A stretch of 64,000 nucleotides of DNA from Nocardioides coralli (GTDB taxonomy: Bacteria > Actinomycetota > Actinomycetes > Propionibacteriales > Nocardioidaceae), in contig NZ_CP082273.1 in assembly GCF_019880385.1 (NCBI RefSeq), positions 3,162,001 through 3,226,000 on the forward strand, in the 5' to 3' direction. The notes beneath the pieces were generated by a model, which was not told the origin of the DNA, made no database searches, and saw nothing but the letters and a program-made list of their open reading frames with translations. Position numbers and translations under genes: made by a program. Positions 1 to 64,000 of the stretch are shown piece by piece. How positions within the stretch are numbered: the stretch's first letter is position 1; every line of letters begins with the position of its first letter.

Positions 1-1
1 C

Positions 2-112
2 ACCCGGCGTACGGCGCAGGCCGTGACCGCGTGGCAGAAGTCGGTCGGCCACCGCGCCAACGGCATCCTCATCGCGAAGAACTGGCGGGCGCTGCGCCGC
101 GGCAAGCTCTGA
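2..112 (+). CDS. C-terminal fragment of an unidentified protein (possible peptidoglycan-binding tail)
   Basis: An open frame enters from the left edge and stops with TGA at 110-112, giving the last 36 residues of a protein. The tail contains AVTAWQKSVG and WRALRRGKL, which loosely resembles the end of a peptidoglycan-binding type 1 repeat (AV..WQ...G.....G.....W.AL). This is a weak pattern match only. The gene converges on purQ, whose stop is at 150. Confidence 0.4.
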   Translation, partial: TRRTAQAVTAWQKSVGHRANGILIAKNWRALRRGKL

Positions 113-149
113 CCGACCTCACGCGTCGAGGAAGCCGAGCACCTGGCCG

Positions 150-827
150 TCAGGAAGCCGGGTCGAAGGCGGCGGCTGCGAGCGAGCTGAAGAACCCGAG
201 CCCGTCGGTCCCGCAGCCGGTCAGCTCCTCGACGGCGTGCTCGGGGTGCGGCATCAGACCGACCACGGTGCCGCGCTCGTCGGAGATGCCGGCGATGTCG
301 CGCATCGAGCCGTTGGGGTTGTCGTCGAGGTAGCGGGCCACGACCCGACCCTCGCCCTCCAGCCGGTCGAGGGTCGCCTCGTCGGCGACGTAGCCGCCCT
401 CGCCGTTCTTGAGGACGATCGTGACCTCGGCGCCATCGTCGTAGGCGGCGGTCCAGGGAGTGCGGGCGTTCTCGATGCGCAACCGCTGGTCGCGGCAGAC
501 GAACTTGCGGTGGTCGTTGCGGATCAGCGCGCCGGGCAGCAGGTGGGACTCGCAGAGGATCTGGAAGCCGTTGCAGATCCCGAGCACGGGGAGTCCGCGG
601 CGGGCGGCCTCGACGACCTCGGTCATCACGGGCGCGAAGCGGCTGATCGCCCCGCAACGCAGGTAGTCACCGTAGGAGAAGCCGCCGGGCAGCACCACGG
701 CGTCGACGCCCCGCAGGTCGTGGTCGCCGTGCCAGAGCGGCACCGCCTCGTTGCCGCCCAGGCGGACGGCGCGCTGGGCGTCGACGTCGTCGAGCGACCC
801 CGGAAAGGTGACGACCCCGACCCTCAT
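150..827 (-). CDS. purQ: Phosphoribosylformylglycinamidine synthase subunit PurQ (glutaminase)
   Basis: This is the glutaminase subunit of FGAM synthase. It frees ammonia from glutamine for PurL in the fourth step of IMP synthesis. The 225 residues form a class I glutamine amidotransferase: the nucleophile elbow GICNGFQ holds Cys85, and PHPEH near residues 193-197 supplies the catalytic His194 and Glu196. Length and motif spacing match small-type PurQ, which works with separate PurS and PurL. It overlaps purS by four bases (ATGA), so the two are translationally coupled. purL is not in the window. Confidence 0.97.
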
Positions 828-1072
828 GCGGGATCCACGTGGACGGTGAAGTTCTCGATCACCGGGTTGGACAGCAGCGTCTCGGCCATCTGGTGGACCT
901 CGGCGAGCATCTCGTCGGTGGCCTCGCCGTCGACCTCGAGCTCGAACCGCTTGCCCTGGCGGACCTCGGTCACCCCCGTGAACCCGAGCCGGGGCAGCGC
1001 CCCGAGCACCGCCTTGCCCTGGGGGTCGAGGATCTCGGGCTTGGGCATCACGTCGACGACGACACGGGCCAC
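824..1072 (-). CDS. purS: Phosphoribosylformylglycinamidine synthase subunit PurS
   Basis: PurS is the small structural subunit that bridges PurQ and PurL in the FGAM synthase complex. The 82-residue protein ([20 protein letters not shown]... FTVHVDPA) has the usual length and the family's conserved opening. The GTG start at 1072 is preceded by a GAGGAG ribosome-binding site at 1082-1087. Its last bases overlap the purQ start. Together with the promoter at 1110-1115, this makes a two-gene purSQ unit. Confidence 0.96.
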
Positions 1073-1109
1073 GGCTGGACTCTCCTCGGTAGGCGGCGAA
1101 CCGCTCAGG

Positions 1110-1115
1110 AGTCTA
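1110..1115 (-). promoter_or_regulatory. Likely -10 element of purSQ
   Basis: On the minus strand this reads TAGACT, a TAnnnT actinobacterial -10 hexamer. It lies about 37 bases before the purS GTG, leaving a short leader that contains the GAGGAG ribosome-binding site. No convincing -35 was seen. Confidence 0.5.
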
Positions 1116-1157
1116 TGGGGTGCCCGTCACCACCACGGTCGAGGGCCGAGGTCGGTG

Positions 1158-2144
1158 TCAGACGACCTCGGGCAGCTCGGGCGACATGGCGAGCTTGGTG
1201 AGGAGGTAGTCGCGGACGGTCGTCATCGACGACGGGTCGAGGCCCGGGCCGCCCGGTGCGTAGGCGGCCTCCGTCGAGGCGAGGTAACGGTTGAGCCCCA
1301 TCGTGTGCGCCGGCACGACACCCGCCGGCCGCATCAGCGCCGCCAGACCCGCGTAGACCGGAGCCGGGGTCGAGAGGATCCGCACCCGGCGGCCCAGCAG
1401 CTCGGCGTAGGTGTCGGCGACGTCGCGCCAGGTCAGCACCTCGGGCCCGCCGACCTCGAGCGGGGCGTCGGGAGCAGTGTCGGCCGTGGCGGCGTGGGCC
1501 AGCGAGAGGGCGACGTCGGCCTCGTCGATGAAGGCGTTGCGCATCGACGGCGACCCCGGCACCAGCATCACGCCGCGGTCCTCGACGAGCGTGCCGGTCG
1601 CCCGGCGGAAGGTCTGCAGGAACGGCGAGGGCCGGCCGATGGTGTTGTGCATCGCCCCACGCAGGGGGATCGAGGAACCGACCAGGGCCAGCCACGCACC
1701 CATGAAGGGCGGGAACCGCAGGATCGCGGTCTCGAGACCGCTCTCGAACAGCCGCTGCTCGAGCCGGCGACGGGAGCGGATGAAGGGCACGCGGTCGTCG
1801 ACGCCACCGACCGGCACCGACGCGAGCACCACGCGGCGTACGCCGGCGAGCTGGATGTCGTCGATCAGGCGGCTCGTCCCCGCGACGACCTCGCGCGGGT
1901 CGTCGCCCCGGCGCGGCACGACCGGGTTGGCGGTGAGGACGACGGCGTCGACACCGACCAGGGCCGGCATCCAGCCCTCGGAGCCGGTGAGGTCGGCCTC
2001 GACGAGCTCCACCCCCTGCTCGGCCTGGCCGTCGCCGCGGGCGAGCTCCCGCACCGAGCCCCGGACCTCGACGCCACGGTCCAGGAGGGCCGCACAGGTG
2101 CGGCTCCCCACGTCACCGTTGGCTCCCACGACGAGCACGCGCAT
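1158..2144 (-). CDS. NAD(P)-binding NmrA/SDR-like protein
   Basis: This 328-residue protein begins MRVLVVGANGDVGSRT, a dinucleotide-binding GxxGxxG motif (Gly7, Gly10, Gly13) at the end of the first beta strand. The body resembles atypical short-chain dehydrogenases of the NmrA/azoreductase group, which use NAD(P)H or only sense it. The strand end ASVPVGG near residue 110 is typical. There is no clear YxxxK catalytic pair, so the substrate and even enzymatic activity are unknown. It stands alone between purS and a small membrane protein gene. Confidence 0.75.
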   Translation of the reverse strand: MRVLVVGANGDVGSRTCAALLDRGVEVRGSVRELARGDGQAEQGVELVEADLTGSEGWMPALVGVDAVVLTANPVVPRRGDDPREVVAGTSRLIDDIQLAGVRRVVLASVPVGGVDDRVPFIRSRRRLEQRLFESGLETAILRFPPFMGAWLALVGSSIPLRGAMHNTIGRPSPFLQTFRRATGTLVEDRGVMLVPGSPSMRNAFIDEADVALSLAHAATADTAPDAPLEVGGPEVLTWRDVADTYAELLGRRVRILSTPAPVYAGLAALMRPAGVVPAHTMGLNRYLASTEAAYAPGGPGLDPSSMTTVRDYLLTKLAMSPELPEVV

Positions 2145-2236
2145 GACCGACCCACTTCCCCCGTCGGGCCGGGCGAGATCCCGGCCGCCGGACCACGGTG
2201 CTCCCTGCGAGGGAGCGCGTCAAGGGTCCGGTCGGG

Positions 2237-2428
2237 TCAGCCGTGACGGCGCTGCACCACGACGATGACCAGTGCCACGCCCAGACCCGCGACGACGGGA
2301 CCCACGATGGCCCACGTCGCCGACCCGGTCATGAAGCTGCCCTCGACGTAGCCGAGCCCCTGAAAGGTCCACAGCCCGCCGACGAGGATCAGCAGCACGC
2401 CCGTCACGAGGGCGAGCGACCGACCCAT
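2237..2428 (-). CDS. Small two-helix membrane protein
   Basis: This 63-residue protein (MGRSLALVTGVLLILVGGLW...) has two hydrophobic segments, at about residues 5-22 and 36-58, and a short basic tail (QRRHG). Its ATG overlaps the stop codon of the upstream acyl-CoA ligase by one base (TGATG), so the two are probably co-translated. It resembles the short uncharacterised membrane proteins common in actinomycetes. No function can be assigned. Confidence 0.7.
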   Translation of the reverse strand: MGRSLALVTGVLLILVGGLWTFQGLGYVEGSFMTGSATWAIVGPVVAGLGVALVIVVVQRRHG

Positions 2429-3990
2429 CAGGACAGCTCGCGCTTGAGGATCTTGCCGGTCGCGGTCATCGGGAGCTCGTCGACGAACTCCACGATGCGC
2501 GGGTACTTGTAGCCCGCCATCTGTTCCCTGGCCCACGCCACGAGGTCGTCCTCGGTGACGTCGTCGTGGTCCTTCTCCCGGATGACGACCGCCTTGATCT
2601 CTTCCCCATGGCTCTCGTGGGGGACGCCGATGACCGCCGCCAGCGACACGGCCGGGTGGGTCATCAGCACCTCCTCGACCTCGCGCGGGTACACGTTGTA
2701 GCCGCCGCGGATGATCATGTCCTTCGAGCGGTCGACGATGTAGTAGAAGCCGTCGGCGTCCCGTCGGGCGAGGTCGCCGGAGCGGAACCAGCCGTCGCGG
2801 ATCGCCTCGGCCGTTGCGTCCGGCCGCCCGTGGTAGCCCTTCATGATGTTGGGGCCCTTGATGGCGATCTCCCCGACGGCGTCGGGGTCGTCGTCGACCT
2901 CGGACCAGTCGGCGGGGTCGATCAGCCGCATCTCCACGTCGGGGATCGGGGTGCCGATCGAGCCGACCCGGACCTCCTGCCCGCGGGGGGCGAAGCTGGC
3001 CACCGGCGAGGTCTCCGAGAGCCCGTAGCCCTCCAGGATCGTCACGCCGAAGCGGCGCTGGAACTCCTTGTGGACCTCCACGGGGAGGGCCGAGCCGCCG
3101 GCGGCGGCGATCCGCAGGTCGGCGGCCAGCTGGTCCACGTCGACGCCGGAATCGTCGAGCGCGCCGAGCAGTCCCCAGTACATCGTCGGCACGCCGGCGA
3201 AGAAGGTGACCCGCTCCTTGGCCATCGTCCGGAGGGCAGCGAGCGCGTCGAAGCGGGGCAGCAGCACGACCGTGCCGCCGTAGGCGAACCCGCCGTTCAT
3301 GATGACGGTCTGGCCGAAGGAGTGGAACAGCGGCAGCACGCACAGGTAGGTGTCCGGCTCGGTCGCGTCGGCACCGAAGAGCGCCTCGCCGGTGAGGGCG
3401 TTGGAGTGCATGTTGCGGTGCATCAGCTCCGCACCCTTGGGCTGGCCGGTCGTGCCCGAGGTGTAGAGGATGACGGCCGTGTCGTCGGCGTCGGTGGCGA
3501 CGGTGTCGAAGGTCGGCGGCTGGTCCTTCATCCCGGCGCCGAGGGTCTCCGCACCCTCGATCGGGGAGGCGGCGGTGGGGTCGGCGGTGATCACGAAGAA
3601 GTGCTCGCATCCCTCCGTGGCCTCGAATCCCTCGTGGCCCGCCTCGCCGATCGGCAGCTCGGCGGTGCCCTCGAAGCAGAAGTAGGCCTTCGCGCCCGAG
3701 TCCTGCAGGTGGTAGGCCACCTCCCGACCCCGGAGCAGCACGTTGAGGGGGACGACCGTCGCGCCGGCCTTGAGGATCCCGTAGTAGACGATCGGGAAGT
3801 AGGGCAGGTTCGGGCAGCTCAGGGCGACCTTGTCCCCCGGCCCGATCCCGCGGGACGTGAGCAGGTTGGCCACCTGGTTGGCTGCTCCGTCGACCTCCGT
3901 GTAGGTCATCCGGGTGTCGCCCAGCACGACCGCCGCGCGGTCGCCGTGCTGCGCGGCGGAGGTCTCGAGGAGGGATGCGAGGTTCAGCAT
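2428..3990 (-). CDS. Long-chain fatty acid--CoA ligase (AMP-forming)
   Basis: This 520-residue enzyme activates a carboxylic acid to its acyl-CoA through an acyl-adenylate. The family signatures appear in order: the P-loop-like ILYTSGTTGQPKGA, GYGLSETSP, the hinge region GWFRSGDLARRDADGF, DRSKDMIIRGGYNVYP, and the C-terminal lysine motif TATGKILKREL, which donates the adenylation lysine. The motifs favour a medium- or long-chain FadD-like enzyme, but the substrate cannot be read from sequence. Translation appears leaderless (see 3997-4002). A small membrane protein is coupled downstream. Confidence 0.9.
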   Translation of the reverse strand: MLNLASLLETSAAQHGDRAAVVLGDTRMTYTEVDGAANQVANLLTSRGIGPGDKVALSCPNLPYFPIVYYGILKAGATVVPLNVLLRGREVAYHLQDSGAKAYFCFEGTAELPIGEAGHEGFEATEGCEHFFVITADPTAASPIEGAETLGAGMKDQPPTFDTVATDADDTAVILYTSGTTGQPKGAELMHRNMHSNALTGEALFGADATEPDTYLCVLPLFHSFGQTVIMNGGFAYGGTVVLLPRFDALAALRTMAKERVTFFAGVPTMYWGLLGALDDSGVDVDQLAADLRIAAAGGSALPVEVHKEFQRRFGVTILEGYGLSETSPVASFAPRGQEVRVGSIGTPIPDVEMRLIDPADWSEVDDDPDAVGEIAIKGPNIMKGYHGRPDATAEAIRDGWFRSGDLARRDADGFYYIVDRSKDMIIRGGYNVYPREVEEVLMTHPAVSLAAVIGVPHESHGEEIKAVVIREKDHDDVTEDDLVAWAREQMAGYKYPRIVEFVDELPMTATGKILKRELS

Positions 3991-3996
3991 GACCTC

Positions 3997-4002
3997 AACC
4001 TA
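3997..4002 (-). promoter_or_regulatory. -10 element of a leaderless acyl-CoA ligase transcript
   Basis: The minus strand reads TAGGTT, then six bases, then the ATG at 3990. The spacing places the transcription start at or next to the start codon, and no ribosome-binding site is needed. Confidence 0.6.
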
Positions 4003-4067
4003 GGTGAGCCCGACGGTGGACGACAGGGGTCGCCCCGGACCTCCCACGTCGCAGGACGGCGTGGGTG

Positions 4068-4493
4068 TCAGCGGGGCCGGCGGGTCAGGACGGCGCCGGC
4101 TCGGAGAAGGTCGTGACGTGTCGCCCGAGGCGCGAGGCGAGCCGCGACCCGAGCAGGAGCCGCCCAGATCCCGGTGCCCTGGACCTCACCGGTGACGTCG
4201 ATGCGGCAGCCCTTGCCGTGGGCGGTGAACCGCATCTCCAGCCGCGCCCGGATGCCGCGCCAGGTGCCGACCTCCTCGAAGACGCGGAACGGCTCGAGGA
4301 CGGTGATCTCCATCTGCGGCCGGACGCCGGCGAGGGTGTTGTCGCGCCACGTCGTGCCCACCCGCGGCTCACCACGGTCGTGCAGCTTCACCGACAGCAG
4401 GGACGACTGCCACTCGGGCCGGTTCCGCGGGTCGACCAGGTAGCGGAACATCGTCTCGGGCGGGTGGGCGACGTCGACGGTCGCCGCGAACAC
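4068..4493 (-). CDS. SRPBCC-family polyketide cyclase/START-like protein
   Basis: The predicted 141 residues (MFAATVDVAHPPETMFRYL...) have the SRPBCC fold pattern: an N-terminal strand, the PPE..F.Y..D..N.PEW helix region, and alternating strands ending in a long helix (APARVAARLAP). Such proteins bind hydrophobic ligands in a deep cavity, and the ligand here is unknown. The chosen GTG at 4493 has GAGG five bases upstream. A CTG at 4514 overlapping the purC stop is an alternative. It follows purC by 17 bases, so it is probably co-transcribed. A second SRPBCC gene lies just upstream of purC. Confidence 0.75.
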   Translation of the reverse strand: MFAATVDVAHPPETMFRYLVDPRNRPEWQSSLLSVKLHDRGEPRVGTTWRDNTLAGVRPQMEITVLEPFRVFEEVGTWRGIRARLEMRFTAHGKGCRIDVTGEVQGTGIWAAPARVAARLAPRATRHDLLRAGAVLTRRPR

Positions 4494-4510
4494 CGATCCC
4501 TCGTGGGCGC

Positions 4511-5359
4511 TCAGAACCGCTCCCCGGTCAGCAGCTCGAAGGCCTCGACATAGCGGCTGCGGGTGCGCTCGACCACGTCCGCGGGCAACGGCGGCGGGGC
4601 CTCCCCGGACGCACGGTCCCACCTGGACTCCTCCGACAGCAGCCAGTTGCGGACGATCTGCTTGTCGTAGGACGGCTGGGCCCGGCCCGGTGCCCATGAC
4701 TCGGCCGGCCAGAAGCGCGAGGAGTCGGGGGTGAGGACCTCGTCGGCGAGCACCGTCGTGCCGTCGTCCCGGCGCCCGAACTCCAGCTTGGTGTCGGCCA
4801 GCACGATGCCGCGCTCGCGTGCCACCTGCTCGGCCCGCTCGTAGACCGCCAGCGTCAGTGCCCGCAGCTCCGCGGCCGCGTCGGCACCCACCGTGCGCTC
4901 GACCGCGTCGTAGGACACGTTCTCGTCGTGCTCGCCCAGCTCGGCCTTGGTCGCGGGGGTGAAGACCGGCTCCGGCAGCCGGCTCCCGTCCACCAGGCCC
5001 GGGGGCAGCGCGATGCCGCACACCTCTCCGGTCGACTGGTAGTCGAGCAGCCCCGACCCGGTGAGGTAGCCGCGGGCCACGCACTCGACCGGAAACATCT
5101 GCAGGCGCTCGCAGATCAGGCCACGACCGCGGAACTGCTCCGGGACGTCGGTCGAGACGACGTGGTTGGGCACGAGCTCGGCCAGCTGCTCGAACCACCA
5201 CAGCGACATCCGGGTGAGGATCTCGCCCTTGTCGGGGATCTCGGTCTCGAGCACGTGGTCGAAGGCACTGATCCGGTCACTGGCCACCATCAGCAACCGA
5301 TCGTCGGGCCACGCGTAGAGGTCGCGGACCTTGCCGGAGTGCACGTGCTGGAGGCTCAC
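4511..5359 (-). CDS. purC: Phosphoribosylaminoimidazole-succinocarboxamide synthase (SAICAR synthetase)
   Basis: PurC joins CAIR and aspartate using ATP to make SAICAR in purine synthesis. The 282-residue protein opens with HSGKVRDLYAWPDDRLLMV, contains LVPNHVVSTDVPEQFRGR and the LADTKLEFGRRDDG signature, and has the length of bacterial PurC. The GTG start is set by a leaderless promoter whose TAGGGT lies six bases upstream. Two SRPBCC genes flank it, an arrangement unrelated to purine synthesis. Confidence 0.97.
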   Translation of the reverse strand: MSLQHVHSGKVRDLYAWPDDRLLMVASDRISAFDHVLETEIPDKGEILTRMSLWWFEQLAELVPNHVVSTDVPEQFRGRGLICERLQMFPVECVARGYLTGSGLLDYQSTGEVCGIALPPGLVDGSRLPEPVFTPATKAELGEHDENVSYDAVERTVGADAAAELRALTLAVYERAEQVARERGIVLADTKLEFGRRDDGTTVLADEVLTPDSSRFWPAESWAPGRAQPSYDKQIVRNWLLSEESRWDRASGEAPPPLPADVVERTRSRYVEAFELLTGERF

Positions 5360-5365
5360 GCGGAG

Positions 5366-5371
5366 ACCCTA
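5366..5371 (-). promoter_or_regulatory. -10 of leaderless purC, overlapping the upstream stop codon
   Basis: The minus strand reads TAGGGT six bases before the purC GTG. Its first three bases are also the TAG stop of the SRPBCC gene at 5369-5806, so one motif ends one gene and starts transcription of the next. Confidence 0.6.
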
Positions 5372-5806
5372 GCCCTCCAGCAAGGCCTTCAGCCGCGCCA
5401 GGTCGCGGGTCGTCGCCCGCCGCATCGCCTTCTCCAGGAGCGGCGCCGCCAGCCCCTGGAAGCCCGAGGGGTTGCCGCGGTTGCGCAGCGTCATCCGGGT
5501 CGCGTCGTCGCCGGCGGGCTCCCACGTGTAGGTGGTCTCCATGGGAAACGGTCCGTCGGCCGTGCGCATCACCAGCCGCTCCCCGTCGACCAGGTCGACG
5601 ACCTCGTAGGTGTAGGCCAGCCGGCGACCCAGGAACTGGGCGACGAAGTCCATCCGCGACCCCACCGCCACCGGCGGCTCGGTCTGCCAGCTCACGTCAC
5701 GGATGTTGGCGTACCACTCCGGCGCGTGGGAGGGGTCGCCCGCGTAGGCCGCCACGTCGACGCGGGGCCGACCGATGACGGTCTCGACCTGCACGTCCAC
5801 GCTCAC
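5369..5806 (-). CDS. SRPBCC-family protein
   Basis: This 145-residue protein (MSVDVQVETVIGRPRVDVAAYAGDPSHAPEW...) has the START/SRPBCC order: a beta strand, two short helices with D.SHAPEWYANI, a six-strand sheet, and a long C-terminal helix (APLLEKAMRRATTRDLARLK). It is distinct in sequence from the SRPBCC protein on the other side of purC. The ligand is unknown. It diverges from an MFS exporter gene across 29 bases, which suggests shared control, though a functional link is only inferred. Confidence 0.8.
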   Translation of the reverse strand: MSVDVQVETVIGRPRVDVAAYAGDPSHAPEWYANIRDVSWQTEPPVAVGSRMDFVAQFLGRRLAYTYEVVDLVDGERLVMRTADGPFPMETTYTWEPAGDDATRMTLRNRGNPSGFQGLAAPLLEKAMRRATTRDLARLKALLEG

Positions 5807-5812
5807 GCTCCC

Positions 5813-5828
5813 ACCCTAGTGACAGGCT
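5813..5828. promoter_or_regulatory. Back-to-back leaderless promoters (SRPBCC gene and MFS gene)
   Basis: The minus strand carries TAGGGT (5813-5818) six bases before the GTG at 5806. The plus strand carries CAGGCT (5823-5828) seven bases before the ATG at 5836. Only four bases separate the hexamers, so two polymerases could not use the site at once. The same core recurs at 17029-17044. Confidence 0.5.
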
Positions 5829-5835
5829 GGGGCGC

Positions 5836-7263
5836 ATGGCGCAGCGCGAGGTGGTGGGGGCCACCGAGACCCACCAGCCCGATCCGCTGCGATGGCGGAT
5901 CCTCGGGGTGACGCTGCTCGTCGGGTTCATGTCGCTGCTCGACGTCACCGTCGTCAACGTGGCGGTGCCCTCGATGCGCGCCGGGCTCGAGACGTCGGCG
6001 GCGACCATCCAGTGGGTGGTCTCGGGCTATGCCCTGACCTTCGGGCTGACGCTGGTCGCGGGCGGGAGGCTCGGCGACGCCCTCGGCCGGCGCCGGATGA
6101 TGGTCATCGGGCTGGTGGGCTTCATCGCGGCGAGCGCGGTGGCGGGCTTCGCCCCCACCGCCGGAACCGTCGTCGTGGCGCGCCTGGTGCAGGGCGCCTT
6201 CGCCGGGCTGCTGACGCCGCAGAGCTCCGGCCTGATCCAACAGCTCTTCCAGCGGGAGGAGCGCGGACGGGCTTTCGGCTTCTTCGGGTTCACGGTCTCG
6301 GTCGCCGCGGCCACCGGGCCGCTCATCGGCGGCGCGATCATCGGGCTCGTCGGCACCGAAAACGGCTGGCGGTGGCTCTTCCTCCTCAACGTGCCGCTCG
6401 GTCTGGTCGCCCTGGCTCTGGTGTGGCGGCTGGTCCCCCAGCGACCGCCGGGTGCGGACGAGCGCGACCCCAGGATCGACCTGACCGGGGCGCTGCTGCT
6501 GGGAGCTCTCGTGCTGTCGGTGCTCTACCCGCTCGTGAACCTCGAGGGCGGCGCCGGCGGCAGTCTCGTCCTCGTGGCGGCCGCCCCCCTGCTGGCGTGG
6601 CTGTTCGTGCGCTGGGAGCGACGCACGGTCCGGCACCGGCGTCCCCCGCTCCTGGACGTGTCGCTGCTGTCCGGGCTGCCCGGCTACGCCAACGGACTGC
6701 TGGTCGGCACCCTTTACTTCACCGGGTTCACCGGCATCTTCCTCATGCTGTCGGTGCACCTGCAGGACGGAGTCGGCCTGAGCCCGCTGCAGACGGCACT
6801 GCTGCTCACCCCGTTCGCCGTCGGCGCGGCGGGGACCTCGCTCGTCGCCGGCCGGCTGGTGGGGCGGATCGGTCGCGCGGTCACGCTCGTGGCCCTCAGC
6901 GTGATGATGACGGGCACCGCGCTGGCGCTGCTCGCGGTCGGCAGCGACCCGGGTGACCTGTGGTGGACGCTCGCCCCCGCGATGCTCCTGGCGGGCATGG
7001 GCGGTGGCGGCGTCATCTCGCCCAACTTCACCCTCACGCTGCAGCAGGTCCCGGCCGACATGGGCGGGGCCGCGGGAGGGGCGCTGCAGACCGGGCAGCG
7101 GATCGGGTCGGCGCTCGGCGCGGCCCTGCTGATGACCGTCTACCACGCGGCCGTCGCCACCACGTCCGCCACGACGGCGGCGCGACTCGCCCTGGCCGCG
7201 GCGCTCGTGGTGCTGTCGGTCGCGCTGGCGGCCTCCATCCGGTCCTGGCGCGCGGGCGACTGA
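5836..7263 (+). CDS. MFS drug/metabolite exporter (EmrB/QacA-like, DHA2 group)
   Basis: This 475-residue integral membrane protein belongs to the proton-coupled major facilitator superfamily. The first helix contains DVTVVNVAVPSMR, typical of the 14-helix DHA2 exporters. The loop 2-3 motif reads GGRLGDALGRRRM, and the antiporter motif C reads GPLIGGAI. Many hydrophobic stretches span the whole length, in line with about 14 helices. The substrate is unknown. It shares a very compact promoter region with the divergent SRPBCC gene, which may encode a ligand-binding partner (inference). Confidence 0.88.
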   Translation: MAQREVVGATETHQPDPLRWRILGVTLLVGFMSLLDVTVVNVAVPSMRAGLETSAATIQWVVSGYALTFGLTLVAGGRLGDALGRRRMMVIGLVGFIAASAVAGFAPTAGTVVVARLVQGAFAGLLTPQSSGLIQQLFQREERGRAFGFFGFTVSVAAATGPLIGGAIIGLVGTENGWRWLFLLNVPLGLVALALVWRLVPQRPPGADERDPRIDLTGALLLGALVLSVLYPLVNLEGGAGGSLVLVAAAPLLAWLFVRWERRTVRHRRPPLLDVSLLSGLPGYANGLLVGTLYFTGFTGIFLMLSVHLQDGVGLSPLQTALLLTPFAVGAAGTSLVAGRLVGRIGRAVTLVALSVMMTGTALALLAVGSDPGDLWWTLAPAMLLAGMGGGGVISPNFTLTLQQVPADMGGAAGGALQTGQRIGSALGAALLMTVYHAAVATTSATTAARLALAAALVVLSVALAASIRSWRAGD

Positions 7264-7281
7264 GCCGTGGCGCGGGGACTG

Positions 7282-8706
7282 TCAGACGATGGCGCCGGGT
7301 GAGTACGCCGCCGCGTCGGGGTGCCGCGAGACCAGGTCGGCCACCTGCCGGCAGACCGTCTGGGTCTGGGCGACCGCGGCACCCGTAAAGGTGATCGGGT
7401 CCGCGACGAGCGCGTCGATCTGGTCGCGGGTCAGCCCGAGCCGGTCGTCGGCGGCGAGCTTGTCGAGCACGTCGTTGGCGGCCTGCCCGCCACGCATCGC
7501 GAGGGCGGTGCCGACCGCCGCCTCCTTGATCGCCTCGTGGCCGGTCTCGCGGCCGACCCCGTTGCGCACCGCGGCCATGAGGACCTTGGTCGTGGCGAGG
7601 AAGGGCAGGTAGCGGTCGAGCTCGCGCTGGATGACGGCGGGGAACGCGCCGAACTCGTCGAGCACCGTCAGGAAGGTCTGGAAGAGCCCGTCGGCCGCGA
7701 AGAACGCGTCGGGCAGCGCGACCCGGCGGACGACCGAGCACGACACGTCGCCCTCGTTCCACTGGTCGCCGGCCAGCTCCCCCACCATGGAGAGGTAGCC
7801 ACGGGTGATCACGGCGAGGCCGTTGACCCGCTCGCAGGAGCGGGTGTTCATCTTGTGGGGCATCGCCGAGGAGCCGACCTGGCCCTCCGCGAAGCCCTCG
7901 GTGACGAGCTCGTGGCCGGCCATCAGGCGGATCGTCGTCGCCAGGTTGGACGGTGCTGCGACCAGCTGCACGACGGCCGAGAGGACGTCGAAGTCGAGGC
8001 TGCGGGGGTAGACCTGACCGACGCTGGTGAGGACGCGCCGGAAGCCGAGGTGGTGGGCCACGCGGTCCTCGAGGTCGGCGAGCCGCTGCTCGTCCCCATC
8101 GAGCAGGTCGAGCATGTCCTGCGCCGTCCCCATCGGGCCCTTGATGCCACGCAACGGGTAGCGGGCCAGCAGCTCCTCGAGGCGGGCGACGGCGACCAGC
8201 AGCTCGTCGGCGACGGTCGCGAACCGCTTGCCCAGCGTGGTCGCCTGGGCCGCCACGTTGTGGGAGCGGCCGGCCATCACCGTGGTCTCGTGCTCGGCGG
8301 CGAGCCGCGCGAGTCGGGCCAGCGTCGCGACGGCACGGTCGCGGAGCAGCTCGAGGCTCTGGCGCACCTGCAGCTGCTCGACGTTCTCGGTCAGGTCGCG
8401 GCTGGTCATGCCCTTGTGGATGTGCTCGTGACCGGCCAGCGCCGAGAACTCCTCGATCCTCGCCTTCACGTCGTGGCGGGTGACGCGCTCCCGTGCCGCG
8501 ATCCCGTCGAGGTCGACCTTGTCGACCACGGCCTCGTAGGCCTCGACGACCCCGTCGGGAACCGCGACGCCGAGGTCGCGTTGCGCTCGCAGCACCGCGA
8601 CCCAGAGCCGCCGCTCGAGCACGATCTTGTGCTCCGGGGACCAGATGGCGACCAGGTCGGCACCGGCGTAGCGGTGGGCGAGCACGTTGGGGACGGTCGG
8701 TGTCAC
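7282..8706 (-). CDS. purB: Adenylosuccinate lyase
   Basis: PurB removes fumarate from SAICAR and from adenylosuccinate, so it acts twice in purine synthesis. The 474-residue protein carries the fumarase/aspartase superfamily signature GSSAMPHKMN and the His-containing GRSHNVAAQATT and KGMTSRDLTEN segments. It resembles the longer actinobacterial PurB type. Its GTG overlaps the purD stop by four bases (GTGA), so it is coupled to purD. It converges on the MFS gene. Confidence 0.96.
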   Translation of the reverse strand: MTPTVPNVLAHRYAGADLVAIWSPEHKIVLERRLWVAVLRAQRDLGVAVPDGVVEAYEAVVDKVDLDGIAARERVTRHDVKARIEEFSALAGHEHIHKGMTSRDLTENVEQLQVRQSLELLRDRAVATLARLARLAAEHETTVMAGRSHNVAAQATTLGKRFATVADELLVAVARLEELLARYPLRGIKGPMGTAQDMLDLLDGDEQRLADLEDRVAHHLGFRRVLTSVGQVYPRSLDFDVLSAVVQLVAAPSNLATTIRLMAGHELVTEGFAEGQVGSSAMPHKMNTRSCERVNGLAVITRGYLSMVGELAGDQWNEGDVSCSVVRRVALPDAFFAADGLFQTFLTVLDEFGAFPAVIQRELDRYLPFLATTKVLMAAVRNGVGRETGHEAIKEAAVGTALAMRGGQAANDVLDKLAADDRLGLTRDQIDALVADPITFTGAAVAQTQTVCRQVADLVSRHPDAAAYSPGAIV

Positions 8707-9971
8707 GGCGTCGGCTCCTGGACCGTCGGGCTGCTCGGCAGCCGGCGGGCGATGTCGGTGCGGTGCTGGGCGCCCTCGAAGTCTAGGGCGGCCACCCCGG
8801 CGTACGCCGTCTCACGGGCGGTCGCGACGTCGGCCCCGGTCGCGACGACAGCCAGCACCCGACCGCCCGCAGTGACGAGGTCGCCGTCGCGCAGGGCCGT
8901 GCCGGCGTGGATGACGTGGACGCCGTCGAGGGACTCGGCGGCCTCGACGCCGGTGACGACGTCGCCGTTGGAGGAGGTCTCGGGGTAGCCCCGGCTGGCC
9001 ATGACCACCGCCACCGCCGCGCCGCTCCGCCAGGTCGGCGGCGGCACCTCGGCCAGGCTGCCGGTCGCGGCGCCGTGGAGCAGCGGCGAGATCGGTGAGT
9101 CGAGGAGGGCCAGCAGCGCCTGGGTCTCCGGGTCGCCGAAGCGTGCGTTGAACTCGACCACCCGCACGCCGCGCCGGGTGAGTGCGAGGCCGGCGTAGAG
9201 CAGCCCCGCAAAGGGGGTGCCGCGGCGCGCCATCTCGTCGACGGTCGGCTGCAGGACGTCGCGCGTGACCTCCTCGACCAGCCCCGGCGGCGCCCACGTC
9301 AGCGGCGTGTAGGCGCCCATCCCGCCGGTGTTGGGGCCCTGGTCGCCGTCGTGGATCCGCTTGAAGTCCTGGGCCGGCTGCAGCGGACGGACCGTCGTCC
9401 CGTCGGTGATCGCGAACAGCGAGACCTCGGGTCCGTCGAGGTACTCCTCGATGACGACCCGCTCGCACGCGACCGCGTGGGCGATCGCGGTCTCGAGGTC
9501 GTCGGTCACCACGACGCCCTTCCCGGCGGCGAGGCCGTCGTCCTTGACAACGTACGGCGCGCCGAGCTCGGCCAGCGCCTGCTCGGCCTCCGCGCGGGTG
9601 GTGCACACCCGGGCCGCGGCGGTCGGCACCCCGGCGGCGGCCATCACGTGCTTGGCGAACGCCTTGGAGCCCTCAAGCTCCGCCGCCTCGCGGCTCGGCC
9701 CGAAGCAGGCGATGCCGCGCTGCCGCACCGCGTCGGCGACCCCCGCCACGAGGGGCGCCTCCGGACCGATGACCACGAGGTCGGCACCCAGCTTCTCGGC
9801 GAGCGCGGCCACACCGTCGCCCGACATCGGGTCGACGTCGTGGCAGGTGGCCACCGTGGCCATGCCGGGGTTGCCGGGGGCGGCATGGACCTCCTCCACG
9901 CCGGGATCGCGGGAGAGGGCACGGGCGAGCGCGTGCTCGCGGCCACCGGTACCGATCACGAGGGTCCTCAC
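8703..9971 (-). CDS. purD: Phosphoribosylamine--glycine ligase (GAR synthetase)
   Basis: PurD ligates glycine to phosphoribosylamine with ATP, the second step of purine synthesis. The 422-residue ATP-grasp protein starts MRTLVIGTGGREHALA. It contains PYVVKDDGLAAGKGVVV in the ATP lid and the metal-site segment VRVVEFNARFGDPETQ. Length and motif order match single-domain bacterial PurD. It is the first gene of a purD-purB unit. Confidence 0.97.
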   Translation of the reverse strand: MRTLVIGTGGREHALARALSRDPGVEEVHAAPGNPGMATVATCHDVDPMSGDGVAALAEKLGADLVVIGPEAPLVAGVADAVRQRGIACFGPSREAAELEGSKAFAKHVMAAAGVPTAAARVCTTRAEAEQALAELGAPYVVKDDGLAAGKGVVVTDDLETAIAHAVACERVVIEEYLDGPEVSLFAITDGTTVRPLQPAQDFKRIHDGDQGPNTGGMGAYTPLTWAPPGLVEEVTRDVLQPTVDEMARRGTPFAGLLYAGLALTRRGVRVVEFNARFGDPETQALLALLDSPISPLLHGAATGSLAEVPPPTWRSGAAVAVVMASRGYPETSSNGDVVTGVEAAESLDGVHVIHAGTALRDGDLVTAGGRVLAVVATGADVATARETAYAGVAALDFEGAQHRTDIARRLPSSPTVQEPTP

Positions 9972-9979
9972 GGGCGGCC

Positions 9980-9985
9980 AGTCTA
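9980..9985 (-). promoter_or_regulatory. Likely -10 of purD-purB
   Basis: The minus strand reads TAGACT eight bases before the purD GTG. That is compatible with a leaderless or nearly leaderless transcript. Confidence 0.5.
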
Positions 9986-9992
9986 CGAAGGG

Positions 9993-11426
<1,434 letters not shown>

Positions 11427-11427
11427 C

Positions 11428-11433
11428 TAGGCT
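11428..11433 (+). promoter_or_regulatory. -10 of a leaderless lipid kinase transcript
   Basis: TAGGCT lies six bases before the GTG at 11440. No ribosome-binding site precedes that start. Confidence 0.6.
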
Positions 11434-11439
11434 CACCGC

Positions 11440-12351
11440 GTGGAGTCCTGCCTGGTGATCACCAACGAGGGCGCCGGGACCGCCGACGAGGCGTCGCTGA
11501 AGTGCGCCGTCGACCTGCTCTCGGAGCACACCTCGGTCGAGGTCGTGGCGACCTCGAACCCGGGCGAGCTCGACAGCGTGCTCCACCGCGCCGGCGGCCG
11601 CCGGATCGTGGTCGCGGGCGGCGACGGGAGCCTCCACGCCGTCGTGGCCGCCCTCCACCGGCGCCGCGACCTCGCCTCCGCCGTCCTCGGATTGATCCCG
11701 CTCGGCACCGGCAACGACTTCGCCCGCGCGATGGACGTCCCCCTCGACCCGGAGGAGGCGGCCGCGCTGCTGGTCACCGGCGACGTGCGACCGGTGGACA
11801 TGCTGGTCGACGAGCGCGGCGGCGTCGTGGTCAACAACGTGCACGTGGGCGCCGGCGCCCAGGCCAGCCGCCGGGGTGACCGGTGGAAGCAGCGGCTGGG
11901 CCAGGTCGGCTACAAGAAGGTCAACCTCGGGCGGCTGGGTTACCCGATCGGGGCGCTGCTGGCCGCCGTCAAGCCGCCCCAGGTCCGGCTCCGGGTCGAG
12001 GTCGACGGCCGCGTCGTGTGCGACGTCGACGAGCCCGTGCTGATGGTCGCGGTCGGCAACGGCACCAGCGTCGGCGGCGGCACCGAGCTGACGCCGGAGG
12101 CCGACGCGGAGGACGGGCTGGTCGACGTGATGATCTCCCGCTCGGTGGGGCCGCTGGCCAAGCTCGGGTACGTCGCGCAGATGGCCCGCTCCCGCCACCA
12201 CGAGCGGGACGACGTCGAGTACCTCCGGGCCCGGGAGGTCACCGTGTCCGGTGAGGACTTCTGGTGTGCGGCCGACGGGGAGATCTCCGGACCGGAGCGG
12301 CGACGCTCCTGGCGGGTGGAGCCGGCGGCGTACTCGATGGTGCTGCCCTGA
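11440..12351 (+). CDS. Diacylglycerol/lipid kinase (DagK/YegS-like)
   Basis: This 303-residue protein belongs to the diacylglycerol kinase catalytic family and phosphorylates a lipid alcohol at the membrane. The nucleotide-binding motif VVAGGDGSLHAVV sits near residue 60, and IPLGTGNDFARAM near residue 90. The C-terminal half forms the beta-sandwich domain of YegS-like kinases (VGNGTSVGGG, CAADGE). The exact lipid is unknown. The GTG start is supported by a leaderless -10. It diverges from purA. Confidence 0.88.
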   Translation: MESCLVITNEGAGTADEASLKCAVDLLSEHTSVEVVATSNPGELDSVLHRAGGRRIVVAGGDGSLHAVVAALHRRRDLASAVLGLIPLGTGNDFARAMDVPLDPEEAAALLVTGDVRPVDMLVDERGGVVVNNVHVGAGAQASRRGDRWKQRLGQVGYKKVNLGRLGYPIGALLAAVKPPQVRLRVEVDGRVVCDVDEPVLMVAVGNGTSVGGGTELTPEADAEDGLVDVMISRSVGPLAKLGYVAQMARSRHHERDDVEYLRAREVTVSGEDFWCAADGEISGPERRRSWRVEPAAYSMVLP

Positions 12352-12365
12352 CCCCAGCGGGGGTC
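12350..12365. terminator. Short hairpin between convergent genes
   Basis: GACCCC, a four-base loop, then GGGGTC form a six-pair hairpin that begins at the lipid kinase stop codon. It lies between convergent genes and could stop transcription either way. There is no T tract. Confidence 0.35.
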
Positions 12366-12376
12366 GCGCCCGCGGC

Positions 12377-13369
12377 TCAGATCCAGCCGCGGCGGGCGGC
12401 CTCGACGCCGAGCTGGAACCGGGAGTCGACGCCGAGCTCCTCCATCATCGACGCGATCCGACGCCGGACCGTCCGCAGGCTGACCCCGAGGGTCCGGGCC
12501 ACCGCGGCGTCGGTGGCGCCGGCGACCAGCTGCTCGAGCAGGAACCGGCGCAGGTCCGGTCGGGCCTCGCCCAGGTCGAACTCCGGCATCGGGGTGGCGC
12601 GCTCCCACAGCGCCTCGAACCAGAACCGCAACGCCGCGACCACCGCCCGCTGGCGCACGTGGACGCGGGGCGAGTCGGTGTAGCCGATCGGCTCCGGCAG
12701 CACGGCGTGGGCGTCGCCGAGGATGAACATCCGGGTCGGCAGGTCGGAGATGACCCGGATCTGCTCGCCGAGCCGGGCGCGCGCGAGCAGGGCGTCGGGG
12801 GCCTCCGTTGCCGCGCGAACGGGGTAGATCGCCCGCGACGTACGCCCGGTGGCGAGGATCTCGCCGAGCATCTTGGTGACCAGGGCCTCCCGCTCCATCG
12901 CCCACGCGTCGGGGCGCAGCCACAGCATCTCCCCCTGGGTGGTGCGGAGCATCTCGCCGATCAGCTGCAACGGGTTGCCGCCCGAGCTGAGCTCGCCGTC
13001 GAGGGGGTGCACCTCCTCGTACTCCTCGTCGTCGGGCCGACTCGCCGCCGCGACCAGGTGGGGAACCGCCAGTGCCAGCGCATCCAGCCGGCCGGCCGCG
13101 GTCGCGGCGACCCGCGACTCGCGCTGCACCAGCCGGGCGACCACCTCGGCCAGCGGCGGGACGACGATGCGCTCACCGTCGATCCGGACCAGGCCCAGCT
13201 CGACCAGCGGGCACGCCTCCTGCGCCAGCTCCTCGCGTCCGGTCTGGAGCAGGTTGGCCACACCCTCGACGGTGTGGCCGGAGACGGGGGCGAGGCGGAA
13301 GTAGAGCTGTTCCTGGTCACGGTCGAGACCGAGAGCGGTCAGGACGGTGGAAGCGCGGCCCGAGATCAT
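12377..13369 (-). CDS. TrmB-like / LuxR-type helix-turn-helix regulator
   Basis: This 330-residue protein has an N-terminal winged-helix region of TrmB type (ALGLDRDQEQLYFRL... VEGVANLLQTG). A central sensor-like region follows at residues 100-260, and then a C-terminal LuxR-type helix-turn-helix (DAAVARTLGVSLRTVRRRI... ELGVDSR). Regulators with this layout are widespread in actinomycetes and often control specialised metabolism; the signal is unknown. The ATG at 13369 is chosen because TAAGAT ends seven bases upstream. An ATG nine bases earlier lies inside that hexamer. It diverges from lysS across 278 bases holding a perfect palindrome. Confidence 0.8.
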   Translation of the reverse strand: MISGRASTVLTALGLDRDQEQLYFRLAPVSGHTVEGVANLLQTGREELAQEACPLVELGLVRIDGERIVVPPLAEVVARLVQRESRVAATAAGRLDALALAVPHLVAAASRPDDEEYEEVHPLDGELSSGGNPLQLIGEMLRTTQGEMLWLRPDAWAMEREALVTKMLGEILATGRTSRAIYPVRAATEAPDALLARARLGEQIRVISDLPTRMFILGDAHAVLPEPIGYTDSPRVHVRQRAVVAALRFWFEALWERATPMPEFDLGEARPDLRRFLLEQLVAGATDAAVARTLGVSLRTVRRRIASMMEELGVDSRFQLGVEAARRGWI

Positions 13370-13376
13370 GGTTGGC

Positions 13377-13382
13377 ATCTTA
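13377..13382 (-). promoter_or_regulatory. -10 of the leaderless HTH regulator, deciding its start
   Basis: The minus strand reads TAAGAT seven bases before the ATG at 13369. It overlaps the alternative ATG at 13378, which would therefore not be transcribed. Confidence 0.6.
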
Positions 13383-13487
13383 GTGACAACGGCACCCGCG
13401 AGCCACGTGGCAGGAGGAGGCCACCCCGATACTTGCCCCGTCGGGCCGACCGCGGGGGATACGGCCCGGAGCCTCGACTCGGGGCGT

Positions 13488-13528
13488 GTCGGTGCGGGAG
13501 TGATGCAGGGGATCGCTCCCGCACCGAC
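13488..13528. repeat. Perfect 13-bp inverted repeat in the regulator-lysS gap
   Basis: GTCGGTGCGGGAG (13488-13500) and CTCCCGCACCGAC (13516-13528) are perfect inverted copies around a 15-base spacer. The repeat lies about 120 bases upstream of the HTH regulator start and about 55 bases upstream of the lysS -10, so it is outside the lysS transcript as predicted. Its length and symmetry suit a dimeric regulator's operator or a strong hairpin. The bases from 13369 to 13648 otherwise show only the two promoters. Confidence 0.6.
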
Positions 13529-13580
13529 TGTCATTTCGGCTCTCGTCCGGGCGCGTTGTCGGCCCGGTCCGGCCGGGCGC

Positions 13581-13586
13581 TAGCCT
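13581..13586 (+). promoter_or_regulatory. Likely -10 of lysS
   Basis: TAGCCT lies about 60 bases before the lysS ATG. An AGGAG ribosome-binding site sits about ten bases before that start, so this gene has a normal leader. Confidence 0.45.
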
Positions 13587-13647
13587 TGCGCGACGTACTC
13601 GCGGCCGCGCGGGCGGCCACCCGACCGACCGCCAGGAGCGACCACCC

Positions 13648-15288
13648 ATGGCACGAGGCCAGCAGGGGCCACCCACCGACTGGGTGACCCGGGCCGCCGA
13701 CGACGCCCTCCGTCACGCCCGCGAGGGCGAGCAGGTCACCTGCTCCTCCGGGGCGTCCCCCTCCGGTCCGGTCCACCTGGGGAACCTGCGGGAGTTCCTC
13801 ACCGTCCACTTCGTCGCCGACGAGCTGGCGCGGCGCGGCGTCCCGGTGCGGCACCTCCACGTGTGGGACGACTACGACCGGTTCCGCAAGGTGCCGGCGG
13901 GCGTCGACCCCTCGTGGGCCGACCACATCGGGCGACCCCTGAGCGCCGTCCCCGACCCGTGGGAGTGCCACCCCTCGTGGGCCGAGCACTTCAAGGAGCC
14001 GCTGCGCGACGCGCTCCACGAGCTGGGCGTCGACATGGAGGAGGTGTCGCAGACCGAGCGCTACCGCGCCGGGGTCTACCGCGACCAGATCCTCCGGGCC
14101 GTCTCGCACCGCGACGACATCGAGCAGGTGCTGGCCCGCCACCGCACCAAGGAGGTCGACGCCGACAGCGCGGCCACGGTCGACGACCTGGCCCGGTTCC
14201 CGTTCAAGCCCTACTGCCGGCAGTGCGGGCGCGACACGACCACGGCGGCGTCGTACGACGAGGAGAGCACCGACCTCGCCTACGACTGCTCCTCCTGCGG
14301 GTTCAGCGGCGTCACCAACCTCACCACCCAGCACGAGGGCAAGCTGGTGTGGAAGGTCGACTGGCCGATGCGGTGGGCCTTCGAGCACGTCGACTTCGAG
14401 CCGGCCGGCATGGACCACGCGACGCCGGGGTCGTCCTTCACGGTGGGCCACGAGCTCGTCGAGTCGGTCTTCGAGATGCCCCGACCCGCCTGGTTCGGCT
14501 ACGGCTTCGTCGGCTTCGCCGGCATGCAGAAGATGTCGTCGTCCGCGGGCGGGGCACCGACCGCGAGCGACGCGCTCGAGGTGCTGGAGGCGCCGATCCT
14601 GCGGTGGCTCTACGTGCGCCGCAACCCCCGGCAGACCTTCGACATCGACTTCGGGCCCGAGGTGGTGCGGCTCTACGACGAGTGGGACGCGCTGGGCCGC
14701 AAGGCGGCCTCGGGCAAGCGTGACGTCGCCGTGCTCGCCCACGAGCGTGCCTCGGCCACCGCCATGGCCGGGCAGCTGCCGACGTCCCCGGTGACCGTCC
14801 CGTTCCGGGTGCTGTCGTCGGTGACCGACGTGACCGCGGGGTCGGCCGACCAGATCAGCCGGATCGTGTCCCACGTCGGCCACGCCCACGACTCCGTGGC
14901 CGAGCTGGAGCCGCGGCTGACCAAGGCGATGCGGTGGACCACCGACTACGTGCCGCCGGCGGACCGCACCACGGTCCGGAGCGCCCCCGACACCGCTCGC
15001 CTGGCGTCGCTGTCGCCGCAGGAGCAGGAGTGGCTCTCGCTGCTGTTGTCCGGCCTCGGGTCCGACGAGCTCGACCTCGACCCCGTGACCTCGCTGGTCT
15101 ACGGCGTACCCAAGCTCGCCCGCGGCCTCGACCTCGACGCGGCGCCCACCGACGAGGTGAAGTCCGACCAGAAGGAGTTCTTCCGGCTCCTCTACAACCT
15201 GCTGGTGGACGCCGACCGTGGGCCGCGGCTGCCCACCCTCATCGTCGCCCTCGGGGCGGAGCGGGTCCGCTCGCTGCTGGGTGGCTGA
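13648..15288 (+). CDS. lysS: Class I (archaeal-type) lysyl-tRNA synthetase
   Basis: This enzyme charges tRNA-Lys. The 546-residue protein is the class I LysRS found in archaea and some bacteria, unrelated to the usual class II LysRS. Its HIGH-like motif is SPSGPVHLGN (residues 37-46) and its KMSKS counterpart is KMSSS (295-299). A zinc-binding region has CRQC (190-193) and CSSC (214-217). Many actinomycetes carry both classes, so a class II copy may exist elsewhere (inference). It converges on the AbiEi/DUF559 gene, with a 72-bp palindrome just after the stop. Confidence 0.95.
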   Translation: MARGQQGPPTDWVTRAADDALRHAREGEQVTCSSGASPSGPVHLGNLREFLTVHFVADELARRGVPVRHLHVWDDYDRFRKVPAGVDPSWADHIGRPLSAVPDPWECHPSWAEHFKEPLRDALHELGVDMEEVSQTERYRAGVYRDQILRAVSHRDDIEQVLARHRTKEVDADSAATVDDLARFPFKPYCRQCGRDTTTAASYDEESTDLAYDCSSCGFSGVTNLTTQHEGKLVWKVDWPMRWAFEHVDFEPAGMDHATPGSSFTVGHELVESVFEMPRPAWFGYGFVGFAGMQKMSSSAGGAPTASDALEVLEAPILRWLYVRRNPRQTFDIDFGPEVVRLYDEWDALGRKAASGKRDVAVLAHERASATAMAGQLPTSPVTVPFRVLSSVTDVTAGSADQISRIVSHVGHAHDSVAELEPRLTKAMRWTTDYVPPADRTTVRSAPDTARLASLSPQEQEWLSLLLSGLGSDELDLDPVTSLVYGVPKLARGLDLDAAPTDEVKSDQKEFFRLLYNLLVDADRGPRLPTLIVALGAERVRSLLGG

Positions 15289-15296
15289 CTCTCTCT

Positions 15297-15368
15297 GGGT
15301 AACGCAAAGATCATGCTGCTCCCGGGACGTCAGAGCATCCCGGGACCGACAGGGGCTTCGCGTTACCC
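15297..15368. repeat. 72-bp palindromic element, copy A
   Basis: The ends GGGTAACGC and GCGTTACCC are perfect inverted copies. The interior holds two CCCGGGA blocks around an unpaired centre. It begins eight bases after the lysS stop and ends 14 bases beyond the stop of the facing AbiEi/DUF559 gene, so it lies between convergent genes. It aligns without gaps to copies B and C, and its middle stem is the least perfect of the three. Confidence 0.85.
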
Positions 15369-15382
15369 AACCGGCCGGCACC

Positions 15383-16411
15383 TCACCCCGTCGCGCGGTA
15401 CCGACGACCGCGGACGCGTCGGGCGAACTCCTCGAGGTGTGCCGGGAGGTGCGCGCCGAACCGGTCGCGCGTGACTGCCTCCTCCCTCCGGATGCGTTCC
15501 TTGGCGCGTTCCCGGGCGTCGCCCCAGAAGTCGGCCCAGACGAGTCGGGACATGCCCAGCCCGGTGGCGCAGACCTCTCGCTGACGCCGTCGCTCGTCCC
15601 ACAGCAGCTGCTCGAGGTCACCGTGCGCGAGTCCACCGTCCGCGACCGGCCGGGACTTCTGCCGTCCGTCGCACTCGACAACATGGCAGCCGACCCGCAG
15701 GTCGCACCAGGCGACTCCCCCGGGAATCGGGACGGGGAACTGGGTCTCGATCGGCTGCAGGCCCATCTCCATCAGCAGCTCACGCCCGAGCGTCTCCACC
15801 GCCGACTCCGCACCCGGGTCGGCGTCCTCCACGACGGCCCTCACGACCAGGCTGCGGGGCCAGCCGCGCATCGCCTCAGCGGCCGCGGCGAGCTGAGCAC
15901 GCGAGACGCCCCGCTGCATGGCCCCGTCCGCCGCGACCAGCCCCGCCCGGTACCCGTGCTCGCGGGTCACGTCCACGACGGTCCGGGCGATGTCGAGGGC
16001 CGCGAGCCCGTCGATCTCCACGACCTGGCCGTCGTCGTACCGGGCCCCGTGGTGGTGGACGCCGGCACTGGTGATCGAGGCGCGGAGGTGACGTCGCGTC
16101 ACGTGCACGGCTGAGTCCTGGGGCCACAGGACGGGTAGGCCGTGCATCAGCGCTGCCGAGTCGTGGCTGAAGACGTGCGGCACTCGGAGGGTTCGTGACA
16201 CGGCGCGGACGCGAGCCAGCGGACGGCGTCGATGGACGTCCCATGACTGCCAGAGCTCTCGCGTCGTGTAGACGCCACGACGTACCGCGACCAGCGTCCC
16301 GTCGCGAACCCAGGTGGCCGTGAGCCGAGGCGGGATCCCTGCCGCGCGCAATGCCTGTGCCGTCGCCAGGCCGTCGCCGGCCCCGACCACGGCGCGCATC
16401 CTCGTTTCCAC
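15383..16411 (-). CDS. AbiEi-like antitoxin-domain / DUF559 (Vsr-like) protein
   Basis: This 342-residue protein has two parts. Residues 1-110 resemble the AbiEi-type winged-helix N-terminus (ALRAAGIPPRLTATWVRDGTLVAVRRGVYTT...). The C-terminal third, from about residue 235, looks like the DUF559 endonuclease-like fold related to Vsr (WCDLRVGCHVVECDGRQKSR..., with an acidic DLR and ECDG pair). The family is very common in actinomycetes and has no settled function. No toxin partner is adjacent. The gene is bracketed by palindrome copies A and B, a possible sign of joint mobility or recognition. The start may be the GTG at 16411 or the ATG at 16399. Confidence 0.75.
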   Translation of the reverse strand: METRMRAVVGAGDGLATAQALRAAGIPPRLTATWVRDGTLVAVRRGVYTTRELWQSWDVHRRRPLARVRAVSRTLRVPHVFSHDSAALMHGLPVLWPQDSAVHVTRRHLRASITSAGVHHHGARYDDGQVVEIDGLAALDIARTVVDVTREHGYRAGLVAADGAMQRGVSRAQLAAAAEAMRGWPRSLVVRAVVEDADPGAESAVETLGRELLMEMGLQPIETQFPVPIPGGVAWCDLRVGCHVVECDGRQKSRPVADGGLAHGDLEQLLWDERRRQREVCATGLGMSRLVWADFWGDARERAKERIRREEAVTRDRFGAHLPAHLEEFARRVRGRRYRATG

Positions 16412-16514
16412 GCCACCACGGTGGCCTCGCAGTGGTTCCTCCGACGCCGTCCGCCGTCACCCTGTGGACAGCTGACCGACCGGGTGGCCTGTGGATTAGG
16501 GCCGTCGGGAGGTT

Positions 16515-16586
16515 GGCTAACGCAACCTGGTGCTCACTCCCGGTACGTCAGAACGTGCCGGGAGCGTGAACACCGTTGCGTTACCC
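16515..16586. repeat. 72-bp palindromic element, copy B
   Basis: Arms GGCTAACGCAAC and GTTGCGTTACCC pair with one mismatch. GGTG-TCA pairs with TGA-CACC, and CTCCCGG-ACGT pairs with ACGT-CCGGGAG around a four-base centre, giving an almost complete 72-base hairpin. It lies about 18 bases beyond the DUF3151 stop and about 100 bases upstream of the AbiEi/DUF559 start. Confidence 0.9.
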
Positions 16587-16604
16587 GCAGAAACCCACCG
16601 AACG

Positions 16605-17021
16605 TCACTCCGGCAGGAGCTCGGCGGCGGCCTCGGGTGAGGAGTCGCGGAGGAACTGGGCGCAGCGCTCCCACTCCTCGGTCTCGCCGACGGCTCGGGC
16701 GGCCAGGGCGAGCAGGGCCAGGCAGCGCAGGAAGCCGCGGTTGGGCTCGTGGGACCAGGGCACGGGGCCGTGGCCCTTCCAGCCGTTGCGCCGCAGCAGG
16801 TCGAGCGAGCGGTGGTAGCCGACCCGGGCGTAGGCGTAGGTGGTGACGTCGTCGGCCCCCTCCTCCGCCGAGAGCGCGGCGAGCGCGGCCCAGGCGATCG
16901 GGGAGGCCGGGTGGCGGCGTACGACGTCGACCGGTGCGACGCCCTCGGCGAGCTCGTCGGCGGCGGGGTCGGCGGGCAGGTGGGTCGGCGGCGGGCCGGC
17001 CATCAGGTCCACGTGGCTCAT
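16605..17021 (-). CDS. DUF3151 family protein
   Basis: This 138-residue protein (MSHVDLMAGPPPTHLP...) matches the actinobacterial DUF3151 family in length and in segments such as PIAWAALAALSAEE, AYARVGYHRSLDLLRRNGWKGHGPVPWSHEPNRGF and LALLALAARAVGE. It is mainly helical and soluble, with no known activity. The ATG at 17021 is chosen because of a CAGGCT -10 seven bases upstream. It diverges from pyrE across only 30 bases. Confidence 0.85.
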   Translation of the reverse strand: MSHVDLMAGPPPTHLPADPAADELAEGVAPVDVVRRHPASPIAWAALAALSAEEGADDVTTYAYARVGYHRSLDLLRRNGWKGHGPVPWSHEPNRGFLRCLALLALAARAVGETEEWERCAQFLRDSSPEAAAELLPE

Positions 17022-17028
17022 GGCCCCC

Positions 17029-17044
17029 AGCCTGCCACTAGGGT
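17029..17044. promoter_or_regulatory. Back-to-back leaderless promoters (DUF3151 and pyrE)
   Basis: The minus strand has CAGGCT (17029-17034) seven bases before the DUF3151 ATG. The plus strand has TAGGGT (17039-17044) seven bases before the pyrE ATG. The core closely matches the divergent promoter at 5813-5828: in both, the hexamers are separated by GT and two further bases. Confidence 0.55.
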
Positions 17045-17051
17045 CTCGCCC

Positions 17052-17579
17052 ATGACCGACCCGGACCTCGCCAGGGACATCGACGCGCGCTGCCGCCTCA
17101 CCGGCGAGTTCACGCTGCGGTCGGGCCAGGTGTCGAGCGAGTACTTCGACAAGTACCTCTTCGAGGCCGACCCCGCCCTCCTCGCCCGGGTCGCCCGCCA
17201 GATGGAGGAGCTCCTCCCGGACGGCACCGAGCTGCTGGGTGGGCTCGAGATGGGTGGCATCCCGATCGCGACCGTGCTCAGCGCCCGCACCGGGCTGCCG
17301 GCGCTCTTCGTGCGCAAGGAGGCGAAGACCTACGGCACCTGCAAGCTGGCCGAGGGCCCGGACGTCTCCGGCCGGCGGATCACCCTCGTCGAGGACGTGA
17401 TCACCACGGGCGGCGCGGTGCGCGACGCGACCCGCTCCCTGCGCGAGTACGGCGCGATGGTCGACCACGTCGTCTGCGCCATCGACCGGTCGCCGGAGGG
17501 CGAGAACCCGCTGGCCGACGTCGGGCTCGACGTACGACCCGTCCTCACCAAGGCGATGCTGGACGAGGCCCGTGGCTGA
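17052..17579 (+). CDS. pyrE: Orotate phosphoribosyltransferase
   Basis: PyrE transfers phosphoribosyl from PRPP to orotate, making OMP in pyrimidine synthesis. The 175-residue protein has the PRPP-binding motif LVEDVITTGGAV (112-123) and the flexible-loop lysines in FVRKEAKTYGTCK. The ATG at 17052 is set by the leaderless TAGGGT. The longer open frame upstream runs antisense to DUF3151. The last eight bases overlap the DUF368 gene, so the two are coupled. Confidence 0.95.
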   Translation: MTDPDLARDIDARCRLTGEFTLRSGQVSSEYFDKYLFEADPALLARVARQMEELLPDGTELLGGLEMGGIPIATVLSARTGLPALFVRKEAKTYGTCKLAEGPDVSGRRITLVEDVITTGGAVRDATRSLREYGAMVDHVVCAIDRSPEGENPLADVGLDVRPVLTKAMLDEARG

Positions 17580-18522
17580 CACCGTCGACGCCCCCGTCAC
17601 CCGGAGGCCACGACGACTGCTGCCGCTCGACCTCGTCCGCGGCTTCCTGATCGGCATGGCCGAGCTGGTCCCGGGGGTCTCCGGCGGCACCGTCGCCCTC
17701 GTCACGGGGGTCTACGAGCAGCTGATCGACTCCGCCTCCCACGTCCTCTCGGCCGTACGCCGTCTCGTGACCGGCCCCGACCGGGCACGCGCGGTCGGCG
17801 TGGAGATCCGCCGGACCGACTGGTGGCTGATCCTGCCTGTGCTCGTGGGGATGGCGACCGCGGTGCTCACCATGGCGGGGGTGATGAGCGGCTTCGTCAC
17901 CGACCACCCCGAGCACGCACGCGGGCTGTTCCTCGGCCTGGTCGCGGCGAGCGTCGCGGTACCGATCCGGATGCTGCCGGCCGCTCACCGGCCGGCGTGG
18001 TTCGACGTCGCCGTCCTCGTCGCGGCGGCGGTCGCGGCGTTCGTGCTGACCAGCTTCGCCGCGGGTGGGGTCGTGGCCGAGCCGGCACCTGTGGTGGTCT
18101 TCGCGGCCGCGGCCGTCGCCATCTGCGCCCTGGTCGTCCCGGGGGTCTCCGGCTCGTTCTTCCTGCTGGCGGTGGGCCTCTACACACCGACGCTGGACGC
18201 GGTCCACGAGCGCGACCTCGGCTACATGGCGGTCTTCGCGCTCGGCGCGATCACCGGTCTGGCGTTGTTCGTCCGTCTGCTCCACCACCTGCTCCACCAG
18301 CACCGGCGTACCACCCTCCTCGCCATGGCGGGACTGATGGTGGGGTCGCTCCGCGCACTGTGGCCCTGGCAGTCCTCCGGTGAGGACGGCCACGGCCCCG
18401 GCGCCCTGCTCGTCCCCACCGCGCCCGTCGCCGGACCGGTGCTGCTGGCCCTGCTCGGTGCGGTCGTGGTGACGGTGCTGGTGGTCGTCGAGTCGCGTCA
18501 CCACCCGTCCGAGCCCCGCTGA
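17572..18522 (+). CDS. DUF368 polyprenyl-phosphate transporter (PopT-like)
   Basis: This 316-residue polytopic membrane protein has the DUF368 double signature: GFLIGMAELVPGVSGGT near residue 32 and VVPGVSGSFFLLAVGLY near residue 185. Work on this family identified it as a broadly conserved undecaprenyl-phosphate translocase that recycles the lipid carrier of wall synthesis. About eight hydrophobic stretches are visible. It overlaps pyrE by eight bases and overlaps the facing DedA gene tail-to-tail by 25 bases. Confidence 0.88.
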   Translation: MADTVDAPVTRRPRRLLPLDLVRGFLIGMAELVPGVSGGTVALVTGVYEQLIDSASHVLSAVRRLVTGPDRARAVGVEIRRTDWWLILPVLVGMATAVLTMAGVMSGFVTDHPEHARGLFLGLVAASVAVPIRMLPAAHRPAWFDVAVLVAAAVAAFVLTSFAAGGVVAEPAPVVVFAAAAVAICALVVPGVSGSFFLLAVGLYTPTLDAVHERDLGYMAVFALGAITGLALFVRLLHHLLHQHRRTTLLAMAGLMVGSLRALWPWQSSGEDGHGPGALLVPTAPVAGPVLLALLGAVVVTVLVVVESRHHPSEPR

Positions 18523-19274
18523 GGGCGCTCCCGCAGCTCCGCGGCCAGCGACCCCTCCTCCGTCTCGCGGTCGCGGTGTCGTGCGAGCCAGGCCTCGTAG
18601 ACCAGCGGCACGGCGAACACCGTGAGGATGGCCAGCATCGCCAGCTCGAGGTTCTCCTGCAGCCACGGCGCGCTGGCCCCGAGGAAGTAGCCGAGCAGCC
18701 CGAGGGAGAGGACCCACGACGCCGCTCCCACGAGCGACCAGAGCAGGAAGCGGCGGCGTTCCATCTCGATCGCCCCGGCCACCACGGTGATGTAGGTGCG
18801 CACGAACGCGACGTAGCGTCCGGCGACCAGGGCCAGCGGCCCGTGCCGCCGGAAGAAGGCGTGCGTCCGGTCGAAGTGGCGACGGCTCGGCAGCCGTCCG
18901 TCCCGCCGGTAGAGCGGCGGGCCCACCCGTCGGCCGATCTCGTACCCCACCACGTTGCCGACGAACGCCGCGGTCGTCATCAGCACCAGGGCGACGGTGA
19001 GGTCCACCCACACCGCTCCCGGGATCAGGTCGAGCCTGCCCGTGGCCACGAAGAGCCCCACGCCGAACAGCAGCGTGTCGCCGGGCAGGAACGGGAAGAG
19101 CAGGCCGCACTCGACGAACAGGATGACCAGGCAGACCCAGAAGAAGACGGAGCCGGAGCTCTCGAGCCACCAGCCGAGATCCATCCACTCGATGCCGAGC
19201 AGCCCCGGCAGCAGGGCCGACTGGGACAGGAGTGGCTCGGCCGAGACCCCGGGTCCGAACTGCGCCCCCGTCAC
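18498..19274 (-). CDS. DedA-family membrane protein (UptA-like)
   Basis: This 258-residue DedA protein has the family marks: FVECGLLFPFLPGDTLLF in the re-entrant region, GNVVGYEIGRRVGPPLY, and GRYVAFVRTYITVVAGAIEM, which holds the conserved arginines. Members of the family carry undecaprenyl phosphate or other lipids across the membrane. The GTG at 19274 is chosen because TACGCT ends seven bases upstream. An ATG at 19184 would give a shorter form starting MDLGWW. It converges on the DUF368 gene, the other family with this activity. Confidence 0.88.
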   Translation of the reverse strand: MTGAQFGPGVSAEPLLSQSALLPGLLGIEWMDLGWWLESSGSVFFWVCLVILFVECGLLFPFLPGDTLLFGVGLFVATGRLDLIPGAVWVDLTVALVLMTTAAFVGNVVGYEIGRRVGPPLYRRDGRLPSRRHFDRTHAFFRRHGPLALVAGRYVAFVRTYITVVAGAIEMERRRFLLWSLVGAASWVLSLGLLGYFLGASAPWLQENLELAMLAILTVFAVPLVYEAWLARHRDRETEEGSLAAELRERPQRGSDGW

Positions 19275-19281
19275 CTCGTCA

Positions 19282-19287
19282 AGCGTA
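19282..19287 (-). promoter_or_regulatory. -10 of a leaderless dedA transcript
   Basis: The minus strand reads TACGCT seven bases before the GTG at 19274, supporting that start over the internal ATG. Confidence 0.5.
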
Positions 19288-19319
19288 ACTCCGGCCCCTG
19301 AGCCTCCCTCCCGTCCCGT

Positions 19320-19325
19320 TAGCCT
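19320..19325 (+). promoter_or_regulatory. -10 of a leaderless maleylpyruvate-isomerase-like gene
   Basis: TAGCCT lies six bases before the GTG at 19332. Confidence 0.6.
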
Positions 19326-19331
19326 GCTCCC

Positions 19332-19973
19332 GTGAGCCTGAGCATCGCCGACGACGTCCTGGCCACCGCCCGGGTGGTGCGCGAGCTGGTGGCCGACGAC
19401 GCCGTGGCGCGGCGCTGGCGGGACGAGAGCGCGTGCGCCGGCATGACGGTCGGCGGCCTCACCCACCACCTGGCGGCGCAGGCCACCACGGCGATCGGCC
19501 TCCTCTCCTCCGAGCCGTACGCCGGTGAGCCGATCCCCGTCGCGCAGCACTACCGCCAGGCGCCGTGGGCCAACAGCTCGCTGGACGCGGAGGTCAACGT
19601 CTCGATCCGCGAGGGCTCCGACGAGGCTGCCGGACGTGGCCACGCCGCGGTGCTGGCGCAGCTCGACGAGGAGATCCCCCGGCTCGCCGACGTGCTGGAC
19701 GGGGTCGACGACGACACGGCTGTCCTCGTCCCGTGGCAGGGCTGGGCGCTCACGGCGCACGACCTGGTGGTGACCCGGCTCATGGAGATGGTCGTCCACG
19801 GCGACGACCTCGCCGCGAGCGTCGACCTGCCGACGCCGGCGTTCCCCCGCGAGGCGGTGCGGCTGGTGGTGGGTCTGCTCGGCGAGGTCGCGGTCGACCG
19901 GCACGGGCAGGTCGCCGTGGTCCGGGCCCTGAGCCGCCCGCAGCGCGCACCGGCCACGGTCTCCGCGTTCTGA
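19332..19973 (+). CDS. Maleylpyruvate isomerase N-terminal / DinB-like metal-binding protein
   Basis: This 213-residue helical protein matches the mycothiol-dependent maleylpyruvate isomerase N-terminal domain of the DinB superfamily. The metal-ligand histidines are probably in TVGGLTHHLAAQ, near residue 43, and in LMEMVVHGDDLAAS, near residue 155. It lacks the C-terminal sterol-carrier-like domain of the full isomerase. Its partner thiol is likely mycothiol, by family and host. The following TrmH gene begins two bases after its stop. Confidence 0.75.
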   Translation: MSLSIADDVLATARVVRELVADDAVARRWRDESACAGMTVGGLTHHLAAQATTAIGLLSSEPYAGEPIPVAQHYRQAPWANSSLDAEVNVSIREGSDEAAGRGHAAVLAQLDEEIPRLADVLDGVDDDTAVLVPWQGWALTAHDLVVTRLMEMVVHGDDLAASVDLPTPAFPREAVRLVVGLLGEVAVDRHGQVAVVRALSRPQRAPATVSAF

Positions 19974-19974
19974 G

Positions 19975-20658
19975 ATGTCCGACGAGGGCGAACCGCGGGC
20001 GCCGTACGACCCCATGCCGCACGGCCAGCCCGAGGTGGGGCTCGGCCCGTGGGAGGGACCGTGGCCCGAGGGCGACCAGTACGACGCCGAGCTGCTGCGC
20101 CACGGCGACCGGCGCAACGTGGTCGACCGCTACCGCTACTGGACCGTCGAGGCGATCCGCGCCGACCTCGACACGCGCCGGCACCACTTCCACGTCGCCA
20201 TCGAGAACTGGCAGCACGACTTCAACATCGGCACCATCGTCCGGACCGCCAACGCGTTCCTGGCTGCCGAGGTCCACATCGTCGGCAACCGACGCTGGAA
20301 CCGCCGCGGCGCGATGGTGACCGACCGCTACCAGCACCTGCGCCACCACGAGACCCCCGCCGGGCTGGCGGCCTACCTCCACGGCCTGGCGGAACCGGTC
20401 CGGCTGCTCGGGATCGACAACCTGCCGGGGTCGGACCACCTCGAGACCATGGTGCTCCCGCGCCACGTCTGCTTCCTCTTCGGCCAGGAGGGACCCGGCC
20501 TGAGCGAGGCCGCCCGGGCCGTGTGTGACGGCACGTTCTCGATCGCGCAGTTCGGCTCGACCCGGTCGATCAACGCCAGCGCCGCCGCGGCCGTGGCGAT
20601 GCACGCGTGGGTGCGGGAGTACGCCGACCTGTCCGGTGACACCGCCTGGCGCGGCTGA
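19975..20658 (+). CDS. TrmH/SpoU-family RNA methyltransferase
   Basis: This 227-residue SPOUT methyltransferase probably 2'-O-methylates an RNA with S-adenosylmethionine. The three family motifs are present: NIGTIVRTANAF (motif 1, with the catalytic Arg), CFLFGQEGPGLS (motif 2) and AQFGSTRSINASAAAAV (motif 3), the last two forming the trefoil knot. The target, tRNA or rRNA, cannot be told from sequence. It starts two bases after the preceding gene. Two stacked hairpins follow its stop. Confidence 0.88.
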   Translation: MSDEGEPRAPYDPMPHGQPEVGLGPWEGPWPEGDQYDAELLRHGDRRNVVDRYRYWTVEAIRADLDTRRHHFHVAIENWQHDFNIGTIVRTANAFLAAEVHIVGNRRWNRRGAMVTDRYQHLRHHETPAGLAAYLHGLAEPVRLLGIDNLPGSDHLETMVLPRHVCFLFGQEGPGLSEAARAVCDGTFSIAQFGSTRSINASAAAAVAMHAWVREYADLSGDTAWRG

Positions 20659-20663
20659 GGGTG

Positions 20664-20717
20664 GGGCGGGACGCCGTACGTCCCGGGATCGGGCTGGACC
20701 CCGACGACGTCCCGCCC
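20664..20717. terminator. Stem-loops after the TrmH gene
   Basis: GGGCGGGACG (20664-20673) can pair with CGTCCCGCCC (20708-20717). It can alternatively form a small local hairpin, GGGACG/CGTCCC, with a five-base loop. The site lies between convergent genes and has no T tract. From 20718 to 20795 nothing else is seen. Confidence 0.4.
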
Positions 20718-20795
20718 ACGGATCCCCCGCGCCGACGTCGCGGCGACCTCTCAACGGCCGACCACCCCGGAGGTCACGTCGGCCGACCATCCTGC

Positions 20796-21155
20796 TCAGG
20801 TCAGGAAGACACCCGCCAGCAGCAGCAGGGAGCCGGTCAGGCCCAACGCTGCGGCCACCAGCGCCGCGCGGGCCACGGACGTCACCCAACCGTGGTCCGG
20901 GCTACGAGCCGGCTCGAGCGCCAGCCACAGGCCCAGGGCGAGAGGCACGGCGGTGGCCACGGCGCGCCAGAACATGAAGGTCGAGGGGGCGCCGCCGAAC
21001 TGCACCTCGGACAGGAACTGCAGGCCGGTCGTGAAGCCGTTGGCGCCGAGCAGCCCCGACACCGCGAGCACCAGCCCGGCGAGCGCCCTGGTCGTCGGGT
21101 CGAACATCCTGCGCACGGGCGTGCGCCCGCCGGTGGGTCCGTCGTGCTGGGCCAT
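20796..21155 (-). CDS. Small membrane protein of unknown function
   Basis: This 119-residue protein has a polar N-terminus (MAQHDGPTGGRTPVRRMFD) followed by three hydrophobic segments: about 24-42 (LAGLVLAVSGLLGANGF), 62-82 (FWRAVATAVPLALGLWLAL) and 94-118 (ARAALVAAALGLTGSLLLLAGVFL). No family was recognised. It is a single gene diverging from fbaA. A GGGAGAG-like ribosome-binding site is possible upstream. Confidence 0.65.
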   Translation of the reverse strand: MAQHDGPTGGRTPVRRMFDPTTRALAGLVLAVSGLLGANGFTTGLQFLSEVQFGGAPSTFMFWRAVATAVPLALGLWLALEPARSPDHGWVTSVARAALVAAALGLTGSLLLLAGVFLT

Positions 21156-21252
21156 GTCAGGTTCTCTCCCGTCGTCGTGGTCGAGCGAACCCTATGCCCG
21201 TCCACGATCCGGCCACCCGATCCGGGCCCGTAAGCGACCCGCGGGTAGCCAC

Positions 21253-21258
21253 TAGGGT
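21253..21258 (+). promoter_or_regulatory. -10 of leaderless fbaA
   Basis: TAGGGT lies seven bases before the fbaA ATG at 21266. It rules out the longer upstream open frame. Confidence 0.6.
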
Positions 21259-21265
21259 GGGCGGC

Positions 21266-22297
21266 ATGCCGATCGCAACGCCTGAGAAGTACGCCGAGAT
21301 GCTCGACTCCGCGAAGTCGAAGTCGTATGCCTACCCGGCCATCAACGTGACGTCCTCGCAGACCCTCAACGCCGCCCTCAAGGGGTTCGCGGACGCCGAG
21401 TCCGACGGCATCATCCAGGTCTCCACCGGCGGCGCCGAGTACCTCTCGGGCCCCTCGGTGAAGAACATGGTGACCGGCTCGGTCGCCTTCGCGGCGTACG
21501 CCGCCGAGGTGGCCAAGGCCTACCCCGTCAACATCGCGCTCCACACCGACCACTGCCCGAAGGACAAGCTCGACGACTTCGTGCGGCCGCTGGTCGAGAT
21601 CTCCGCCGACCGCGTCGCGCGTGGGGAGCACCCGCTCTTCCAGTCGCACATGTGGGACGGCTCGGCGGTCCCGCTGGAGGAGAACCTCCAGATCGCCGAG
21701 GAGCTGCTGGCCAAGTGCTCCGCGGCCCGGATCGTCCTCGAGATCGAGGTCGGCGTCGTCGGTGGCGAGGAGGACGGCGTCGTCGGCGCGATCGACGACA
21801 AGCTCTACAGCACGCCCGAGGACGCCATCGCCACCGCGCGGGCGCTCGGCACCGGCGACCAGGGCTACTACATGACCGCGCTGACCTTCGGCAACGTGCA
21901 CGGCGTCTACAAGCCGGGCAACGTCAAGCTGCGCCCCGAGATCCTCCAGCAGGCCCAGCAGGCCGTGGCCAAGGAGTTCGACCTCGGCGACGACGCCAAG
22001 CCCTTCCACCTCGTCTTCCACGGCGGCTCGGGGTCGACCGCGGAGGAGATCGGCGCCGCCGTCGACTACGGCGTGGTGAAGATGAACGTCGACACCGACA
22101 CCCAGTACGCCTTCACCCGCCCCGTCGTCGACCACATGTTCGCCAACTACGACGGCGTGCTCAAGATCGACGGCGAGGTCGGCAACAAGAAGGCCTACGA
22201 CCCGCGGGCGTGGGGCAAGGCCGCCGAGGCCGGCATGGCGGCCCGCATCGTCGAGGCCTGCGAGAACCTGCGCTCGAGCGGACACACCCTGCGCTGA
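21266..22297 (+). CDS. fbaA: Class II fructose-bisphosphate aldolase
   Basis: This zinc-dependent aldolase cleaves fructose-1,6-bisphosphate to dihydroxyacetone phosphate and glyceraldehyde-3-phosphate. The 343-residue protein has ALHTDHCPKDKL with the zinc His and catalytic Asp, IVLEIEVGVVGGEEDGV, LVFHGGSGS for phosphate binding, and GVVKMNVDTDTQYAF. The type and length match the FbaA subgroup of actinomycetes. The ATG start is supported by the leaderless promoter. Confidence 0.96.
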   Translation: MPIATPEKYAEMLDSAKSKSYAYPAINVTSSQTLNAALKGFADAESDGIIQVSTGGAEYLSGPSVKNMVTGSVAFAAYAAEVAKAYPVNIALHTDHCPKDKLDDFVRPLVEISADRVARGEHPLFQSHMWDGSAVPLEENLQIAEELLAKCSAARIVLEIEVGVVGGEEDGVVGAIDDKLYSTPEDAIATARALGTGDQGYYMTALTFGNVHGVYKPGNVKLRPEILQQAQQAVAKEFDLGDDAKPFHLVFHGGSGSTAEEIGAAVDYGVVKMNVDTDTQYAFTRPVVDHMFANYDGVLKIDGEVGNKKAYDPRAWGKAAEAGMAARIVEACENLRSSGHTLR

Positions 22298-22397
22298 GCA
22301 GCCGGGCGGCGGGGATAACCCGTTGCCGCACCACACCTGGTCGATGCGATAGTCACCTGTGCCCCGAGCGGGGCACGAGGGGACGACGGAGAGCCGG

Positions 22398-22421
22398 ATG
22401 ACCGACGGACGGGGCACGTGA
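22398..22421 (+). CDS. Seven-codon leader ORF overlapping the permease start
   Basis: ATG at 22398 encodes MTDGRGT and ends at TGA 22419-22421, which overlaps the GTG start (22418) of the ABC permease. GGAGAG lies just upstream of the small ATG, while the permease GTG itself has only a weak site. The arrangement would let ribosomes reinitiate on the permease. It could be chance. Confidence 0.35.
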   Translation: MTDGRGT

Positions 22422-25390
22422 GCGCGCCCGCGACGCTGTCGATGGTGCTGCGTCGTGCCCGGGCACTCCCGGCCCCGGTGGCCTCCGTGGCCGTCAACGT
22501 GCTCGTGGTCTGCACCCTGGTGTCGGGGCTGGTCGCCAGCCTGACCCACCTCCAGCAGGACGCACTGGCCTCGACCCTCGCGGCCGAGCCTCCCGACCGG
22601 ACCGTGGTGACGGCCTCCTCGCCGTACGACGACGAGGACCCCCGCCACCAGGACCGGGAGGTGCGGGCGGCCCTGCAGCCGGTGGTGGAGGTGTCGGGCG
22701 GCGACGTGGTGAGCGTCGTGGAGACCGGCACCTGGGACGTGGTCGGCTCCCCCACCGGTCTCGCGTTCGCCGCGGTGACCGGCGACGGAGGGCGGGTCCG
22801 GGCTGCGGCGGGCCGGCTGCCCGAGGCGACGTCGTCCGGGCCGCTGGAGGTCGCCGCCCCTCCGGGCTCCGGCCTCGCCACGGGCGACGCGGTGACGCTG
22901 CGGAGCCGGACCGACGGTCGGGAGGTCGACGCCACGATCACGGGCACCTGGGAGGTCGCCCCCACCGACGCCCGATGGCTGGCGGACCTGGGCCCCACGG
23001 CGGCCGTCGTGCCGCTGCAGCAGATCGGGGAGGTCGCCTCGGGCGGCACCCAGGCGCGGTGGCGGGCCGTGCCCTCGACCGACCTCGAGCCTGCCCGGCT
23101 CGGGTCGCTCCTGGACGCCGTGACGACAACGACGACCGAGCTGCAGGTCGCCGCCACCCGGCTCTCGACGAGCATCAACGTCACCACCGACCTGCCCGAG
23201 GTCCTCGACGACCGGGCTCGCGAGCTCACGGTGCTCCGCGCGCTGCTGCTCGTCCCCGGCGGGCTGCTGGTCCTCGTCGCCGCGGCCGGGTTGCTGCTGG
23301 TGGCCGCCGGCCTCGCCGACGTACGCCGCGAGGAGGAGGGGCTGCTCCGCTCGCGGGGCGCCAGCCACCGCCAGCTGGTCGGACCGACCGTGACCGAGGC
23401 GCTGCTGATCTGCGGCGGGGCCGCGCTGGTCGCGCCGCCCCTCGCGGCGGCCGTCGTGCGGATCGGTGAGGTCAGGCCCGCCCTCGACGTCGCCGCCTGG
23501 CTGGGCAGCGTCGTGGCCGCCGCCGTGTGCGCGGCGGCGCTGTGCGTCCCCGTCGCGGTCCGCGCGCTCACCGGCGACCGGGGCCAGCAGGGCACCGCGG
23601 AGCGCCAGCGCCGACGGCTGCTGACCGGGCTGGTCGCCGTCGCGCTGCTGAGCGGCACCCTCGGGCTGCTGGCCGTGGTCACCCTGCGTGGCTTCGGAGA
23701 CGTCGTCGGTCAGGCGAGCGCCTCGCCCACCGTCGACCCGCTCCTGGTGTCCTCACCGGCGCTGCTGCTCCTGGCCCTCGTGGTCGTCGCGGCCCTCGTG
23801 CTGCTGCCCCTCCTGTTCCGGGGAGTCGCAGCGCTGCTCGACGGCCGCGGGTTGGCGCCCTCGCTCGGGTCACGCTTCGCCGCCCGCGCGCCGGTGGCGA
23901 CGGTCCCCCTGGCCCTCACCGTCGCACTCGCCTCGGGCGTCCTCGCCTTCGCCGCCGTCGAGCGCGCGAGCAGCGTGGCGGCGCGGCAGGCGCGTGCCGA
24001 CCACGTCGCCGGGGCCGACGTCCGGGTCCTCACGCCCCCGAGCGCGCAGCGTGCCGGGTCGACGCGTGAGCGGCAGCTGCTGGCGTCGCTCCCGGGAGTC
24101 GCGCGGGTGGCACCCGCGCACCGCGCGGACACCTACATCAAGGACCTGCCCACCGAGGTCGTGCTGACCGACGTCTCGGAGGTGACCGCACCCACCCTGC
24201 TCGATCCCGGCGACCCGGGCTGGCGGGACGTCGTCGCGCCTCCCTGGGACGCCGAGGGGGTGGGCGTCGCGCTGCCGGACGGCACCGACCGAGTCACGGT
24301 GTCCCTCGGCGGCGGCGACACCGGCGGCACCGACCTGTGGCTGGCCGGGCCCGACGGCGAGGTGCTGGTGGTGCCGGGGCGACTGCGGCAGGGCAGCGGC
24401 AGCTTCGCGGTCCCCCACCGCGAGGGGCTGCGCCTGGTCAGCGTCGGGACCGACCTGCCGGCCGACGCCGACCCGCAGGGGCGCCGGCCCGCCGCGACCG
24501 TCACCGCCGACGGCGTACGTCTGCAGACCGGGAGCCACTGGTTCGCTCCCGGAGGGAGCACCCGCGTCAGCTTCGGGTCGCGCCCCCTCGAGATGCCGGC
24601 TCCGGTGCCGGTCGTCTTCACCGACGGGCTCGCCGCGGCTGCCTCCCTGGACGTCGGCGACACCCTGACCATGCCGCTCCTCGGCACCCCGGTGCAGGCC
24701 CGGGTCACCGCCACCGTCCCGGCGCTGCGGACCGTGGTGGGCGGCGGCGGCGTGCTGGCCGACCTCGGCACGGCGCTCCCGACCCTGCTGGCGTCCGGCT
24801 TCGACGCCGATCCCGACGAGTGGTGGCTCACGATCGAGGACGGCGCCGCTGCCACCCCCGTCGCCACGACGCTCGCCGACGAGCCGACCGTGGCGGCCGA
24901 CGTGATCACCCGCTCCCGGGTCCTCGACCAGCTCGCCGCCGACCCCAGCACCGGAGGCGCCGCGCTCGGCCAGGTGCTGCTCCTCACCGGCACGGGGTGC
25001 CTGGTGGTCGGGGCGCTGCTGCTGGTCTCCGTCGTGCTGCTCCGGCGGCCCGAGCACGCCGAGCAGGCCCGTCGGATCGGTGCCGCCGGTGGCGACCGTC
25101 GGCTGCTGGTGGGCGCCCTGGGCTGGGAGTACGCCGTGACGACCGGTGCCGGCGTCCTCGTCGGCGTCCTGGCCGGTGGTGTCGTCGCCGGCCTCACGCT
25201 GGTGTCGATGACGCTGGGGCCGGACGGGGAGCCGCTCGTCCCCGCGCCCGAGATGCTCGTGCCGTGGCTGACGGTCGTGGTGGCACCCCTCGTCATGGTC
25301 ACGCTGCCCCTGCTGACGTTGGTGTGGTTGACCCGGCGCGGCCACGGCCACGGACTGGGCGCTCTCGACCGTCACCGGGGTGGCCGGTGA
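22418..25390 (+). CDS. FtsX-like ABC transporter permease
   Basis: This 990-residue membrane subunit of a MacB/FtsX-type ABC exporter has an N-terminal helix (residues about 18-40), a large extracytoplasmic domain, and helix clusters around 275-305, 330-370, 405-435 and 450-480. A second extracytoplasmic part follows, with C-terminal helices from about 850 to 975. The loop EEGLLRSRGASHRQLVGP is typical of FtsX permeases. It starts a four-gene operon in which every junction overlaps. What it exports, or what force it transmits, is unknown. Confidence 0.85.
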   Translation: MSAPATLSMVLRRARALPAPVASVAVNVLVVCTLVSGLVASLTHLQQDALASTLAAEPPDRTVVTASSPYDDEDPRHQDREVRAALQPVVEVSGGDVVSVVETGTWDVVGSPTGLAFAAVTGDGGRVRAAAGRLPEATSSGPLEVAAPPGSGLATGDAVTLRSRTDGREVDATITGTWEVAPTDARWLADLGPTAAVVPLQQIGEVASGGTQARWRAVPSTDLEPARLGSLLDAVTTTTTELQVAATRLSTSINVTTDLPEVLDDRARELTVLRALLLVPGGLLVLVAAAGLLLVAAGLADVRREEEGLLRSRGASHRQLVGPTVTEALLICGGAALVAPPLAAAVVRIGEVRPALDVAAWLGSVVAAAVCAAALCVPVAVRALTGDRGQQGTAERQRRRLLTGLVAVALLSGTLGLLAVVTLRGFGDVVGQASASPTVDPLLVSSPALLLLALVVVAALVLLPLLFRGVAALLDGRGLAPSLGSRFAARAPVATVPLALTVALASGVLAFAAVERASSVAARQARADHVAGADVRVLTPPSAQRAGSTRERQLLASLPGVARVAPAHRADTYIKDLPTEVVLTDVSEVTAPTLLDPGDPGWRDVVAPPWDAEGVGVALPDGTDRVTVSLGGGDTGGTDLWLAGPDGEVLVVPGRLRQGSGSFAVPHREGLRLVSVGTDLPADADPQGRRPAATVTADGVRLQTGSHWFAPGGSTRVSFGSRPLEMPAPVPVVFTDGLAAAASLDVGDTLTMPLLGTPVQARVTATVPALRTVVGGGGVLADLGTALPTLLASGFDADPDEWWLTIEDGAAATPVATTLADEPTVAADVITRSRVLDQLAADPSTGGAALGQVLLLTGTGCLVVGALLLVSVVLLRRPEHAEQARRIGAAGGDRRLLVGALGWEYAVTTGAGVLVGVLAGGVVAGLTLVSMTLGPDGEPLVPAPEMLVPWLTVVVAPLVMVTLPLLTLVWLTRRGHGHGLGALDRHRGGR

Positions 25391-28056
25391 GACGCCTCCT
25401 CCCAGCTGCCGCCCGGGCCGACCGCGGCCTGGTGCTGCTGGTCGCGGTGCTGTGCACGTGCCTCACGGTGGCCGCCACGAGCACGGCGTGGTGGCTGCGG
25501 ACCAGCGCCGACGACATGGCGGCGGCCGTCTTCGCCGACGCCGGTGCCGACGCCCGCCAGCTGCAGGTCGCCTACCAGGAGGTGAGCGACCCCCGGCTGC
25601 CCGCGACCGCCGGAGACGCGCTGGTGGCGGCGATGCCGACCACCGCGCGGTCGGCGTTCGGTCCTCCGCGGCCGGCGGTCATCACGCCCGACATGGTCCC
25701 CAAGGTGCTGCCGCCCCGACCATCGGCCCCGGCCTTCCTCTCCGTGGCAGGGTTCCCCGACCTCACGGGGCTGGTCGAGATCGTCGAGGGGCGGATGCCC
25801 GACCCGGGCAGCCCGCGACGGGCGCTGCCGGACGAGGTCGGCGAGACCTACAACCCGTTCGCCGACGCCGACTACGTGCCTCCCGACCCGACCCGCACCG
25901 CCGTGGTGGAGATCGTGCTCGAGGAGACCGCCGCACGCGAGCTGCGGATGCCCGTGGGCAGCTGGGTGCAGGTGTCGAGCAGCAGCCTGACCTTCGACCG
26001 GCAGCAGTCCGCCGTCCTCCACGTGGTCGGCACCTTCCGTCCGGCGGGCCCGGCCCCCACCGCGCTCGACGACGCCGACTCCGCCCGGAGGCCGTCGATC
26101 TCGCGAACGCCGGAGTTCAACCTCGTGCGGGCGACCGCCCTCGCTGCCGACGAGGAGACCGTCCTCGGTGCCACGTGGGAGGGCGAGCCCGAGGTCCGCT
26201 ACACCTTCGACCTCGCCGGCAGCCCGGCGGCCGACGACGCCGCGCGGCTGATCGAGGACGCGCGACGGCTGACCCTCCAGACCTGGCCACCGGTGGTGCA
26301 GGCGGAGAGCTTCACCACCGCGACCGGGGTCGGAGGTCTGGCGCAACGCGTCCTCGCCGAGCGCAACACCAGCGACGGGGTGCTCGCCCTCGTGCTCACG
26401 GCCCTCGGTGCGGCGGCCCTCGCGGTGCTGCTCGCCGCCGCGGTGGTGCTCGCGGGTGGACGCCGGGCCGTGACGACCGTCGCGCGAGCCCGAGGTGCCT
26501 CCAGGCGGTGGCTCGTCGTCCAGCGCGGCGGCGAGGCGCTCCTCCTCACGGTGCCGGGCGCGGCGGTGGCGCTCGGTGTCGTCCGGCTCGTCGGCGGGTC
26601 GCTCACCACCCGTGATGCGCTGGTGGCACTGGCCGCAGCTCTCGTCTGCGCGACGCTGGTGACGGCCGCGCAGACGGTCCCGCAGGACACGGCGGGCGGG
26701 CGGCTCCAGGCGGTCGCGAGGGATGCCGCCCAGCTGGTGGCCGTCGGCCTGGCCGGCGCCGCGACGGCCCTGGTGCTGCTCGACGACGACCTCGCCGCCG
26801 ACGACCCGGTGCTGCTGGCGGTGCCGGTGCTGGTCGGGGCTGCTGCCGCGGTGGTGCTGACCCGGCTGCTCCAGATCGGTCTGACCGCGCTGCGGCGCAC
26901 CGTCCGTGGGACCCGGCGCCTGGCCCCCGTCGTGGGGCTCAGCTCGGCCACCGACCTCGCGCGCCAGGTGGTGCTGGCCAGCGCCGCCCTGGTCCTGGCG
27001 GTCTCGTCGGGCTGGCTGGCGGTCGCGGCGGCCGACACATTGCGCACCGGTGCCGAGCGCGCGGGTTGGGACGAGGTCGGCGCCGACACCGCGGTCCTCA
27101 CGACCGGCGTCCACGACGACACCGTGGCGCGCCTCGCCGACGTCACCGGGGTCGAGACCGTGGCCCCGGTCGCGACCACCGGCAGCATCTCGCTCGACAC
27201 CCGCACCGGGGTCGAGGGCGTGGAGCTGGTCGCGACGGACGTCGCCAGCCTCCGCCTGGTCGGCGACGAGCGTGTCCGCGACCTGGAGCTGCCGGCGGCT
27301 CCCGCCGGAGAGCTCACCGCGGTCGTGTCCTCAGACCTCGACATCGAGGACGGCCGGGCCGTGCTGCGCTACGCGCAGTCGACGATCCCGGTCCGGGTGA
27401 TCGACCGCGTCGACCGCATCCCGGGAGTCACCGACGGTTCGTTCCTGCTGGTCGACATCGCGGCACTCTCGGAGGTCGTCGACCGTCGGCTCGACTCCTA
27501 CAGCACCATCCTCCTCTCCGGAACCGCCGACCCGGACCGCGTCACGGAGGTGGCCAGGTCGGTCGACCCGCAGGCCGTCGTGGAGTCCCGTGCCGCGATC
27601 ACCACCGCCATCCTCGAGGGACCCGCCGCGACGCGCACCCTCGGCATGCTCGCGGTGACCACCGTCGCCACCGCCGTGCTGGCTGTCTTCGCCGTGCTGC
27701 TGGTGGTCGGGCTCGGGGCACCGACACGGCGACGGACCGGCGCGGTGCTCAGCGCGATCGGCGCCGACGTCCGGCAGGTACGCCGCGTCGACGTGGTCGC
27801 CCTGCTGCCGGTCCTGCTCGCGGCCGGTGTCGCCGCGGCCGGGTGCGGCGTGCTGTTGACCGGCATCGTCGACCACGGCTTCGACCTCGCGGCCCTCACC
27901 GCCACCCAGGGGGACCTGCCGGTGCGACCGACGACCACGACGGCCCTGGCGGTGGCCGGCGCCCTGGTCGTCCTCGTCGCGGTTGCGAGCCTGCTGGCCC
28001 GCAACGCCCGACCCGGCGCCGACATCATCGACCAGACCGACCAGGAGCAGAGATGA
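25387..28056 (+). CDS. FtsX-like ABC transporter permease, second subunit
   Basis: This 889-residue permease begins with a GTG overlapping the previous stop (GTGA). It has an N-terminal helix (RGLVLLVAVLCTCLTVAATSTAWWL in part), a long extracytoplasmic region to about residue 330, helix clusters around 340-480, a further soluble domain, and C-terminal FtsX helices around 750-880. It is related to its neighbour but clearly diverged, so the transporter is probably a heterodimer. The C-terminal polar end is short (IIDQTDQEQR). Confidence 0.85.
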   Translation: MRRLLPAAARADRGLVLLVAVLCTCLTVAATSTAWWLRTSADDMAAAVFADAGADARQLQVAYQEVSDPRLPATAGDALVAAMPTTARSAFGPPRPAVITPDMVPKVLPPRPSAPAFLSVAGFPDLTGLVEIVEGRMPDPGSPRRALPDEVGETYNPFADADYVPPDPTRTAVVEIVLEETAARELRMPVGSWVQVSSSSLTFDRQQSAVLHVVGTFRPAGPAPTALDDADSARRPSISRTPEFNLVRATALAADEETVLGATWEGEPEVRYTFDLAGSPAADDAARLIEDARRLTLQTWPPVVQAESFTTATGVGGLAQRVLAERNTSDGVLALVLTALGAAALAVLLAAAVVLAGGRRAVTTVARARGASRRWLVVQRGGEALLLTVPGAAVALGVVRLVGGSLTTRDALVALAAALVCATLVTAAQTVPQDTAGGRLQAVARDAAQLVAVGLAGAATALVLLDDDLAADDPVLLAVPVLVGAAAAVVLTRLLQIGLTALRRTVRGTRRLAPVVGLSSATDLARQVVLASAALVLAVSSGWLAVAAADTLRTGAERAGWDEVGADTAVLTTGVHDDTVARLADVTGVETVAPVATTGSISLDTRTGVEGVELVATDVASLRLVGDERVRDLELPAAPAGELTAVVSSDLDIEDGRAVLRYAQSTIPVRVIDRVDRIPGVTDGSFLLVDIAALSEVVDRRLDSYSTILLSGTADPDRVTEVARSVDPQAVVESRAAITTAILEGPAATRTLGMLAVTTVATAVLAVFAVLLVVGLGAPTRRRTGAVLSAIGADVRQVRRVDVVALLPVLLAAGVAAAGCGVLLTGIVDHGFDLAALTATQGDLPVRPTTTTALAVAGALVVLVAVASLLARNARPGADIIDQTDQEQR

Positions 28057-28943
28057 CGAGCACGGTCGCCGAGGCCACCCAGATCGAGTGCGAGGGCCTG
28101 GTCCGGATCTACAAGCGCAAGGGGGTCGAGGTCGTCGCCCTCCAGGGGCTCGACCTGCGCGTGGGGCGCGGCGACCTGGTCGCCGTCGTCGGCGCGTCGG
28201 GCAGCGGCAAGTCGACGCTGCTCAACATCCTCTCCGGCCTCGACAGCCCCAGCGCCGGACGGGCGGTGGTGGCCGGGCACGACCTGCTCGGGATGGGGCG
28301 CGCCGAGCGTCGCCACTACCGGCTGCGCACCTGCGGCTTCGTGTGGCAGCGCGCCACCGACAACCTGGTCCCCTACCTCACCGCCACCCAGAACGTCGAC
28401 CTCCCCCAGCGGCTCGCCGGGCAGCGCCGCGCCGAGCGCGCCCATCGCACTGCTCTCCTCCTCGAGCAGCTGGGGATCGCCGAGACCGCCGACCTGCTGC
28501 CCACCGCGATGTCGGGCAGCCAGCAGCAACGGCTCGCGATCGCCGTCGCCCTGGCCAACGAGCCCCAGGTGCTGTTCTGCGACGAGCCGACCGGAGACCT
28601 CGACACCGCTGAGTCCCACGAGGTCTACGGCGCGCTCCAACAGGTCAACGAGGCCCACGGCACCACGGTCGTCGTGGTCACCCACGACCCGGCGGTCGCC
28701 GACGAGGTACGTCGCACGGTGGCGATCCGCGACGGCCGCACCTCCTCGGAGACGCTGCGGCGCACGGCCGCCGGAGCCGACGGCGGCCACCACGTGGTGG
28801 CCGAGGAGTTCGCGGTGCTCGACCGCGCCGGGCGGCTGCAGCTGCCGCAGGACTTCGTGGCTGCGCTCGGGCTGCGCCACCGGGTCCGGGTCGAGCTGGC
28901 CGACGACCACATCCAGATCCGGCCCGAGGGGGACCCGTCATGA
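28053..28943 (+). CDS. ABC transporter ATPase with atypical signature and extra C-terminal domain
   Basis: This 296-residue ATPase of the MacB/LolD type has Walker A GASGSGKST (47-55), Walker B VLFCDEP (173-179) and switch His211. The signature loop reads MSGSQQQR instead of LSGGQ. After the ATPase core, residues 254-290 (LDRAGRLQLPQDFVAALGLRHR...) look like an AbrB/SpoVT-type swapped-hairpin domain, normally a DNA-binding or dimerising fold. It overlaps the permease by four bases and the next ATPase by four bases. The two different ATPases suggest one degenerate site in a heterodimer. Confidence 0.85.
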   Translation: MTSTVAEATQIECEGLVRIYKRKGVEVVALQGLDLRVGRGDLVAVVGASGSGKSTLLNILSGLDSPSAGRAVVAGHDLLGMGRAERRHYRLRTCGFVWQRATDNLVPYLTATQNVDLPQRLAGQRRAERAHRTALLLEQLGIAETADLLPTAMSGSQQQRLAIAVALANEPQVLFCDEPTGDLDTAESHEVYGALQQVNEAHGTTVVVVTHDPAVADEVRRTVAIRDGRTSSETLRRTAAGADGGHHVVAEEFAVLDRAGRLQLPQDFVAALGLRHRVRVELADDHIQIRPEGDPS

Positions 28944-29647
28944 GCGACCACGCCGGACCGATGATCTGCGTCCGCGACCTGCACAAGACCTACCGTCACG
29001 GCGGCCAGGACGTGCACGCGCTGCGCGGGGTCGACCTCGACGTGCCGCCCGGGCAGCTGCTGCTGCTCACGGGTCGCTCGGGAGCCGGCAAGACCACGCT
29101 GCTCAGCCTCGTCGCCGGTCTGCGCCGGGCCGACCAGGGCCAGATCACGGTGGCCGACCACGACGTCACCGCTGCTTCGGAGCGCGAGCTGGTGGAGCTG
29201 CGGCGGCGTACGGTCGGCGTGATCTACCAGGACTTCGCGCTCCTCCCGCTGCTGACGGCTGAGGAGAACGTGGGGCTGCCGCTGCGGATCACGCGTGCGG
29301 CCGCCCAGGAGCGCGACGCCACGGTGGCCGCGCTGCTGGACAGGGTCGGGCTGTCCGCCCATGCCCGGCAGCGGCCCGACGAGCTCTCCGGTGGGCAGCA
29401 GCAGCGGGTCGCCATCGCGCGGGCGCTCGCGATCCGACCGCACGTGCTCCTCGCCGACGAGCCGACCGCCCAGCTCGACTCGGAGACCGGGGCGCAGGTG
29501 ATGGCACTGCTGCGGACGTTGGTGGTGGAGCAGGGCACCACGGCGGTCGTCGCGACCCACGACCCGGCGATGCAGCAGTTCGCCGACGCCGTGGTCCATC
29601 TCGAGGACGGCCGGCTGACCGACCCGGTGAGGGCGGCCGTCGGTTAG
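28940..29647 (+). CDS. ABC transporter ATPase (LolD/MacB-like)
   Basis: This 235-residue canonical ATPase has Walker A GRSGAGKTT (45-53), Q-loop VIYQDFALLP, a full signature LSGGQQQRVAIARALA, Walker B VLLADEPTAQLD and switch THD. It is the last gene of the four-gene operon and starts four bases inside its neighbour. With the atypical ATPase before it, it probably forms an asymmetric nucleotide-binding pair. Confidence 0.92.
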   Translation: MSDHAGPMICVRDLHKTYRHGGQDVHALRGVDLDVPPGQLLLLTGRSGAGKTTLLSLVAGLRRADQGQITVADHDVTAASERELVELRRRTVGVIYQDFALLPLLTAEENVGLPLRITRAAAQERDATVAALLDRVGLSAHARQRPDELSGGQQQRVAIARALAIRPHVLLADEPTAQLDSETGAQVMALLRTLVVEQGTTAVVATHDPAMQQFADAVVHLEDGRLTDPVRAAVG

Positions 29648-29653
29648 TACGGT
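29648..29653 (+). promoter_or_regulatory. -10 of a leaderless aminotransferase transcript
   Basis: TACGGT begins one base after the ABC operon stop and ends seven bases before the ATG at 29661. The alternative GTG at 29652 falls inside the hexamer and is therefore unlikely. Confidence 0.6.
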
Positions 29654-29660
29654 GGCGGAC

Positions 29661-30818
29661 ATGCGTGCCACGCGACTCGACGGCATCCCGCCGACCATCT
29701 TCAGCACGATGTCCGCGCTCGCGGTGCGGACGGGCTCGGTCAACCTGGGTCAGGGGTTCCCTGACCGGGACGGACCCGCGGGGGTCCTCGACGCCGCGCG
29801 CACCGCGATCGCCGACGGCCACAACCAGTACCCGCCCGGCATCGGCATCCCCCCGCTGCGGGCCGCGATCGCCGCCCACCAGCAGCGCCACTACGGCATC
29901 GAGCTCGACCCCGACCGGGAGGTGTGCGTGACGACGGGCTGCACCGAGGCCGTCGCCGCGGCTCTGCTCGGGCTGGTCGATCCCGGCGACGAGGTCGTGG
30001 TCCTCGAGCCCTACTACGACAGCTACGTCGCGATGCTGCAGGTCGCCGGCGCCGTACGCCGACCGGTGACGCTGCGCGCGCCCGACTTCCGCCTCGACGC
30101 CGACGAGCTGCGGGCCGCGGTCACGCCCCGCACCCGGTTCGTGCTGCTCAACTCCCCGCACAACCCGACCGGCACCGTGCTCACCCGCGAGGAGCTGCAG
30201 GCCGTGGCCGACCTGGCGATCGAGCACGACCTCGTGGTCATCACCGACGAGGTCTACGAGCACCTGGTCTTCGACGACCACGAGCACGTCCCGATCGCGA
30301 CCCTGCCGGGCATGGCCGAGCGGACGCTGACGCTGTCGAGCGCCGGCAAGTCCTGGTCGGTCACCGGCTGGAAGGTGGGCTGGGCGACCGGGCCGGCCCC
30401 CCTGGTGGAGTCGCTGCTGGCCGCCAAGCAGTGGCTCAGCTTCAGCTCCGGCACCCCCTTCCAGCACGCGGTCGCACACGCGCTCGACCACGAGGCCGAC
30501 TTCCCCCTGGCCCTCGCCAAGGACCTGCAGGGGCGCCGCGACCTGCTCTGCGCCGGTCTCGCCGAGGTCGGGCTCGCGCCGCGGGTCCCCGAGGGCACCT
30601 ACTTCGCGCTCACCGACGTCGGCCACCTCGGCTGGGACGACGGGCTGGAGTTCTGCGAGACGCTGCCCGAGCGGGCCGGCGTGGTCGCGATCCCGGCCCA
30701 GGCCTTCCACGACGACCTCGACGCGGGACGCCACCTCGTGCGGTGGGCCTTCTGCAAGGAACCGGACGTGATCGAGGACGGCCTGCGCCGGTTGCGCGAG
30801 GCCGCCCTCGAGAAGTGA
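29661..30818 (+). CDS. PLP-dependent class I aminotransferase (DapC/kynurenine aminotransferase-like)
   Basis: This 385-residue fold-type I aminotransferase has NSPHNPTG, the Asp-Tyr pair ITDEVYEHL, and the Schiff-base lysine Lys230 in SSAGKSWSVTGWKVGW. The opening LGQGFPD is typical of the subgroup that includes actinobacterial N-succinyldiaminopimelate aminotransferase (DapC) and kynurenine aminotransferases. The choice between these is not safe from sequence. It is a single gene after the ABC operon, with its own promoter. Confidence 0.88.
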   Translation: MRATRLDGIPPTIFSTMSALAVRTGSVNLGQGFPDRDGPAGVLDAARTAIADGHNQYPPGIGIPPLRAAIAAHQQRHYGIELDPDREVCVTTGCTEAVAAALLGLVDPGDEVVVLEPYYDSYVAMLQVAGAVRRPVTLRAPDFRLDADELRAAVTPRTRFVLLNSPHNPTGTVLTREELQAVADLAIEHDLVVITDEVYEHLVFDDHEHVPIATLPGMAERTLTLSSAGKSWSVTGWKVGWATGPAPLVESLLAAKQWLSFSSGTPFQHAVAHALDHEADFPLALAKDLQGRRDLLCAGLAEVGLAPRVPEGTYFALTDVGHLGWDDGLEFCETLPERAGVVAIPAQAFHDDLDAGRHLVRWAFCKEPDVIEDGLRRLREAALEK

Positions 30819-30830
30819 GCGGGGAGCGGC

Positions 30831-31532
30831 TCAGGCCACGGGGCCGTGCCCGTGGCTGGGCTGGCCGTCGCGCCCGGCGTACCAGTCGCTGGCACCGCCG
30901 GCGAAGAGGCAGATGATGACCGCCACAGCCGCGATCAGCGGGATCACCGACAGCCCGGACATGATGCTGACCAGGGAGAGCAGCGCCGTGAGCGCCGAGG
31001 AGACGACGAGCCCGATCCGGGCACCGTTGGAACGGCGCATCGCGAACACCGCGAGCACCATCGCCGCCACGCACCAGAGCAGGAAGACCACGACGACGAC
31101 AGCCATGACCGAGACGATGTCACCGGGGTCGATGGCCTCGAAGCCCTGCTGGTTGCGCAGCTCGTCGACGAGCGTCTCCCGGGCGATCCCGAGGGCGACC
31201 AGCGTGAGGGCCAGCACCAGCAGCGTCACCCCGGACATGACGAGGGTGATCACACCTGCGGCCGTGACCGTCCCGGGACGCCCGCCGGACCCCTGGCCGG
31301 GGGCGCCGTACGCCGGTTGACCGTAGCCGGCCTGGCCGTAGCCCGCGCCGTAGGGCTGCTGGCCGTAGGGAACCGCCCCGTAGGGCGACTCCGGCTGGCC
31401 GTACTGCGGCTGCTGGCTGTACTGGGGCGGCTGGCCGTACGGGCTCTGCGAGGGGGGCGGGTAGGCCGGCGGCTGCTCGGCGTCGTTGCCCGACTGCTCG
31501 TGCGGCGGAGGGTTGCCGGTCGATTCACTCAT
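30831..31532 (-). CDS. Membrane protein with Pro/Gln/Tyr-rich N-terminus
   Basis: This 233-residue protein has residues 1-88 rich in Pro, Gln, Tyr and Gly (YGQPAYGAPGQG and similar), likely disordered and cytoplasmic. Four hydrophobic segments follow at about 93-117, 143-165, 172-193 and 196-213. A polar insert with VDELRNQQG lies between the first two. The layout matches the C-terminal half of the upstream gene product, so the two are probably paralogues. The function is unknown. The start is four bases after the upstream gene's stop. Confidence 0.7.
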   Translation of the reverse strand: MSESTGNPPPHEQSGNDAEQPPAYPPPSQSPYGQPPQYSQQPQYGQPESPYGAVPYGQQPYGAGYGQAGYGQPAYGAPGQGSGGRPGTVTAAGVITLVMSGVTLLVLALTLVALGIARETLVDELRNQQGFEAIDPGDIVSVMAVVVVVFLLWCVAAMVLAVFAMRRSNGARIGLVVSSALTALLSLVSIMSGLSVIPLIAAVAVIICLFAGGASDWYAGRDGQPSHGHGPVA

Positions 31533-31536
31533 GGCC

Positions 31537-32550
31537 TCATTGCACCACGTCGCGCCTGAACCATGCTCGGACCTCCGGCCGGTTCAGCAGGAGGACGGTC
31601 ACGAGGCTGACCACGCCCGGGATGAGTGTCAGCAAAGAGGTGAGGGCCGCGAGCAGGCACAGCACCGCGCTCGCGACGGCCGACACGACCAGCGCCACGC
31701 GGCCCCAGCCGACACCGCGGTAGGCGGCGACGGCCAGCAGCATCGCGGCCACGGTCCACACCGCCCCCACCCCGACGGTGACGTACGTCGCGGTGCGCAG
31801 CAGGTCGAGGTCGGCTGCCGAGACCTCGCGGCCCTGTCGCTGCAGCTCGTCGAGCACGAGGTCGGTGTTGGTGACCAGCAGCGCCACGCTGGCCAGCATC
31901 GTCAGCAGCACCACGCTGCTGACGGCCCAGGTCAGCACGCAGGCCCACACGAGGGCGTCCGGGCGGCGCCGGGCCCGCGGCGGCTCCGTCGGCCACGCGG
32001 GCGCGCCGGTGCGGGGCGGCGGGTCCGAGGTCGTCGGGGCGCCGCTCCCAGCTCCCCACGGGTCGGGGCGGGCTGTCGTCGCGGTGTCCGGCACCGAGGA
32101 GCCGGCCCCCGCACGGCGCCCGGGGGTCTCCCCACGGAACCACTCGCCGGAGGGCCCCAGCCACAGCAGCAGCGAGGAGGCAGCGACCAGCGAGGTGAGG
32201 AACCCGCCCGTGGCGAGGCCGCCGATGAACAGCGGCGCCGCGAGCAGCGTCAGCCCGAGGCGGGCACGGTGGCTGCGTCGCAGCACGTGGTAGCCGAGGA
32301 TGGCGGCCGCCGTAGCGCAGCCGGCCACGACCATCAGCGCCACCCGGAGCAGTCGCAGCGCACCCGGCACGTCCAGACCGAGGCCGTCACCCGGCGGCTC
32401 GCTCAGGAAGCTCGCGACAGCCTCCCGGTTCTCCAGCGAGTACAGCCCCGAGAGCTGGTCGGCGACGCCGACGACCACGCCGACCGAGCCGCCGATCACG
32501 ACGGCGGCGGCCACGGTGGTGTGGGACGGGCGGGGCGCGGTCTCGCTCAC
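31537..32550 (-). CDS. Polytopic membrane protein, paralogue of its neighbour
   Basis: This 337-residue protein has an N-terminal helix (12-30), three more hydrophobic segments to about residue 150, a Pro-rich linker (150-205), and a C-terminal four-helix block. That block contains LVLDELQRQG in the loop after its first helix, closely mirroring VDELRNQQG in the following gene. It looks like the same membrane module fused to an extra N-terminal half. No family function is known. Confidence 0.7.
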   Translation of the reverse strand: MSETAPRPSHTTVAAAVVIGGSVGVVVGVADQLSGLYSLENREAVASFLSEPPGDGLGLDVPGALRLLRVALMVVAGCATAAAILGYHVLRRSHRARLGLTLLAAPLFIGGLATGGFLTSLVAASSLLLWLGPSGEWFRGETPGRRAGAGSSVPDTATTARPDPWGAGSGAPTTSDPPPRTGAPAWPTEPPRARRRPDALVWACVLTWAVSSVVLLTMLASVALLVTNTDLVLDELQRQGREVSAADLDLLRTATYVTVGVGAVWTVAAMLLAVAAYRGVGWGRVALVVSAVASAVLCLLAALTSLLTLIPGVVSLVTVLLLNRPEVRAWFRRDVVQ

Positions 32551-32580
32551 CCGGTCATTGCATCACGCGAGCGGAAAGGC

Positions 32581-33057
32581 TCAGCCGAAGGTCAGGCCGT
32601 ACCGCTCGAGCAGGGGGAGCGTCGCCGCCATGTCGGCCTCGCACCCGTACGGCGCCATGAAGGCGTCGAGGTCGACCTCGTCGGTCGCGGTGTCCAGCAC
32701 CTTGAACGCCTCCTCCAGTCCGCCGGGCGTGATCAGCTCCAGCACGCGCGCGGGCTCGTCGCCGGCGTTCCAGAAGGTGTGCCACTCGTGACGCGGCTTG
32801 AAGACGAGGTCGCCCACGCCGGCCACGACCTCCTGGCCCTCGGCAAGGAACCAGACGCGCCCCTCGAGGATGAGGCTGAACTCGTCCTCCTGGGTGTGCC
32901 GGTGCAACGGAGCGGCGATCGCGTGCGGCGCCAGCAGGTGCTCGACCACGGCGAGGTTTCCGCCCCAGTCCGCCGAGTCGACGAGGAACCGGTCCCGGAC
33001 ACCGGCCTTCGGCCCGAGCACCAGCCCGTCGCGGGGACCGAGGACCCGGCGCGTCAC
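32581..33057 (-). CDS. Cupin-domain protein
   Basis: This 158-residue protein has a single cupin barrel. The first motif is PLHRHTQEDEFSLILEGRVWFL, with metal-ligand His and Glu, and the second contains PRHEWHTFWNAGD. It probably binds Fe or Mn and acts on a small aromatic or polyketide-like compound, judging from its partner gene. The GTG at 33057 overlaps the stop of the monooxygenase gene (GTGA). The operon diverges from a LuxR regulator. Confidence 0.82.
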   Translation of the reverse strand: MTRRVLGPRDGLVLGPKAGVRDRFLVDSADWGGNLAVVEHLLAPHAIAAPLHRHTQEDEFSLILEGRVWFLAEGQEVVAGVGDLVFKPRHEWHTFWNAGDEPARVLELITPGGLEEAFKVLDTATDEVDLDAFMAPYGCEADMAATLPLLERYGLTFG

Positions 33058-33356
33058 GGCCGCCCTCCGCCCGGTCGGGAGGTCGCGACGTCGTCGTAGA
33101 TCTCGACGCTGTCGATGCGGAAGGGCACGTCGGGGTCGTGGTACTCCCGCGGTGCTCGGGCCGCGGCCTCCGCCGCGGCCCCGGAGTCGAACTCGACCAC
33201 GCCGATCCCGCGGCGGCCGTCGACGCTCACGTGCCACGACCCCGCCACGAACCCCTCCTGCTCGTGCGCCCAGGTCACCACGTCGGCGCGCAGGTGCCGC
33301 ACCACCTCGTCGCGGAACTCTGGCTGACACGTCATGCGGACGACCATCGTGCTCAT
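33054..33356 (-). CDS. Antibiotic biosynthesis monooxygenase (ABM)-like protein
   Basis: This 100-residue ferredoxin-like alpha/beta protein (MSTMVVRMTCQPEFRDEVV... EQEGFVAGSWHVS... EYHDPDV) resembles the ABM/dimeric barrel family. Members oxidise aromatic rings without cofactors or act as small binding proteins. The ATG at 33356 has GAGGAG about six bases upstream. It is the first gene of a two-gene unit with the cupin. Confidence 0.7.
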   Translation of the reverse strand: MSTMVVRMTCQPEFRDEVVRHLRADVVTWAHEQEGFVAGSWHVSVDGRRGIGVVEFDSGAAAEAAARAPREYHDPDVPFRIDSVEIYDDVATSRPGGGRP

Positions 33357-33450
33357 CGGGTGCTCCTCTCGTGGAGCCACGACGCTAGGGCGACCTGCCG
33401 GGCGGACGACATCCCAGATTTCTCCAGTTCCGCAGCATGGGCGGCGGCCG

Positions 33451-33456
33451 TAGCCT
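33451..33456 (+). promoter_or_regulatory. -10 of the leaderless LuxR regulator
   Basis: TAGCCT lies six bases before the GTG at 33463. The gap back to the divergent operon holds no other clear site. Confidence 0.6.
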
Positions 33457-33462
33457 GCTGGG

Positions 33463-34602
33463 GTGACCGCTCGCGACCACCAGCGGGCCCTCGACAAGGT
33501 CGCCCGGATCTCCGCCCAGGCGGGAGACCTCGCGACGTTGTGGACGGGCGTCACCGAGGTGCTCGCCGACACGATCCCCTTCTACTGGACGCCGTGCTTC
33601 TACACCGTCGACCCGGCGTCGATCCTCGTCACCAGCCACTTCCACGACGGACTGGCGGAGTTCCCGGCGGAGTGGCTGCGCCAGGAGTACGACGGCCAGG
33701 ACGTGCACACGATCGCCGACGTCGTCGCCTCCCCGTCGGGCGTCACGACGCTGCACGAGGTGACCGGTGGCGAGCCGCGGTCCACGCGCCGGTGGCAGCA
33801 GAACATCGAGCTCGGCGGCGACCAGGAGATGCTCGCCCGGCTCCGGACGCGGTCGGGCGAGACCTGGGGCGTGGTCGGGCTCTACCGCGAGCCCGACCGG
33901 CCGCTCTTCGACGCCGCGGACCAGACGTTCCTCCGTGAGGCCTCACCGGCGCTGGCCGACGGCGTACGCCGCGCGCTCCTGCTCGGCGAGGCGACCGAAC
34001 CCCAGTGGCCCGACTCCCCGGGGCTGGTGATCCTCGGGCCCGACCTCGAGGTCGACTCGCTGTCGCCGGGAGCCGAGGAGTGGCTGGACGAGCTTGCCGA
34101 CAGCGGGCCCGGCCACCTGCCGCCCGCCGTCCTGTCGGTGGCGAAGGCCGCGGTCGCCGGCGCGGCGGCCGGTGAGGTCTCGATGGCGCGAGCCCTCTCG
34201 CGCCACGGCGCCTGGGTGGTGCTCCACGGGGCGCCCCTGCGCGGCGACGTCGACGGTCGCGTCGCCGTCATCATCGAGCCCGCGAACCCCGACCGCATCC
34301 TGCCGCTCTTGATGTCCGTCTACGGCCTGACGGAGCGGGAGAAGCAGGTCGTCGGGCTGGTGCTGCAGGGCCTGCCGACCGCCCGGATCGCCGGGCGGCT
34401 CTTCGTGTCCACCAGCACCGTCCAGCAGCACCTGACGAGCATCTTCGACAAGGTCGGCGTGCGCAGCCGCGGCGACCTTGTGGCCCGGCTGTTCTTCACG
34501 CACTACGAGCCGCGGTTCCGCGACAACGAGCACCGGACGTCGGCGCAGCTGCCGATGCGGGGCGGGCCCGAACCGGCCGGCGAAGCCGCGGGACCACCCT
34601 GA
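33463..34602 (+). CDS. GAF-like sensor LuxR-family transcriptional regulator
   Basis: This 379-residue protein has an N-terminal GAF/PAS-like sensory half (residues about 10-170), a central region, and a C-terminal LuxR helix-turn-helix. The last reads YGLTEREKQVVGLVLQG... IAGRLFVSTSTVQQHLTSIFDKVGVRSR, at about residues 285-345. It diverges from the cupin/ABM operon and is the obvious candidate to control it. The ligand is not known. Confidence 0.85.
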   Translation: MTARDHQRALDKVARISAQAGDLATLWTGVTEVLADTIPFYWTPCFYTVDPASILVTSHFHDGLAEFPAEWLRQEYDGQDVHTIADVVASPSGVTTLHEVTGGEPRSTRRWQQNIELGGDQEMLARLRTRSGETWGVVGLYREPDRPLFDAADQTFLREASPALADGVRRALLLGEATEPQWPDSPGLVILGPDLEVDSLSPGAEEWLDELADSGPGHLPPAVLSVAKAAVAGAAAGEVSMARALSRHGAWVVLHGAPLRGDVDGRVAVIIEPANPDRILPLLMSVYGLTEREKQVVGLVLQGLPTARIAGRLFVSTSTVQQHLTSIFDKVGVRSRGDLVARLFFTHYEPRFRDNEHRTSAQLPMRGGPEPAGEAAGPP

Positions 34603-34605
34603 CGG

Positions 34606-35979
34606 TCAGGGGCGCGGCGGCTCGGTGAACGAGGCCTCGGTGCGGACCCGGCCGGCGGCCTTCACCCGGCGGCGCAGCCGGCGTACCTGCTCGCTCACCG
34701 GACGGCCGAGGTAGGTGCCGAGCGTCGCGCCGGCCGCGATCCCGAGCGCGGTCAGGACGCCCACGAGCAGGGTCCGGCCCCCGGCCACGATGGCGGGGTT
34801 GGCCGGGTCGCGGGCCATCATCTGCAGCAGCCCGTTGAGCAGGGTGAGCCCCGGCACCAGCGGCAGCAGGGCCCCGCTCTCCATGCCGAAGCCGGGTGCG
34901 TGGGTACGCCGCACCACCAGCGTCGCGAGGAAGCCGACCGCGAGCGCCCCGAGGGTGTTGGCCACGACCTCTGAGCCGTCGAGCGAGGTGAAGAACAGGT
35001 AGGCCCCGAAGCCGATCAGCGCGATCACCGTGGTCAGCGCGGCCATGACCCAGTCGGCGTAGCCGTAGACCGCGAAGGACAGCGAGATCAGCCCGGCCCC
35101 GGCGAACTGTGCCCACAGCGGGGCCTCGGAGACGGGGTTGTTGAGGATCTCGAAGGCGATGCCCTGGCTCTCCAGGATGTCGAGGGCGACCAGGATCCCC
35201 GCGACGATGCCGCCCGTCCGCATGACGACCTCGAGGACCCGCGCGGACGCCGTGACGTAGAACTGGTCGATCGCGTCCTGCACCGCCCCGACGATCATCA
35301 CGCCGGCCAGCAGCATCACGATGCCGCCGACGACGATCAGGGTGGGATCGATGCCGACGAAGGGCCACACGCCCCGCCGGCCGAGCTGGTGGACGCCGGC
35401 GGCGACCATCGTCATCGCACCAGCCACCAGCGCCTGGCTGAAGAAGGGCGGCACCCGCTTCTCACCGAGGAACCACTGCAACCGGTCCATCGTCGTTGCG
35501 GCCGCGAAGGACACCACGACCAGCACCCAGGAGGCGGAGAACATGAGAGCCGCGCCCGAGGCGATGCCACCCGCGCCCAACATCGACACCCACCGGGGGT
35601 AGGGCGTGGGGTCGTAGGAGAGCTTCTCGTAGGCCTCCGTCGCCTCGGTGATCGTCAGCTCGTGCGCCTCGATCGCGTCGAGGAGCCGGTCGAGGCCCCC
35701 CACCTTCGTGTAGTTGACCACCAGCGGCTGCACCACGCGGCTGACCGTCAACGGCTGGCGCTTCGGTCCCCGGTGGTGGGTCACCGTGATCGAGGTGTAG
35801 GTGAGGTCGACGTGGACCCCGGTCAGGTCGTAACCGCGCGTGACCCGCAGCATCTGCACCACCACGTCGTTGGCCGACATGCCGGACGCCAGCAGGTGGT
35901 CGCCGATCCGCATCGCGAGGTCGAGCACGGGCATCGAGGCAGCCCGCGTCGAGGTGCGGGCACGGGTCTGGGTGGTCAC
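34606..35979 (-). CDS. ThrE-type threonine/serine exporter family protein
   Basis: This 457-residue membrane protein joins a cytosolic N-terminal domain (MPVLDLAMRIGDHLLASGMSANDV..., LTYTSITVTHHRG, residues 20-160) to about ten transmembrane segments. That is the fused form of the ThrE family (DUF1212 plus its partner half), which exports threonine and serine in corynebacteria. The conserved FGMESGALLPLVPGLTLLNGL lies in the C-terminal half. The GTG at 35979 has CACGAT six bases upstream, a weak leaderless -10. The substrate is inferred from the family only. Confidence 0.85.
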   Translation of the reverse strand: MTTQTRARTSTRAASMPVLDLAMRIGDHLLASGMSANDVVVQMLRVTRGYDLTGVHVDLTYTSITVTHHRGPKRQPLTVSRVVQPLVVNYTKVGGLDRLLDAIEAHELTITEATEAYEKLSYDPTPYPRWVSMLGAGGIASGAALMFSASWVLVVVSFAAATTMDRLQWFLGEKRVPPFFSQALVAGAMTMVAAGVHQLGRRGVWPFVGIDPTLIVVGGIVMLLAGVMIVGAVQDAIDQFYVTASARVLEVVMRTGGIVAGILVALDILESQGIAFEILNNPVSEAPLWAQFAGAGLISLSFAVYGYADWVMAALTTVIALIGFGAYLFFTSLDGSEVVANTLGALAVGFLATLVVRRTHAPGFGMESGALLPLVPGLTLLNGLLQMMARDPANPAIVAGGRTLLVGVLTALGIAAGATLGTYLGRPVSEQVRRLRRRVKAAGRVRTEASFTEPPRP

Positions 35980-36092
35980 CCCAGCATCGTGACAGCCGCG
36001 ACCCCCGGAGGGGCAACCGTCGGCGGAGTGCGTCGCGTCACGCGCTCGGGAGATTGCCCCCGAGACCCTCCGGTTGGCAGACCGGGAGCCTG

Positions 36093-36653
36093 CTACAGGA
36101 ACTGGGCGGGGTCGAACTCGTCGATCGGGATGACCCGCACGCGCGGCAGCCGCTCGTTGAACGCCAGCACGTCGTACTCCAGGTCGAACGTCAGGAGACC
36201 GCGCTCCGCCAGCTCCACGAAGGCGTGGTTGCGAAATTCGACGAACCCGACGACCCCGACGCGCCGACCATCGAGCAGGTCGCCGACCTCGTCGACGAAG
36301 TCGCCGTCGTTGCTGACGAGGAGGACGTCCGCGTCCCGCCGCCGGATCTCCGCGAGAGTCCGCTGGATCGCGATGTCGACCACCTTGTCGCCCGCACCAC
36401 CCGAGAGCGGGATCGGCCGGTAGCCGATGGCCAGCAGGGCCTGGACGAACGCCATGGGGAGCTCGTTGTTGGCGGCGAGGAAGAACAACCCGCTGGCCGG
36501 CTGGTCCCAGCGTTCCTCCGCAAAGCGCAGCAGCCGTTCCCAGCGCGGGCGATCCTCCGGTCGCGGCCTCCGGTTCAGGATGGCGGTGCCGAGGGTGGCG
36601 TCGATGTTCTCCCCGTCGACGAGGACGTACGTGGTTCGCTGGGCCTCGTCCAT
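36093..36653 (-). CDS. NYN-domain (PIN-like) putative ribonuclease
   Basis: This 186-residue protein has the NYN fold of the PIN-like nuclease group. YVLVDGENIDATLG near the N-terminus carries the first catalytic Asp. Further acidic sites lie in GDKVVDIAIQRTL and DADVLLVSNDGDFVDEV. Such proteins are probable metal-dependent RNases. The ATG at 36653 is set by TACTCT six bases upstream. An ATG eight codons earlier (36677) would precede that promoter. It diverges from the MOSC gene. Confidence 0.82.
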   Translation of the reverse strand: MDEAQRTTYVLVDGENIDATLGTAILNRRPRPEDRPRWERLLRFAEERWDQPASGLFFLAANNELPMAFVQALLAIGYRPIPLSGGAGDKVVDIAIQRTLAEIRRRDADVLLVSNDGDFVDEVGDLLDGRRVGVVGFVEFRNHAFVELAERGLLTFDLEYDVLAFNERLPRVRVIPIDEFDPAQFL

Positions 36654-36659
36654 GAGAGG

Positions 36660-36665
36660 AGAGTA
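36660..36665 (-). promoter_or_regulatory. -10 of the leaderless NYN gene
   Basis: The minus strand reads TACTCT six bases before the ATG at 36653. Confidence 0.55.
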
Positions 36666-36709
36666 CGACCGCTCCACGGTCCCAGCCGCGCGTCGCGCGG
36701 CGACGGTGA

Positions 36710-36715
36710 CAGGAT
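36710..36715 (+). promoter_or_regulatory. -10 of the leaderless MOSC gene
   Basis: CAGGAT lies six bases before the ATG at 36722. It follows GTGA, the same context as the CAGGCT -10 at 5823. Confidence 0.45.
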
Positions 36716-36721
36716 CGCCGC

Positions 36722-37468
36722 ATGCAGGTCGCCCGGATCGGTCTCTCGCCGATCAAGGGCAGCCAGCACGTGACCCGGCGCTCGACCAGCCTCGCAGCGT
36801 CCGGCCCCGTCGGCGACCGGGCGTTCTGCCTGCTCGACCCGGCGACTGACCGCTGCCTGCGCACCGTCGACCACCCGGAGCTGCTCAGGACTCGTGCATC
36901 CTGGGACGGGAGCACGCTGGCCGTCGCCCTCCCGTCGGGCGACGTCCTCGGCACACCGGCTCCGAGCGACGACCGACGCACCGTGGACTACTGGGGCCGG
37001 GCCGTCGCCGTCGAGGTCGTGGACGGGCCGTGGGCCTCGGCGTTCTCCGACCACCTCGGCCGCTCCGTCCTCCTGGCCGCGAGCCGCCCCGGCGACGTCG
37101 TCTACGGCTCCGCGGTGACCATCGTGACGAGCGCGTCGCTCGACCAGCTCGCGGCCGACGTCGGGGCGCCCGTCGACCCGGCCCGGTTCCGCGCGACCTT
37201 CCAGGTGGACGGCGACGTGCGTCCCTTCGAGGAGGTCGGCTGGGTCGGCCGCACGGTCCGCGTCGGAACGGCGGTGGTCCGGGTGCGTCAGGCGGTCCCC
37301 CGGTGTCGCGTGATCGACGTCCACCCGACCTCCGGAGTCCGTGACCTCGACCTGCTGCCCGTGCTCGCGCAGCGCCAGCAGCAGTCGGTCACCTTCGGCA
37401 TCGACGCGGACGTCGTGAGCCCGGGCCACGTCGCGACGGGGGACAGCGTCAGCCTCGTGCCCGGCTGA
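36722..37468 (+). CDS. MOSC-domain protein
   Basis: This 248-residue protein has an N-terminal MOSC-type beta barrel (VARIGLSPIKGSQHV..., GDRAFCLLDP) and a C-terminal MOSC domain containing QAVPRCRVIDVHPTSG, with a cysteine at the usual sulfur- or molybdenum-binding position. MOSC proteins handle sulfur transfer or carry the molybdenum cofactor (for example YiiM- and mARC-like proteins). The substrate is unknown. No molybdenum cofactor genes are nearby. Confidence 0.8.
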   Translation: MQVARIGLSPIKGSQHVTRRSTSLAASGPVGDRAFCLLDPATDRCLRTVDHPELLRTRASWDGSTLAVALPSGDVLGTPAPSDDRRTVDYWGRAVAVEVVDGPWASAFSDHLGRSVLLAASRPGDVVYGSAVTIVTSASLDQLAADVGAPVDPARFRATFQVDGDVRPFEEVGWVGRTVRVGTAVVRVRQAVPRCRVIDVHPTSGVRDLDLLPVLAQRQQQSVTFGIDADVVSPGHVATGDSVSLVPG

Positions 37469-37568
37469 TGTGCCAGACGTTGATGCCCGCGCGCGTGACG
37501 ACGCAAGCCCTGTGGAGACGGGGTTCTGAGGCGGTCGGAGTGTCAGTGGTCCCGGGTTGAATCGGGTC

Positions 37569-38878
37569 ATGGCGATCACCCCGCTCCCCAACCCCACACC
37601 ACCCGGTGTGGTGGGGTCGGCGTGCGCGGAGATCGACCTGCTGTCCGGCCAGTTCTGGGCCGCCCGAGACAGCGGCGAGCTTGTCGAGACCGTCGTGGAG
37701 CTGCAGCGGCTCAAGGCCAAGGCCGCCGCCCTGGAGGCTGAGCTGCTCACCGAGATCGACGCCCGCCACACCGCCAAGCAGGACCTCGGCTGGGGGTCCA
37801 CCGCCGACTGGTACACCCACACCGCCGGCACCAGTCGCCGCGCGGGCCGCCGCACCGTCCACCACGCCGCGATCATGGTCACCGAGCGGACCGCCACCCA
37901 CGACGCGCTGCGTGCCGGCGCGGTGTCACCCGCCCAAGCGGCGATCGTCCTCGACGCGTGTGAGCAACTCCCGCACGCCGCCGACGTCCGCGACCGCGGT
38001 GAGGCGTTCCTGCTCGACCACGCCGGCCGGCTCAACGCCAGCGACCTCCACCGTGCCGGGCGCCACCTCGCCGCCGTCATCGACCCCGACCGCGACGAAC
38101 GCAAGGCCGAGCAAGCGCTCGACCGCGAGGACCGCGCCGCCCACCTCGGCCGGTTCCTCACCATCACCGACGACGGCGCGGGTGGGGTCCGTCTCAAGGG
38201 CCGCGGCACCACCGAGGACGCCGCGTGGCTGCGCGCCGCCCTCCTCCCCCTCACCAAGCCCGTCGCCGCCATGGATCCGGTGACGTGCGCGGAGCAGCCG
38301 GATCCCCGCGACCACGGCGCCCGGTGTGGGACGCCCTCACCGAGCTCGCCCACCACGCGCTCGACACCGAGCGGATCCCCCACAGCCACGGCACCCGCCC
38401 CCGCCTCGCCGTCACGATTCCCGCCGACGTCCTCAGCGGCCGGGCCGCCGGGGTCGGGGTCAGCGAGGACGGCCTGGACATCGCCGGGACTGCAGTGCGC
38501 CGGATGGCGTGTGATGCCGACCTGATCCGGGTCCTCCTCGGACCCGACGGCGAGGTTCTCGACGTCGGCCGCCGCCACCGCCTCATCACCCCGGGCCTCT
38601 GGACCGCCCTGGTCGCCCGCGACCACCACTGCGCCTTCCCCGGCTGCACCCGGCCACCCGTCATGGGACACGCCCACCACATCCGCCACTGGGCCGACGG
38701 CGGCACCACGTCGCTCGAGAATCTCGTGCTGCTCTGCGGCCATCACCACAGGACGGTGCACCACACCCCGTGGCAGGTCCGGCTCAGCCCGGACGACCGG
38801 CAGCCCGAGTTCCTGCCACCGCCCCGGCACGCCCACCCACCACCCGTCTGGATCCGACACCGGGCCAGGCTCGAGTAG
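37569..38878 (+). pseudogene. DUF222-HNH endonuclease gene with a frameshift
   Basis: The N-terminal part (37569 to about 38323) encodes a DUF222 region (CAEIDLLSGQFWAARD... RTVHHAAIMVTERTATHDAL). The C-terminal part (about 38324-38878) encodes the rest, ending in an HNH motif: CAFPGCTRPPVMGHAHHI, then HWADGGTTSLENLVLLCGHHH. The frame changes near 38324, where ...DHGAR should run into WDALTELAHHALDT. The span is 1310 bases, one short of a whole number of codons, so loss of a single base there explains it. It could be a true pseudogene, a sequencing error, or less likely a programmed shift. This repetitive family is common in actinomycetes. Confidence 0.8.
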
Positions 38879-38940
38879 GCACCGGCCTCCTGCCCTCGAC
38901 CGGTCCGTGACGACCGCACGAGGAACACCCGTGAGACCCG

Positions 38941-38946
38941 TAGGCT
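38941..38946 (+). promoter_or_regulatory. -10 of the leaderless DoxX-like gene
   Basis: TAGGCT lies seven bases before the ATG at 38954. Confidence 0.6.
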
Positions 38947-38953
38947 CGGCGGC

Positions 38954-39358
38954 ATGAGCCTGGCGCGCACCGGCGCCCGGCTGCTGCTCGGCACCGCGAT
39001 GGTGGCGGCCGGGGTGGCCCACCTGACGTCGCTGCGCAGCGAGTTCCGGGCCCAGGTGCCCGACTGGATGCCGGTCGACGACGACCTCGTCGTCGTCGCG
39101 TCGGGCGTCGCCGAGATCGGCCTCGGCGCCGCCTTCGTCGCGCTGCCGCGGCACCAGCGCACCATCGGCATCCTGCTGGCCGCCTTCTTCGTCGCGATCT
39201 TCCCCGGCAACGTCGCGCAGTACGTCGAGGGCACCGACGCGTTCGGCCTCGACACCGACCGCAAGCGGTTCCTGCGGCTCTTCTTCCAGCCGGTGCTGAT
39301 CCTGTGGGCACTCGTCGCGGGCGGAGTCCTGCCCCGCCGGCGCCACCGGGATGCCTAG
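38954..39358 (+). CDS. DoxX-like membrane protein
   Basis: This 134-residue protein has four hydrophobic segments (about 7-24, 45-63, 70-88 and 106-125). It shows the DoxX-type opening ARLLLGTAMVAAGVAHL and a GNVAQYVEGTDAFGLDTDRKR loop. The family is linked to quinone redox and membrane stress responses but is poorly defined. Its stop overlaps the clpB stop region tail-to-tail by four bases. Confidence 0.75.
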   Translation: MSLARTGARLLLGTAMVAAGVAHLTSLRSEFRAQVPDWMPVDDDLVVVASGVAEIGLGAAFVALPRHQRTIGILLAAFFVAIFPGNVAQYVEGTDAFGLDTDRKRFLRLFFQPVLILWALVAGGVLPRRRHRDA

Positions 39359-41937
39359 CGCAGCACCAGCTCGCCGTCGGTCACGTCGACGGTGACCTCC
39401 CCACCGTCGGTGACCTCGCCGGCGATGAGCTGCCGGGCGAGCGGGTCGCCGATGGCGGTCTGGATCAGCCGGCGCAGCGGCCGGGCGCCGTAGGCCGGGT
39501 CGTAGCCGGTGTCGGCCAGCCACTGCTTCGCGGCGTCGGTGACGGCGATGGCGATCCGGCGGACAGCCAGCCGCTTCTCGAGCAGCGCCAGCTGCAGGTC
39601 GACGATGTGCGCCAGGTCCTCCTTGGACAGGGCGTCGAAGACGACGACCTCGTCGAGCCGGTTGAGGAACTCGGGCTTGAACGACGCCCGCACCACCGAC
39701 ATCACCGACTCGCGGCGCTTCTCCGGGTCGAGCGTCGGGTCGACGAGGAAGTTCGAGCCCAGGTTGCTGGTGAGGATCAGCAGCGTGTTGCGGAAGTCGA
39801 CCGTGCGCCCCTGGCCGTCGGTGAGCCGCCCGTCGTCGAGCACCTGGAGCAGGATGTCGAAGACCTCCGGGTGGGCCTTCTCGACCTCGTCGAGGAGCAC
39901 CACGGAGTAGGGGCGGCGACGCACCGCCTCGGTGAGCTGACCACCCTCCTCGTAGCCGACGTAGCCCGGGGGCGCCCCGACCAGCCGTGCCACCGAGTGC
40001 TTCTCCGAGTACTCGCTCATGTCGATGCGCACGATCGCCCGCTCGTCGTCGAACAGGAAGTCAGCCAGCGACTTCGCCAGCTCGGTCTTGCCGGTGCCGG
40101 TCGGACCGAGGAACAGGAACGAGCCGGTAGGACGGTTGGGGTCGCTGATCCCGGCCCGCGAGCGGCGCACGGCATCGCTGACCGCGTTGACCGCGGCGTG
40201 CTGGCCGATCAGCCGCTCGCCGATCACCTCCTCCATCTCGAGCAGCTTGGCGGTCTCGCCCTGCAGCATCCGGCCGGTCGGGATACCGGTCCAGGCCTCC
40301 ACGACCTCGGCGATCTGCTCGGCGCCGACCTCCTCGCCGACGAGCGGCTCGATGTCGGCGGCCTCGGCCTCCTGCACCTGCTGGATCTGGTCCTCCAGCG
40401 CCGGGATCCGGCCGTAGAGGATCTCGCTCGCCTTGCCCAGCTCGCCCTCACGTTGCAGCCGCTCGGCCTCGATGCGGAGCTGGTCGAGCTGGCGGCGCAG
40501 CTCCCCCTCGCCCTGCAGCTGGTCCTTCTCTCGCTCCCAGCGGACCTCGAGGCCGCGCAACGCCTCCTCCTTGTCGGCGAGGTCCTGGCGCAGGTTCTCC
40601 AGCCGCTCGCGCGAGGCGTCGTCGGTCTCCTTGTCGAGGGCGAACTCCTCCATCTGCAGCCGCTGCACCTGGCGCCGGAGCTCGTCGATCTCCTCCGGCG
40701 AGGACTCGTGCTCCATCCGCAGCCGAGACGACGCCTCGTCGATGAGGTCGATGGCCTTGTCGGGCAGCTGGCGGCCCGTGATGTAGCGGTCGCTCAGCGT
40801 CGCGGCCGCCACGAGGGCGGCGTCGGTGATGCGGACGCCGTGGTGCGCCTCGTACTTCTCCTGGATGCCACGCAGGATCTGCACCGTGTCCTCGACGCTC
40901 GGCTCACCGACGTAGACCTGCTGGAACCGCCGCTCGAGCGCCGGGTCCTTCTCGATCCGCTCGCGGTACTCGTCGAGCGTCGTCGCCCCGATCATGTGGA
41001 GCTCGCCGCGGGCCAGCATCGGCTTGAGCATGTTGCCGGCGTCCATCGCGGAGTCGCCGCCGGCACCGGCGCCGACGACGGTGTGGAGCTCGTCGATGAA
41101 CGTGATGACCTGTCCGCCGGCGTCCTTGATCTCCTCGAGCACGGCCTTGAGCCGCTCCTCGAACTCGCCGCGGTACTTCGCGCCGGCGACCATGCCGACC
41201 AGGTCGAGGCTGAGCAGCCGGCGGCCCTTGAGGGAGTCGGGCACGTCGCCGTCGACGACTCGCTGAGCGAGACCCTCCACCACGGCGGTCTTGCCCACGC
41301 CGGGCTCGCCGATCAGCACCGGGTTGTTCTTGGTACGTCGGGAGAGCACCTGCACCACCCGTCGGATCTCGGCGTCGCGGCCGATGACGGGGTCGAGCTT
41401 TCCCTCCTCGGCGGCGCGGGTCAGGTCGACGGAGTACTTGTCAAGGGCCTCGTAGGTCGCCTCGGCCTCCTGGCTGGTCACCCGGCGGTTGCCGCGCACG
41501 GCCGTCAGACCCTCGCGGAGCCCGTCGGCGGTGAGCCCGGCGGAGGTCAGCGCGTCACGCGCCGGCGACTCCACCGTCGCGAGGGAGATCAGCAGGTGCT
41601 CGGTGGCGACGTAGTCGTCCTTCATCGACGAGGCCAGGTCGAGGGCCCCCGCCAGCACGCGCGTCAGCGCGGCCGACGCCGCTGGCTGCTGCACCGTCGC
41701 GCCGGTGGCGCGGGGCAGGCCGTCGACGAGCTGCTCGGCCCGAGCGGTGAGCGCCGAGGCATCGGCCCCGGCGCGCGCCACGAGGCTCCGCGCCGTCCCG
41801 TCCTCCTGGCGCAGCAGCGCGAGCAGCACGTGCACCGGTTCGGTCGTGGAGTTGCCCGCCGTGGTCGCCGACAGCTGCGCCGCCTCGATGACCTCGCGGC
41901 TGCGCGTGGTGAACTTCTCGGCCCCGAACTGGCTCAC
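39355..41937 (-). CDS. clpB: ATP-dependent disaggregase ClpB
   Basis: ClpB is a hexameric AAA+ chaperone that pulls proteins out of aggregates together with DnaK. The 860-residue protein has the N-terminal repeat domain, NBD1 with GEPGVGKT, a coiled-coil middle domain ([19 protein letters not shown] region), and NBD2 with [12 protein letters not shown] and [17 protein letters not shown]. The GTG at 41937 ([13 protein letters not shown]) is preceded by GGAGGA. An upstream HAIR operator puts it under HspR, like the dnaK operon in this window. Confidence 0.96.
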
Positions 41938-42014
41938 GTCTGGTCCTCCTGCCCTGACTGCCCGAGTGGTCCCTGCCGACCCACGGTGACGACACCTCAC
42001 CCAACGTCGAGAAG

Positions 42015-42035
42015 GTTGAGTCTGTTCCACTCAAC
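42015..42035. promoter_or_regulatory. HAIR operator (HspR site) upstream of clpB
   Basis: GTTGAGT, seven bases, then ACTCAAC form a perfect inverted repeat matching the HspR-associated inverted repeat CTTGAGT-N7-ACTCAAG except at the outermost pair. It lies about 78 bases upstream of the clpB start, and the hspR gene is in this window. Confidence 0.85.
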
Positions 42036-42089
42036 TTCGGCGAATCCCCGAAGCGTGGGGCAATCCTCCGAGTTCAGAGTCGCCGACGC

Positions 42090-42095
42090 TAGGAT
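42090..42095 (+). promoter_or_regulatory. Likely -10 of the receiver gene
   Basis: TAGGAT lies about 30 bases before the ATG at 42125. AAGGGG nearer the start is the probable ribosome-binding site. The HAIR operator is about 55 bases further upstream. Confidence 0.45.
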
Positions 42096-42124
42096 CGTGG
42101 CGGACGGAGACGAAGGGGAACACC

Positions 42125-42613
42125 ATGGGTCTGGGCAAGCTGTTCGGCAGGAAGGATCCCGAGCCCGCTCCTGCCCCCGTCGAGGAAGACCAGGAGATCG
42201 CCGGCCTCAAGGTCGTCATCGTCGACGACGACCCGGACGCCCGCGACTTCATGCGCATGGGCCTCGAGGTCGGCGGCTTCGAGGTCGTCGGTGAGGGCGG
42301 CGACGGCGCGTCCGCGCTGCAGGCGGTCCAGGACCACCAGCCCGACCTCGTCCTGGTCGACCTCCACATGCCCGACATCGGCGGGCTCGAGCTGCTGCCC
42401 AGGCTGAAGGAGGCCCACTGGGCCGCCAAGTACGTCGTGGTCTCGGCGATCGGCGCCACCAGGATGGTCGAGGCGGCGATGGAGGCCGGCGCGGTCGGCT
42501 TCATCGAGAAGGGCGTCTCCCCCCGCAGCATCAACCTCCACCTGCAGAAGGTGGCCGCGGCCGGCTCGGTCAAGGTGGTCCGCCCCTACCCGCTCAACCA
42601 CGAGTATCCCTAG
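42125..42613 (+). CDS. Stand-alone response-regulator receiver
   Basis: This 162-residue protein consists of a charged N-terminal tail (residues 1-27) and one receiver domain. It has the acidic pocket DDD (34-36), the phospho-acceptor Asp79 in LVLVDLHMPD, Ser107 and Lys129. There is no output domain, so it may signal by protein-protein contact as CheY-like proteins do. No histidine kinase is adjacent. It diverges from clpB with a HAIR operator between them. Confidence 0.88.
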   Translation: MGLGKLFGRKDPEPAPAPVEEDQEIAGLKVVIVDDDPDARDFMRMGLEVGGFEVVGEGGDGASALQAVQDHQPDLVLVDLHMPDIGGLELLPRLKEAHWAAKYVVVSAIGATRMVEAAMEAGAVGFIEKGVSPRSINLHLQKVAAAGSVKVVRPYPLNHEYP

Positions 42614-42616
42614 GCC

Positions 42617-43468
42617 TCAGGACGCCCCGTCCCCCGGCTGCCCGTGCATCGGGTACTCCGTGGCGTCATCGGCCGGCAGCAGCACCGCGCGGCAGAAGTC
42701 CTCACCGAACGGGGTGAGGTGGATGCTGCGCCGCACCACCTTCGTGAACCGCTCCGCGTGCATCGCCTCGAGCACGTCGGGCTGCGCCTCCAGCACCTGG
42801 TACTCCATCGGGTCGGTCAGCTGTTCGCGCGAGAACCACACCAGCCCGAGCCGGTGGAGGTTGTCGAGGTAGGCGTGCACCCGTTCCAGGTAGCGGCAGC
42901 CGGCCCGAGGACCGATCATCGTCAACCCGGCCGCGACGAGTCGGCTGTGCACCACACCGACCGGCCCGCCGGTCCGCACGTCGACACTGGGTTGGGGGCC
43001 GGAGCGCACCAGGAGCAGCAGCACCCGGGCCTCGTCGGGTGCGAGGTCGCCGAGGATCCGGGAGAACGCCGGGTGCTGCCCCTCCTCGGCCCAGACGTCG
43101 CGTGAGCGCTTTAGCAGGTCGGCGCCCCGCTCCCGCAGCGTCGCGTGGTCCTCGACCGGGTCCTGCCGCTCGGTCGCGTCGGCCTCGACCTCGGCGGCCG
43201 TGGCCAGGGCCCGGTGGAGAGGGACACCCCGGGCCACCGCACGGCCGATGTCGGTGATCGTCCCGACGGTGACGCCGAGCTCCTGGGCGAGCCCGACGGC
43301 CACGGCCGGGTCACGCGTCGCGGCCACCAGTCGGCGTACGGTCCGCGCCGACGCGAGCACGCTCCACTGCGCGGCGTTGAGTCCCGTCACCGCAGCGATC
43401 CGGGCCAGTCCGGGGACGGCGCCGACCGCACCGTTCACCCGCGACGGCTCCCTGTCGTCGTGGCTCAT
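42617..43468 (-). CDS. Abi-alpha (DUF4393)-like protein
   Basis: This 283-residue protein has an Ala-rich helical N-terminal half. Its C-terminal half, from about residue 130 (FSRILGDLAPDEARVLLLLVRSGPQPSVDVRTG...), resembles the Abi-alpha/DUF4393 domain. That domain is named after a proposed role in abortive phage infection, but its role is unproven. It ends with RRSIHLTPFGEDFCRAVL. The ATG at 43468 overlaps the DUF445 stop (ATGA), so the two proteins are probably made together. Confidence 0.6.
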   Translation of the reverse strand: MSHDDREPSRVNGAVGAVPGLARIAAVTGLNAAQWSVLASARTVRRLVAATRDPAVAVGLAQELGVTVGTITDIGRAVARGVPLHRALATAAEVEADATERQDPVEDHATLRERGADLLKRSRDVWAEEGQHPAFSRILGDLAPDEARVLLLLVRSGPQPSVDVRTGGPVGVVHSRLVAAGLTMIGPRAGCRYLERVHAYLDNLHRLGLVWFSREQLTDPMEYQVLEAQPDVLEAMHAERFTKVVRRSIHLTPFGEDFCRAVLLPADDATEYPMHGQPGDGAS

Positions 43469-44739
43469 CCGCCTCCCACCCCGAAGATCCACAGGTGCAG
43501 CAGCCCCCCGCCGAAGCCCATGATGGCGCCGTGGGCGTAGAGCATCCACTCGTCCTCCCGGATCGCGGCCCGCATCATCTCCACGAAGTCCCGCGGCGGC
43601 AGCTCGCGGGTCCGCGTCGCGATGAGGGCGCGGATCTTGTCGGCCTGGGCCTGGCTGAACTCCTCGTCCTGGAACGGCGTGAGGGTGTACTCGACCCCCT
43701 CGCGCGCGATCGCGCTGCGGATCGAGTCGTAGCGGCCCCGACCCAGCGCCACCTTGACCGCGGGACGCACCACGCCGGCGGCCTGGTCGATGGCCGGCCC
43801 GAGCGCGTCACCGAGCATCTGGCGGGTCCGGTCGCCGCGCGGGCCGTTGAGGAGGAAGTCGCCGATGTTGCGCAGCGTGATCACGTCCTCGGCGATGATC
43901 CCGGCGTAGACCTCGGCGGCCTCGCTCTGGCGCCGTGGGAAGAGCCCGTGCACCCGGAAGCCGAGGATCCGCCGCGGCTCCGGCGGCTCGAAGATCAACC
44001 ACATGCCGAGCGCGTTGGTCACCCACCCGACGATGACGCCGAGCACCGGCAGCAGCCACCACTGGTGGAAGGTGAAGTCGAGGACGGCGACCGGGATGCC
44101 CAGCAGGAAGCCGAAGACGCCGCCGAACCACACCATGAGGTTGAGCTCGCGCTGCCCGAAGTCACGGAAGATGCGGACCACGAGCGCGGGGTTCTGCCGG
44201 AAGTGCTCGATGACCATCAGCTTGGGGTCGAGCAGCTGGTCGATGTGCTTGCCGATCTCGGTGGTGATCCGGCGTACGACGCCGGGCAGCTGCTCCTGGA
44301 CCCGGGCCACGACCGCGCGCCGGCCGGCCGGGGGCAGGTCGCGCCACAGCGTCGGGTGCTCGGCCTGCATGACCTCGTCGATGAGGCCCGGCAGCTCGGG
44401 CCCGAACAGCTCGACGATGTGCTCGGCGATCCGGTCGGGCTCGAGGTTCTCGTAGAACTCCGCGGGGGTGCCGAGCTTGGCGATGGCCTTGTCGACGGCG
44501 ATCGAGCCCATCTTCGCGGCCCGGGCGGGGATGATCCCCTGCCAGCCGATGCCGCCCTGGAGGATGCCGGGCACCTCCTGGGCCTTGCGCGGCAGCACCG
44601 AGGACAGCTCACGCAGACCGCGCACCCGCATCCCGTGGAAGCGCACCGGCCGGAAGAGCATGACCAGGCCGGTCCAGTTGATCAGCCAGCCGACCACGCC
44701 GGTGAACACCGGGATCGACCAGAAGACCACCCAGTCCAC
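43465..44739 (-). CDS. DUF445 family membrane-associated protein
   Basis: This 424-residue protein has a first helix near the N-terminus (VVFWSIPVFTGVVGWLINWTGLVMLF), further hydrophobic segments at about 215-255 and at the C-terminus (GAIMGFGGGLLHLWIFGVGG), and long amphipathic helices between. It matches DUF445/YheB-like proteins, which have the paired WLINWTG..M.FRP and WVTNALGMWLIF motifs. The role is unknown. The GTG at 44739 is chosen because GGAGGGAGGG lies about eight bases upstream. Confidence 0.8.
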   Translation of the reverse strand: MDWVVFWSIPVFTGVVGWLINWTGLVMLFRPVRFHGMRVRGLRELSSVLPRKAQEVPGILQGGIGWQGIIPARAAKMGSIAVDKAIAKLGTPAEFYENLEPDRIAEHIVELFGPELPGLIDEVMQAEHPTLWRDLPPAGRRAVVARVQEQLPGVVRRITTEIGKHIDQLLDPKLMVIEHFRQNPALVVRIFRDFGQRELNLMVWFGGVFGFLLGIPVAVLDFTFHQWWLLPVLGVIVGWVTNALGMWLIFEPPEPRRILGFRVHGLFPRRQSEAAEVYAGIIAEDVITLRNIGDFLLNGPRGDRTRQMLGDALGPAIDQAAGVVRPAVKVALGRGRYDSIRSAIAREGVEYTLTPFQDEEFSQAQADKIRALIATRTRELPPRDFVEMMRAAIREDEWMLYAHGAIMGFGGGLLHLWIFGVGGG

Positions 44740-44834
44740 GGACCAGACCCTCCCTCCTCGTCGAGAGCAACGGTGATGCACCGGGCCAGGTCACGCACGC
44801 ACCGGGAGCCGGATCGTACCGCCGTCGTGCCGGC

Positions 44835-45536
44835 TCAGGCGGGGGCGTCGCCCCAGGCCAGCTCGTCACCGAAGGGGTTGTCGCAGAAGAGGACCGACCA
44901 GTGCACGCAGCCGAGGTCCTCCTCGACCAGCTCCACCTCGTGGTCGAGCACGAGCCAGTCGACCCCCGGGTCGAAGAGCTCCGGGCTCCCCGTGACGGCT
45001 CGAGACGGCTGGCTGTCGCGCGGCTCGACCCCGACCAGGCACCACGGCCGGTCCATGACCACCTCGCGGTCCCAGCCGCCGGCGACGTACGACGCCGTGC
45101 CGGTGGGGCCGTGCGCGACGGCGGTGCAGCCGAGCGACTCCACCTGGCGCAGACCCTCGAGGCCGGGGACGCCGTCGACCAGCGCCCGGGCAGCACGCAG
45201 GTCCTCGACCTGCCACGCCGCGACCGACCGCAGCGTGCACACCTCCCGGTAGCTCTGCACCATCCACCCCGCGTCGCGGGTCTCGAAGGAGCACTCCTGG
45301 ACCAGCCAGGTCCGGTCGGGACGGCGGGACGCGGTCGCGCTCACCTGCTGCTGTCGCTCCCGTGCCGCCGGCACCGTCTCGGCGAGGCGCTGGGTGATCT
45401 GGCCGGCGAGCTCGTCCCGGTGGGCGCTCGCCGCCACCAGTGCGCCGACGTTGACGAAGAGGTAGCCCAGGAGCACCAGCCCCACGACGGCGGCGCCCAG
45501 CTTGGCGAGGACGCGGAGCACCCGGGAGACGGTCAT
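44835..45536 (-). CDS. Membrane-anchored protein of unknown function
   Basis: This 233-residue protein has one N-terminal transmembrane helix (about 10-36, AKLGAAVVGLVLLGYLFVNVG) and an extracytoplasmic domain with several cysteines (ECSF, VCTL, GCTAV, PWCLVG, GCVHW, LFCDN) that could form disulfides. No family was recognised. A TACGGT -10 six bases upstream supports the ATG at 45536. Confidence 0.65.
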   Translation of the reverse strand: MTVSRVLRVLAKLGAAVVGLVLLGYLFVNVGALVAASAHRDELAGQITQRLAETVPAARERQQQVSATASRRPDRTWLVQECSFETRDAGWMVQSYREVCTLRSVAAWQVEDLRAARALVDGVPGLEGLRQVESLGCTAVAHGPTGTASYVAGGWDREVVMDRPWCLVGVEPRDSQPSRAVTGSPELFDPGVDWLVLDHEVELVEEDLGCVHWSVLFCDNPFGDELAWGDAPA

Positions 45537-45542
45537 GCCCAG

Positions 45543-45548
45543 ACCGTA
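45543..45548 (-). promoter_or_regulatory. -10 of the leaderless anchored-protein gene
   Basis: The minus strand reads TACGGT six bases before the ATG at 45536. Confidence 0.5.
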
Positions 45549-45596
45549 GGGGCGGGTGGGCCTCCGCAGGTGGTCCCCGATACTCAGCCGGCGTGA

Positions 45597-45602
45597 CACG
45601 AT
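45597..45602 (+). promoter_or_regulatory. Possible -10 of the pentapeptide gene
   Basis: CACGAT lies six bases before the GTG at 45609. It matches the hexamer before the ThrE-type gene but is a weak -10. Confidence 0.35.
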
Positions 45603-45608
45603 GGGGCG

Positions 45609-46409
45609 GTGCCGGGGGAGACGACACACGGGCTGACGGCCGACTGCAGCCGATGCTTCGGCCTGTGCTGCGTGCTCCTGCCGTTCCGGCGGGAGGGTGG
45701 CTTCGGGGCCGACAAGGCCGGCGGGGTGCCGTGCGGCCACCTCGACGTCGACGACCACTGCACCATCCACGACACCCTGCGCCGGGACGGCTGGAGCGGC
45801 TGCGCGACGTTCGACTGCTTCGGCGCCGGCCAGCACGTCTCCCAGGTGATCTACGGCGGGGTCTCGTGGCGCGAGGGCGCGAACCTCGGGGAGATGGCCG
45901 CGGTGCTGTCGGTGGTGCGGCAGCTCCACGAGATGCTCTCCCACCTCGCTGAGGTGGGCCGGCGCGCGCCGGACCCGGACGCCGCCCGCCTGAGCGCGGA
46001 GATCGTCGCACTCACCCACGCCGAGCCCATCACGCTGCTCACCGCGGACCTCGACACGCTGCGGTCCCGGGTCAGCCCGGTGCTGCGGGCCGCGACCGTC
46101 CGGCTGCACGGGCGGGCGCAACCGATGCCGGCCGACCTCGTCGGGGCCGACCTGGCGGGTGCGGACCTCTCCCGCGCCGACCTGCGCGGGGCGAGCCTGG
46201 TCCGGGCCGACCTGCGCGGTGCCGAGCTGGCGCGGGCCGACCTGCTCGGAGCGGACCTGCGCGACGCCGACGTACGTGGCGCGCGACTCGGGCAGGCGTG
46301 GTTCGTGAGCCAGCCCCAGCTCAACGGGTCCGTCGGCGACGGCGCCACGACGATCCCGTCGCAGCTGACCCGCCCCGCGCACTGGGCCGACCGATCGCGC
46401 GCTCGGTAA
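45609..46409 (+). CDS. YkgJ-like Cys-cluster protein fused to pentapeptide repeats
   Basis: This 266-residue protein has two different parts. Residues 13-70 hold eight cysteines in the pattern C-x2-C-x3-CC, then Cys42, 51, 65 and 70. That resembles the YkgJ family of putative zinc- or iron-cluster proteins. Residues about 176-230 hold pentapeptide repeats of the A(D/N)LxG type (DLAGADLSRADLRGASLVRADL), which fold into a right-handed helix that can mimic DNA. A helical linker joins them. Its TAA stop lies inside palindrome copy C. Confidence 0.75.
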   Translation: MPGETTHGLTADCSRCFGLCCVLLPFRREGGFGADKAGGVPCGHLDVDDHCTIHDTLRRDGWSGCATFDCFGAGQHVSQVIYGGVSWREGANLGEMAAVLSVVRQLHEMLSHLAEVGRRAPDPDAARLSAEIVALTHAEPITLLTADLDTLRSRVSPVLRAATVRLHGRAQPMPADLVGADLAGADLSRADLRGASLVRADLRGAELARADLLGADLRDADVRGARLGQAWFVSQPQLNGSVGDGATTIPSQLTRPAHWADRSRAR

Positions 46410-46475
46410 CGCAACGTCCGTGACCCTCCCGGGACGTTGTGGCGTACCGGGAGCGAGCCGGACGTTGCGTTACCC
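46404..46475. repeat. 72-bp palindromic element, copy C
   Basis: GGTAACGCAACGTCC (46405-46419) and GGACGTTGCGTTACC (46460-46474) are perfect 15-base inverted arms. Inside, CTCCCGGGACG pairs with CGTACCGGGAG. It lies between the convergent pentapeptide and hspR genes. It supplies the pentapeptide stop codon (TAA at 46407-46409) and ends 13 bases beyond the hspR stop. It aligns without gaps to copies A and B. Confidence 0.9.
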
Positions 46476-46488
46476 GGCCTTGGGGGGC

Positions 46489-46911
46489 TCAGCGGCCGCG
46501 GCGCCAGATCACGACGGACTGGCCGACGTCGGGCGGGCGCAGGGCCGGGAGCCGGTCGCGGACCGGTCGGGCCGCCATCGCCTGGCGCAGCGACTCGCGG
46601 GTCGCGTCGAGCTCGGCGGCGAGCTCGGCGTTGCGCGCCCGCAGCGCGGTCACCTGGTTCTCGAGCTCGAGGAGCCGTCGGACGCCCTCGACCCCCACGC
46701 CGGCCGAGGTCAGCTCGGCGATCGATCGAAGCCGCTCGATGTCACGGTGGGAGTAGCGGCGACCGCCCCCGGCCGTGCGACCGGGGGTGATCAGCCCCAT
46801 CCGCTCGTAGGCGCGAAGCGTCTGCGGGTGAAGGCCCGAGAGCTCCGCGGCGACGGAGATGACGTAGACGGCCGCCTCGGGTCCCGGGGCGTCGAACACC
46901 GGCCCGGTCAT
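46489..46911 (-). CDS. hspR: Heat-shock repressor HspR (MerR family)
   Basis: HspR binds HAIR operators, with DnaK as its co-repressor, and shuts off heat-shock genes until chaperones are titrated away. The 140-residue protein has the MerR-type winged helix (YVISVAAELSGLHPQTLRAYERMGLITPGRTAGGGRRYS in pieces) and a C-terminal coiled coil (LELENQVTALRARNAELAAEL). Its ATG overlaps the dnaJ stop by one base. It is the last gene of dnaK-grpE-dnaJ-hspR, the classic actinomycete order, which gives feedback control. Confidence 0.95.
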   Translation of the reverse strand: MTGPVFDAPGPEAAVYVISVAAELSGLHPQTLRAYERMGLITPGRTAGGGRRYSHRDIERLRSIAELTSAGVGVEGVRRLLELENQVTALRARNAELAAELDATRESLRQAMAARPVRDRLPALRPPDVGQSVVIWRRGR

Positions 46912-48086
46912 CACGCGCCTCCGCCCTCGAAGAGGTTGGCCCGCAGCGGCTTCCCGACGGTCGCGGCGCGGTAGGCCTCCACGGCCTCGCGGGCCTCGCT
47001 GTCGAGCACCGCCGGCACCTGGACGTCGACGGTGGCGAGCAGGTCGCCGTTGGTGCCGTCGCGTCGCCGCGCTCCCTTGCCGCGCACGCGGAAGGTGCGG
47101 CCGTTGGGAGTCCCGGCCGGGATCTTCAGCGTCACGGGAGCCCCGCCGAGGGTCGGGATCTTGATCTCGGCGCCCAGCGCCGCCTCGTCGAAGGCGACCG
47201 GGACGTCGAGGGTCAGGTTGTCGCCCGTGCGCCCGAAGATCTTGTGGGGGCGCACCTTCACCGTCACGAACAGGTCGCCGGCCGGACCGCCGTTCTCGCC
47301 CGCACCGCCCTTGCCCTTGAGCCGGATGCGCTGGCCGTCGCGCACCCCGGCGGGGATCCGGGCCTGGATCGACCGCGCGGACGTGCCACGCCCCGAGCCG
47401 TGGCAGGTCGGGCACGGCTCGTCGTAGACGAGCTGCCGTCCCCCACAGGCGGGGCAGGTCTCGTTCATCGAGAACGCACCGCCCGCGGAGACGACGACGA
47501 ACCCCGCTCCCTCGCACTCGGTGCAGATGTGGGGCTTGGTCCCGGGCTTGCCCCCGGTGCCTGAGCAGGTCGGGCATGGGGCGTCGGAGGTGAGGCGCAG
47601 CGAGATCGTGACGCCGTCCATCGCCTCGGTGAAGCCGATGGTGGCCGTCGTCTCCACGTCGGCCCCCCGTTGCGGCCGCGGCTGGGTGCGGGCCCGCGTG
47701 CCGCCGCCGAACATGTCGCCGAAGAGGTCGCTGAAGCCGCCCCCGCCACCGCCCCCGCGGGCCCGGTCGCCGAACAGGTCGCTGACGTCGAAGCCACCAC
47801 CGAAGCCGCCCTGGGGGAAGCCGAAGCCCCCCGAGGAGTAGGCGGCCCGGACCTCGTCGTACTTCTTGCGACGCTCCGGGTCACCCACGACGTCGTAGGC
47901 CTCGGCGACCTGCTTGAACGTGTCGTGCTTGGCGGTGTCGCCGGGGTTGGAGTCGGGGTGGTTGTCGCGCGCGAGCTTGCGGTAGGCCTTCTTGATCTCC
48001 TCGGCCGAGGCGTCCTTCTTCACACCGAGGACCTGGTAGAAGTCCTTGGTCGCCCAGTCCGCGCGCACCCCTTCGTTGCTGCTCAC
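46911..48086 (-). CDS. dnaJ: Chaperone DnaJ (type I Hsp40)
   Basis: DnaJ delivers unfolded proteins to DnaK and stimulates its ATPase. The 391-residue protein has a J domain with the HPD motif (ARDNHPDSNPG), a Gly/Phe-rich linker (FGFPQGGFGGGFD), and four CxxCxGxG-type zinc repeats (CPTCSGTGG, CTECEGAGF, CPACGGRQL, CPTCHGSGR). The substrate-binding C-terminal domains follow. It starts 45 bases after grpE. Together with the HspR gene, it is the DnaJ copy under heat-shock control. Confidence 0.96.
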   Translation of the reverse strand: MSSNEGVRADWATKDFYQVLGVKKDASAEEIKKAYRKLARDNHPDSNPGDTAKHDTFKQVAEAYDVVGDPERRKKYDEVRAAYSSGGFGFPQGGFGGGFDVSDLFGDRARGGGGGGGFSDLFGDMFGGGTRARTQPRPQRGADVETTATIGFTEAMDGVTISLRLTSDAPCPTCSGTGGKPGTKPHICTECEGAGFVVVSAGGAFSMNETCPACGGRQLVYDEPCPTCHGSGRGTSARSIQARIPAGVRDGQRIRLKGKGGAGENGGPAGDLFVTVKVRPHKIFGRTGDNLTLDVPVAFDEAALGAEIKIPTLGGAPVTLKIPAGTPNGRTFRVRGKGARRRDGTNGDLLATVDVQVPAVLDSEAREAVEAYRAATVGKPLRANLFEGGGA

Positions 48087-48131
48087 TCACCCACCCCCTG
48101 TCCTTCTCGCTCCCGTTCCTCTCGACCCGCC

Positions 48132-48757
48132 TCAGCCGGCCGCCGGGTCGACGACCAGGACCTGCGCAGCCCGGACGACGCGCTCACCGATCCGGTAGCC
48201 CGCCTTGGCGACCACCTTGCAGGTGGTCACCTCCACGTCGGGATCCTCCCCGATGTGGGAGAGCGCCTCGTGGAGGTTGGGGTCGAACGGCTCGCCGGGC
48301 TCGCCGAACTTCGTCAGCCCGAGCTTGCTCACGACCCGCTCGAGCTGGTCGGCGACGGCGGTGAACCCCTCGTCGAGGTCGCCGTGCTCGCGCGCCCGGT
48401 CGATGGTGTCGAGCACCTCGATGATCGGCGACAGCACGCGGTAGGTCGCGTTCTGCTCGATCAGCTCGCGGTCGCGCTCCACGCGCCGCTTGTAGTTGAG
48501 GTAGTCGGCCTGGAGCCGCTGCAGGTCGACGGTGCGCTCCTGCAGGGCCACCCGGGCGGCGGTCAGCTCGTCGTGCTCGGTCGCCGACTCGTCGCCGGGC
48601 TCGACCTCGGTCTCGTTGGCCATCTCGGCGGCGGCGTCACCGAAGCCGGAGGCCGCGGGCTCCCCGCCCGCGACCTCGTCGGCCGAGGGCTGCGGCGGAT
48701 CGGCGTCCGCCGCAGCCTCGGGCTCCGGCTCGCCCTCAGGCGTCAGCGGAGCATCGG

Positions 48758-48761
<4 letters not shown>
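48132..48761 (-). CDS. grpE: Nucleotide exchange factor GrpE
   Basis: GrpE releases ADP from DnaK to complete its cycle. The 209-residue protein has an acidic, probably disordered N-terminus (residues 1-70), a long helix for dimerisation ([26 protein letters not shown] in pieces), and the beta domain with the GrpE signature region ([40 protein letters not shown] in pieces). Its ATG overlaps the dnaK stop by four bases. Confidence 0.95.
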
Positions 48762-50641
<1,880 letters not shown>

Positions 50642-50687
50642 GATGGTGTTTCCCTTCCTTGCGGGGTCTTGCTGATCCGTTCGGGGA

Positions 50688-50708
50688 GTTGAGCCCTGTC
50701 GGCTCAAC
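50688..50708. promoter_or_regulatory. HAIR operator of the dnaK operon
   Basis: GTTGAGC, seven bases, then GCTCAAC form an inverted repeat of the HspR HAIR type. One pair differs from TTGAGT/ACTCAA, and the change is symmetric. It overlaps the likely -10 TAAGTT (50706-50711, minus strand), so bound HspR would block polymerase directly. The leader to the ATG is about 55 bases and carries AAGGAAGGG. Confidence 0.85.
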
Positions 50709-50807
50709 TTATGTGTGCCAGCGTAACGAAGGGGTGGTGGCCGGGTGTTCCCGGGGCCCGGGACTTTCTGTGCGGATCTTGCGTGGATCCCGGCGACGGC
50801 TTCCCGG

Positions 50808-50813
50808 CAGACT
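50808..50813 (+). promoter_or_regulatory. -10 of the leaderless GrpB-family gene
   Basis: CAGACT lies six bases before the GTG at 50820. Confidence 0.45.
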
Positions 50814-50819
50814 CGACCC

Positions 50820-51437
50820 GTGCCCACCCCCGAGGAGATCACCCGCCACCACGGCGACGAGCCACCCCCCGGTGCGCCCACGCCGTGGCTGCCCGGTCAC
50901 GAGGCGTGGCGCTCGCCGCTCGAGGTCGTCGAGCCCGACCCGGGCTGGCCGGCCGCCTTCGACCAGGTCGCCGGGGCGATACGCGCGGCCCTCGGCGACC
51001 GGGTGCTGGCGCTGGAGCACGTGGGGTCCACGGCGGTGGCGGACCTGCCGGCGAAGCCGGTGCTCGACGTCGACCTGGTCGTCGCCGACCCGGCCGACGA
51101 GGCGGCGTACGTGCCGGACCTGGTGGCGGCCGGCTTCCACCACGTGCTCCGGGAGCCGTGGTGGCACGAGCACCGGTTGCTCAAGCTCCGCGACCCCTTC
51201 ACCCACTTGCACGTCTTCGGGCCCGACTCGCCGGAGGTGGTGCGGCACCGGATGTTCCGTGACTGGCTCAGGGAGCACGCCGAGGACCGCCGGCGGTACG
51301 CCGAGGCCAAGCGGGTCGCCTCCGGGGCCACCGTGAGGGCCGGTGGCACGGGGATGGACTACAACCGCGTCAAGGAGCCGGTCGTGCACGAGATCCTCGA
51401 CCGCATGTTCCGGGCACACGGGCTGCTGCCGGAATAG
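50820..51437 (+). CDS. GrpB family (UPF0157) nucleotidyltransferase-like protein
   Basis: This 205-residue protein has the GrpB/UPF0157 pattern: [40 protein letters not shown] (a nucleotidyltransferase-like GS...D.D core), and [23 protein letters not shown]. Its activity is unproven. The GTG at 50820 fits the leaderless promoter, and the upstream in-frame extension lacks support. It diverges from dnaK. Confidence 0.82.
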
Positions 51438-51465
51438 TGCGGCGGCGCGACTTGTCACACCTGGC

Positions 51466-52314
51466 ATGACTGCTGTCCCGAACATCGCCCTGCACGACGG
51501 AACGTCGATCCCCCAGCTCGGCCTCGGCGTCTTCCAGGTGCCTGCCGAGGAGACCGCTCGCGTCGTGTCCGACGGCCTCGAGGTGGGCTACCGGCACATC
51601 GACACCGCCCAGATGTACGGCAACGAGGAGGGAGTCGGTGAGGCACTGGCTGCCAGCGGGCTGCCGCGCGAGGAGCTGTACGTCACCACCAAGCTCAGCA
51701 ACGCCTTCCACCGGCCCGACGACGCCCGCCGCAGCTTCGAGGAGTCGTTGCGCCGGCTGCGGCTCGACCGGGTCGACCTGTTCCTCGTCCACTGGCCGCT
51801 GCCCACGCTCTACGACGGCGACTACGTGTCGACCTGGCGCACGCTGGCCGAGCTCGTGGAGGACGGCCGGGCCACCTCCATCGGCGTCTCCAACTTCGAA
51901 CCCGCCCACCTCGAGCGGATCATCGACGAGACCGGCGTCGTGCCGGTCGTCAACCAGGTCGAGGTGCACCCCTACTTCCGCAACGAGGAGGTCCGCGCCG
52001 CCGACGCGCGCCACCACATCGCCACCCAGGCGTGGTCGCCGATCGCGCAGGGTGCGGTCCTCGACGACCCGGTCGTCACCAAGGTGGCCGACCAGCTCGG
52101 TCGTACGCCCTCGCAGGTGACGCTGCGCTGGCACCTGCAGCGCGGCGACATCGTGTTCCCGAAGAGCTCGAAGCCGGAGCGGATGCGCGAGAACTTCGAC
52201 ATCCTCGACTGGGAGCTCGACGCCGACCAGATGGCGGCGATCGACGGCCTCGACCGCGGCGAGGATGGCCGCCGGGGGCCACACCCCGACCAGTTCGACT
52301 ACCTCCCGGAGTGA
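51466..52314 (+). CDS. Aldo/keto reductase
   Basis: This 282-residue TIM-barrel NADPH-dependent reductase has the catalytic tetrad in place: Asp and Tyr in GYRHIDTAQMYGNE, Lys in LYVTTKLSN, and His in LFLVHWP. The signature IGVSNFEPAHLERI and the C-terminal cofactor motif IVFPKSSKPERMREN match 2,5-diketo-gluconate reductase-like enzymes. The true substrate is unknown. It starts 28 bases after the GrpB gene and may be co-transcribed. Confidence 0.9.
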   Translation: MTAVPNIALHDGTSIPQLGLGVFQVPAEETARVVSDGLEVGYRHIDTAQMYGNEEGVGEALAASGLPREELYVTTKLSNAFHRPDDARRSFEESLRRLRLDRVDLFLVHWPLPTLYDGDYVSTWRTLAELVEDGRATSIGVSNFEPAHLERIIDETGVVPVVNQVEVHPYFRNEEVRAADARHHIATQAWSPIAQGAVLDDPVVTKVADQLGRTPSQVTLRWHLQRGDIVFPKSSKPERMRENFDILDWELDADQMAAIDGLDRGEDGRRGPHPDQFDYLPE

Positions 52315-52330
52315 GCGGGGCCGCGGGTCG

Positions 52331-52903
52331 TCAGCCGACGGCGACCCGCACCTCGTTGGAGGGCTTGTCGGAGCTGGTGTCGACCACCCGGAAGCGCTGG
52401 ACGCCGGACCGCCCGGTCTGGACGTAGGTGGAGAAGGTCTGGTCGCGGACCGTGGCGGTCACCGGGAAGTCCCTCCACTTGCCGCCCTCGAAGCGCTGCA
52501 CCTGCAGGATCGCCCCCTCACCACCGGGGTAGACGCCGGTGAGGTCGATCTGCTCCATCGGCGAGACCGAGGTCTGGCTGGCCGAGAGCGAGATGGTCTT
52601 CTTCTGCTTCTTCTCGGACTTCTTGTCCTTCGGCTTCTTCTCACCCTTGCCACTGGCCTGCTGACCCGGGCCCAGGGTGATCTCGGGACCGCTGTCGGCG
52701 GTGGTCTTCTGCGGCTGCGGCAGGTACATCGACACCTCGCCGCCCCGGGTCGAGCCCGTGGTGGCCTCGTCGCTCACGCCCATGACGCGCGTCCCTGCCA
52801 GGGCCGCCAGGCCGAGGATCAGGCCGACGACGAGCGCCACCCCGACCAGCGCCACCAGCCCCGCCGCGACGGGGTGCTCCTGGGTCTCCTCGGGGTCAGC
52901 CAC
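52331..52903 (-). CDS. Single-pass membrane protein with Lys-rich linker
   Basis: This 190-residue protein has a short cytosolic N-terminus, one helix (residues about 11-38, AAGLVALVGVALVVGLILGL), and an extracytoplasmic part. The latter has a highly basic linker (KGEKKPKDKKSEKKQKK) followed by a beta-rich domain (SLSASQTSVSPMEQIDLTG... VQRFRVVDT) that resembles a small immunoglobulin-like or carbohydrate-contact fold. The basic linker could touch acidic wall polymers (inference). The GTG has a GACAAT hexamer six bases upstream. Confidence 0.7.
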   Translation of the reverse strand: MADPEETQEHPVAAGLVALVGVALVVGLILGLAALAGTRVMGVSDEATTGSTRGGEVSMYLPQPQKTTADSGPEITLGPGQQASGKGEKKPKDKKSEKKQKKTISLSASQTSVSPMEQIDLTGVYPGGEGAILQVQRFEGGKWRDFPVTATVRDQTFSTYVQTGRSGVQRFRVVDTSSDKPSNEVRVAVG

Positions 52904-52909
52904 GCGCTC

Positions 52910-52915
52910 ATTGTC
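52910..52915 (-). promoter_or_regulatory. Possible -10 of the Lys-linker protein gene
   Basis: The minus strand reads GACAAT six bases before the GTG at 52903. Confidence 0.4.
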
Positions 52916-53038
52916 ACGGAGGGCCCTCACCGCCGCCAAACGGACGCCCACCGGAGCCGACGGCGCGAGCGAGCACGCCCGGCAGGCGGTCGTCCACAGC
53001 CTGCACGCCGGCCCAGCGGGACCGACGGCGGGCGGGCG

Positions 53039-53044
53039 CAGACT
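53039..53044 (+). promoter_or_regulatory. -10 of the WXG100-like operon
   Basis: CAGACT lies seven bases before the ATG at 53052, suiting a leaderless first gene. Confidence 0.45.
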
Positions 53045-53051
53045 CCTCCCC

Positions 53052-53309
53052 ATGAGCCTCCGGATCGATCCCGACGTCCTGCTCGCCACGGCACGTACCC
53101 TCCGGCTGCACGCCCGCTGGGTGTCGAGCTCGCCGATCCCGGTCGGCCACGATCCTCGGCTCGCCCGGGCGCGAGCCGCCGCCCAGGCCGTGGCGGCAGA
53201 CCTGCACCAGATCGCCGAGCGGCTGGTCGCCCTGGTCCGCGACGTGGCCGGCCGGGAGGAAGCGGTGGCCGAGGAGTGCGCGCGGCTCCGGCGGCGGTGG
53301 CGGGCATGA
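53052..53309 (+). CDS. Small helical protein, WXG100-like
   Basis: This 85-residue protein (MSLRIDPDVLLATARTLRL...) is predicted to be almost wholly helical, with a turn near SSPIPVGHDP. That fits the two-helix hairpin of ESX/WXG100-type substrates, although the WXG itself is replaced by a Trp in HARWVSS. It overlaps the next gene by four bases. No type VII secretion core genes are visible here. Confidence 0.55.
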   Translation: MSLRIDPDVLLATARTLRLHARWVSSSPIPVGHDPRLARARAAAQAVAADLHQIAERLVALVRDVAGREEAVAEECARLRRRWRA

Positions 53310-53650
53310 GTGCCCCGTCCTACGACGCGGCGCTGGCCGAGCTGGCCACCCGGCTGCTGCGTGCGGCCGAGGTGCTGGTCTCGGTGTCCCGGTTGCCCGG
53401 CGACGACTTCGAGGGTCGGGCGGCCGAGGCGTTCCGGCGGCGAGCGGTCAGCTCGGCCCACGCGGCCGTCGACGCCGCCGGGGTCGTGGCCGACCTGGCC
53501 GGCCTCGGCGACCCGTCGTCGCAGACGGGGCCCGGGTCGCGGGAGCAGACACCGGTGCTGCCGCCCGGGGCACGCGGCGGTGGACCGGCTCCCCCGCCCC
53601 GGCCCCGGCGACGCCTGCGCCTCGGGGGCGTGACCGATGAGCTCACTTGA
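53306..53650 (+). CDS. Helical protein with Pro-rich tail, second gene of a WXG100-like operon
   Basis: This 114-residue protein has helical residues 1-68, including DFEGRAAEAFRRRAVSSAH, which resembles the (W/F)xG turn of WXG100 proteins. A disordered Pro/Gly/Arg-rich tail follows (PGARGGGPAPPPRPRRRLR). It overlaps its neighbours by 4 and 14 bases. The function is unknown; a secreted effector or partner role is inferred. Confidence 0.55.
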   Translation: MSAPSYDAALAELATRLLRAAEVLVSVSRLPGDDFEGRAAEAFRRRAVSSAHAAVDAAGVVADLAGLGDPSSQTGPGSREQTPVLPPGARGGGPAPPPRPRRRLRLGGVTDELT

Positions 53651-54020
53651 CCCGGTGGTGTGGCCGCCCGGCTGGCGACGACGTCACTCCTCGCACGTCA
53701 CCACGGCGACCGCGCCCACGCCCCCCGACCAGCGGCCGGCCGCACGCCTGGAGCTGCGGGCCGGTGGGCCGCCGGCGTACTGCGTGGTGGAGGTGGAGGA
53801 CGAGGACGACTTCGACGTCGAGGGTCACTCCGTCCACTACCGCCGCCTCGGCCACCGCGAGGCGGGCGTGGAGGTGCTCAGCGAGGAGTGGACGTGGCTG
53901 GTCGACGGAGCCTCCTGGGTGCTGACCGGGACGGTGCGGCGCGAGGACTACCTCGCGGTGTGCGAGGTGTTCGAGGCCGTGGCGGCCTCCGTGGACGTGA
54001 CCTGGCTCAGGAGTCGATGA
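53637..54020 (+). CDS. DcrB/LpqN-like small protein, third gene of a WXG100-like operon
   Basis: This 127-residue protein has a mixed sheet pattern (YCVVEVEDEDDFDVEG..., SEEWTWLVDGASWVLTGTVRREDYLAVCEVFEAVAASVDV) like the DUF1795/DcrB-LpqN fold seen in some actinomycete envelope proteins. There is no signal peptide. It overlaps the previous gene by 14 bases and the facing MFS gene tail-to-tail by 14 bases. Confidence 0.5.
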   Translation: MSSLDPVVWPPGWRRRHSSHVTTATAPTPPDQRPAARLELRAGGPPAYCVVEVEDEDDFDVEGHSVHYRRLGHREAGVEVLSEEWTWLVDGASWVLTGTVRREDYLAVCEVFEAVAASVDVTWLRSR

Positions 54021-55305
54021 CCTCTCCGGCCGCACGCCGTCGCTCGCGCTCGGCCACGGCGTGCGGATCGGTGCGCTCGTCGTAGTCCCAGAAGTCGCGC
54101 AGCATCGCGGCGGTGATGGCCACGCCCATGACGCAGGCGAAGCCGCCGCTGGCGATCGATCCCCGCACCGACCAGAGGTCGGCCACGAGACCCGCTCGCA
54201 CCTGGCCGCCGAGCGGCCCGACGGAGTAGGACAGCATCTCGATCCCCGCGAGGCGACCGCGCATCGACTCGGGGATCGTCTGGTTCCACACGGTGGTGCG
54301 GAAGATCCCCGAGATCATGTCGGCGGTGCCCGAGAGCATGAGGAACAGGGCGACCAGCCACAGGCTCGGCATCAGGCCCGCCAGACCGATGCAGGCGCCG
54401 TACGCCGCCGCCGAGATCACCACGGCCCGCCCGTGGTGGTGGACCCGACCGATCCAGCCGCTGGAGGCGGTGGCGATGATCGCACCCACGGTCTCGGCGG
54501 AGTAGAGGAGGCCGAGCAGCTCGGGGCGCCGGAAGATGTCCTCGACCAGGGCCGGGAACAGCACCACCGGCATGGCGAGGAACATCGCGGCGATGTCGAC
54601 GAGGTAGGTGCCGAGCAGGTCGCGGCGGCGCACGGCGTAGGCGATCCCCTGGCGGATGCCGGCGAGGCTGGGGGGCGTGGTCTCCTCGCGGTGCGGGTAG
54701 GGGCGCATCAAGAAGAACAGCACCGAGGCGATGACGAGCCCGACCACGTCGACGACGAAGCACCAGCCGATGCCGACGAAGGCGATCAGGAGTCCGCCGG
54801 TGGCCGGTCCGACGAGCACGCCGATCTGCATGCCGAAGCTGCTGAGCGCGTTGGCCGCGGCGATCTGGTCGTGCCGCACCGTGCGCGGCATCAGCGCCTC
54901 GCGGCTGGGACGCTGCATCGCCGAGCTCGCCGCCAGCAGCCCGGCCATCACGAAGATCAGCGGGATGCTCGGGTCGGCGCGGAAGGCGTTGACCGCCAGC
55001 ACCGCGGTGAACACCGCCTGCGCGACGCCACAGGCCACCAGCAGTCGACGGCGATCGACGTGGTCGGCCAGCGCCCCGCCGTACAGGCCGAAGACGACCA
55101 GGGGCACGAGCTCGGCCAGGCCGATCGCGCCGACGAGGAGGTTGGAACCGGTGAGCCGGTAGACCTGGAAGGGGATGGCGACGTAGGAGACCATCGCGCC
55201 GAAGTAGAAGACGGTGCCGGCGGTGAAGAGCAGCCTGAAGTCGCGGGACTCCCGCAGCGGCGTGAGGTCCATCCGCATCGCGCGCAGCCGGTCCCGCAGG
55301 GTCAC
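54007..55305 (-). CDS. MFS transporter (EntS/MFS_3-like)
   Basis: This 432-residue membrane protein has about twelve hydrophobic segments. It shows the MFS_3 pattern FRLLFTAGTVFYFGAMVSYVAIPFQVYRLT (in pieces), GGALADHVDRRRLL in loop 2-3, and ANALSSFGMQIGVLVGPATGG. Relatives export siderophores and macrolides. It lies 99 bases after the P450 gene on the same strand. It could carry that enzyme's product, but it may be an independent gene. The GTG at 55305 is not supported by a clear promoter or ribosome-binding site. Confidence 0.85.
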   Translation of the reverse strand: MTLRDRLRAMRMDLTPLRESRDFRLLFTAGTVFYFGAMVSYVAIPFQVYRLTGSNLLVGAIGLAELVPLVVFGLYGGALADHVDRRRLLVACGVAQAVFTAVLAVNAFRADPSIPLIFVMAGLLAASSAMQRPSREALMPRTVRHDQIAAANALSSFGMQIGVLVGPATGGLLIAFVGIGWCFVVDVVGLVIASVLFFLMRPYPHREETTPPSLAGIRQGIAYAVRRRDLLGTYLVDIAAMFLAMPVVLFPALVEDIFRRPELLGLLYSAETVGAIIATASSGWIGRVHHHGRAVVISAAAYGACIGLAGLMPSLWLVALFLMLSGTADMISGIFRTTVWNQTIPESMRGRLAGIEMLSYSVGPLGGQVRAGLVADLWSVRGSIASGGFACVMGVAITAAMLRDFWDYDERTDPHAVAERERRRAAGEVIDS

Positions 55306-55404
55306 AACTGGTCATGGTGGCACCGGGACGCGCCGCGCCTCACCCCATTTTGCGGGTCCGCGCGTCCAGACGGGCGGACCCACCGACCCGGTGGTCGCCC
55401 GTCG

Positions 55405-56781
55405 CTAGGTGGTGACGCGGATCCGGGCACCTCGCCGGGGGACGCTGGTGATGTTGCGGACCAGCGGCCGGTCGCGGCCGACGCTCTCGACGCCGTAGGC
55501 CGTGAACACCTCGCGCAGCACCTCCACGCCCTCCATCAGCGAGAACCCCGCGCCGATGCACCGGCGGACCCCGCCGCCGAAGGGGATCCAGGTGTTGGGC
55601 GCGGGGTTCTGCCCGACGAAGCGCTCGGGACGGAACCGGTCGGGATCGTCGTGGTTGTCGGCGCGGGCGTGCGCCACCAGGATCGAGGGACCCACGGTCA
55701 CCCCCGCGGGCAGCTCGTGGCCACCGATCGTGGCCGGTCGCATCAGCGTCCGGGCGACCATCGGGATCACCGGGTGCAGGCGCATCGACTCCTTCAGCAC
55801 CGCCTCGAGCCAGGCGTCGTCGCCCTCGCGCGCCGCGGCGCGCGCCCGGGCGAGCTGGTCGGGGTCGCGTCCGACCTCGTGGAGTGCCCAGGCCAGCGCG
55901 CTGGCGGTCGTCTCGTGGCCGGCGAGCAGCAGCGTGACCAGCTGGTCGCGGAGCTCCTCGTCGGTCAGCCGGTCGCCCCCCTCGTCGACCAGGATCAGCT
56001 GCGAGAGGACGTCGGTCCTGGACGCGAGGTCGGGCGCGCTCCGGCGCTCCCGGATCTCGTCGTACATCAGCCGGTCGAGGGCGTAGGAGTTGTCGACGGC
56101 CGCCTTCCACGGGCCGAACCGCTGCAGCCTCGGGTAGCCCCAGCCCATCAGCACGGCCGGGCCGACGTCGACCGTGCGGTTCACGCGAGGACGCAGAGCG
56201 GCCAGGCGTTCCTCGTCGGTGACGCCGAAGACGACCCGCAGGATCACCTCGAGCGTCAACGCGTTCATCCGGTCGAGGGCCCGGAGGGTCTGACCCGGCC
56301 GCCAGCCCGACACCTCCGACCTGGCGACCTCGGCCACCAGGTCGCGGTAGCCGCGCAGCGCGTGACCGTTGAACGCCGGCATCAGCAGCCGTCGGGCGCG
56401 CTTGTGCTCACCGCCGTCCTGCAGGAGCAGCGAGTGCTCGCCCATGATCGGGCCGAGGATCGCGTTGCCCTTGCCGGCGTGGAAGATCTCGGGGTCGCCG
56501 GCGAAGATCTCCTTGGCGTGCTCGGGCCGGGTGAACAGCACGAGGGGCTGGCCCTTCGGGAGGATCCTCACCGTGAAGACGTCGCCGTAACGACGGTGGA
56601 GCCACGGCACGGAGGAGTGGCGGAAGCGGAGCAGCGCCACGCTCTGGGCGAGCCACGGCCAGTGGGGTCCGGGCGGCAGCACGCCGGCGTCGACCGCTGG
56701 CGGGGCGGCGCCGCCGAAGGGCTGCATCCTCTCCAGGCGTCGCTGGGTGGCCCTGGTGATGTCGTCCTCGAGCATCGACAT
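55405..56781 (-). CDS. Cytochrome P450
   Basis: This 458-residue heme monooxygenase has the oxygen-binding I-helix AGHETT (287-292), the ExxR pair Glu331/Arg334 in KESMRLHP, and the heme loop FGGGVRRCIG with Cys408 as axial ligand. There is no membrane anchor, as usual for bacterial P450s. The ATG at 56781 (MSMLEDD) is chosen because TAGTAT ends seven bases upstream; the ATG at 56790 lies within that promoter. It follows a [2Fe-2S] protein gene by 57 bases, which could supply electrons (inference). Confidence 0.93.
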   Translation of the reverse strand: MSMLEDDITRATQRRLERMQPFGGAAPPAVDAGVLPPGPHWPWLAQSVALLRFRHSSVPWLHRRYGDVFTVRILPKGQPLVLFTRPEHAKEIFAGDPEIFHAGKGNAILGPIMGEHSLLLQDGGEHKRARRLLMPAFNGHALRGYRDLVAEVARSEVSGWRPGQTLRALDRMNALTLEVILRVVFGVTDEERLAALRPRVNRTVDVGPAVLMGWGYPRLQRFGPWKAAVDNSYALDRLMYDEIRERRSAPDLASRTDVLSQLILVDEGGDRLTDEELRDQLVTLLLAGHETTASALAWALHEVGRDPDQLARARAAAREGDDAWLEAVLKESMRLHPVIPMVARTLMRPATIGGHELPAGVTVGPSILVAHARADNHDDPDRFRPERFVGQNPAPNTWIPFGGGVRRCIGAGFSLMEGVEVLREVFTAYGVESVGRDRPLVRNITSVPRRGARIRVTT

Positions 56782-56788
56782 GCTCGGC

Positions 56789-56794
56789 ATACTA
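56789..56794 (-). promoter_or_regulatory. -10 of the leaderless P450 transcript
   Basis: The minus strand reads TAGTAT seven bases before the ATG at 56781. It suggests that the P450 can be transcribed apart from the peptide-cupin-ferredoxin genes. Confidence 0.6.
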
Positions 56795-56838
56795 CGAGTA
56801 CGCGAGTGGGGCCGGAAGGGCCGCGGCGCGAGCGGTCG

Positions 56839-57738
56839 TCAGGGCAGCCGACGTACGTCGATGACCTCGTGCCGTGGCACGGGGCTGGTGCGGGCGGCGC
56901 GGCAGGTCAGCTGCTGCGGCCCGCCGTGGCTCGTGCGGACGGCCAGCTGCCAGCCCACCCCGCCGACGTCGAAGACGACGTGCAGCACGCCGTCCTCGCC
57001 GCGGCGCCGCGACCGGAGCCTGACGGCGTCGAGCCGGGTCTCGCCCAGCTGACGACGCAGGGCGATCTCGGCGGCCTGCACCGGCATCGGGTAACCGGAC
57101 CGGCCGCGCAGGTGGTCGAGGTCGACCTCGCCGGAGAGGTGGGAGCCGGCCACTGCGACGGCCGAGACCGCGTCGAGCCGTCCGTAGTAGAGCCCGTGCG
57201 GCAGGAAGAGCGCGTTGCCGGCGAACCGGTCACCGCCGATGTGCGAGATCTCCCAGGCGAGGTCGGGGTGGGCGGCGGCCAGTGCCGCCGCCACCGGTCG
57301 TCCACGCTCGGCGCAGCAGGCGTCGTGCCGACCGTGGGTGCACACCCCGAGGACCGGGTCGGCGGTCACCTCGAGACCGGTCGAGCGACCCGCGCCGAGG
57401 GCCGCGAGGTCGAGATCGAGCAGCTGCTCGGCGTCCTCGAGCTGCGTGGTCTCGAGCCAGGGCCGGTGGGGGTGGGCGTAGGCCGCGAATACCCGGAACC
57501 CGTGCCGGGGCGCCGCCCGGCGGTGGCGCCGGACCAGGTTGATGCGCACGCCCGCTGCCCGCGCAGCGTCCGCCAGGGGGCGCTTGACCGCCTCGGGCAT
57601 GCGGTTGTCGCGGACCGCGTCGAGGCCCCACGGACCGGGGTTCTCCACGAGCAGGAAGGCCCGCACCGTCGAGGCGGTGCCGGCCTGGTCGTCGCCGCGC
57701 AGGCCACTGGCCAACGCGCAGCGGAACGAGTCGGTCAC
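56839..57738 (-). CDS. Sucrase/ferredoxin-like [2Fe-2S] protein
   Basis: This 299-residue protein matches the Suc/Fer-like family of thioredoxin-fold ferredoxins. GVCTHGRHDACCAERGRPVA carries Cys133, Cys141 and Cys142, and EISHIGGDRFAGNALFLPHG (164-182 region) holds the conserved His. It probably holds a [2Fe-2S] cluster and passes electrons. Its GTG overlaps the stop of the cupin oxygenase gene (GTGA), so the two are made together. A role as redox partner of that oxygenase or of the P450 is inferred. Confidence 0.82.
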   Translation of the reverse strand: MTDSFRCALASGLRGDDQAGTASTVRAFLLVENPGPWGLDAVRDNRMPEAVKRPLADAARAAGVRINLVRRHRRAAPRHGFRVFAAYAHPHRPWLETTQLEDAEQLLDLDLAALGAGRSTGLEVTADPVLGVCTHGRHDACCAERGRPVAAALAAAHPDLAWEISHIGGDRFAGNALFLPHGLYYGRLDAVSAVAVAGSHLSGEVDLDHLRGRSGYPMPVQAAEIALRRQLGETRLDAVRLRSRRRGEDGVLHVVFDVGGVGWQLAVRTSHGGPQQLTCRAARTSPVPRHEVIDVRRLP

Positions 57739-58868
57739 CCCACGACCCGCAGCAGGCCCTCGCGGACCAGCCGCCGGCAGAGCACCAGGCGGCTCTCGGG
57801 GTCGAGGTGACCGGCCAGGTCACCCGGCGACAGCTCCTCGGCGGCGCGGACCTGCTCGAGGGCGGGTCGCAGGTAGCCGGGGACGTCGAGGGTCCGGTCG
57901 CCGAGCAGCACACGCAGCCCGTCGGCGGTGTCGACCAGCACGCAGGGATGTCCGACGCGGCGGACGAGCCGCGTGGTGTCGTCGAGCCGGTCGAGCGACG
58001 CCAGGTCGCGCAGGCCCCCGGCGAGCCGGGTGCCGCGGTGGGAGAGGAACCGCTCGACGTGGGCCATCCCGGCGACCTCGGGGTCGAGCCGGCGTACGTC
58101 GTCGGCGACCGCGGTCAGCTGCTCGCGGAGCCCGGCGACGAGGGCGTCGGGGTCGTCGAGGTAGCCGGCGGGCAGGTGGCTGTCGGGCACCCGGGCCAGG
58201 ACGCCCGCGAGGCTGCGCTCCACCAGGGTGCGCCACGTGAGCTGGTTGATGCCGAGCGTCACGTGGAGCGACATCGACTCCTGGGACCGAGCGGCGTGCG
58301 GCGTGCCGGTCGGCAGGTACATCGAGACGCCGGGCTCGAGGAGCACGTCGTCGACGCGGTCCTCCGTGTGGACCTCCCAGCGCTTGTCGCCGTGGGTCTG
58401 GAAGACGAAGACGTCGTGGCTGTCGGAGTGCACGGCGAAGCCCTGGGCGCCCGGCGGGGTGAGGTAGGCGTTGGCCTGGCAGGGGTGGCCGAGCTCGAGC
58501 TCGAGCTCGGCGACGAGGTCGCGCAGCGGCGGCCAGTAGCGGTGAAGCCCCTGCAGCACCGCGGTCGCACCGTCCTCGACCTGCTCCAGGAGGCGGCGCG
58601 CGTCGACCAGCCCGGTGAGGGCCTTGCCGGCGAGCGAGGCGCCCCGGCGGGTGTACCCGGACTCGGGGAGCACCGAGCCGTCCTTGGCGAGCCTGACCGA
58701 GGGTGTGCGGATCGCCGTCTCGGTCAGCAGGTGGTCGACGTCGTCGAGGGAGAGCATCCCCACGAGCCGCTCGGGCTCGGTGTGGTGGATGTGGACGCGG
58801 GTCGCCCAGACCTTCGCGACAAAGGTCTGGGCGTCACCGCTGAGGAGGTCGAGGGCGTTCAGGGCCAC
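57735..58868 (-). CDS. JmjC-like cupin (ROXA-type) oxygenase
   Basis: This 377-residue protein of the cupin_4/JmjC group contains Fe(II)- and 2-oxoglutarate-dependent hydroxylases of protein side chains, such as the ribosomal oxygenases. The iron ligands are visible: His147 and Asp149 in GFAVHSDSHDVFVFQ, and His191 in YLPTGTPHAARSQE, followed by SLHVTLGI. A helical C-terminal region follows, as in that family. The GTG start abuts the stop of the Asp-repeat peptide gene with no gap (TGAGTG), and it overlaps the ferredoxin gene downstream. The peptide is the obvious candidate substrate. Confidence 0.85.
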   Translation of the reverse strand: MALNALDLLSGDAQTFVAKVWATRVHIHHTEPERLVGMLSLDDVDHLLTETAIRTPSVRLAKDGSVLPESGYTRRGASLAGKALTGLVDARRLLEQVEDGATAVLQGLHRYWPPLRDLVAELELELGHPCQANAYLTPPGAQGFAVHSDSHDVFVFQTHGDKRWEVHTEDRVDDVLLEPGVSMYLPTGTPHAARSQESMSLHVTLGINQLTWRTLVERSLAGVLARVPDSHLPAGYLDDPDALVAGLREQLTAVADDVRRLDPEVAGMAHVERFLSHRGTRLAGGLRDLASLDRLDDTTRLVRRVGHPCVLVDTADGLRVLLGDRTLDVPGYLRPALEQVRAAEELSPGDLAGHLDPESRLVLCRRLVREGLLRVVG

Positions 58869-59198
58869 TCAGGCATCAGTCCCGTCCGCGTCGCCGTCGC
58901 TGGCGTCGGCCGCATCGCCGTCGGTGCCGTCGGCGTCGCCGTCAGTTCCGTCCGCGTCGCCGTCACTGGCGTCGGTCGCGTCGCCGTCAGTTCCGTCCGC
59001 GTCGCCGTCACTGGCGTCGGTCGCGTCGCCGTCGGTGCCGTCCGCGTCGCCGTCGCTCGCGTCGTGCGCGTCGCCGTCGGTGCCGTCGGCGTCGCCGTCG
59101 GTCGCGTCCGCGTCGGAGGGCATCGAGGAGGCCGTGGGCCCACCTCCGGTGGTCATGTCGTCGTCGCTGAGCGGGTTGCCCTGGTCGTCGGGAGTCAT
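58869..59198 (-). CDS. Asp-repeat peptide, candidate modified precursor
   Basis: This 109-residue protein has 38 Asp and no Lys, Arg, Cys, Phe, Tyr or Trp. A leader-like part (1-29, MTPDDQGNPLSDDDMTTGGG...) precedes a repeat part made of the 15-residue unit DGDADGTDGDAxDAS. There are about four units and a final part-unit, one unit carrying a seven-residue insert. The DxDxDG spacing recalls calcium-binding loops. AGGAGG four bases before the ATG at 59198 is the strongest ribosome-binding site in this region. The stop touches the oxygenase start. It may be a RiPP-like substrate, a metal-binding protein or a disordered linker protein. Confidence 0.75.
   Translation of the reverse strand: MTPDDQGNPLSDDDMTTGGGPTASSMPSDADATDGDADGTDGDAHDASDGDADGTDGDATDASDGDADGTDGDATDASDGDADGTDGDADGTDGDAADASDGDADGTDA
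58933..59067. repeat. 45-bp tandem repeat inside the Asp-repeat gene
   Basis: Two perfect 45-base copies (58933-58977 and 58978-59022) are followed by a third (59023-59067) with a few changes. They encode the 15-residue unit. The perfect copies point to recent duplication, and the copy number probably varies between strains. Confidence 0.9.
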
Positions 59199-59242
59199 CG
59201 AGCCTCCTGGGGTGGTCGGGCGGCCGGTCCGCCCGTACGGCG

Positions 59243-59248
59243 AACCTA
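59243..59248 (-). promoter_or_regulatory. Likely -10 of the peptide-oxygenase operon
   Basis: The minus strand reads TAGGTT about 45 bases before the peptide ATG. The leader holds a GGGCGG/CCGCCC hairpin and then AGGAGG. A poor -35 (TGGTCG) sits 17 bases further upstream. GGGTGGTC near that -35 and GACCACCC just before AGGAGG are inverted copies. Confidence 0.5.
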
Positions 59249-59293
59249 CCGAGCCGCTGGGAGAGCGACCACCCTCCCGGGGGTGAAGCCGGG

Positions 59294-62248
59294 TCAGCCG
59301 AGGAGCCCCCGGCGCCGGGCGATCGCGGCCGCCTCGGTGCGGCTGCCGGCGCCGAGCTTGGCCAGGATGTTGGACACGTGGACCGAGACCGTCTTGGTGG
59401 CGATGTAGAGCTGCCTGCCGATCTCGCCGTTGGTGCGCCCGTCGGCGACGAGCGTGAGGATCTCGGACTCGCGGGGAGTGAGCTGCACGCTCGCCACCGA
59501 GCTCCGGCCCGGGCGCGACCCGAGGTCGCGCAGCTCGTCGAGCAGCGGCACCGCGCCGAGTGCCTCGGCACCTGCTCGGGCGAGGTCGGCGACCTCGCGC
59601 GCGGCCGCGGCGTCGCCGCCGCTGCGCAGGATCGAGGCGAGCACGGTGCGGACGCAGGCCAGCTGGTGGGCGTCGCCGAAGTCGACGAAGAGGGCCTCCG
59701 CGTCGCGCCAGGCGTCGACCAGTGCCCAGAGCGGAGGCGGCTCGCCGGCCAGCCAGCGGAGCCGCAGCATCTCGGCGTCGAGCAGCTTCATCCACGCCTG
59801 CCCCTCCGGTCCCCAGAACCCGGCATGGTCGGGACGGCGCTCCAGCGTGCGGTGGCCCTCCCCGTGGAGCTCCTCGGCCCGGGCGAGGTGACGAGCCCGG
59901 TCCTCGGCCGGCAGCCCGGGCAGGATCGGTGCGAGCGCTCCCAGCGCGACCGCTGCCATGCGGATCCGGGCGCCGAACCACGGCTGCCACAACGAGGACA
60001 GCACGGCGACGGCCTCGTCGTAGGCCGCGAGCACACCGTCGGCATCACCGGCCCGCCCGGCCGCGACCATCTCGAGGGCGGTCGAGTGGACGGCGATCAT
60101 GCCCTCCTCGCGCCACAGGCGCCGCAGCTCACGCGCAGGCTCGGCGACGTCCTCCCCCCGGGCCTGACGGATCTTCAGCCTGAACAGGTCGAGCAGCGCC
60201 GCCGGGATGACGGGCGGGTTGCGCACCTCCGCCAGCAACGCCAGCGCGTCCTCCCACGCGCCGCGGACCACCAGCCCGAACACGAGGTGCCACCGGGCGT
60301 CGAAGCCGTAGGGGGCGAAGGGGATACCGGCCTTCTCGGCGAGGACGAGCGCCCGGCGGAACGACTCGGCGGCGTTCTCCCAGTCGGCGTGGTCCTCGTA
60401 GGAGCGGCCCATCAGGAAGTGGGCCCGCAGCTCGGCTCCCGCCACCCCCGTCTCGCGGGCCCGCTCGATCGACTCCGCGAGGGCGCTGCGGAGGCTGGCG
60501 CGAGGTCCGACGTGGCGGGTCTGGCTCAGGGTGATCGTGAGGTCGAGCGCGAGCTCGGGCAGGTCGAGCCGGTCGGCCAGCGCGAGGGCCTCCATCGCGA
60601 ACGGCTCGGCCTCCTCGAAGCGTCCGAAGGAAGCGAGGATGCGGGCGTGGATGGTCAGCACGCGCGCCCGCTCCACGCCGTCGGAGGACGTGACCAGGCG
60701 CAGCGCCTCGGCGCTCAGCTCCGCCGGGTCCTGGTCGCTCTCGGTCAGCAGCAGCACCGCCGCGCGCACCGCGAGCATCCGCGCGCGCCAGGAGTCGGGG
60801 GCGTCCGCCGGCAACGCGTCGAGCTCCTCGGCCAGCAGCGACGCGGCGCGCTGCACACTGCCGGCCGCGGTCAGCGCCTCGGCGAGGTTGGCCACCAGCC
60901 GGGACCGGTCGACATCGAGCTCACCCGCCCGTCGCGGCTCCGAGAGCAGCGCGAGGGCCTGCGTGTAGTGGGTGACGGCCTCGTCGGGGCCACCGACAGC
61001 GAGCGCGTCGTGGCCGGCGCGGATCGAGGCGTGCAGCGCGGTGGTGAGGTCGTGGGCGAGCCGCGAGTGGCGCGCCAGCTCGGCCGCGGTACCGGTGGCG
61101 TCGCCGTCCTGGAGCGCGCTCGCGAACGCGGCGTGCAGGCGGACCCGCTCACCCGGCAGGAGGTCGTCGTAGACCGCCTCGCCGAGAAGGGCGTGACGGA
61201 AGGCGTAGTCCTCGCCGGTGGGGACCAGGATGTTCATCTCGACCGCCTGCCGGAGCCCCTCGTCGAGCGCGGACAGGTCGAGCCCCGAGGCGGCCGCGAG
61301 CAGGTCGTGGCTCACCCGGCGACCGGCCACACTGGCGGTCCGGACGACCTGACGCGCGGCGTCGTCGAGCCGGTCGAGCCGGACCAGGAGGACCTCGGCG
61401 AGGTCGGTCGGCACCGACCTCCCGGGCTCGACGGCGGCGCTGATCAGCTCCTCGACGAGGAACGCGTTGCCCTCCGCGCGGTCGACGATGTCGTCACGGT
61501 CGCCCGCGGCCAGACCGGGTGGGGCGAGCTCGTCGATGAGACGCAGCACCGACTCGTCGCTCAGCGGCACGAGCGGCAGGCGACGTACGGCGGGGAGACG
61601 TGACCACTCCGCGACCTGCCGGCGCAGCGGGTGGCGGCGGTGGAGGTCGTCGCTGCGGTAGGAGACGACGAGCGTGACGGGGGCGGCGAACTCGCGGGTG
61701 AACAGGTAGCTGAGGAGCTCGCGGGTGGACTGGTCGGCCCAGTGGGTGTCCTCCACGACCACCAGGAGCGGGGCGTCGCGGGCCGCCTCCTCGAGCAGCG
61801 ACCGCACGGCGTCGAAGAGCGCCGACCGGTCGACGGCGGCGTGCTCGTCGGTCACCTCGGCCAGGGTCCGGCGGCCCGGCAGCAACCGGGCGAGCGTCGG
61901 CTGTCGCTCGGTCACCAGGGCCACGGTGTCGGGCAGCTCCCTCACGAGCCGGTCGAGGATCTCGGAGAAGGGGAGGTAGGGCAGGGCGCTCTCACCGAGG
62001 TCGAGGCAGTGGCCGGCCACGACGCGCCAGCCGTCGGCGACCACGCGGTCGCGGGTCTCCGTGAGCAGGCGGGTCTTGCCGACGCCGGCATCGCCGGCGA
62101 CGAGCACCGAGGAGGCGCGCGGATGCTCGGCGCGGCGGTCCTCGTCGAGCCACGCCACGAGCTGGTCGAGCTCGGTGTCGCGGCCGACGAGGACGCTGCT
62201 GGTGTGGGTCGCCACGCCGTCCATCATGGCGTGGCTCGCCGTCATCAC
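59294..62248 (-). CDS. LAL-type (large ATP-binding) LuxR-family regulator
   Basis: This 984-residue regulator has an N-terminal AAA/STAND ATPase with Walker A GDAGVGKT (52-59) and Walker B PLLVVVEDTHWAD (160-172). A long helical TPR-like region follows at about 380-880. The C-terminal LuxR helix-turn-helix (LTPRESEILTLVADGRTNGEIGRQLYIATKTVSVHV in pieces) ends in LGAGSR. Such LAL/MalT proteins often activate pathway genes beside them. It lies directly upstream of the peptide operon on the same strand. The start is uncertain among GTG 62248 and ATGs at 62245, 62227 and 62224. Confidence 0.88.
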   Translation of the reverse strand: MMTASHAMMDGVATHTSSVLVGRDTELDQLVAWLDEDRRAEHPRASSVLVAGDAGVGKTRLLTETRDRVVADGWRVVAGHCLDLGESALPYLPFSEILDRLVRELPDTVALVTERQPTLARLLPGRRTLAEVTDEHAAVDRSALFDAVRSLLEEAARDAPLLVVVEDTHWADQSTRELLSYLFTREFAAPVTLVVSYRSDDLHRRHPLRRQVAEWSRLPAVRRLPLVPLSDESVLRLIDELAPPGLAAGDRDDIVDRAEGNAFLVEELISAAVEPGRSVPTDLAEVLLVRLDRLDDAARQVVRTASVAGRRVSHDLLAAASGLDLSALDEGLRQAVEMNILVPTGEDYAFRHALLGEAVYDDLLPGERVRLHAAFASALQDGDATGTAAELARHSRLAHDLTTALHASIRAGHDALAVGGPDEAVTHYTQALALLSEPRRAGELDVDRSRLVANLAEALTAAGSVQRAASLLAEELDALPADAPDSWRARMLAVRAAVLLLTESDQDPAELSAEALRLVTSSDGVERARVLTIHARILASFGRFEEAEPFAMEALALADRLDLPELALDLTITLSQTRHVGPRASLRSALAESIERARETGVAGAELRAHFLMGRSYEDHADWENAAESFRRALVLAEKAGIPFAPYGFDARWHLVFGLVVRGAWEDALALLAEVRNPPVIPAALLDLFRLKIRQARGEDVAEPARELRRLWREEGMIAVHSTALEMVAAGRAGDADGVLAAYDEAVAVLSSLWQPWFGARIRMAAVALGALAPILPGLPAEDRARHLARAEELHGEGHRTLERRPDHAGFWGPEGQAWMKLLDAEMLRLRWLAGEPPPLWALVDAWRDAEALFVDFGDAHQLACVRTVLASILRSGGDAAAAREVADLARAGAEALGAVPLLDELRDLGSRPGRSSVASVQLTPRESEILTLVADGRTNGEIGRQLYIATKTVSVHVSNILAKLGAGSRTEAAAIARRRGLLG

Positions 62249-62260
62249 GCGCGGCGCTTC

Positions 62261-62395
62261 TCAGCGCGTCCGGCGGCCCGGGCGGGCCCACCGGGTCCTG
62301 CGGGTGCCCGAACGGCGGCCGGTCCCGGCCTCCAGCATCCGCTCCCTGCGGTAGGCCAGCTCGTAGTCCAGGTACGGGTTGGTGTTCTGGTGCAT
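62261..62395 (-). CDS. 44-residue small protein upstream of the LAL regulator
   Basis: This short gene encodes MHQNTNPYLDYELAYRRERM followed by a basic tail rich in Arg (RRSGTRRTRWARPGRRTR). A GAGGAG ribosome-binding site lies about eight bases before the ATG. It ends 12 bases before the LAL start, so the two are probably co-transcribed. The YLDYELAYRRERML helix is the likely functional part. No family was recognised with certainty. Confidence 0.6.
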   Translation of the reverse strand: MHQNTNPYLDYELAYRRERMLEAGTGRRSGTRRTRWARPGRRTR

Positions 62396-62435
62396 CTCTC
62401 TCGCTCCTCGTTCATCCGTGTGACGAGGTCGAGAT

Positions 62436-62498
62436 TCGCTCCCTGAGGTAGGGCCCTCCATCGGGCGCGTGCCCTATCTCGCGGGAGCGACTACCTCA
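62436..62498. repeat. Complex inverted repeats between hutI and the small-protein gene
   Basis: TCGCTCCC (62436-62443) pairs with GGGAGCGA (62483-62490). TGAGGTAG (62444-62451) pairs with CTACCTCA (62491-62498), and GTAGGGC (62448-62454) nearly pairs with GCCCTAT (62471-62477). The first two stems interleave, so they are either alternatives or a pseudoknot. The region begins ten bases beyond the hutI stop and could serve as a terminator or as a leader structure for the small gene. Confidence 0.7.
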
Positions 62499-62507
62499 GA
62501 TGGCCGG

Positions 62508-63671
62508 TCAGGCGGGTCGACCGCCCTCCCAGACCCCCGCGACCAAGGGGACGCCCGGGCGGTAGGCGAGGTGCACGTGCGACGGGGCGTCGAGCAGCAC
62601 CAGGTCGGCCCGCTTCCCGGGGGCCAGGACGCCGACGTCGTCGCGCCGCAGCGCCCGGGCGCCGCCGGCCGTGGCTGCCCACAGCGCCTCGGCCGGAGTC
62701 ATGCCCATCTCGCGCACCGCCAGCGCGATGCAGAGCGGCACCGAGGAGGTGAAGCACGAGCCCGGATTGCAGTCGCTGGCCAGCGCGACCGTGACGCCGG
62801 CGTCGAGGAGCCGCCGCGCGTCGGGGTAGGGCTGCCGGGTCGAGAACTCCACGCCCGGGAGCAGGGTCGCGACGGTCCCGCTGTCGGCGAGCGCGTCCAC
62901 GTCGTCGTCGGTGAGGTAGGTGCAGTGGTCCACGGCCGCCAGCCCCAGCTCGGCGGCGAGCCGGACCCCGCCGCCGTAGCTGAGCTGGTTGGCGTGGAGC
63001 CGACCGCGCAGCCCGGCGGCCTCACCCGCCCGCAGCACGGCGCGGGCCTGGTCGACGTCGAAGGCCCCCTCCTCACAGAACGCGTCGATCCAGCGCGCGT
63101 GGGGCACGGCGGCCTCCAGCATCGGACCCGTCACCAGGTCGACGTACGCCGACGGGTCCGCGTCCGCGGGGACCACGTGCGCGCCGAGGAAGGTCGTCTC
63201 GTCGGTGAACTGCCGCGCCACGGCCAGGCTGCGGGCCTCGTCGTGGACGGAGAGCCCGTAGCCGCTCTTGATCTCGATCGTCGTGGTGCCCTGCCGGCGC
63301 ATCTCGGCGACGAGCCGGGCGACGTGGCTGGTGAGCTGCTCGTCCGTCGCGGCGCGCGTCGCCGCGACGGTGGTCCGGATGCCGCCGGCGGCGTAGGACT
63401 CTCCCGCCATCCGGGCCGCGAACTCCGCGGCGCGGTCGCCGGCGAAGACGAGGTGGCTGTGGCTGTCGACGAAGCCGGGGATCACCGCACGGCCCCCGGC
63501 ATCGACGTGCTGGTCGGCGGCGGGCGCCTCGGTGGCCGGACCCACCCAGGCGACCGTGCTGCCCTCGACCACGACCGCGGCGTCGTGCAGCGGCCCGTCG
63601 GGTGCGTTGGTGGTCAGCTCGCCGATGTTGGTGATGACGGTGCTGGTTCCCGCGCTCGTCCCGGTGCTCAT
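62508..63671 (-). CDS. hutI: Imidazolonepropionase
   Basis: HutI hydrolyses imidazolone-5-propionate to N-formimidoyl-glutamate, the third step of histidine degradation. The 387-residue amidohydrolase has metal ligands HSH (71-73) in [17 protein letters not shown], the substrate segment [32 protein letters not shown], and [11 protein letters not shown] for the final Asp. The ATG at 63671 overlaps the hutF stop (ATGA), which favours it over the in-frame GTG six bases earlier. Confidence 0.96.
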
Positions 63672-64000
63672 GACCACAGCCTCCCGATCGCCTCGTCGAG
63701 CTCGCGCCCGACCTCCTCGCCGTCCCCCTGCCGGAACACGACCCGGCCGTCGGTGACGACGTGCGTGACGTCGGCCGCCGACGCGGCGAAGACCGCCGTG
63801 TGCTCGTCGGCGCCGCTGCCGGCCGTCCGGGGGCTGGTGGTGTCGACCGTCACCAGGTCTGCCCGCTGTCCCACCGCGATCGCCCCCGCGTCGTCCCAGC
63901 CGAGGGACCGGTGGCCCTGGACGGTCGCGACGTCGAGCAGCTCGGTCGCCGTCCAGTGGCCGCGCTGCTGGGTGGCCAGCCGCTCGTCGAGCTCGAGGGC
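63668..64000 (-). CDS. hutF: Formimidoylglutamate deiminase, C-terminal part
   Basis: The frame runs in from the right edge and gives the last 110 residues. It contains [31 protein letters not shown] and a C-terminal [17 protein letters not shown], as in the amidohydrolase HutF. That enzyme converts N-formimidoyl-glutamate to N-formyl-glutamate. It directly precedes hutI with a four-base overlap, the usual order in the five-step histidine route of actinomycetes. The metal-binding part lies outside the window. Confidence 0.88.

Follow-up and report, generated by a model that had tools for sequence, protein, structure and literature searches.

Within the 64,000 nucleotides of DNA analysed here (the window), a gene for a protein rich in Asp repeats directly precedes a gene for a predicted iron-dependent oxygenase of the cupin kind, which is itself followed by a gene for a Suc_Fer-like protein. 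The question raised by this locus is what the oxygenase acts on and whether the repeat protein is its target. Iron enzymes of the JmjC_2/cupin_4 kind oxidise protein side chains, and the known ribosomal oxygenases NO66, MINA53 and YcfD modify His or Arg residues of ribosomal proteins. The set of three genes in their order, a conserved gene pair, catalytic residues that are intact and a core type that agrees with the enzyme clade, all described below, lead us to infer that the repeat protein is a dedicated substrate, a RiPP-like precursor that would be hydroxylated at many Asp residues by the adjacent cupin, with the Suc_Fer-like protein as an accessory. This is the best explanation overall, and we give it a probability of about 0.6.

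Table 1 Features of the Asp-repeat/cupin locus in the 64-kb window.
Feature	Position	Strand	Remarks
AGGAGG ribosome-binding site	59208..59203	minus	4 bases before the ATG of the Asp-repeat ORF
Asp-repeat ORF	59198..58872	minus	109 aa, then TGA at 58871..58869; proposed multi-core substrate (precursor)
Leader-like N-terminal segment of the repeat protein	59115..59198	minus	residues 1-28; PLSDDDMTT at residues 9-17 (59148-59174)
Repeat core	58872..59114	minus	residues 29-109; units such as DGDADGTDGDATDAS
JmjC_2/cupin_4 (ribosomal-oxygenase-like) predicted Fe(II)/2-oxoglutarate oxygenase	57735..58868	minus	GTG start at 58868; 377 aa
Suc_Fer-like (Apd1-like ferredoxin-domain) protein, D-type	57738..56839	minus	299 aa; C133, C141, C142, H166, D170 (HIGGD)

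The elements listed in the earlier note, namely the 109-residue Asp/Gly/Thr repeat protein, its AGGAGG site, the TGA/GTG junction with the cupin gene and the four-base overlap of the latter with the Suc_Fer-like gene (57735-57738), were all confirmed. At the window locus, zero bases lie between the stop codon of the repeat ORF and the start codon of the cupin gene. The matched synthesis that had been read from this zero spacing is unsupported, since the distance from the repeat stop to the modelled cupin start differs among loci, from -4 to 178 bases (median 7) at 46 loci with type A repeats and from 1 to 109 bases (median 51) at 46 loci with type B repeats (the two types are described below). 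A promoter and terminator scan found none. TRF detects the repeat array, for example at 58883-59108 with a period of 45 and 5.0 copies. When the repeat copies are compared codon by codon, 129 of the 150 pairs specify the same residue, and every one of the 33 base differences within these falls at the third codon position; for the whole set of 150 pairs, the counts are 16, 14 and 36 at codon positions 1, 2 and 3. The repeat proteins tested had no match in Pfam or NCBIfam.

A test set beforehand looked for conserved cupin/ferredoxin pairs beside which the repeat ORF is missing. The ORF was instead kept: it precedes the cupin gene in 29 of 30 loci from relatives, in 77 of the 78 named loci having upstream sequence, in 73 of 75 from the class survey and in 28 of 29 from the phylum survey, these four sets being overlapping. 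The counts follow a reading corrected by eye, as the automatic composition test missed one locus in which the repeat is present (L023) and passed one whose upstream sequence is acidic and non-repetitive (L174). The cupin is kept without the repeat ORF in one genus (L165/L174, the same as L252); this genus and the other clear exceptions with upstream sequence, L030 and L106, all lack an adjacent Suc_Fer-like gene. As a control, the Asp-rich composition test was passed by only 15 of 3730 (overlapping) windows away from the cupin, which argues against a chance origin of the Asp-rich ORF; in a looser control, where the loci include the repeat genes themselves, 313 of 5040 random positions passed. 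Of 36 genomes of the same genus, 16 have a type A cupin, and 14 of these gave at least two matches to a DNA pattern for the type A repeat; none of the other 20 did so, three of them having a single match. A high-scoring cupin was present in 76 of 394 class-survey genomes, and a cupin at E<=1e-60 in 40 of 296 phylum-survey genomes. Phage collections gave no cupin match, and plasmid collections gave lower-identity cupins only, with the best records below 60% and none covering 80% of the query. The pairing of repeat ORF and cupin recurs across many actinobacteria, and the two genes belong together. The arrangement by which RiPPs are recognised, a precursor gene that adjoins its modifying enzyme and is conserved with it, was found for this gene pair, with a control, the repeat ORF being the candidate precursor.

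The cores are of two main types, A (DGDADGTDGDATD) and B (EGPADGGAxGTPGVxDGGADGGA), and both are found within Nocardioides, the genus of the window. On a tree of 92 cupins, 46 for each type, the core type changes once, with a support of 99, and 0 of 500 shuffles gave a number of changes as low. An N-terminal motif, LxDDDIxT-like, occurs in both types. It was found in 41 of 46 type A proteins vs a shuffle mean of 3.4, and in 23 of 46 type B proteins vs a shuffle mean of 1.6; about half of the type B proteins lack it, and one type B clade begins directly with the repeat. These counts rest on the stricter motif pattern. A very loose pattern, matched by 45/46 type A and 38/46 type B proteins, is uninformative because shuffled sequences average 36.4 and 23.3 matches, respectively. 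The start codons for these counts were picked by ribosome-binding site, so that the ribosome-site counts from the same scans are biased and were left unused. The earlier note had proposed the repeat protein as the substrate of the oxygenase. With a core type that tracks the enzyme tree and a leader-like N-terminus, this is the best reading and very probably correct; the modification itself is a prediction.

Asp is present in 92 of 92 cores, with at least six within the last 45 residues. Lys and Arg are missing from 35/46 type A and 35/46 type B cores, Asn from 44/46 and 32/46, His from 38/46 and 15/46, and Cys from all 92. Asp is favoured as the modified residue because it is in every core, whereas the residues oxidised by known relatives (Lys/Arg, Asn, His, Cys) are often missing. 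It is not the sole candidate, since Gly and Ala are each found in 91 of 92 cores and Ser and Thr are common as well. If the repeat protein is a substrate, there is a good chance that Asp is the main site. At 20 of 34 loci with more distant cupins, the corresponding position encodes short conserved Asp/Gly peptides instead. These peptides explain why 7 of the 34 lower-scoring loci pass the automatic composition test, and why the lower-scoring cupins are not a clean negative control.

The oxygenase matches the Pfam family JmjC_2 (PF08007) with an E-value of 3.6e-19 and 69 bits, against a gathering cut-off of 22. Its profile match to NO66 is full-length (positions 12-381, 1.4e-35), followed by MINA (5.5e-32) and YcfD (1.8e-13); PHROGs returned only families of unknown function. 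The predicted iron ligands H147, D149 and H191 and the 2-oxoglutarate-binding K162, assigned by alignment to NO66, are conserved in 69 of 69 rows of the alignment (A2). Like NO66, MINA53 and YcfD (RoxA), the protein belongs to PF08007 and keeps the HxD...H iron motif and the Lys. Unlike theirs, its gene adjoins an Asp-repeat ORF, and the cores are mostly without Arg/Lys and, in type A, without His.

The Suc_Fer-like protein matches PF06999 (E 1.3e-16, 61.7 bits against a gathering score of 34.9), the Pfam family of Apd1; its [2Fe-2S] label is presumed from the family. A D-type copy is adjacent to the cupin in 167 of 186 higher-scoring cupin loci. The final residue of the HxGGx motif, which by motif position we take to be a ligand position of Apd1, is Asp in 162 of 166 adjacent copies, unlike stand-alone copies, 28 of 35 of which have HxGGH. 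In the alignment, all 67 sequences keep the Cys residues and the first His, and 65 of them have Asp in place of the second His. Apd1 itself is described as binding a [2Fe-2S] cluster with two Cys and two His (PMC11126956). The proposal that this protein assists the oxygenase receives only partial support, because the cupin lacks a neighbouring Suc_Fer-like gene at 11 of the 75 class-survey loci. A D-type copy is located elsewhere in four genomes without an adjacent one, and three genomes without an adjacent copy (G152, G175 and G253) are missing from the 211 in which a Suc_Fer-like match at E<=1e-20 was found. We give an accessory redox or iron role about even odds.

The proposed mechanism can be described as follows. 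The repeat protein would have two parts, an LxDDDIxT-like recognition segment at the N-terminus and a core built of many near-identical Asp-rich units. The oxygenase would most likely bind the first of these and use Fe(II), O2 and 2-oxoglutarate to oxidise the second at many sites. The reaction would most probably be beta-hydroxylation of Asp and would give a poly-hydroxyaspartate-type peptide. The Suc_Fer-like protein might, for instance, return the catalytic iron to its reduced state, or supply that iron, during the many turnovers required.

Genes for leader removal and export accompany most, not all, RiPP classes and can lie elsewhere in the genome. Around the 80 named loci, flanks of up to 6 kb contained no conserved exporter, protease or additional tailoring gene, and for this reason we file the system as RiPP-like rather than as a proven RiPP. 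P450, MFS and LuxR-type neighbours were rejected as parts of the system, being near only 5, 7 and 17 of the 80 named loci, respectively. Aspartimide chemistry at Asp-Gly, which would be expected with a methyltransferase, was also considered; no methyltransferase family emerged from the survey of neighbours at the 80 named loci.

Other readings of the repeat protein were weighed against this one. The oxygenase could target Gly, Ala, Ser or Thr residues in it, or go beyond hydroxylation to desaturation, crosslinking or backbone cleavage, and the near-universal Gly and Ala of the cores would allow this. Other 2-oxoglutarate enzymes of RiPPs are reported in PMC12636437 to hydroxylate Gln strings and to cleave the backbone, and macrocyclization in RiPPs by 2-oxoglutarate dioxygenases is, to judge by its title, the subject of a work cited in PMC12710340. 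However, Asp is kept in every core type seen, short peptides included, and beta-hydroxy-Asp is already known from RiPPs, where enzymes of other families form it (PMC13060819, PMC12636437); we regard such alternative chemistry as unlikely, if the foremost of the rivals. Somewhat less probable still is an acidic metal carrier or cofactor partner, a non-substrate that delivers iron or another cation to the oxygenase and the Suc_Fer-like protein or stabilises them. The protein is Asp-rich, none of the 92 cores contains Cys, both gene neighbours encode predicted iron-binding proteins, and the repeat protein may stay in the cell, given that no exporter or protease is conserved nearby. A generic carrier, however, needs neither an N-terminal motif nor exact repeats that switch type with the enzyme clade, and the short single-core peptides beside more distant cupins fit substrates better.

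A calcium-binding protein with DxDxDG-type repeats, perhaps tuned by the oxygenase, was the alternative of the earlier note, and DGDADG does occur in the window protein. This reading was weakened to the point of being very improbable, and such loops were rejected as a shared feature: DxDxDG is found within the last 45 residues of just 2 of 46 type A and 0 of 46 type B proteins, and no secretion signal was noticed in the sequences read by eye. Finally, a low-complexity GC-rich tract left open by accident beside a cupin gene might be imagined in a high-GC genome with tandem repeats, but the pairing is conserved across many families and the core type follows the cupin tree; the synonymous codon pattern in the repeats and the scarcity of passing control windows led us to reject a chance ORF, whose probability is negligible.

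The preferred reading, a substrate hydroxylated at Asp, has partial parallels among known systems. The JmjC/cupin enzymes BipG (biphenomycin) and PbsQ, as described in PMC12707348 and PMC12257519, are iron/2-oxoglutarate JmjC-type enzymes that hydroxylate a gene-encoded precursor peptide; theirs, unlike the many-copy Asp repeat and three-gene set that are the candidate here, is a single ornithine made from Arg within large clusters. PMC12710340 reports PF08007 proteins of fish and algae that carry a fused RRE-like fold, and places their nearest bacterial JmjC homologues in RiPP-like contexts; compared by description, the passage on these proteins names no Asp-repeat precursors and no Suc_Fer-like partner. 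PflC and PosC, HEXXH, 2-oxoglutarate-dependent multi-Gln hydroxylases, repeatedly hydroxylate a run of like residues (PMC12636437), as is proposed here, but the window cupin is of a different enzyme family and the residue differs. In the open-access papers searched, no description of the Asp-repeat/cupin system was found, and the repeat strings themselves matched no paper.

The recurrent pairing of repeat ORF and cupin suggests that enzyme-modified Asp-repeat peptides form a family that has yet to be described. A bolder possibility, which we hold only tentatively and think rather unlikely, is that genetically encoded poly-hydroxyaspartate proteins occur phylum-wide, as long multi-core peptides with dozens of Asp residues oxidised by a dedicated ribosomal-oxygenase-like enzyme and its specialised, Asp-ligated iron-sulfur partner. 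Their product would be an intracellular, uncleaved iron- or cation-binding polymer rather than an exported natural product, and single-core sister families (the short SDGGGTGRSDTND and GGDSDGTDSSSDFI peptides) would be served by related enzymes. If the substrate reading is true, a broadly distributed modified-peptide family missed by the family libraries would be added, and a clade of orphan JmjC_2 oxygenases would gain a substrate. It would also bring to light an enzyme that may put many hydroxyl groups on Asp within one chain, and give the distinctive Asp-variant among Suc_Fer-like ferredoxins a place in a pathway.

The three genes of the trio sit side by side on the window's minus strand. 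The gene contacts claimed in the earlier note are real: the TGA of the Asp-repeat gene abuts the GTG of the JmjC_2/cupin_4 oxygenase (cupin) gene, which overlaps the Suc_Fer-like gene by 4 bases. The genome has a single JmjC_2 gene and a single Suc_Fer-like gene, both within the trio, and the repeat protein is matched in it once. Its nearest named relatives mark the genome as Nocardioides-like. No Pfam, NCBIfam or PHROGs family matches the repeat protein. In favour of a real reading frame, the 129 codon pairs that specify one and the same residue in different repeat copies show 33 differences, all at position 3; all 150 codon pairs show 16, 14 and 36 differences at positions 1, 2 and 3. Downstream of the trio, on the same strand, are cytochrome P450 and MFS transporter genes; a P450 is near the trio in only 5 of the 80 named loci described below, and an MFS gene in only 7. 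The window also holds a 15-base tandem array.

Features of the window and groups of cupin loci (L-numbers) in other genomes
Feature	Position or loci	Strand or place	Remark
Asp-repeat protein, 109 aa	59198..58869	minus	proposed multi-core substrate
JmjC_2/cupin_4 oxygenase, 377 aa	58868..57735	minus	
Suc_Fer-like protein (PF06999), 299 aa	57738..56839	minus	
Cytochrome P450 and MFS transporter genes	54007-56790	minus	
15-base tandem array	46130-46271		repeat unit approximately GGCCGACCTGCGCGG; may encode a pentapeptide-repeat protein
First short-peptide family	L197, L203, L205-L210, L212, L215	upstream of cupin	leader like LLVAVEEIAAxRSR
Second short-peptide family	L198-L201, L204, L211, L213, L216-L218	upstream of cupin	leader like FEVEVEDLAEVTSRD
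HxGGH-type Suc_Fer-like gene with trio	L002, L010, L012, L014, L016, L053, L055, L057, L058, L063, L068, L094, L115, L120		some are the same genome twice

The content upstream of the cupin was determined in four surveys with overlapping genomes. Among relatives, a cupin match was found in 33 of 58 genomes, and a repeat ORF precedes the cupin in 29 of the 30 fetched loci (17 of type A, DGTDxDxxD-like, as in the window; 12 of type B, EGPADGGAxGTPGVxDGGADGGA). At the remaining locus, L030, a related cupin is preceded by a nitroreductase/ThcOx-like gene; this is possibly a different peptide-modifying cluster. The named-genome survey covered the best 80 of 578 confirmed candidate loci; two (L075, L085) lack sequence upstream of the cupin, and an Asp-rich repeat ORF is present in 77 of the remaining 78, L106 being ambiguous. 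Among the named hosts are Nocardioides, Aeromicrobium, Micropruina, Propioniciclava, Piscicoccus, Halosaccharopolyspora, Micromonospora and Actinokineospora, as well as Acidimicrobiia, Nitriliruptoraceae and one Chloroflexi bin. Across the class, 76 of 394 genomes, the window's included, have a high-scoring cupin; of the 75 other loci, 74 pass an automatic repeat test and 73 have true repeats. The same test was passed in 15 of 3730 overlapping control windows away from the cupin. In the phylum survey, 40 of 296 genomes have a cupin at E<=1e-60, and a repeat ORF is found in 28 of the 29 loci looked at, with 11 further places outside the count; 8 of these 29 genomes were already in the class survey. 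The class exceptions, L165 and L174, come from one genus, and the phylum exception, L252, is from the same genome as L165. They keep the cupin and lack both the repeat ORF and an adjacent Suc_Fer-like gene; upstream is a non-repetitive acidic ORF with the C-terminal motif DDPELxGADLxEDQxxGxGPTxEPGA.

The core type follows the enzyme. Precursors were labelled by repeat type, with four exceptions hand-labelled "none", on a quick cupin tree built from 122 of the 219 loci after dereplication at 75% identity. Among the 92 cupins whose repeat is of type A or B, the label changes once (support 99), and none of 500 label shuffles gives so low a number of changes. Since both types occur inside the window's genus, and also inside its family, the split is not simply that of species. 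A third repeat type, ADGTDQGVxGGTxGPRDA, stands upstream of the cupin at L232, where no adjacent Suc_Fer-like gene was detected. In a search of 36 genomes of the genus for the DGTDxDxxD pattern, 14 of the 16 with a type-A cupin have at least two matches; of the 20 that lack such a cupin, none reaches two and three have one. The two lower genomes are G031 (one match) and G004 (none), although the repeat ORF of G004 is visible at its locus. Some second matches lie elsewhere in the genome in G025, G026 and G006.

By profile, the closest solved structures to the cupin are NO66 (1.4e-35), MINA (5.5e-32), YxbC (2.7e-18) and YcfD (1.8e-13). Residues H147, D149, H191 and K162, and likewise H151 and H202, are invariant in 69 of 69 alignment rows; R54 and R59, which fall in a gap of the NO66 alignment, are invariant too. 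In the precursors, a putative leader motif, like L.D(D/E)(D/E)(I/M).T and sought in the first 40 residues, is found in 41 of the 46 proteins of type A, where shuffles average 3.4 and reach at most 8, and in 23 of the 46 of type B, where they average 1.6 and reach at most 6; one type-B group is repetitive from the very start, e.g. MSEQNPEGPADGGA. Related oxygenases are known to target Arg, His, Lys and Asn. Over the last 45 residues, taken as the core, Lys and Arg are absent from 35 of 46 proteins of each type, Asn from 44 (A) and 32 (B), and His from 38 and 15; no core has Cys. Asp is present in all cores, with a minimum of 10 per core in type A and 6 in type B. Because the relatives' targets are mostly missing, Asp is most likely the site of the putative modification, with Gly, Ala, Ser and Thr as less likely alternatives.

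The earlier note had the repeat protein as substrate and the iron-sulfur protein serving the oxygenase. Of 186 loci with a cupin score of at least 255, 167 have the Suc_Fer-like gene next to the cupin, 17 lack it there and 2 leave no room for it (adjacent copies by survey: relatives 29/30, named 74/80, class 64/75). Adjacent copies have HxGGD in 162 of 166, the rest being one C, one E and two unparsed. Among 35 non-adjacent copies, 20 of them hand-chosen for fetching, 28 have HxGGH and 7 HxGGD. Four of these seven are from G103, G121, G136 and G150, genomes whose repeat-cupin pair has no adjacent copy, as if the partner were supplied from elsewhere in the genome. The family is common outside the trio system. 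Matches at E<=1e-20 occur in 211 of 394 genomes. G152, G175 and G253 are not among these 211 though they have the repeat-cupin pair, which counts against an essential role. A second, HxGGH-type gene shares the locus with a repeat-cupin-HxGGD trio in 14 loci (see table).

Of the mechanism, the genetic part alone is established, and the chemistry is what we propose as most likely. The repeat protein and cupin would be translated coupled or near each other; the cupin would grip the leader, move along the repeats and add oxygen at many Asp residues, and the predicted iron-sulfur partner may hold iron reduced. Since no conserved exporter or protease was found among the neighbours of the 80 named loci, the product may remain intracellular as a modified polymer that binds cations. 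In the literature, RRE-like domains are reported on PF08007 proteins, with bacterial homologues in RiPP-like contexts (PMC12710340), JmjC/cupin hydroxylases act on ornithine in RiPP precursors (PMC12707348, PMC12257519), and Apd1 is described (PMC11126956). Beta-hydroxy-Asp or poly-hydroxy-Gln in RiPPs is attributed there to enzyme families other than that of the window's JmjC_2 cupin (PMC13060819, PMC12636437). No description of the Asp-repeat family was found in the open-access literature searched. We place the system as a RiPP-like one with a putative modification.

More distant cupins were also fetched, at 34 lower-scoring loci of the class survey. None has a long repeat, and 20 have, just upstream, one of two conserved short peptides, neither matching a Pfam or NCBIfam family: the first (n=10) has cores such as QPSDGGGTGRSDTND and the second (n=10) cores such as TAGGDSDGTDSSSDFI. 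L199 has a further upstream ORF (897-1661), which we take to be a prolyl-oligopeptidase-like protein. The presence of short Asp/Gly peptides beside distant cupins suggests that cupins of the wider clade act on neighbouring Asp/Gly peptides, the system of the window being the multi-core form.
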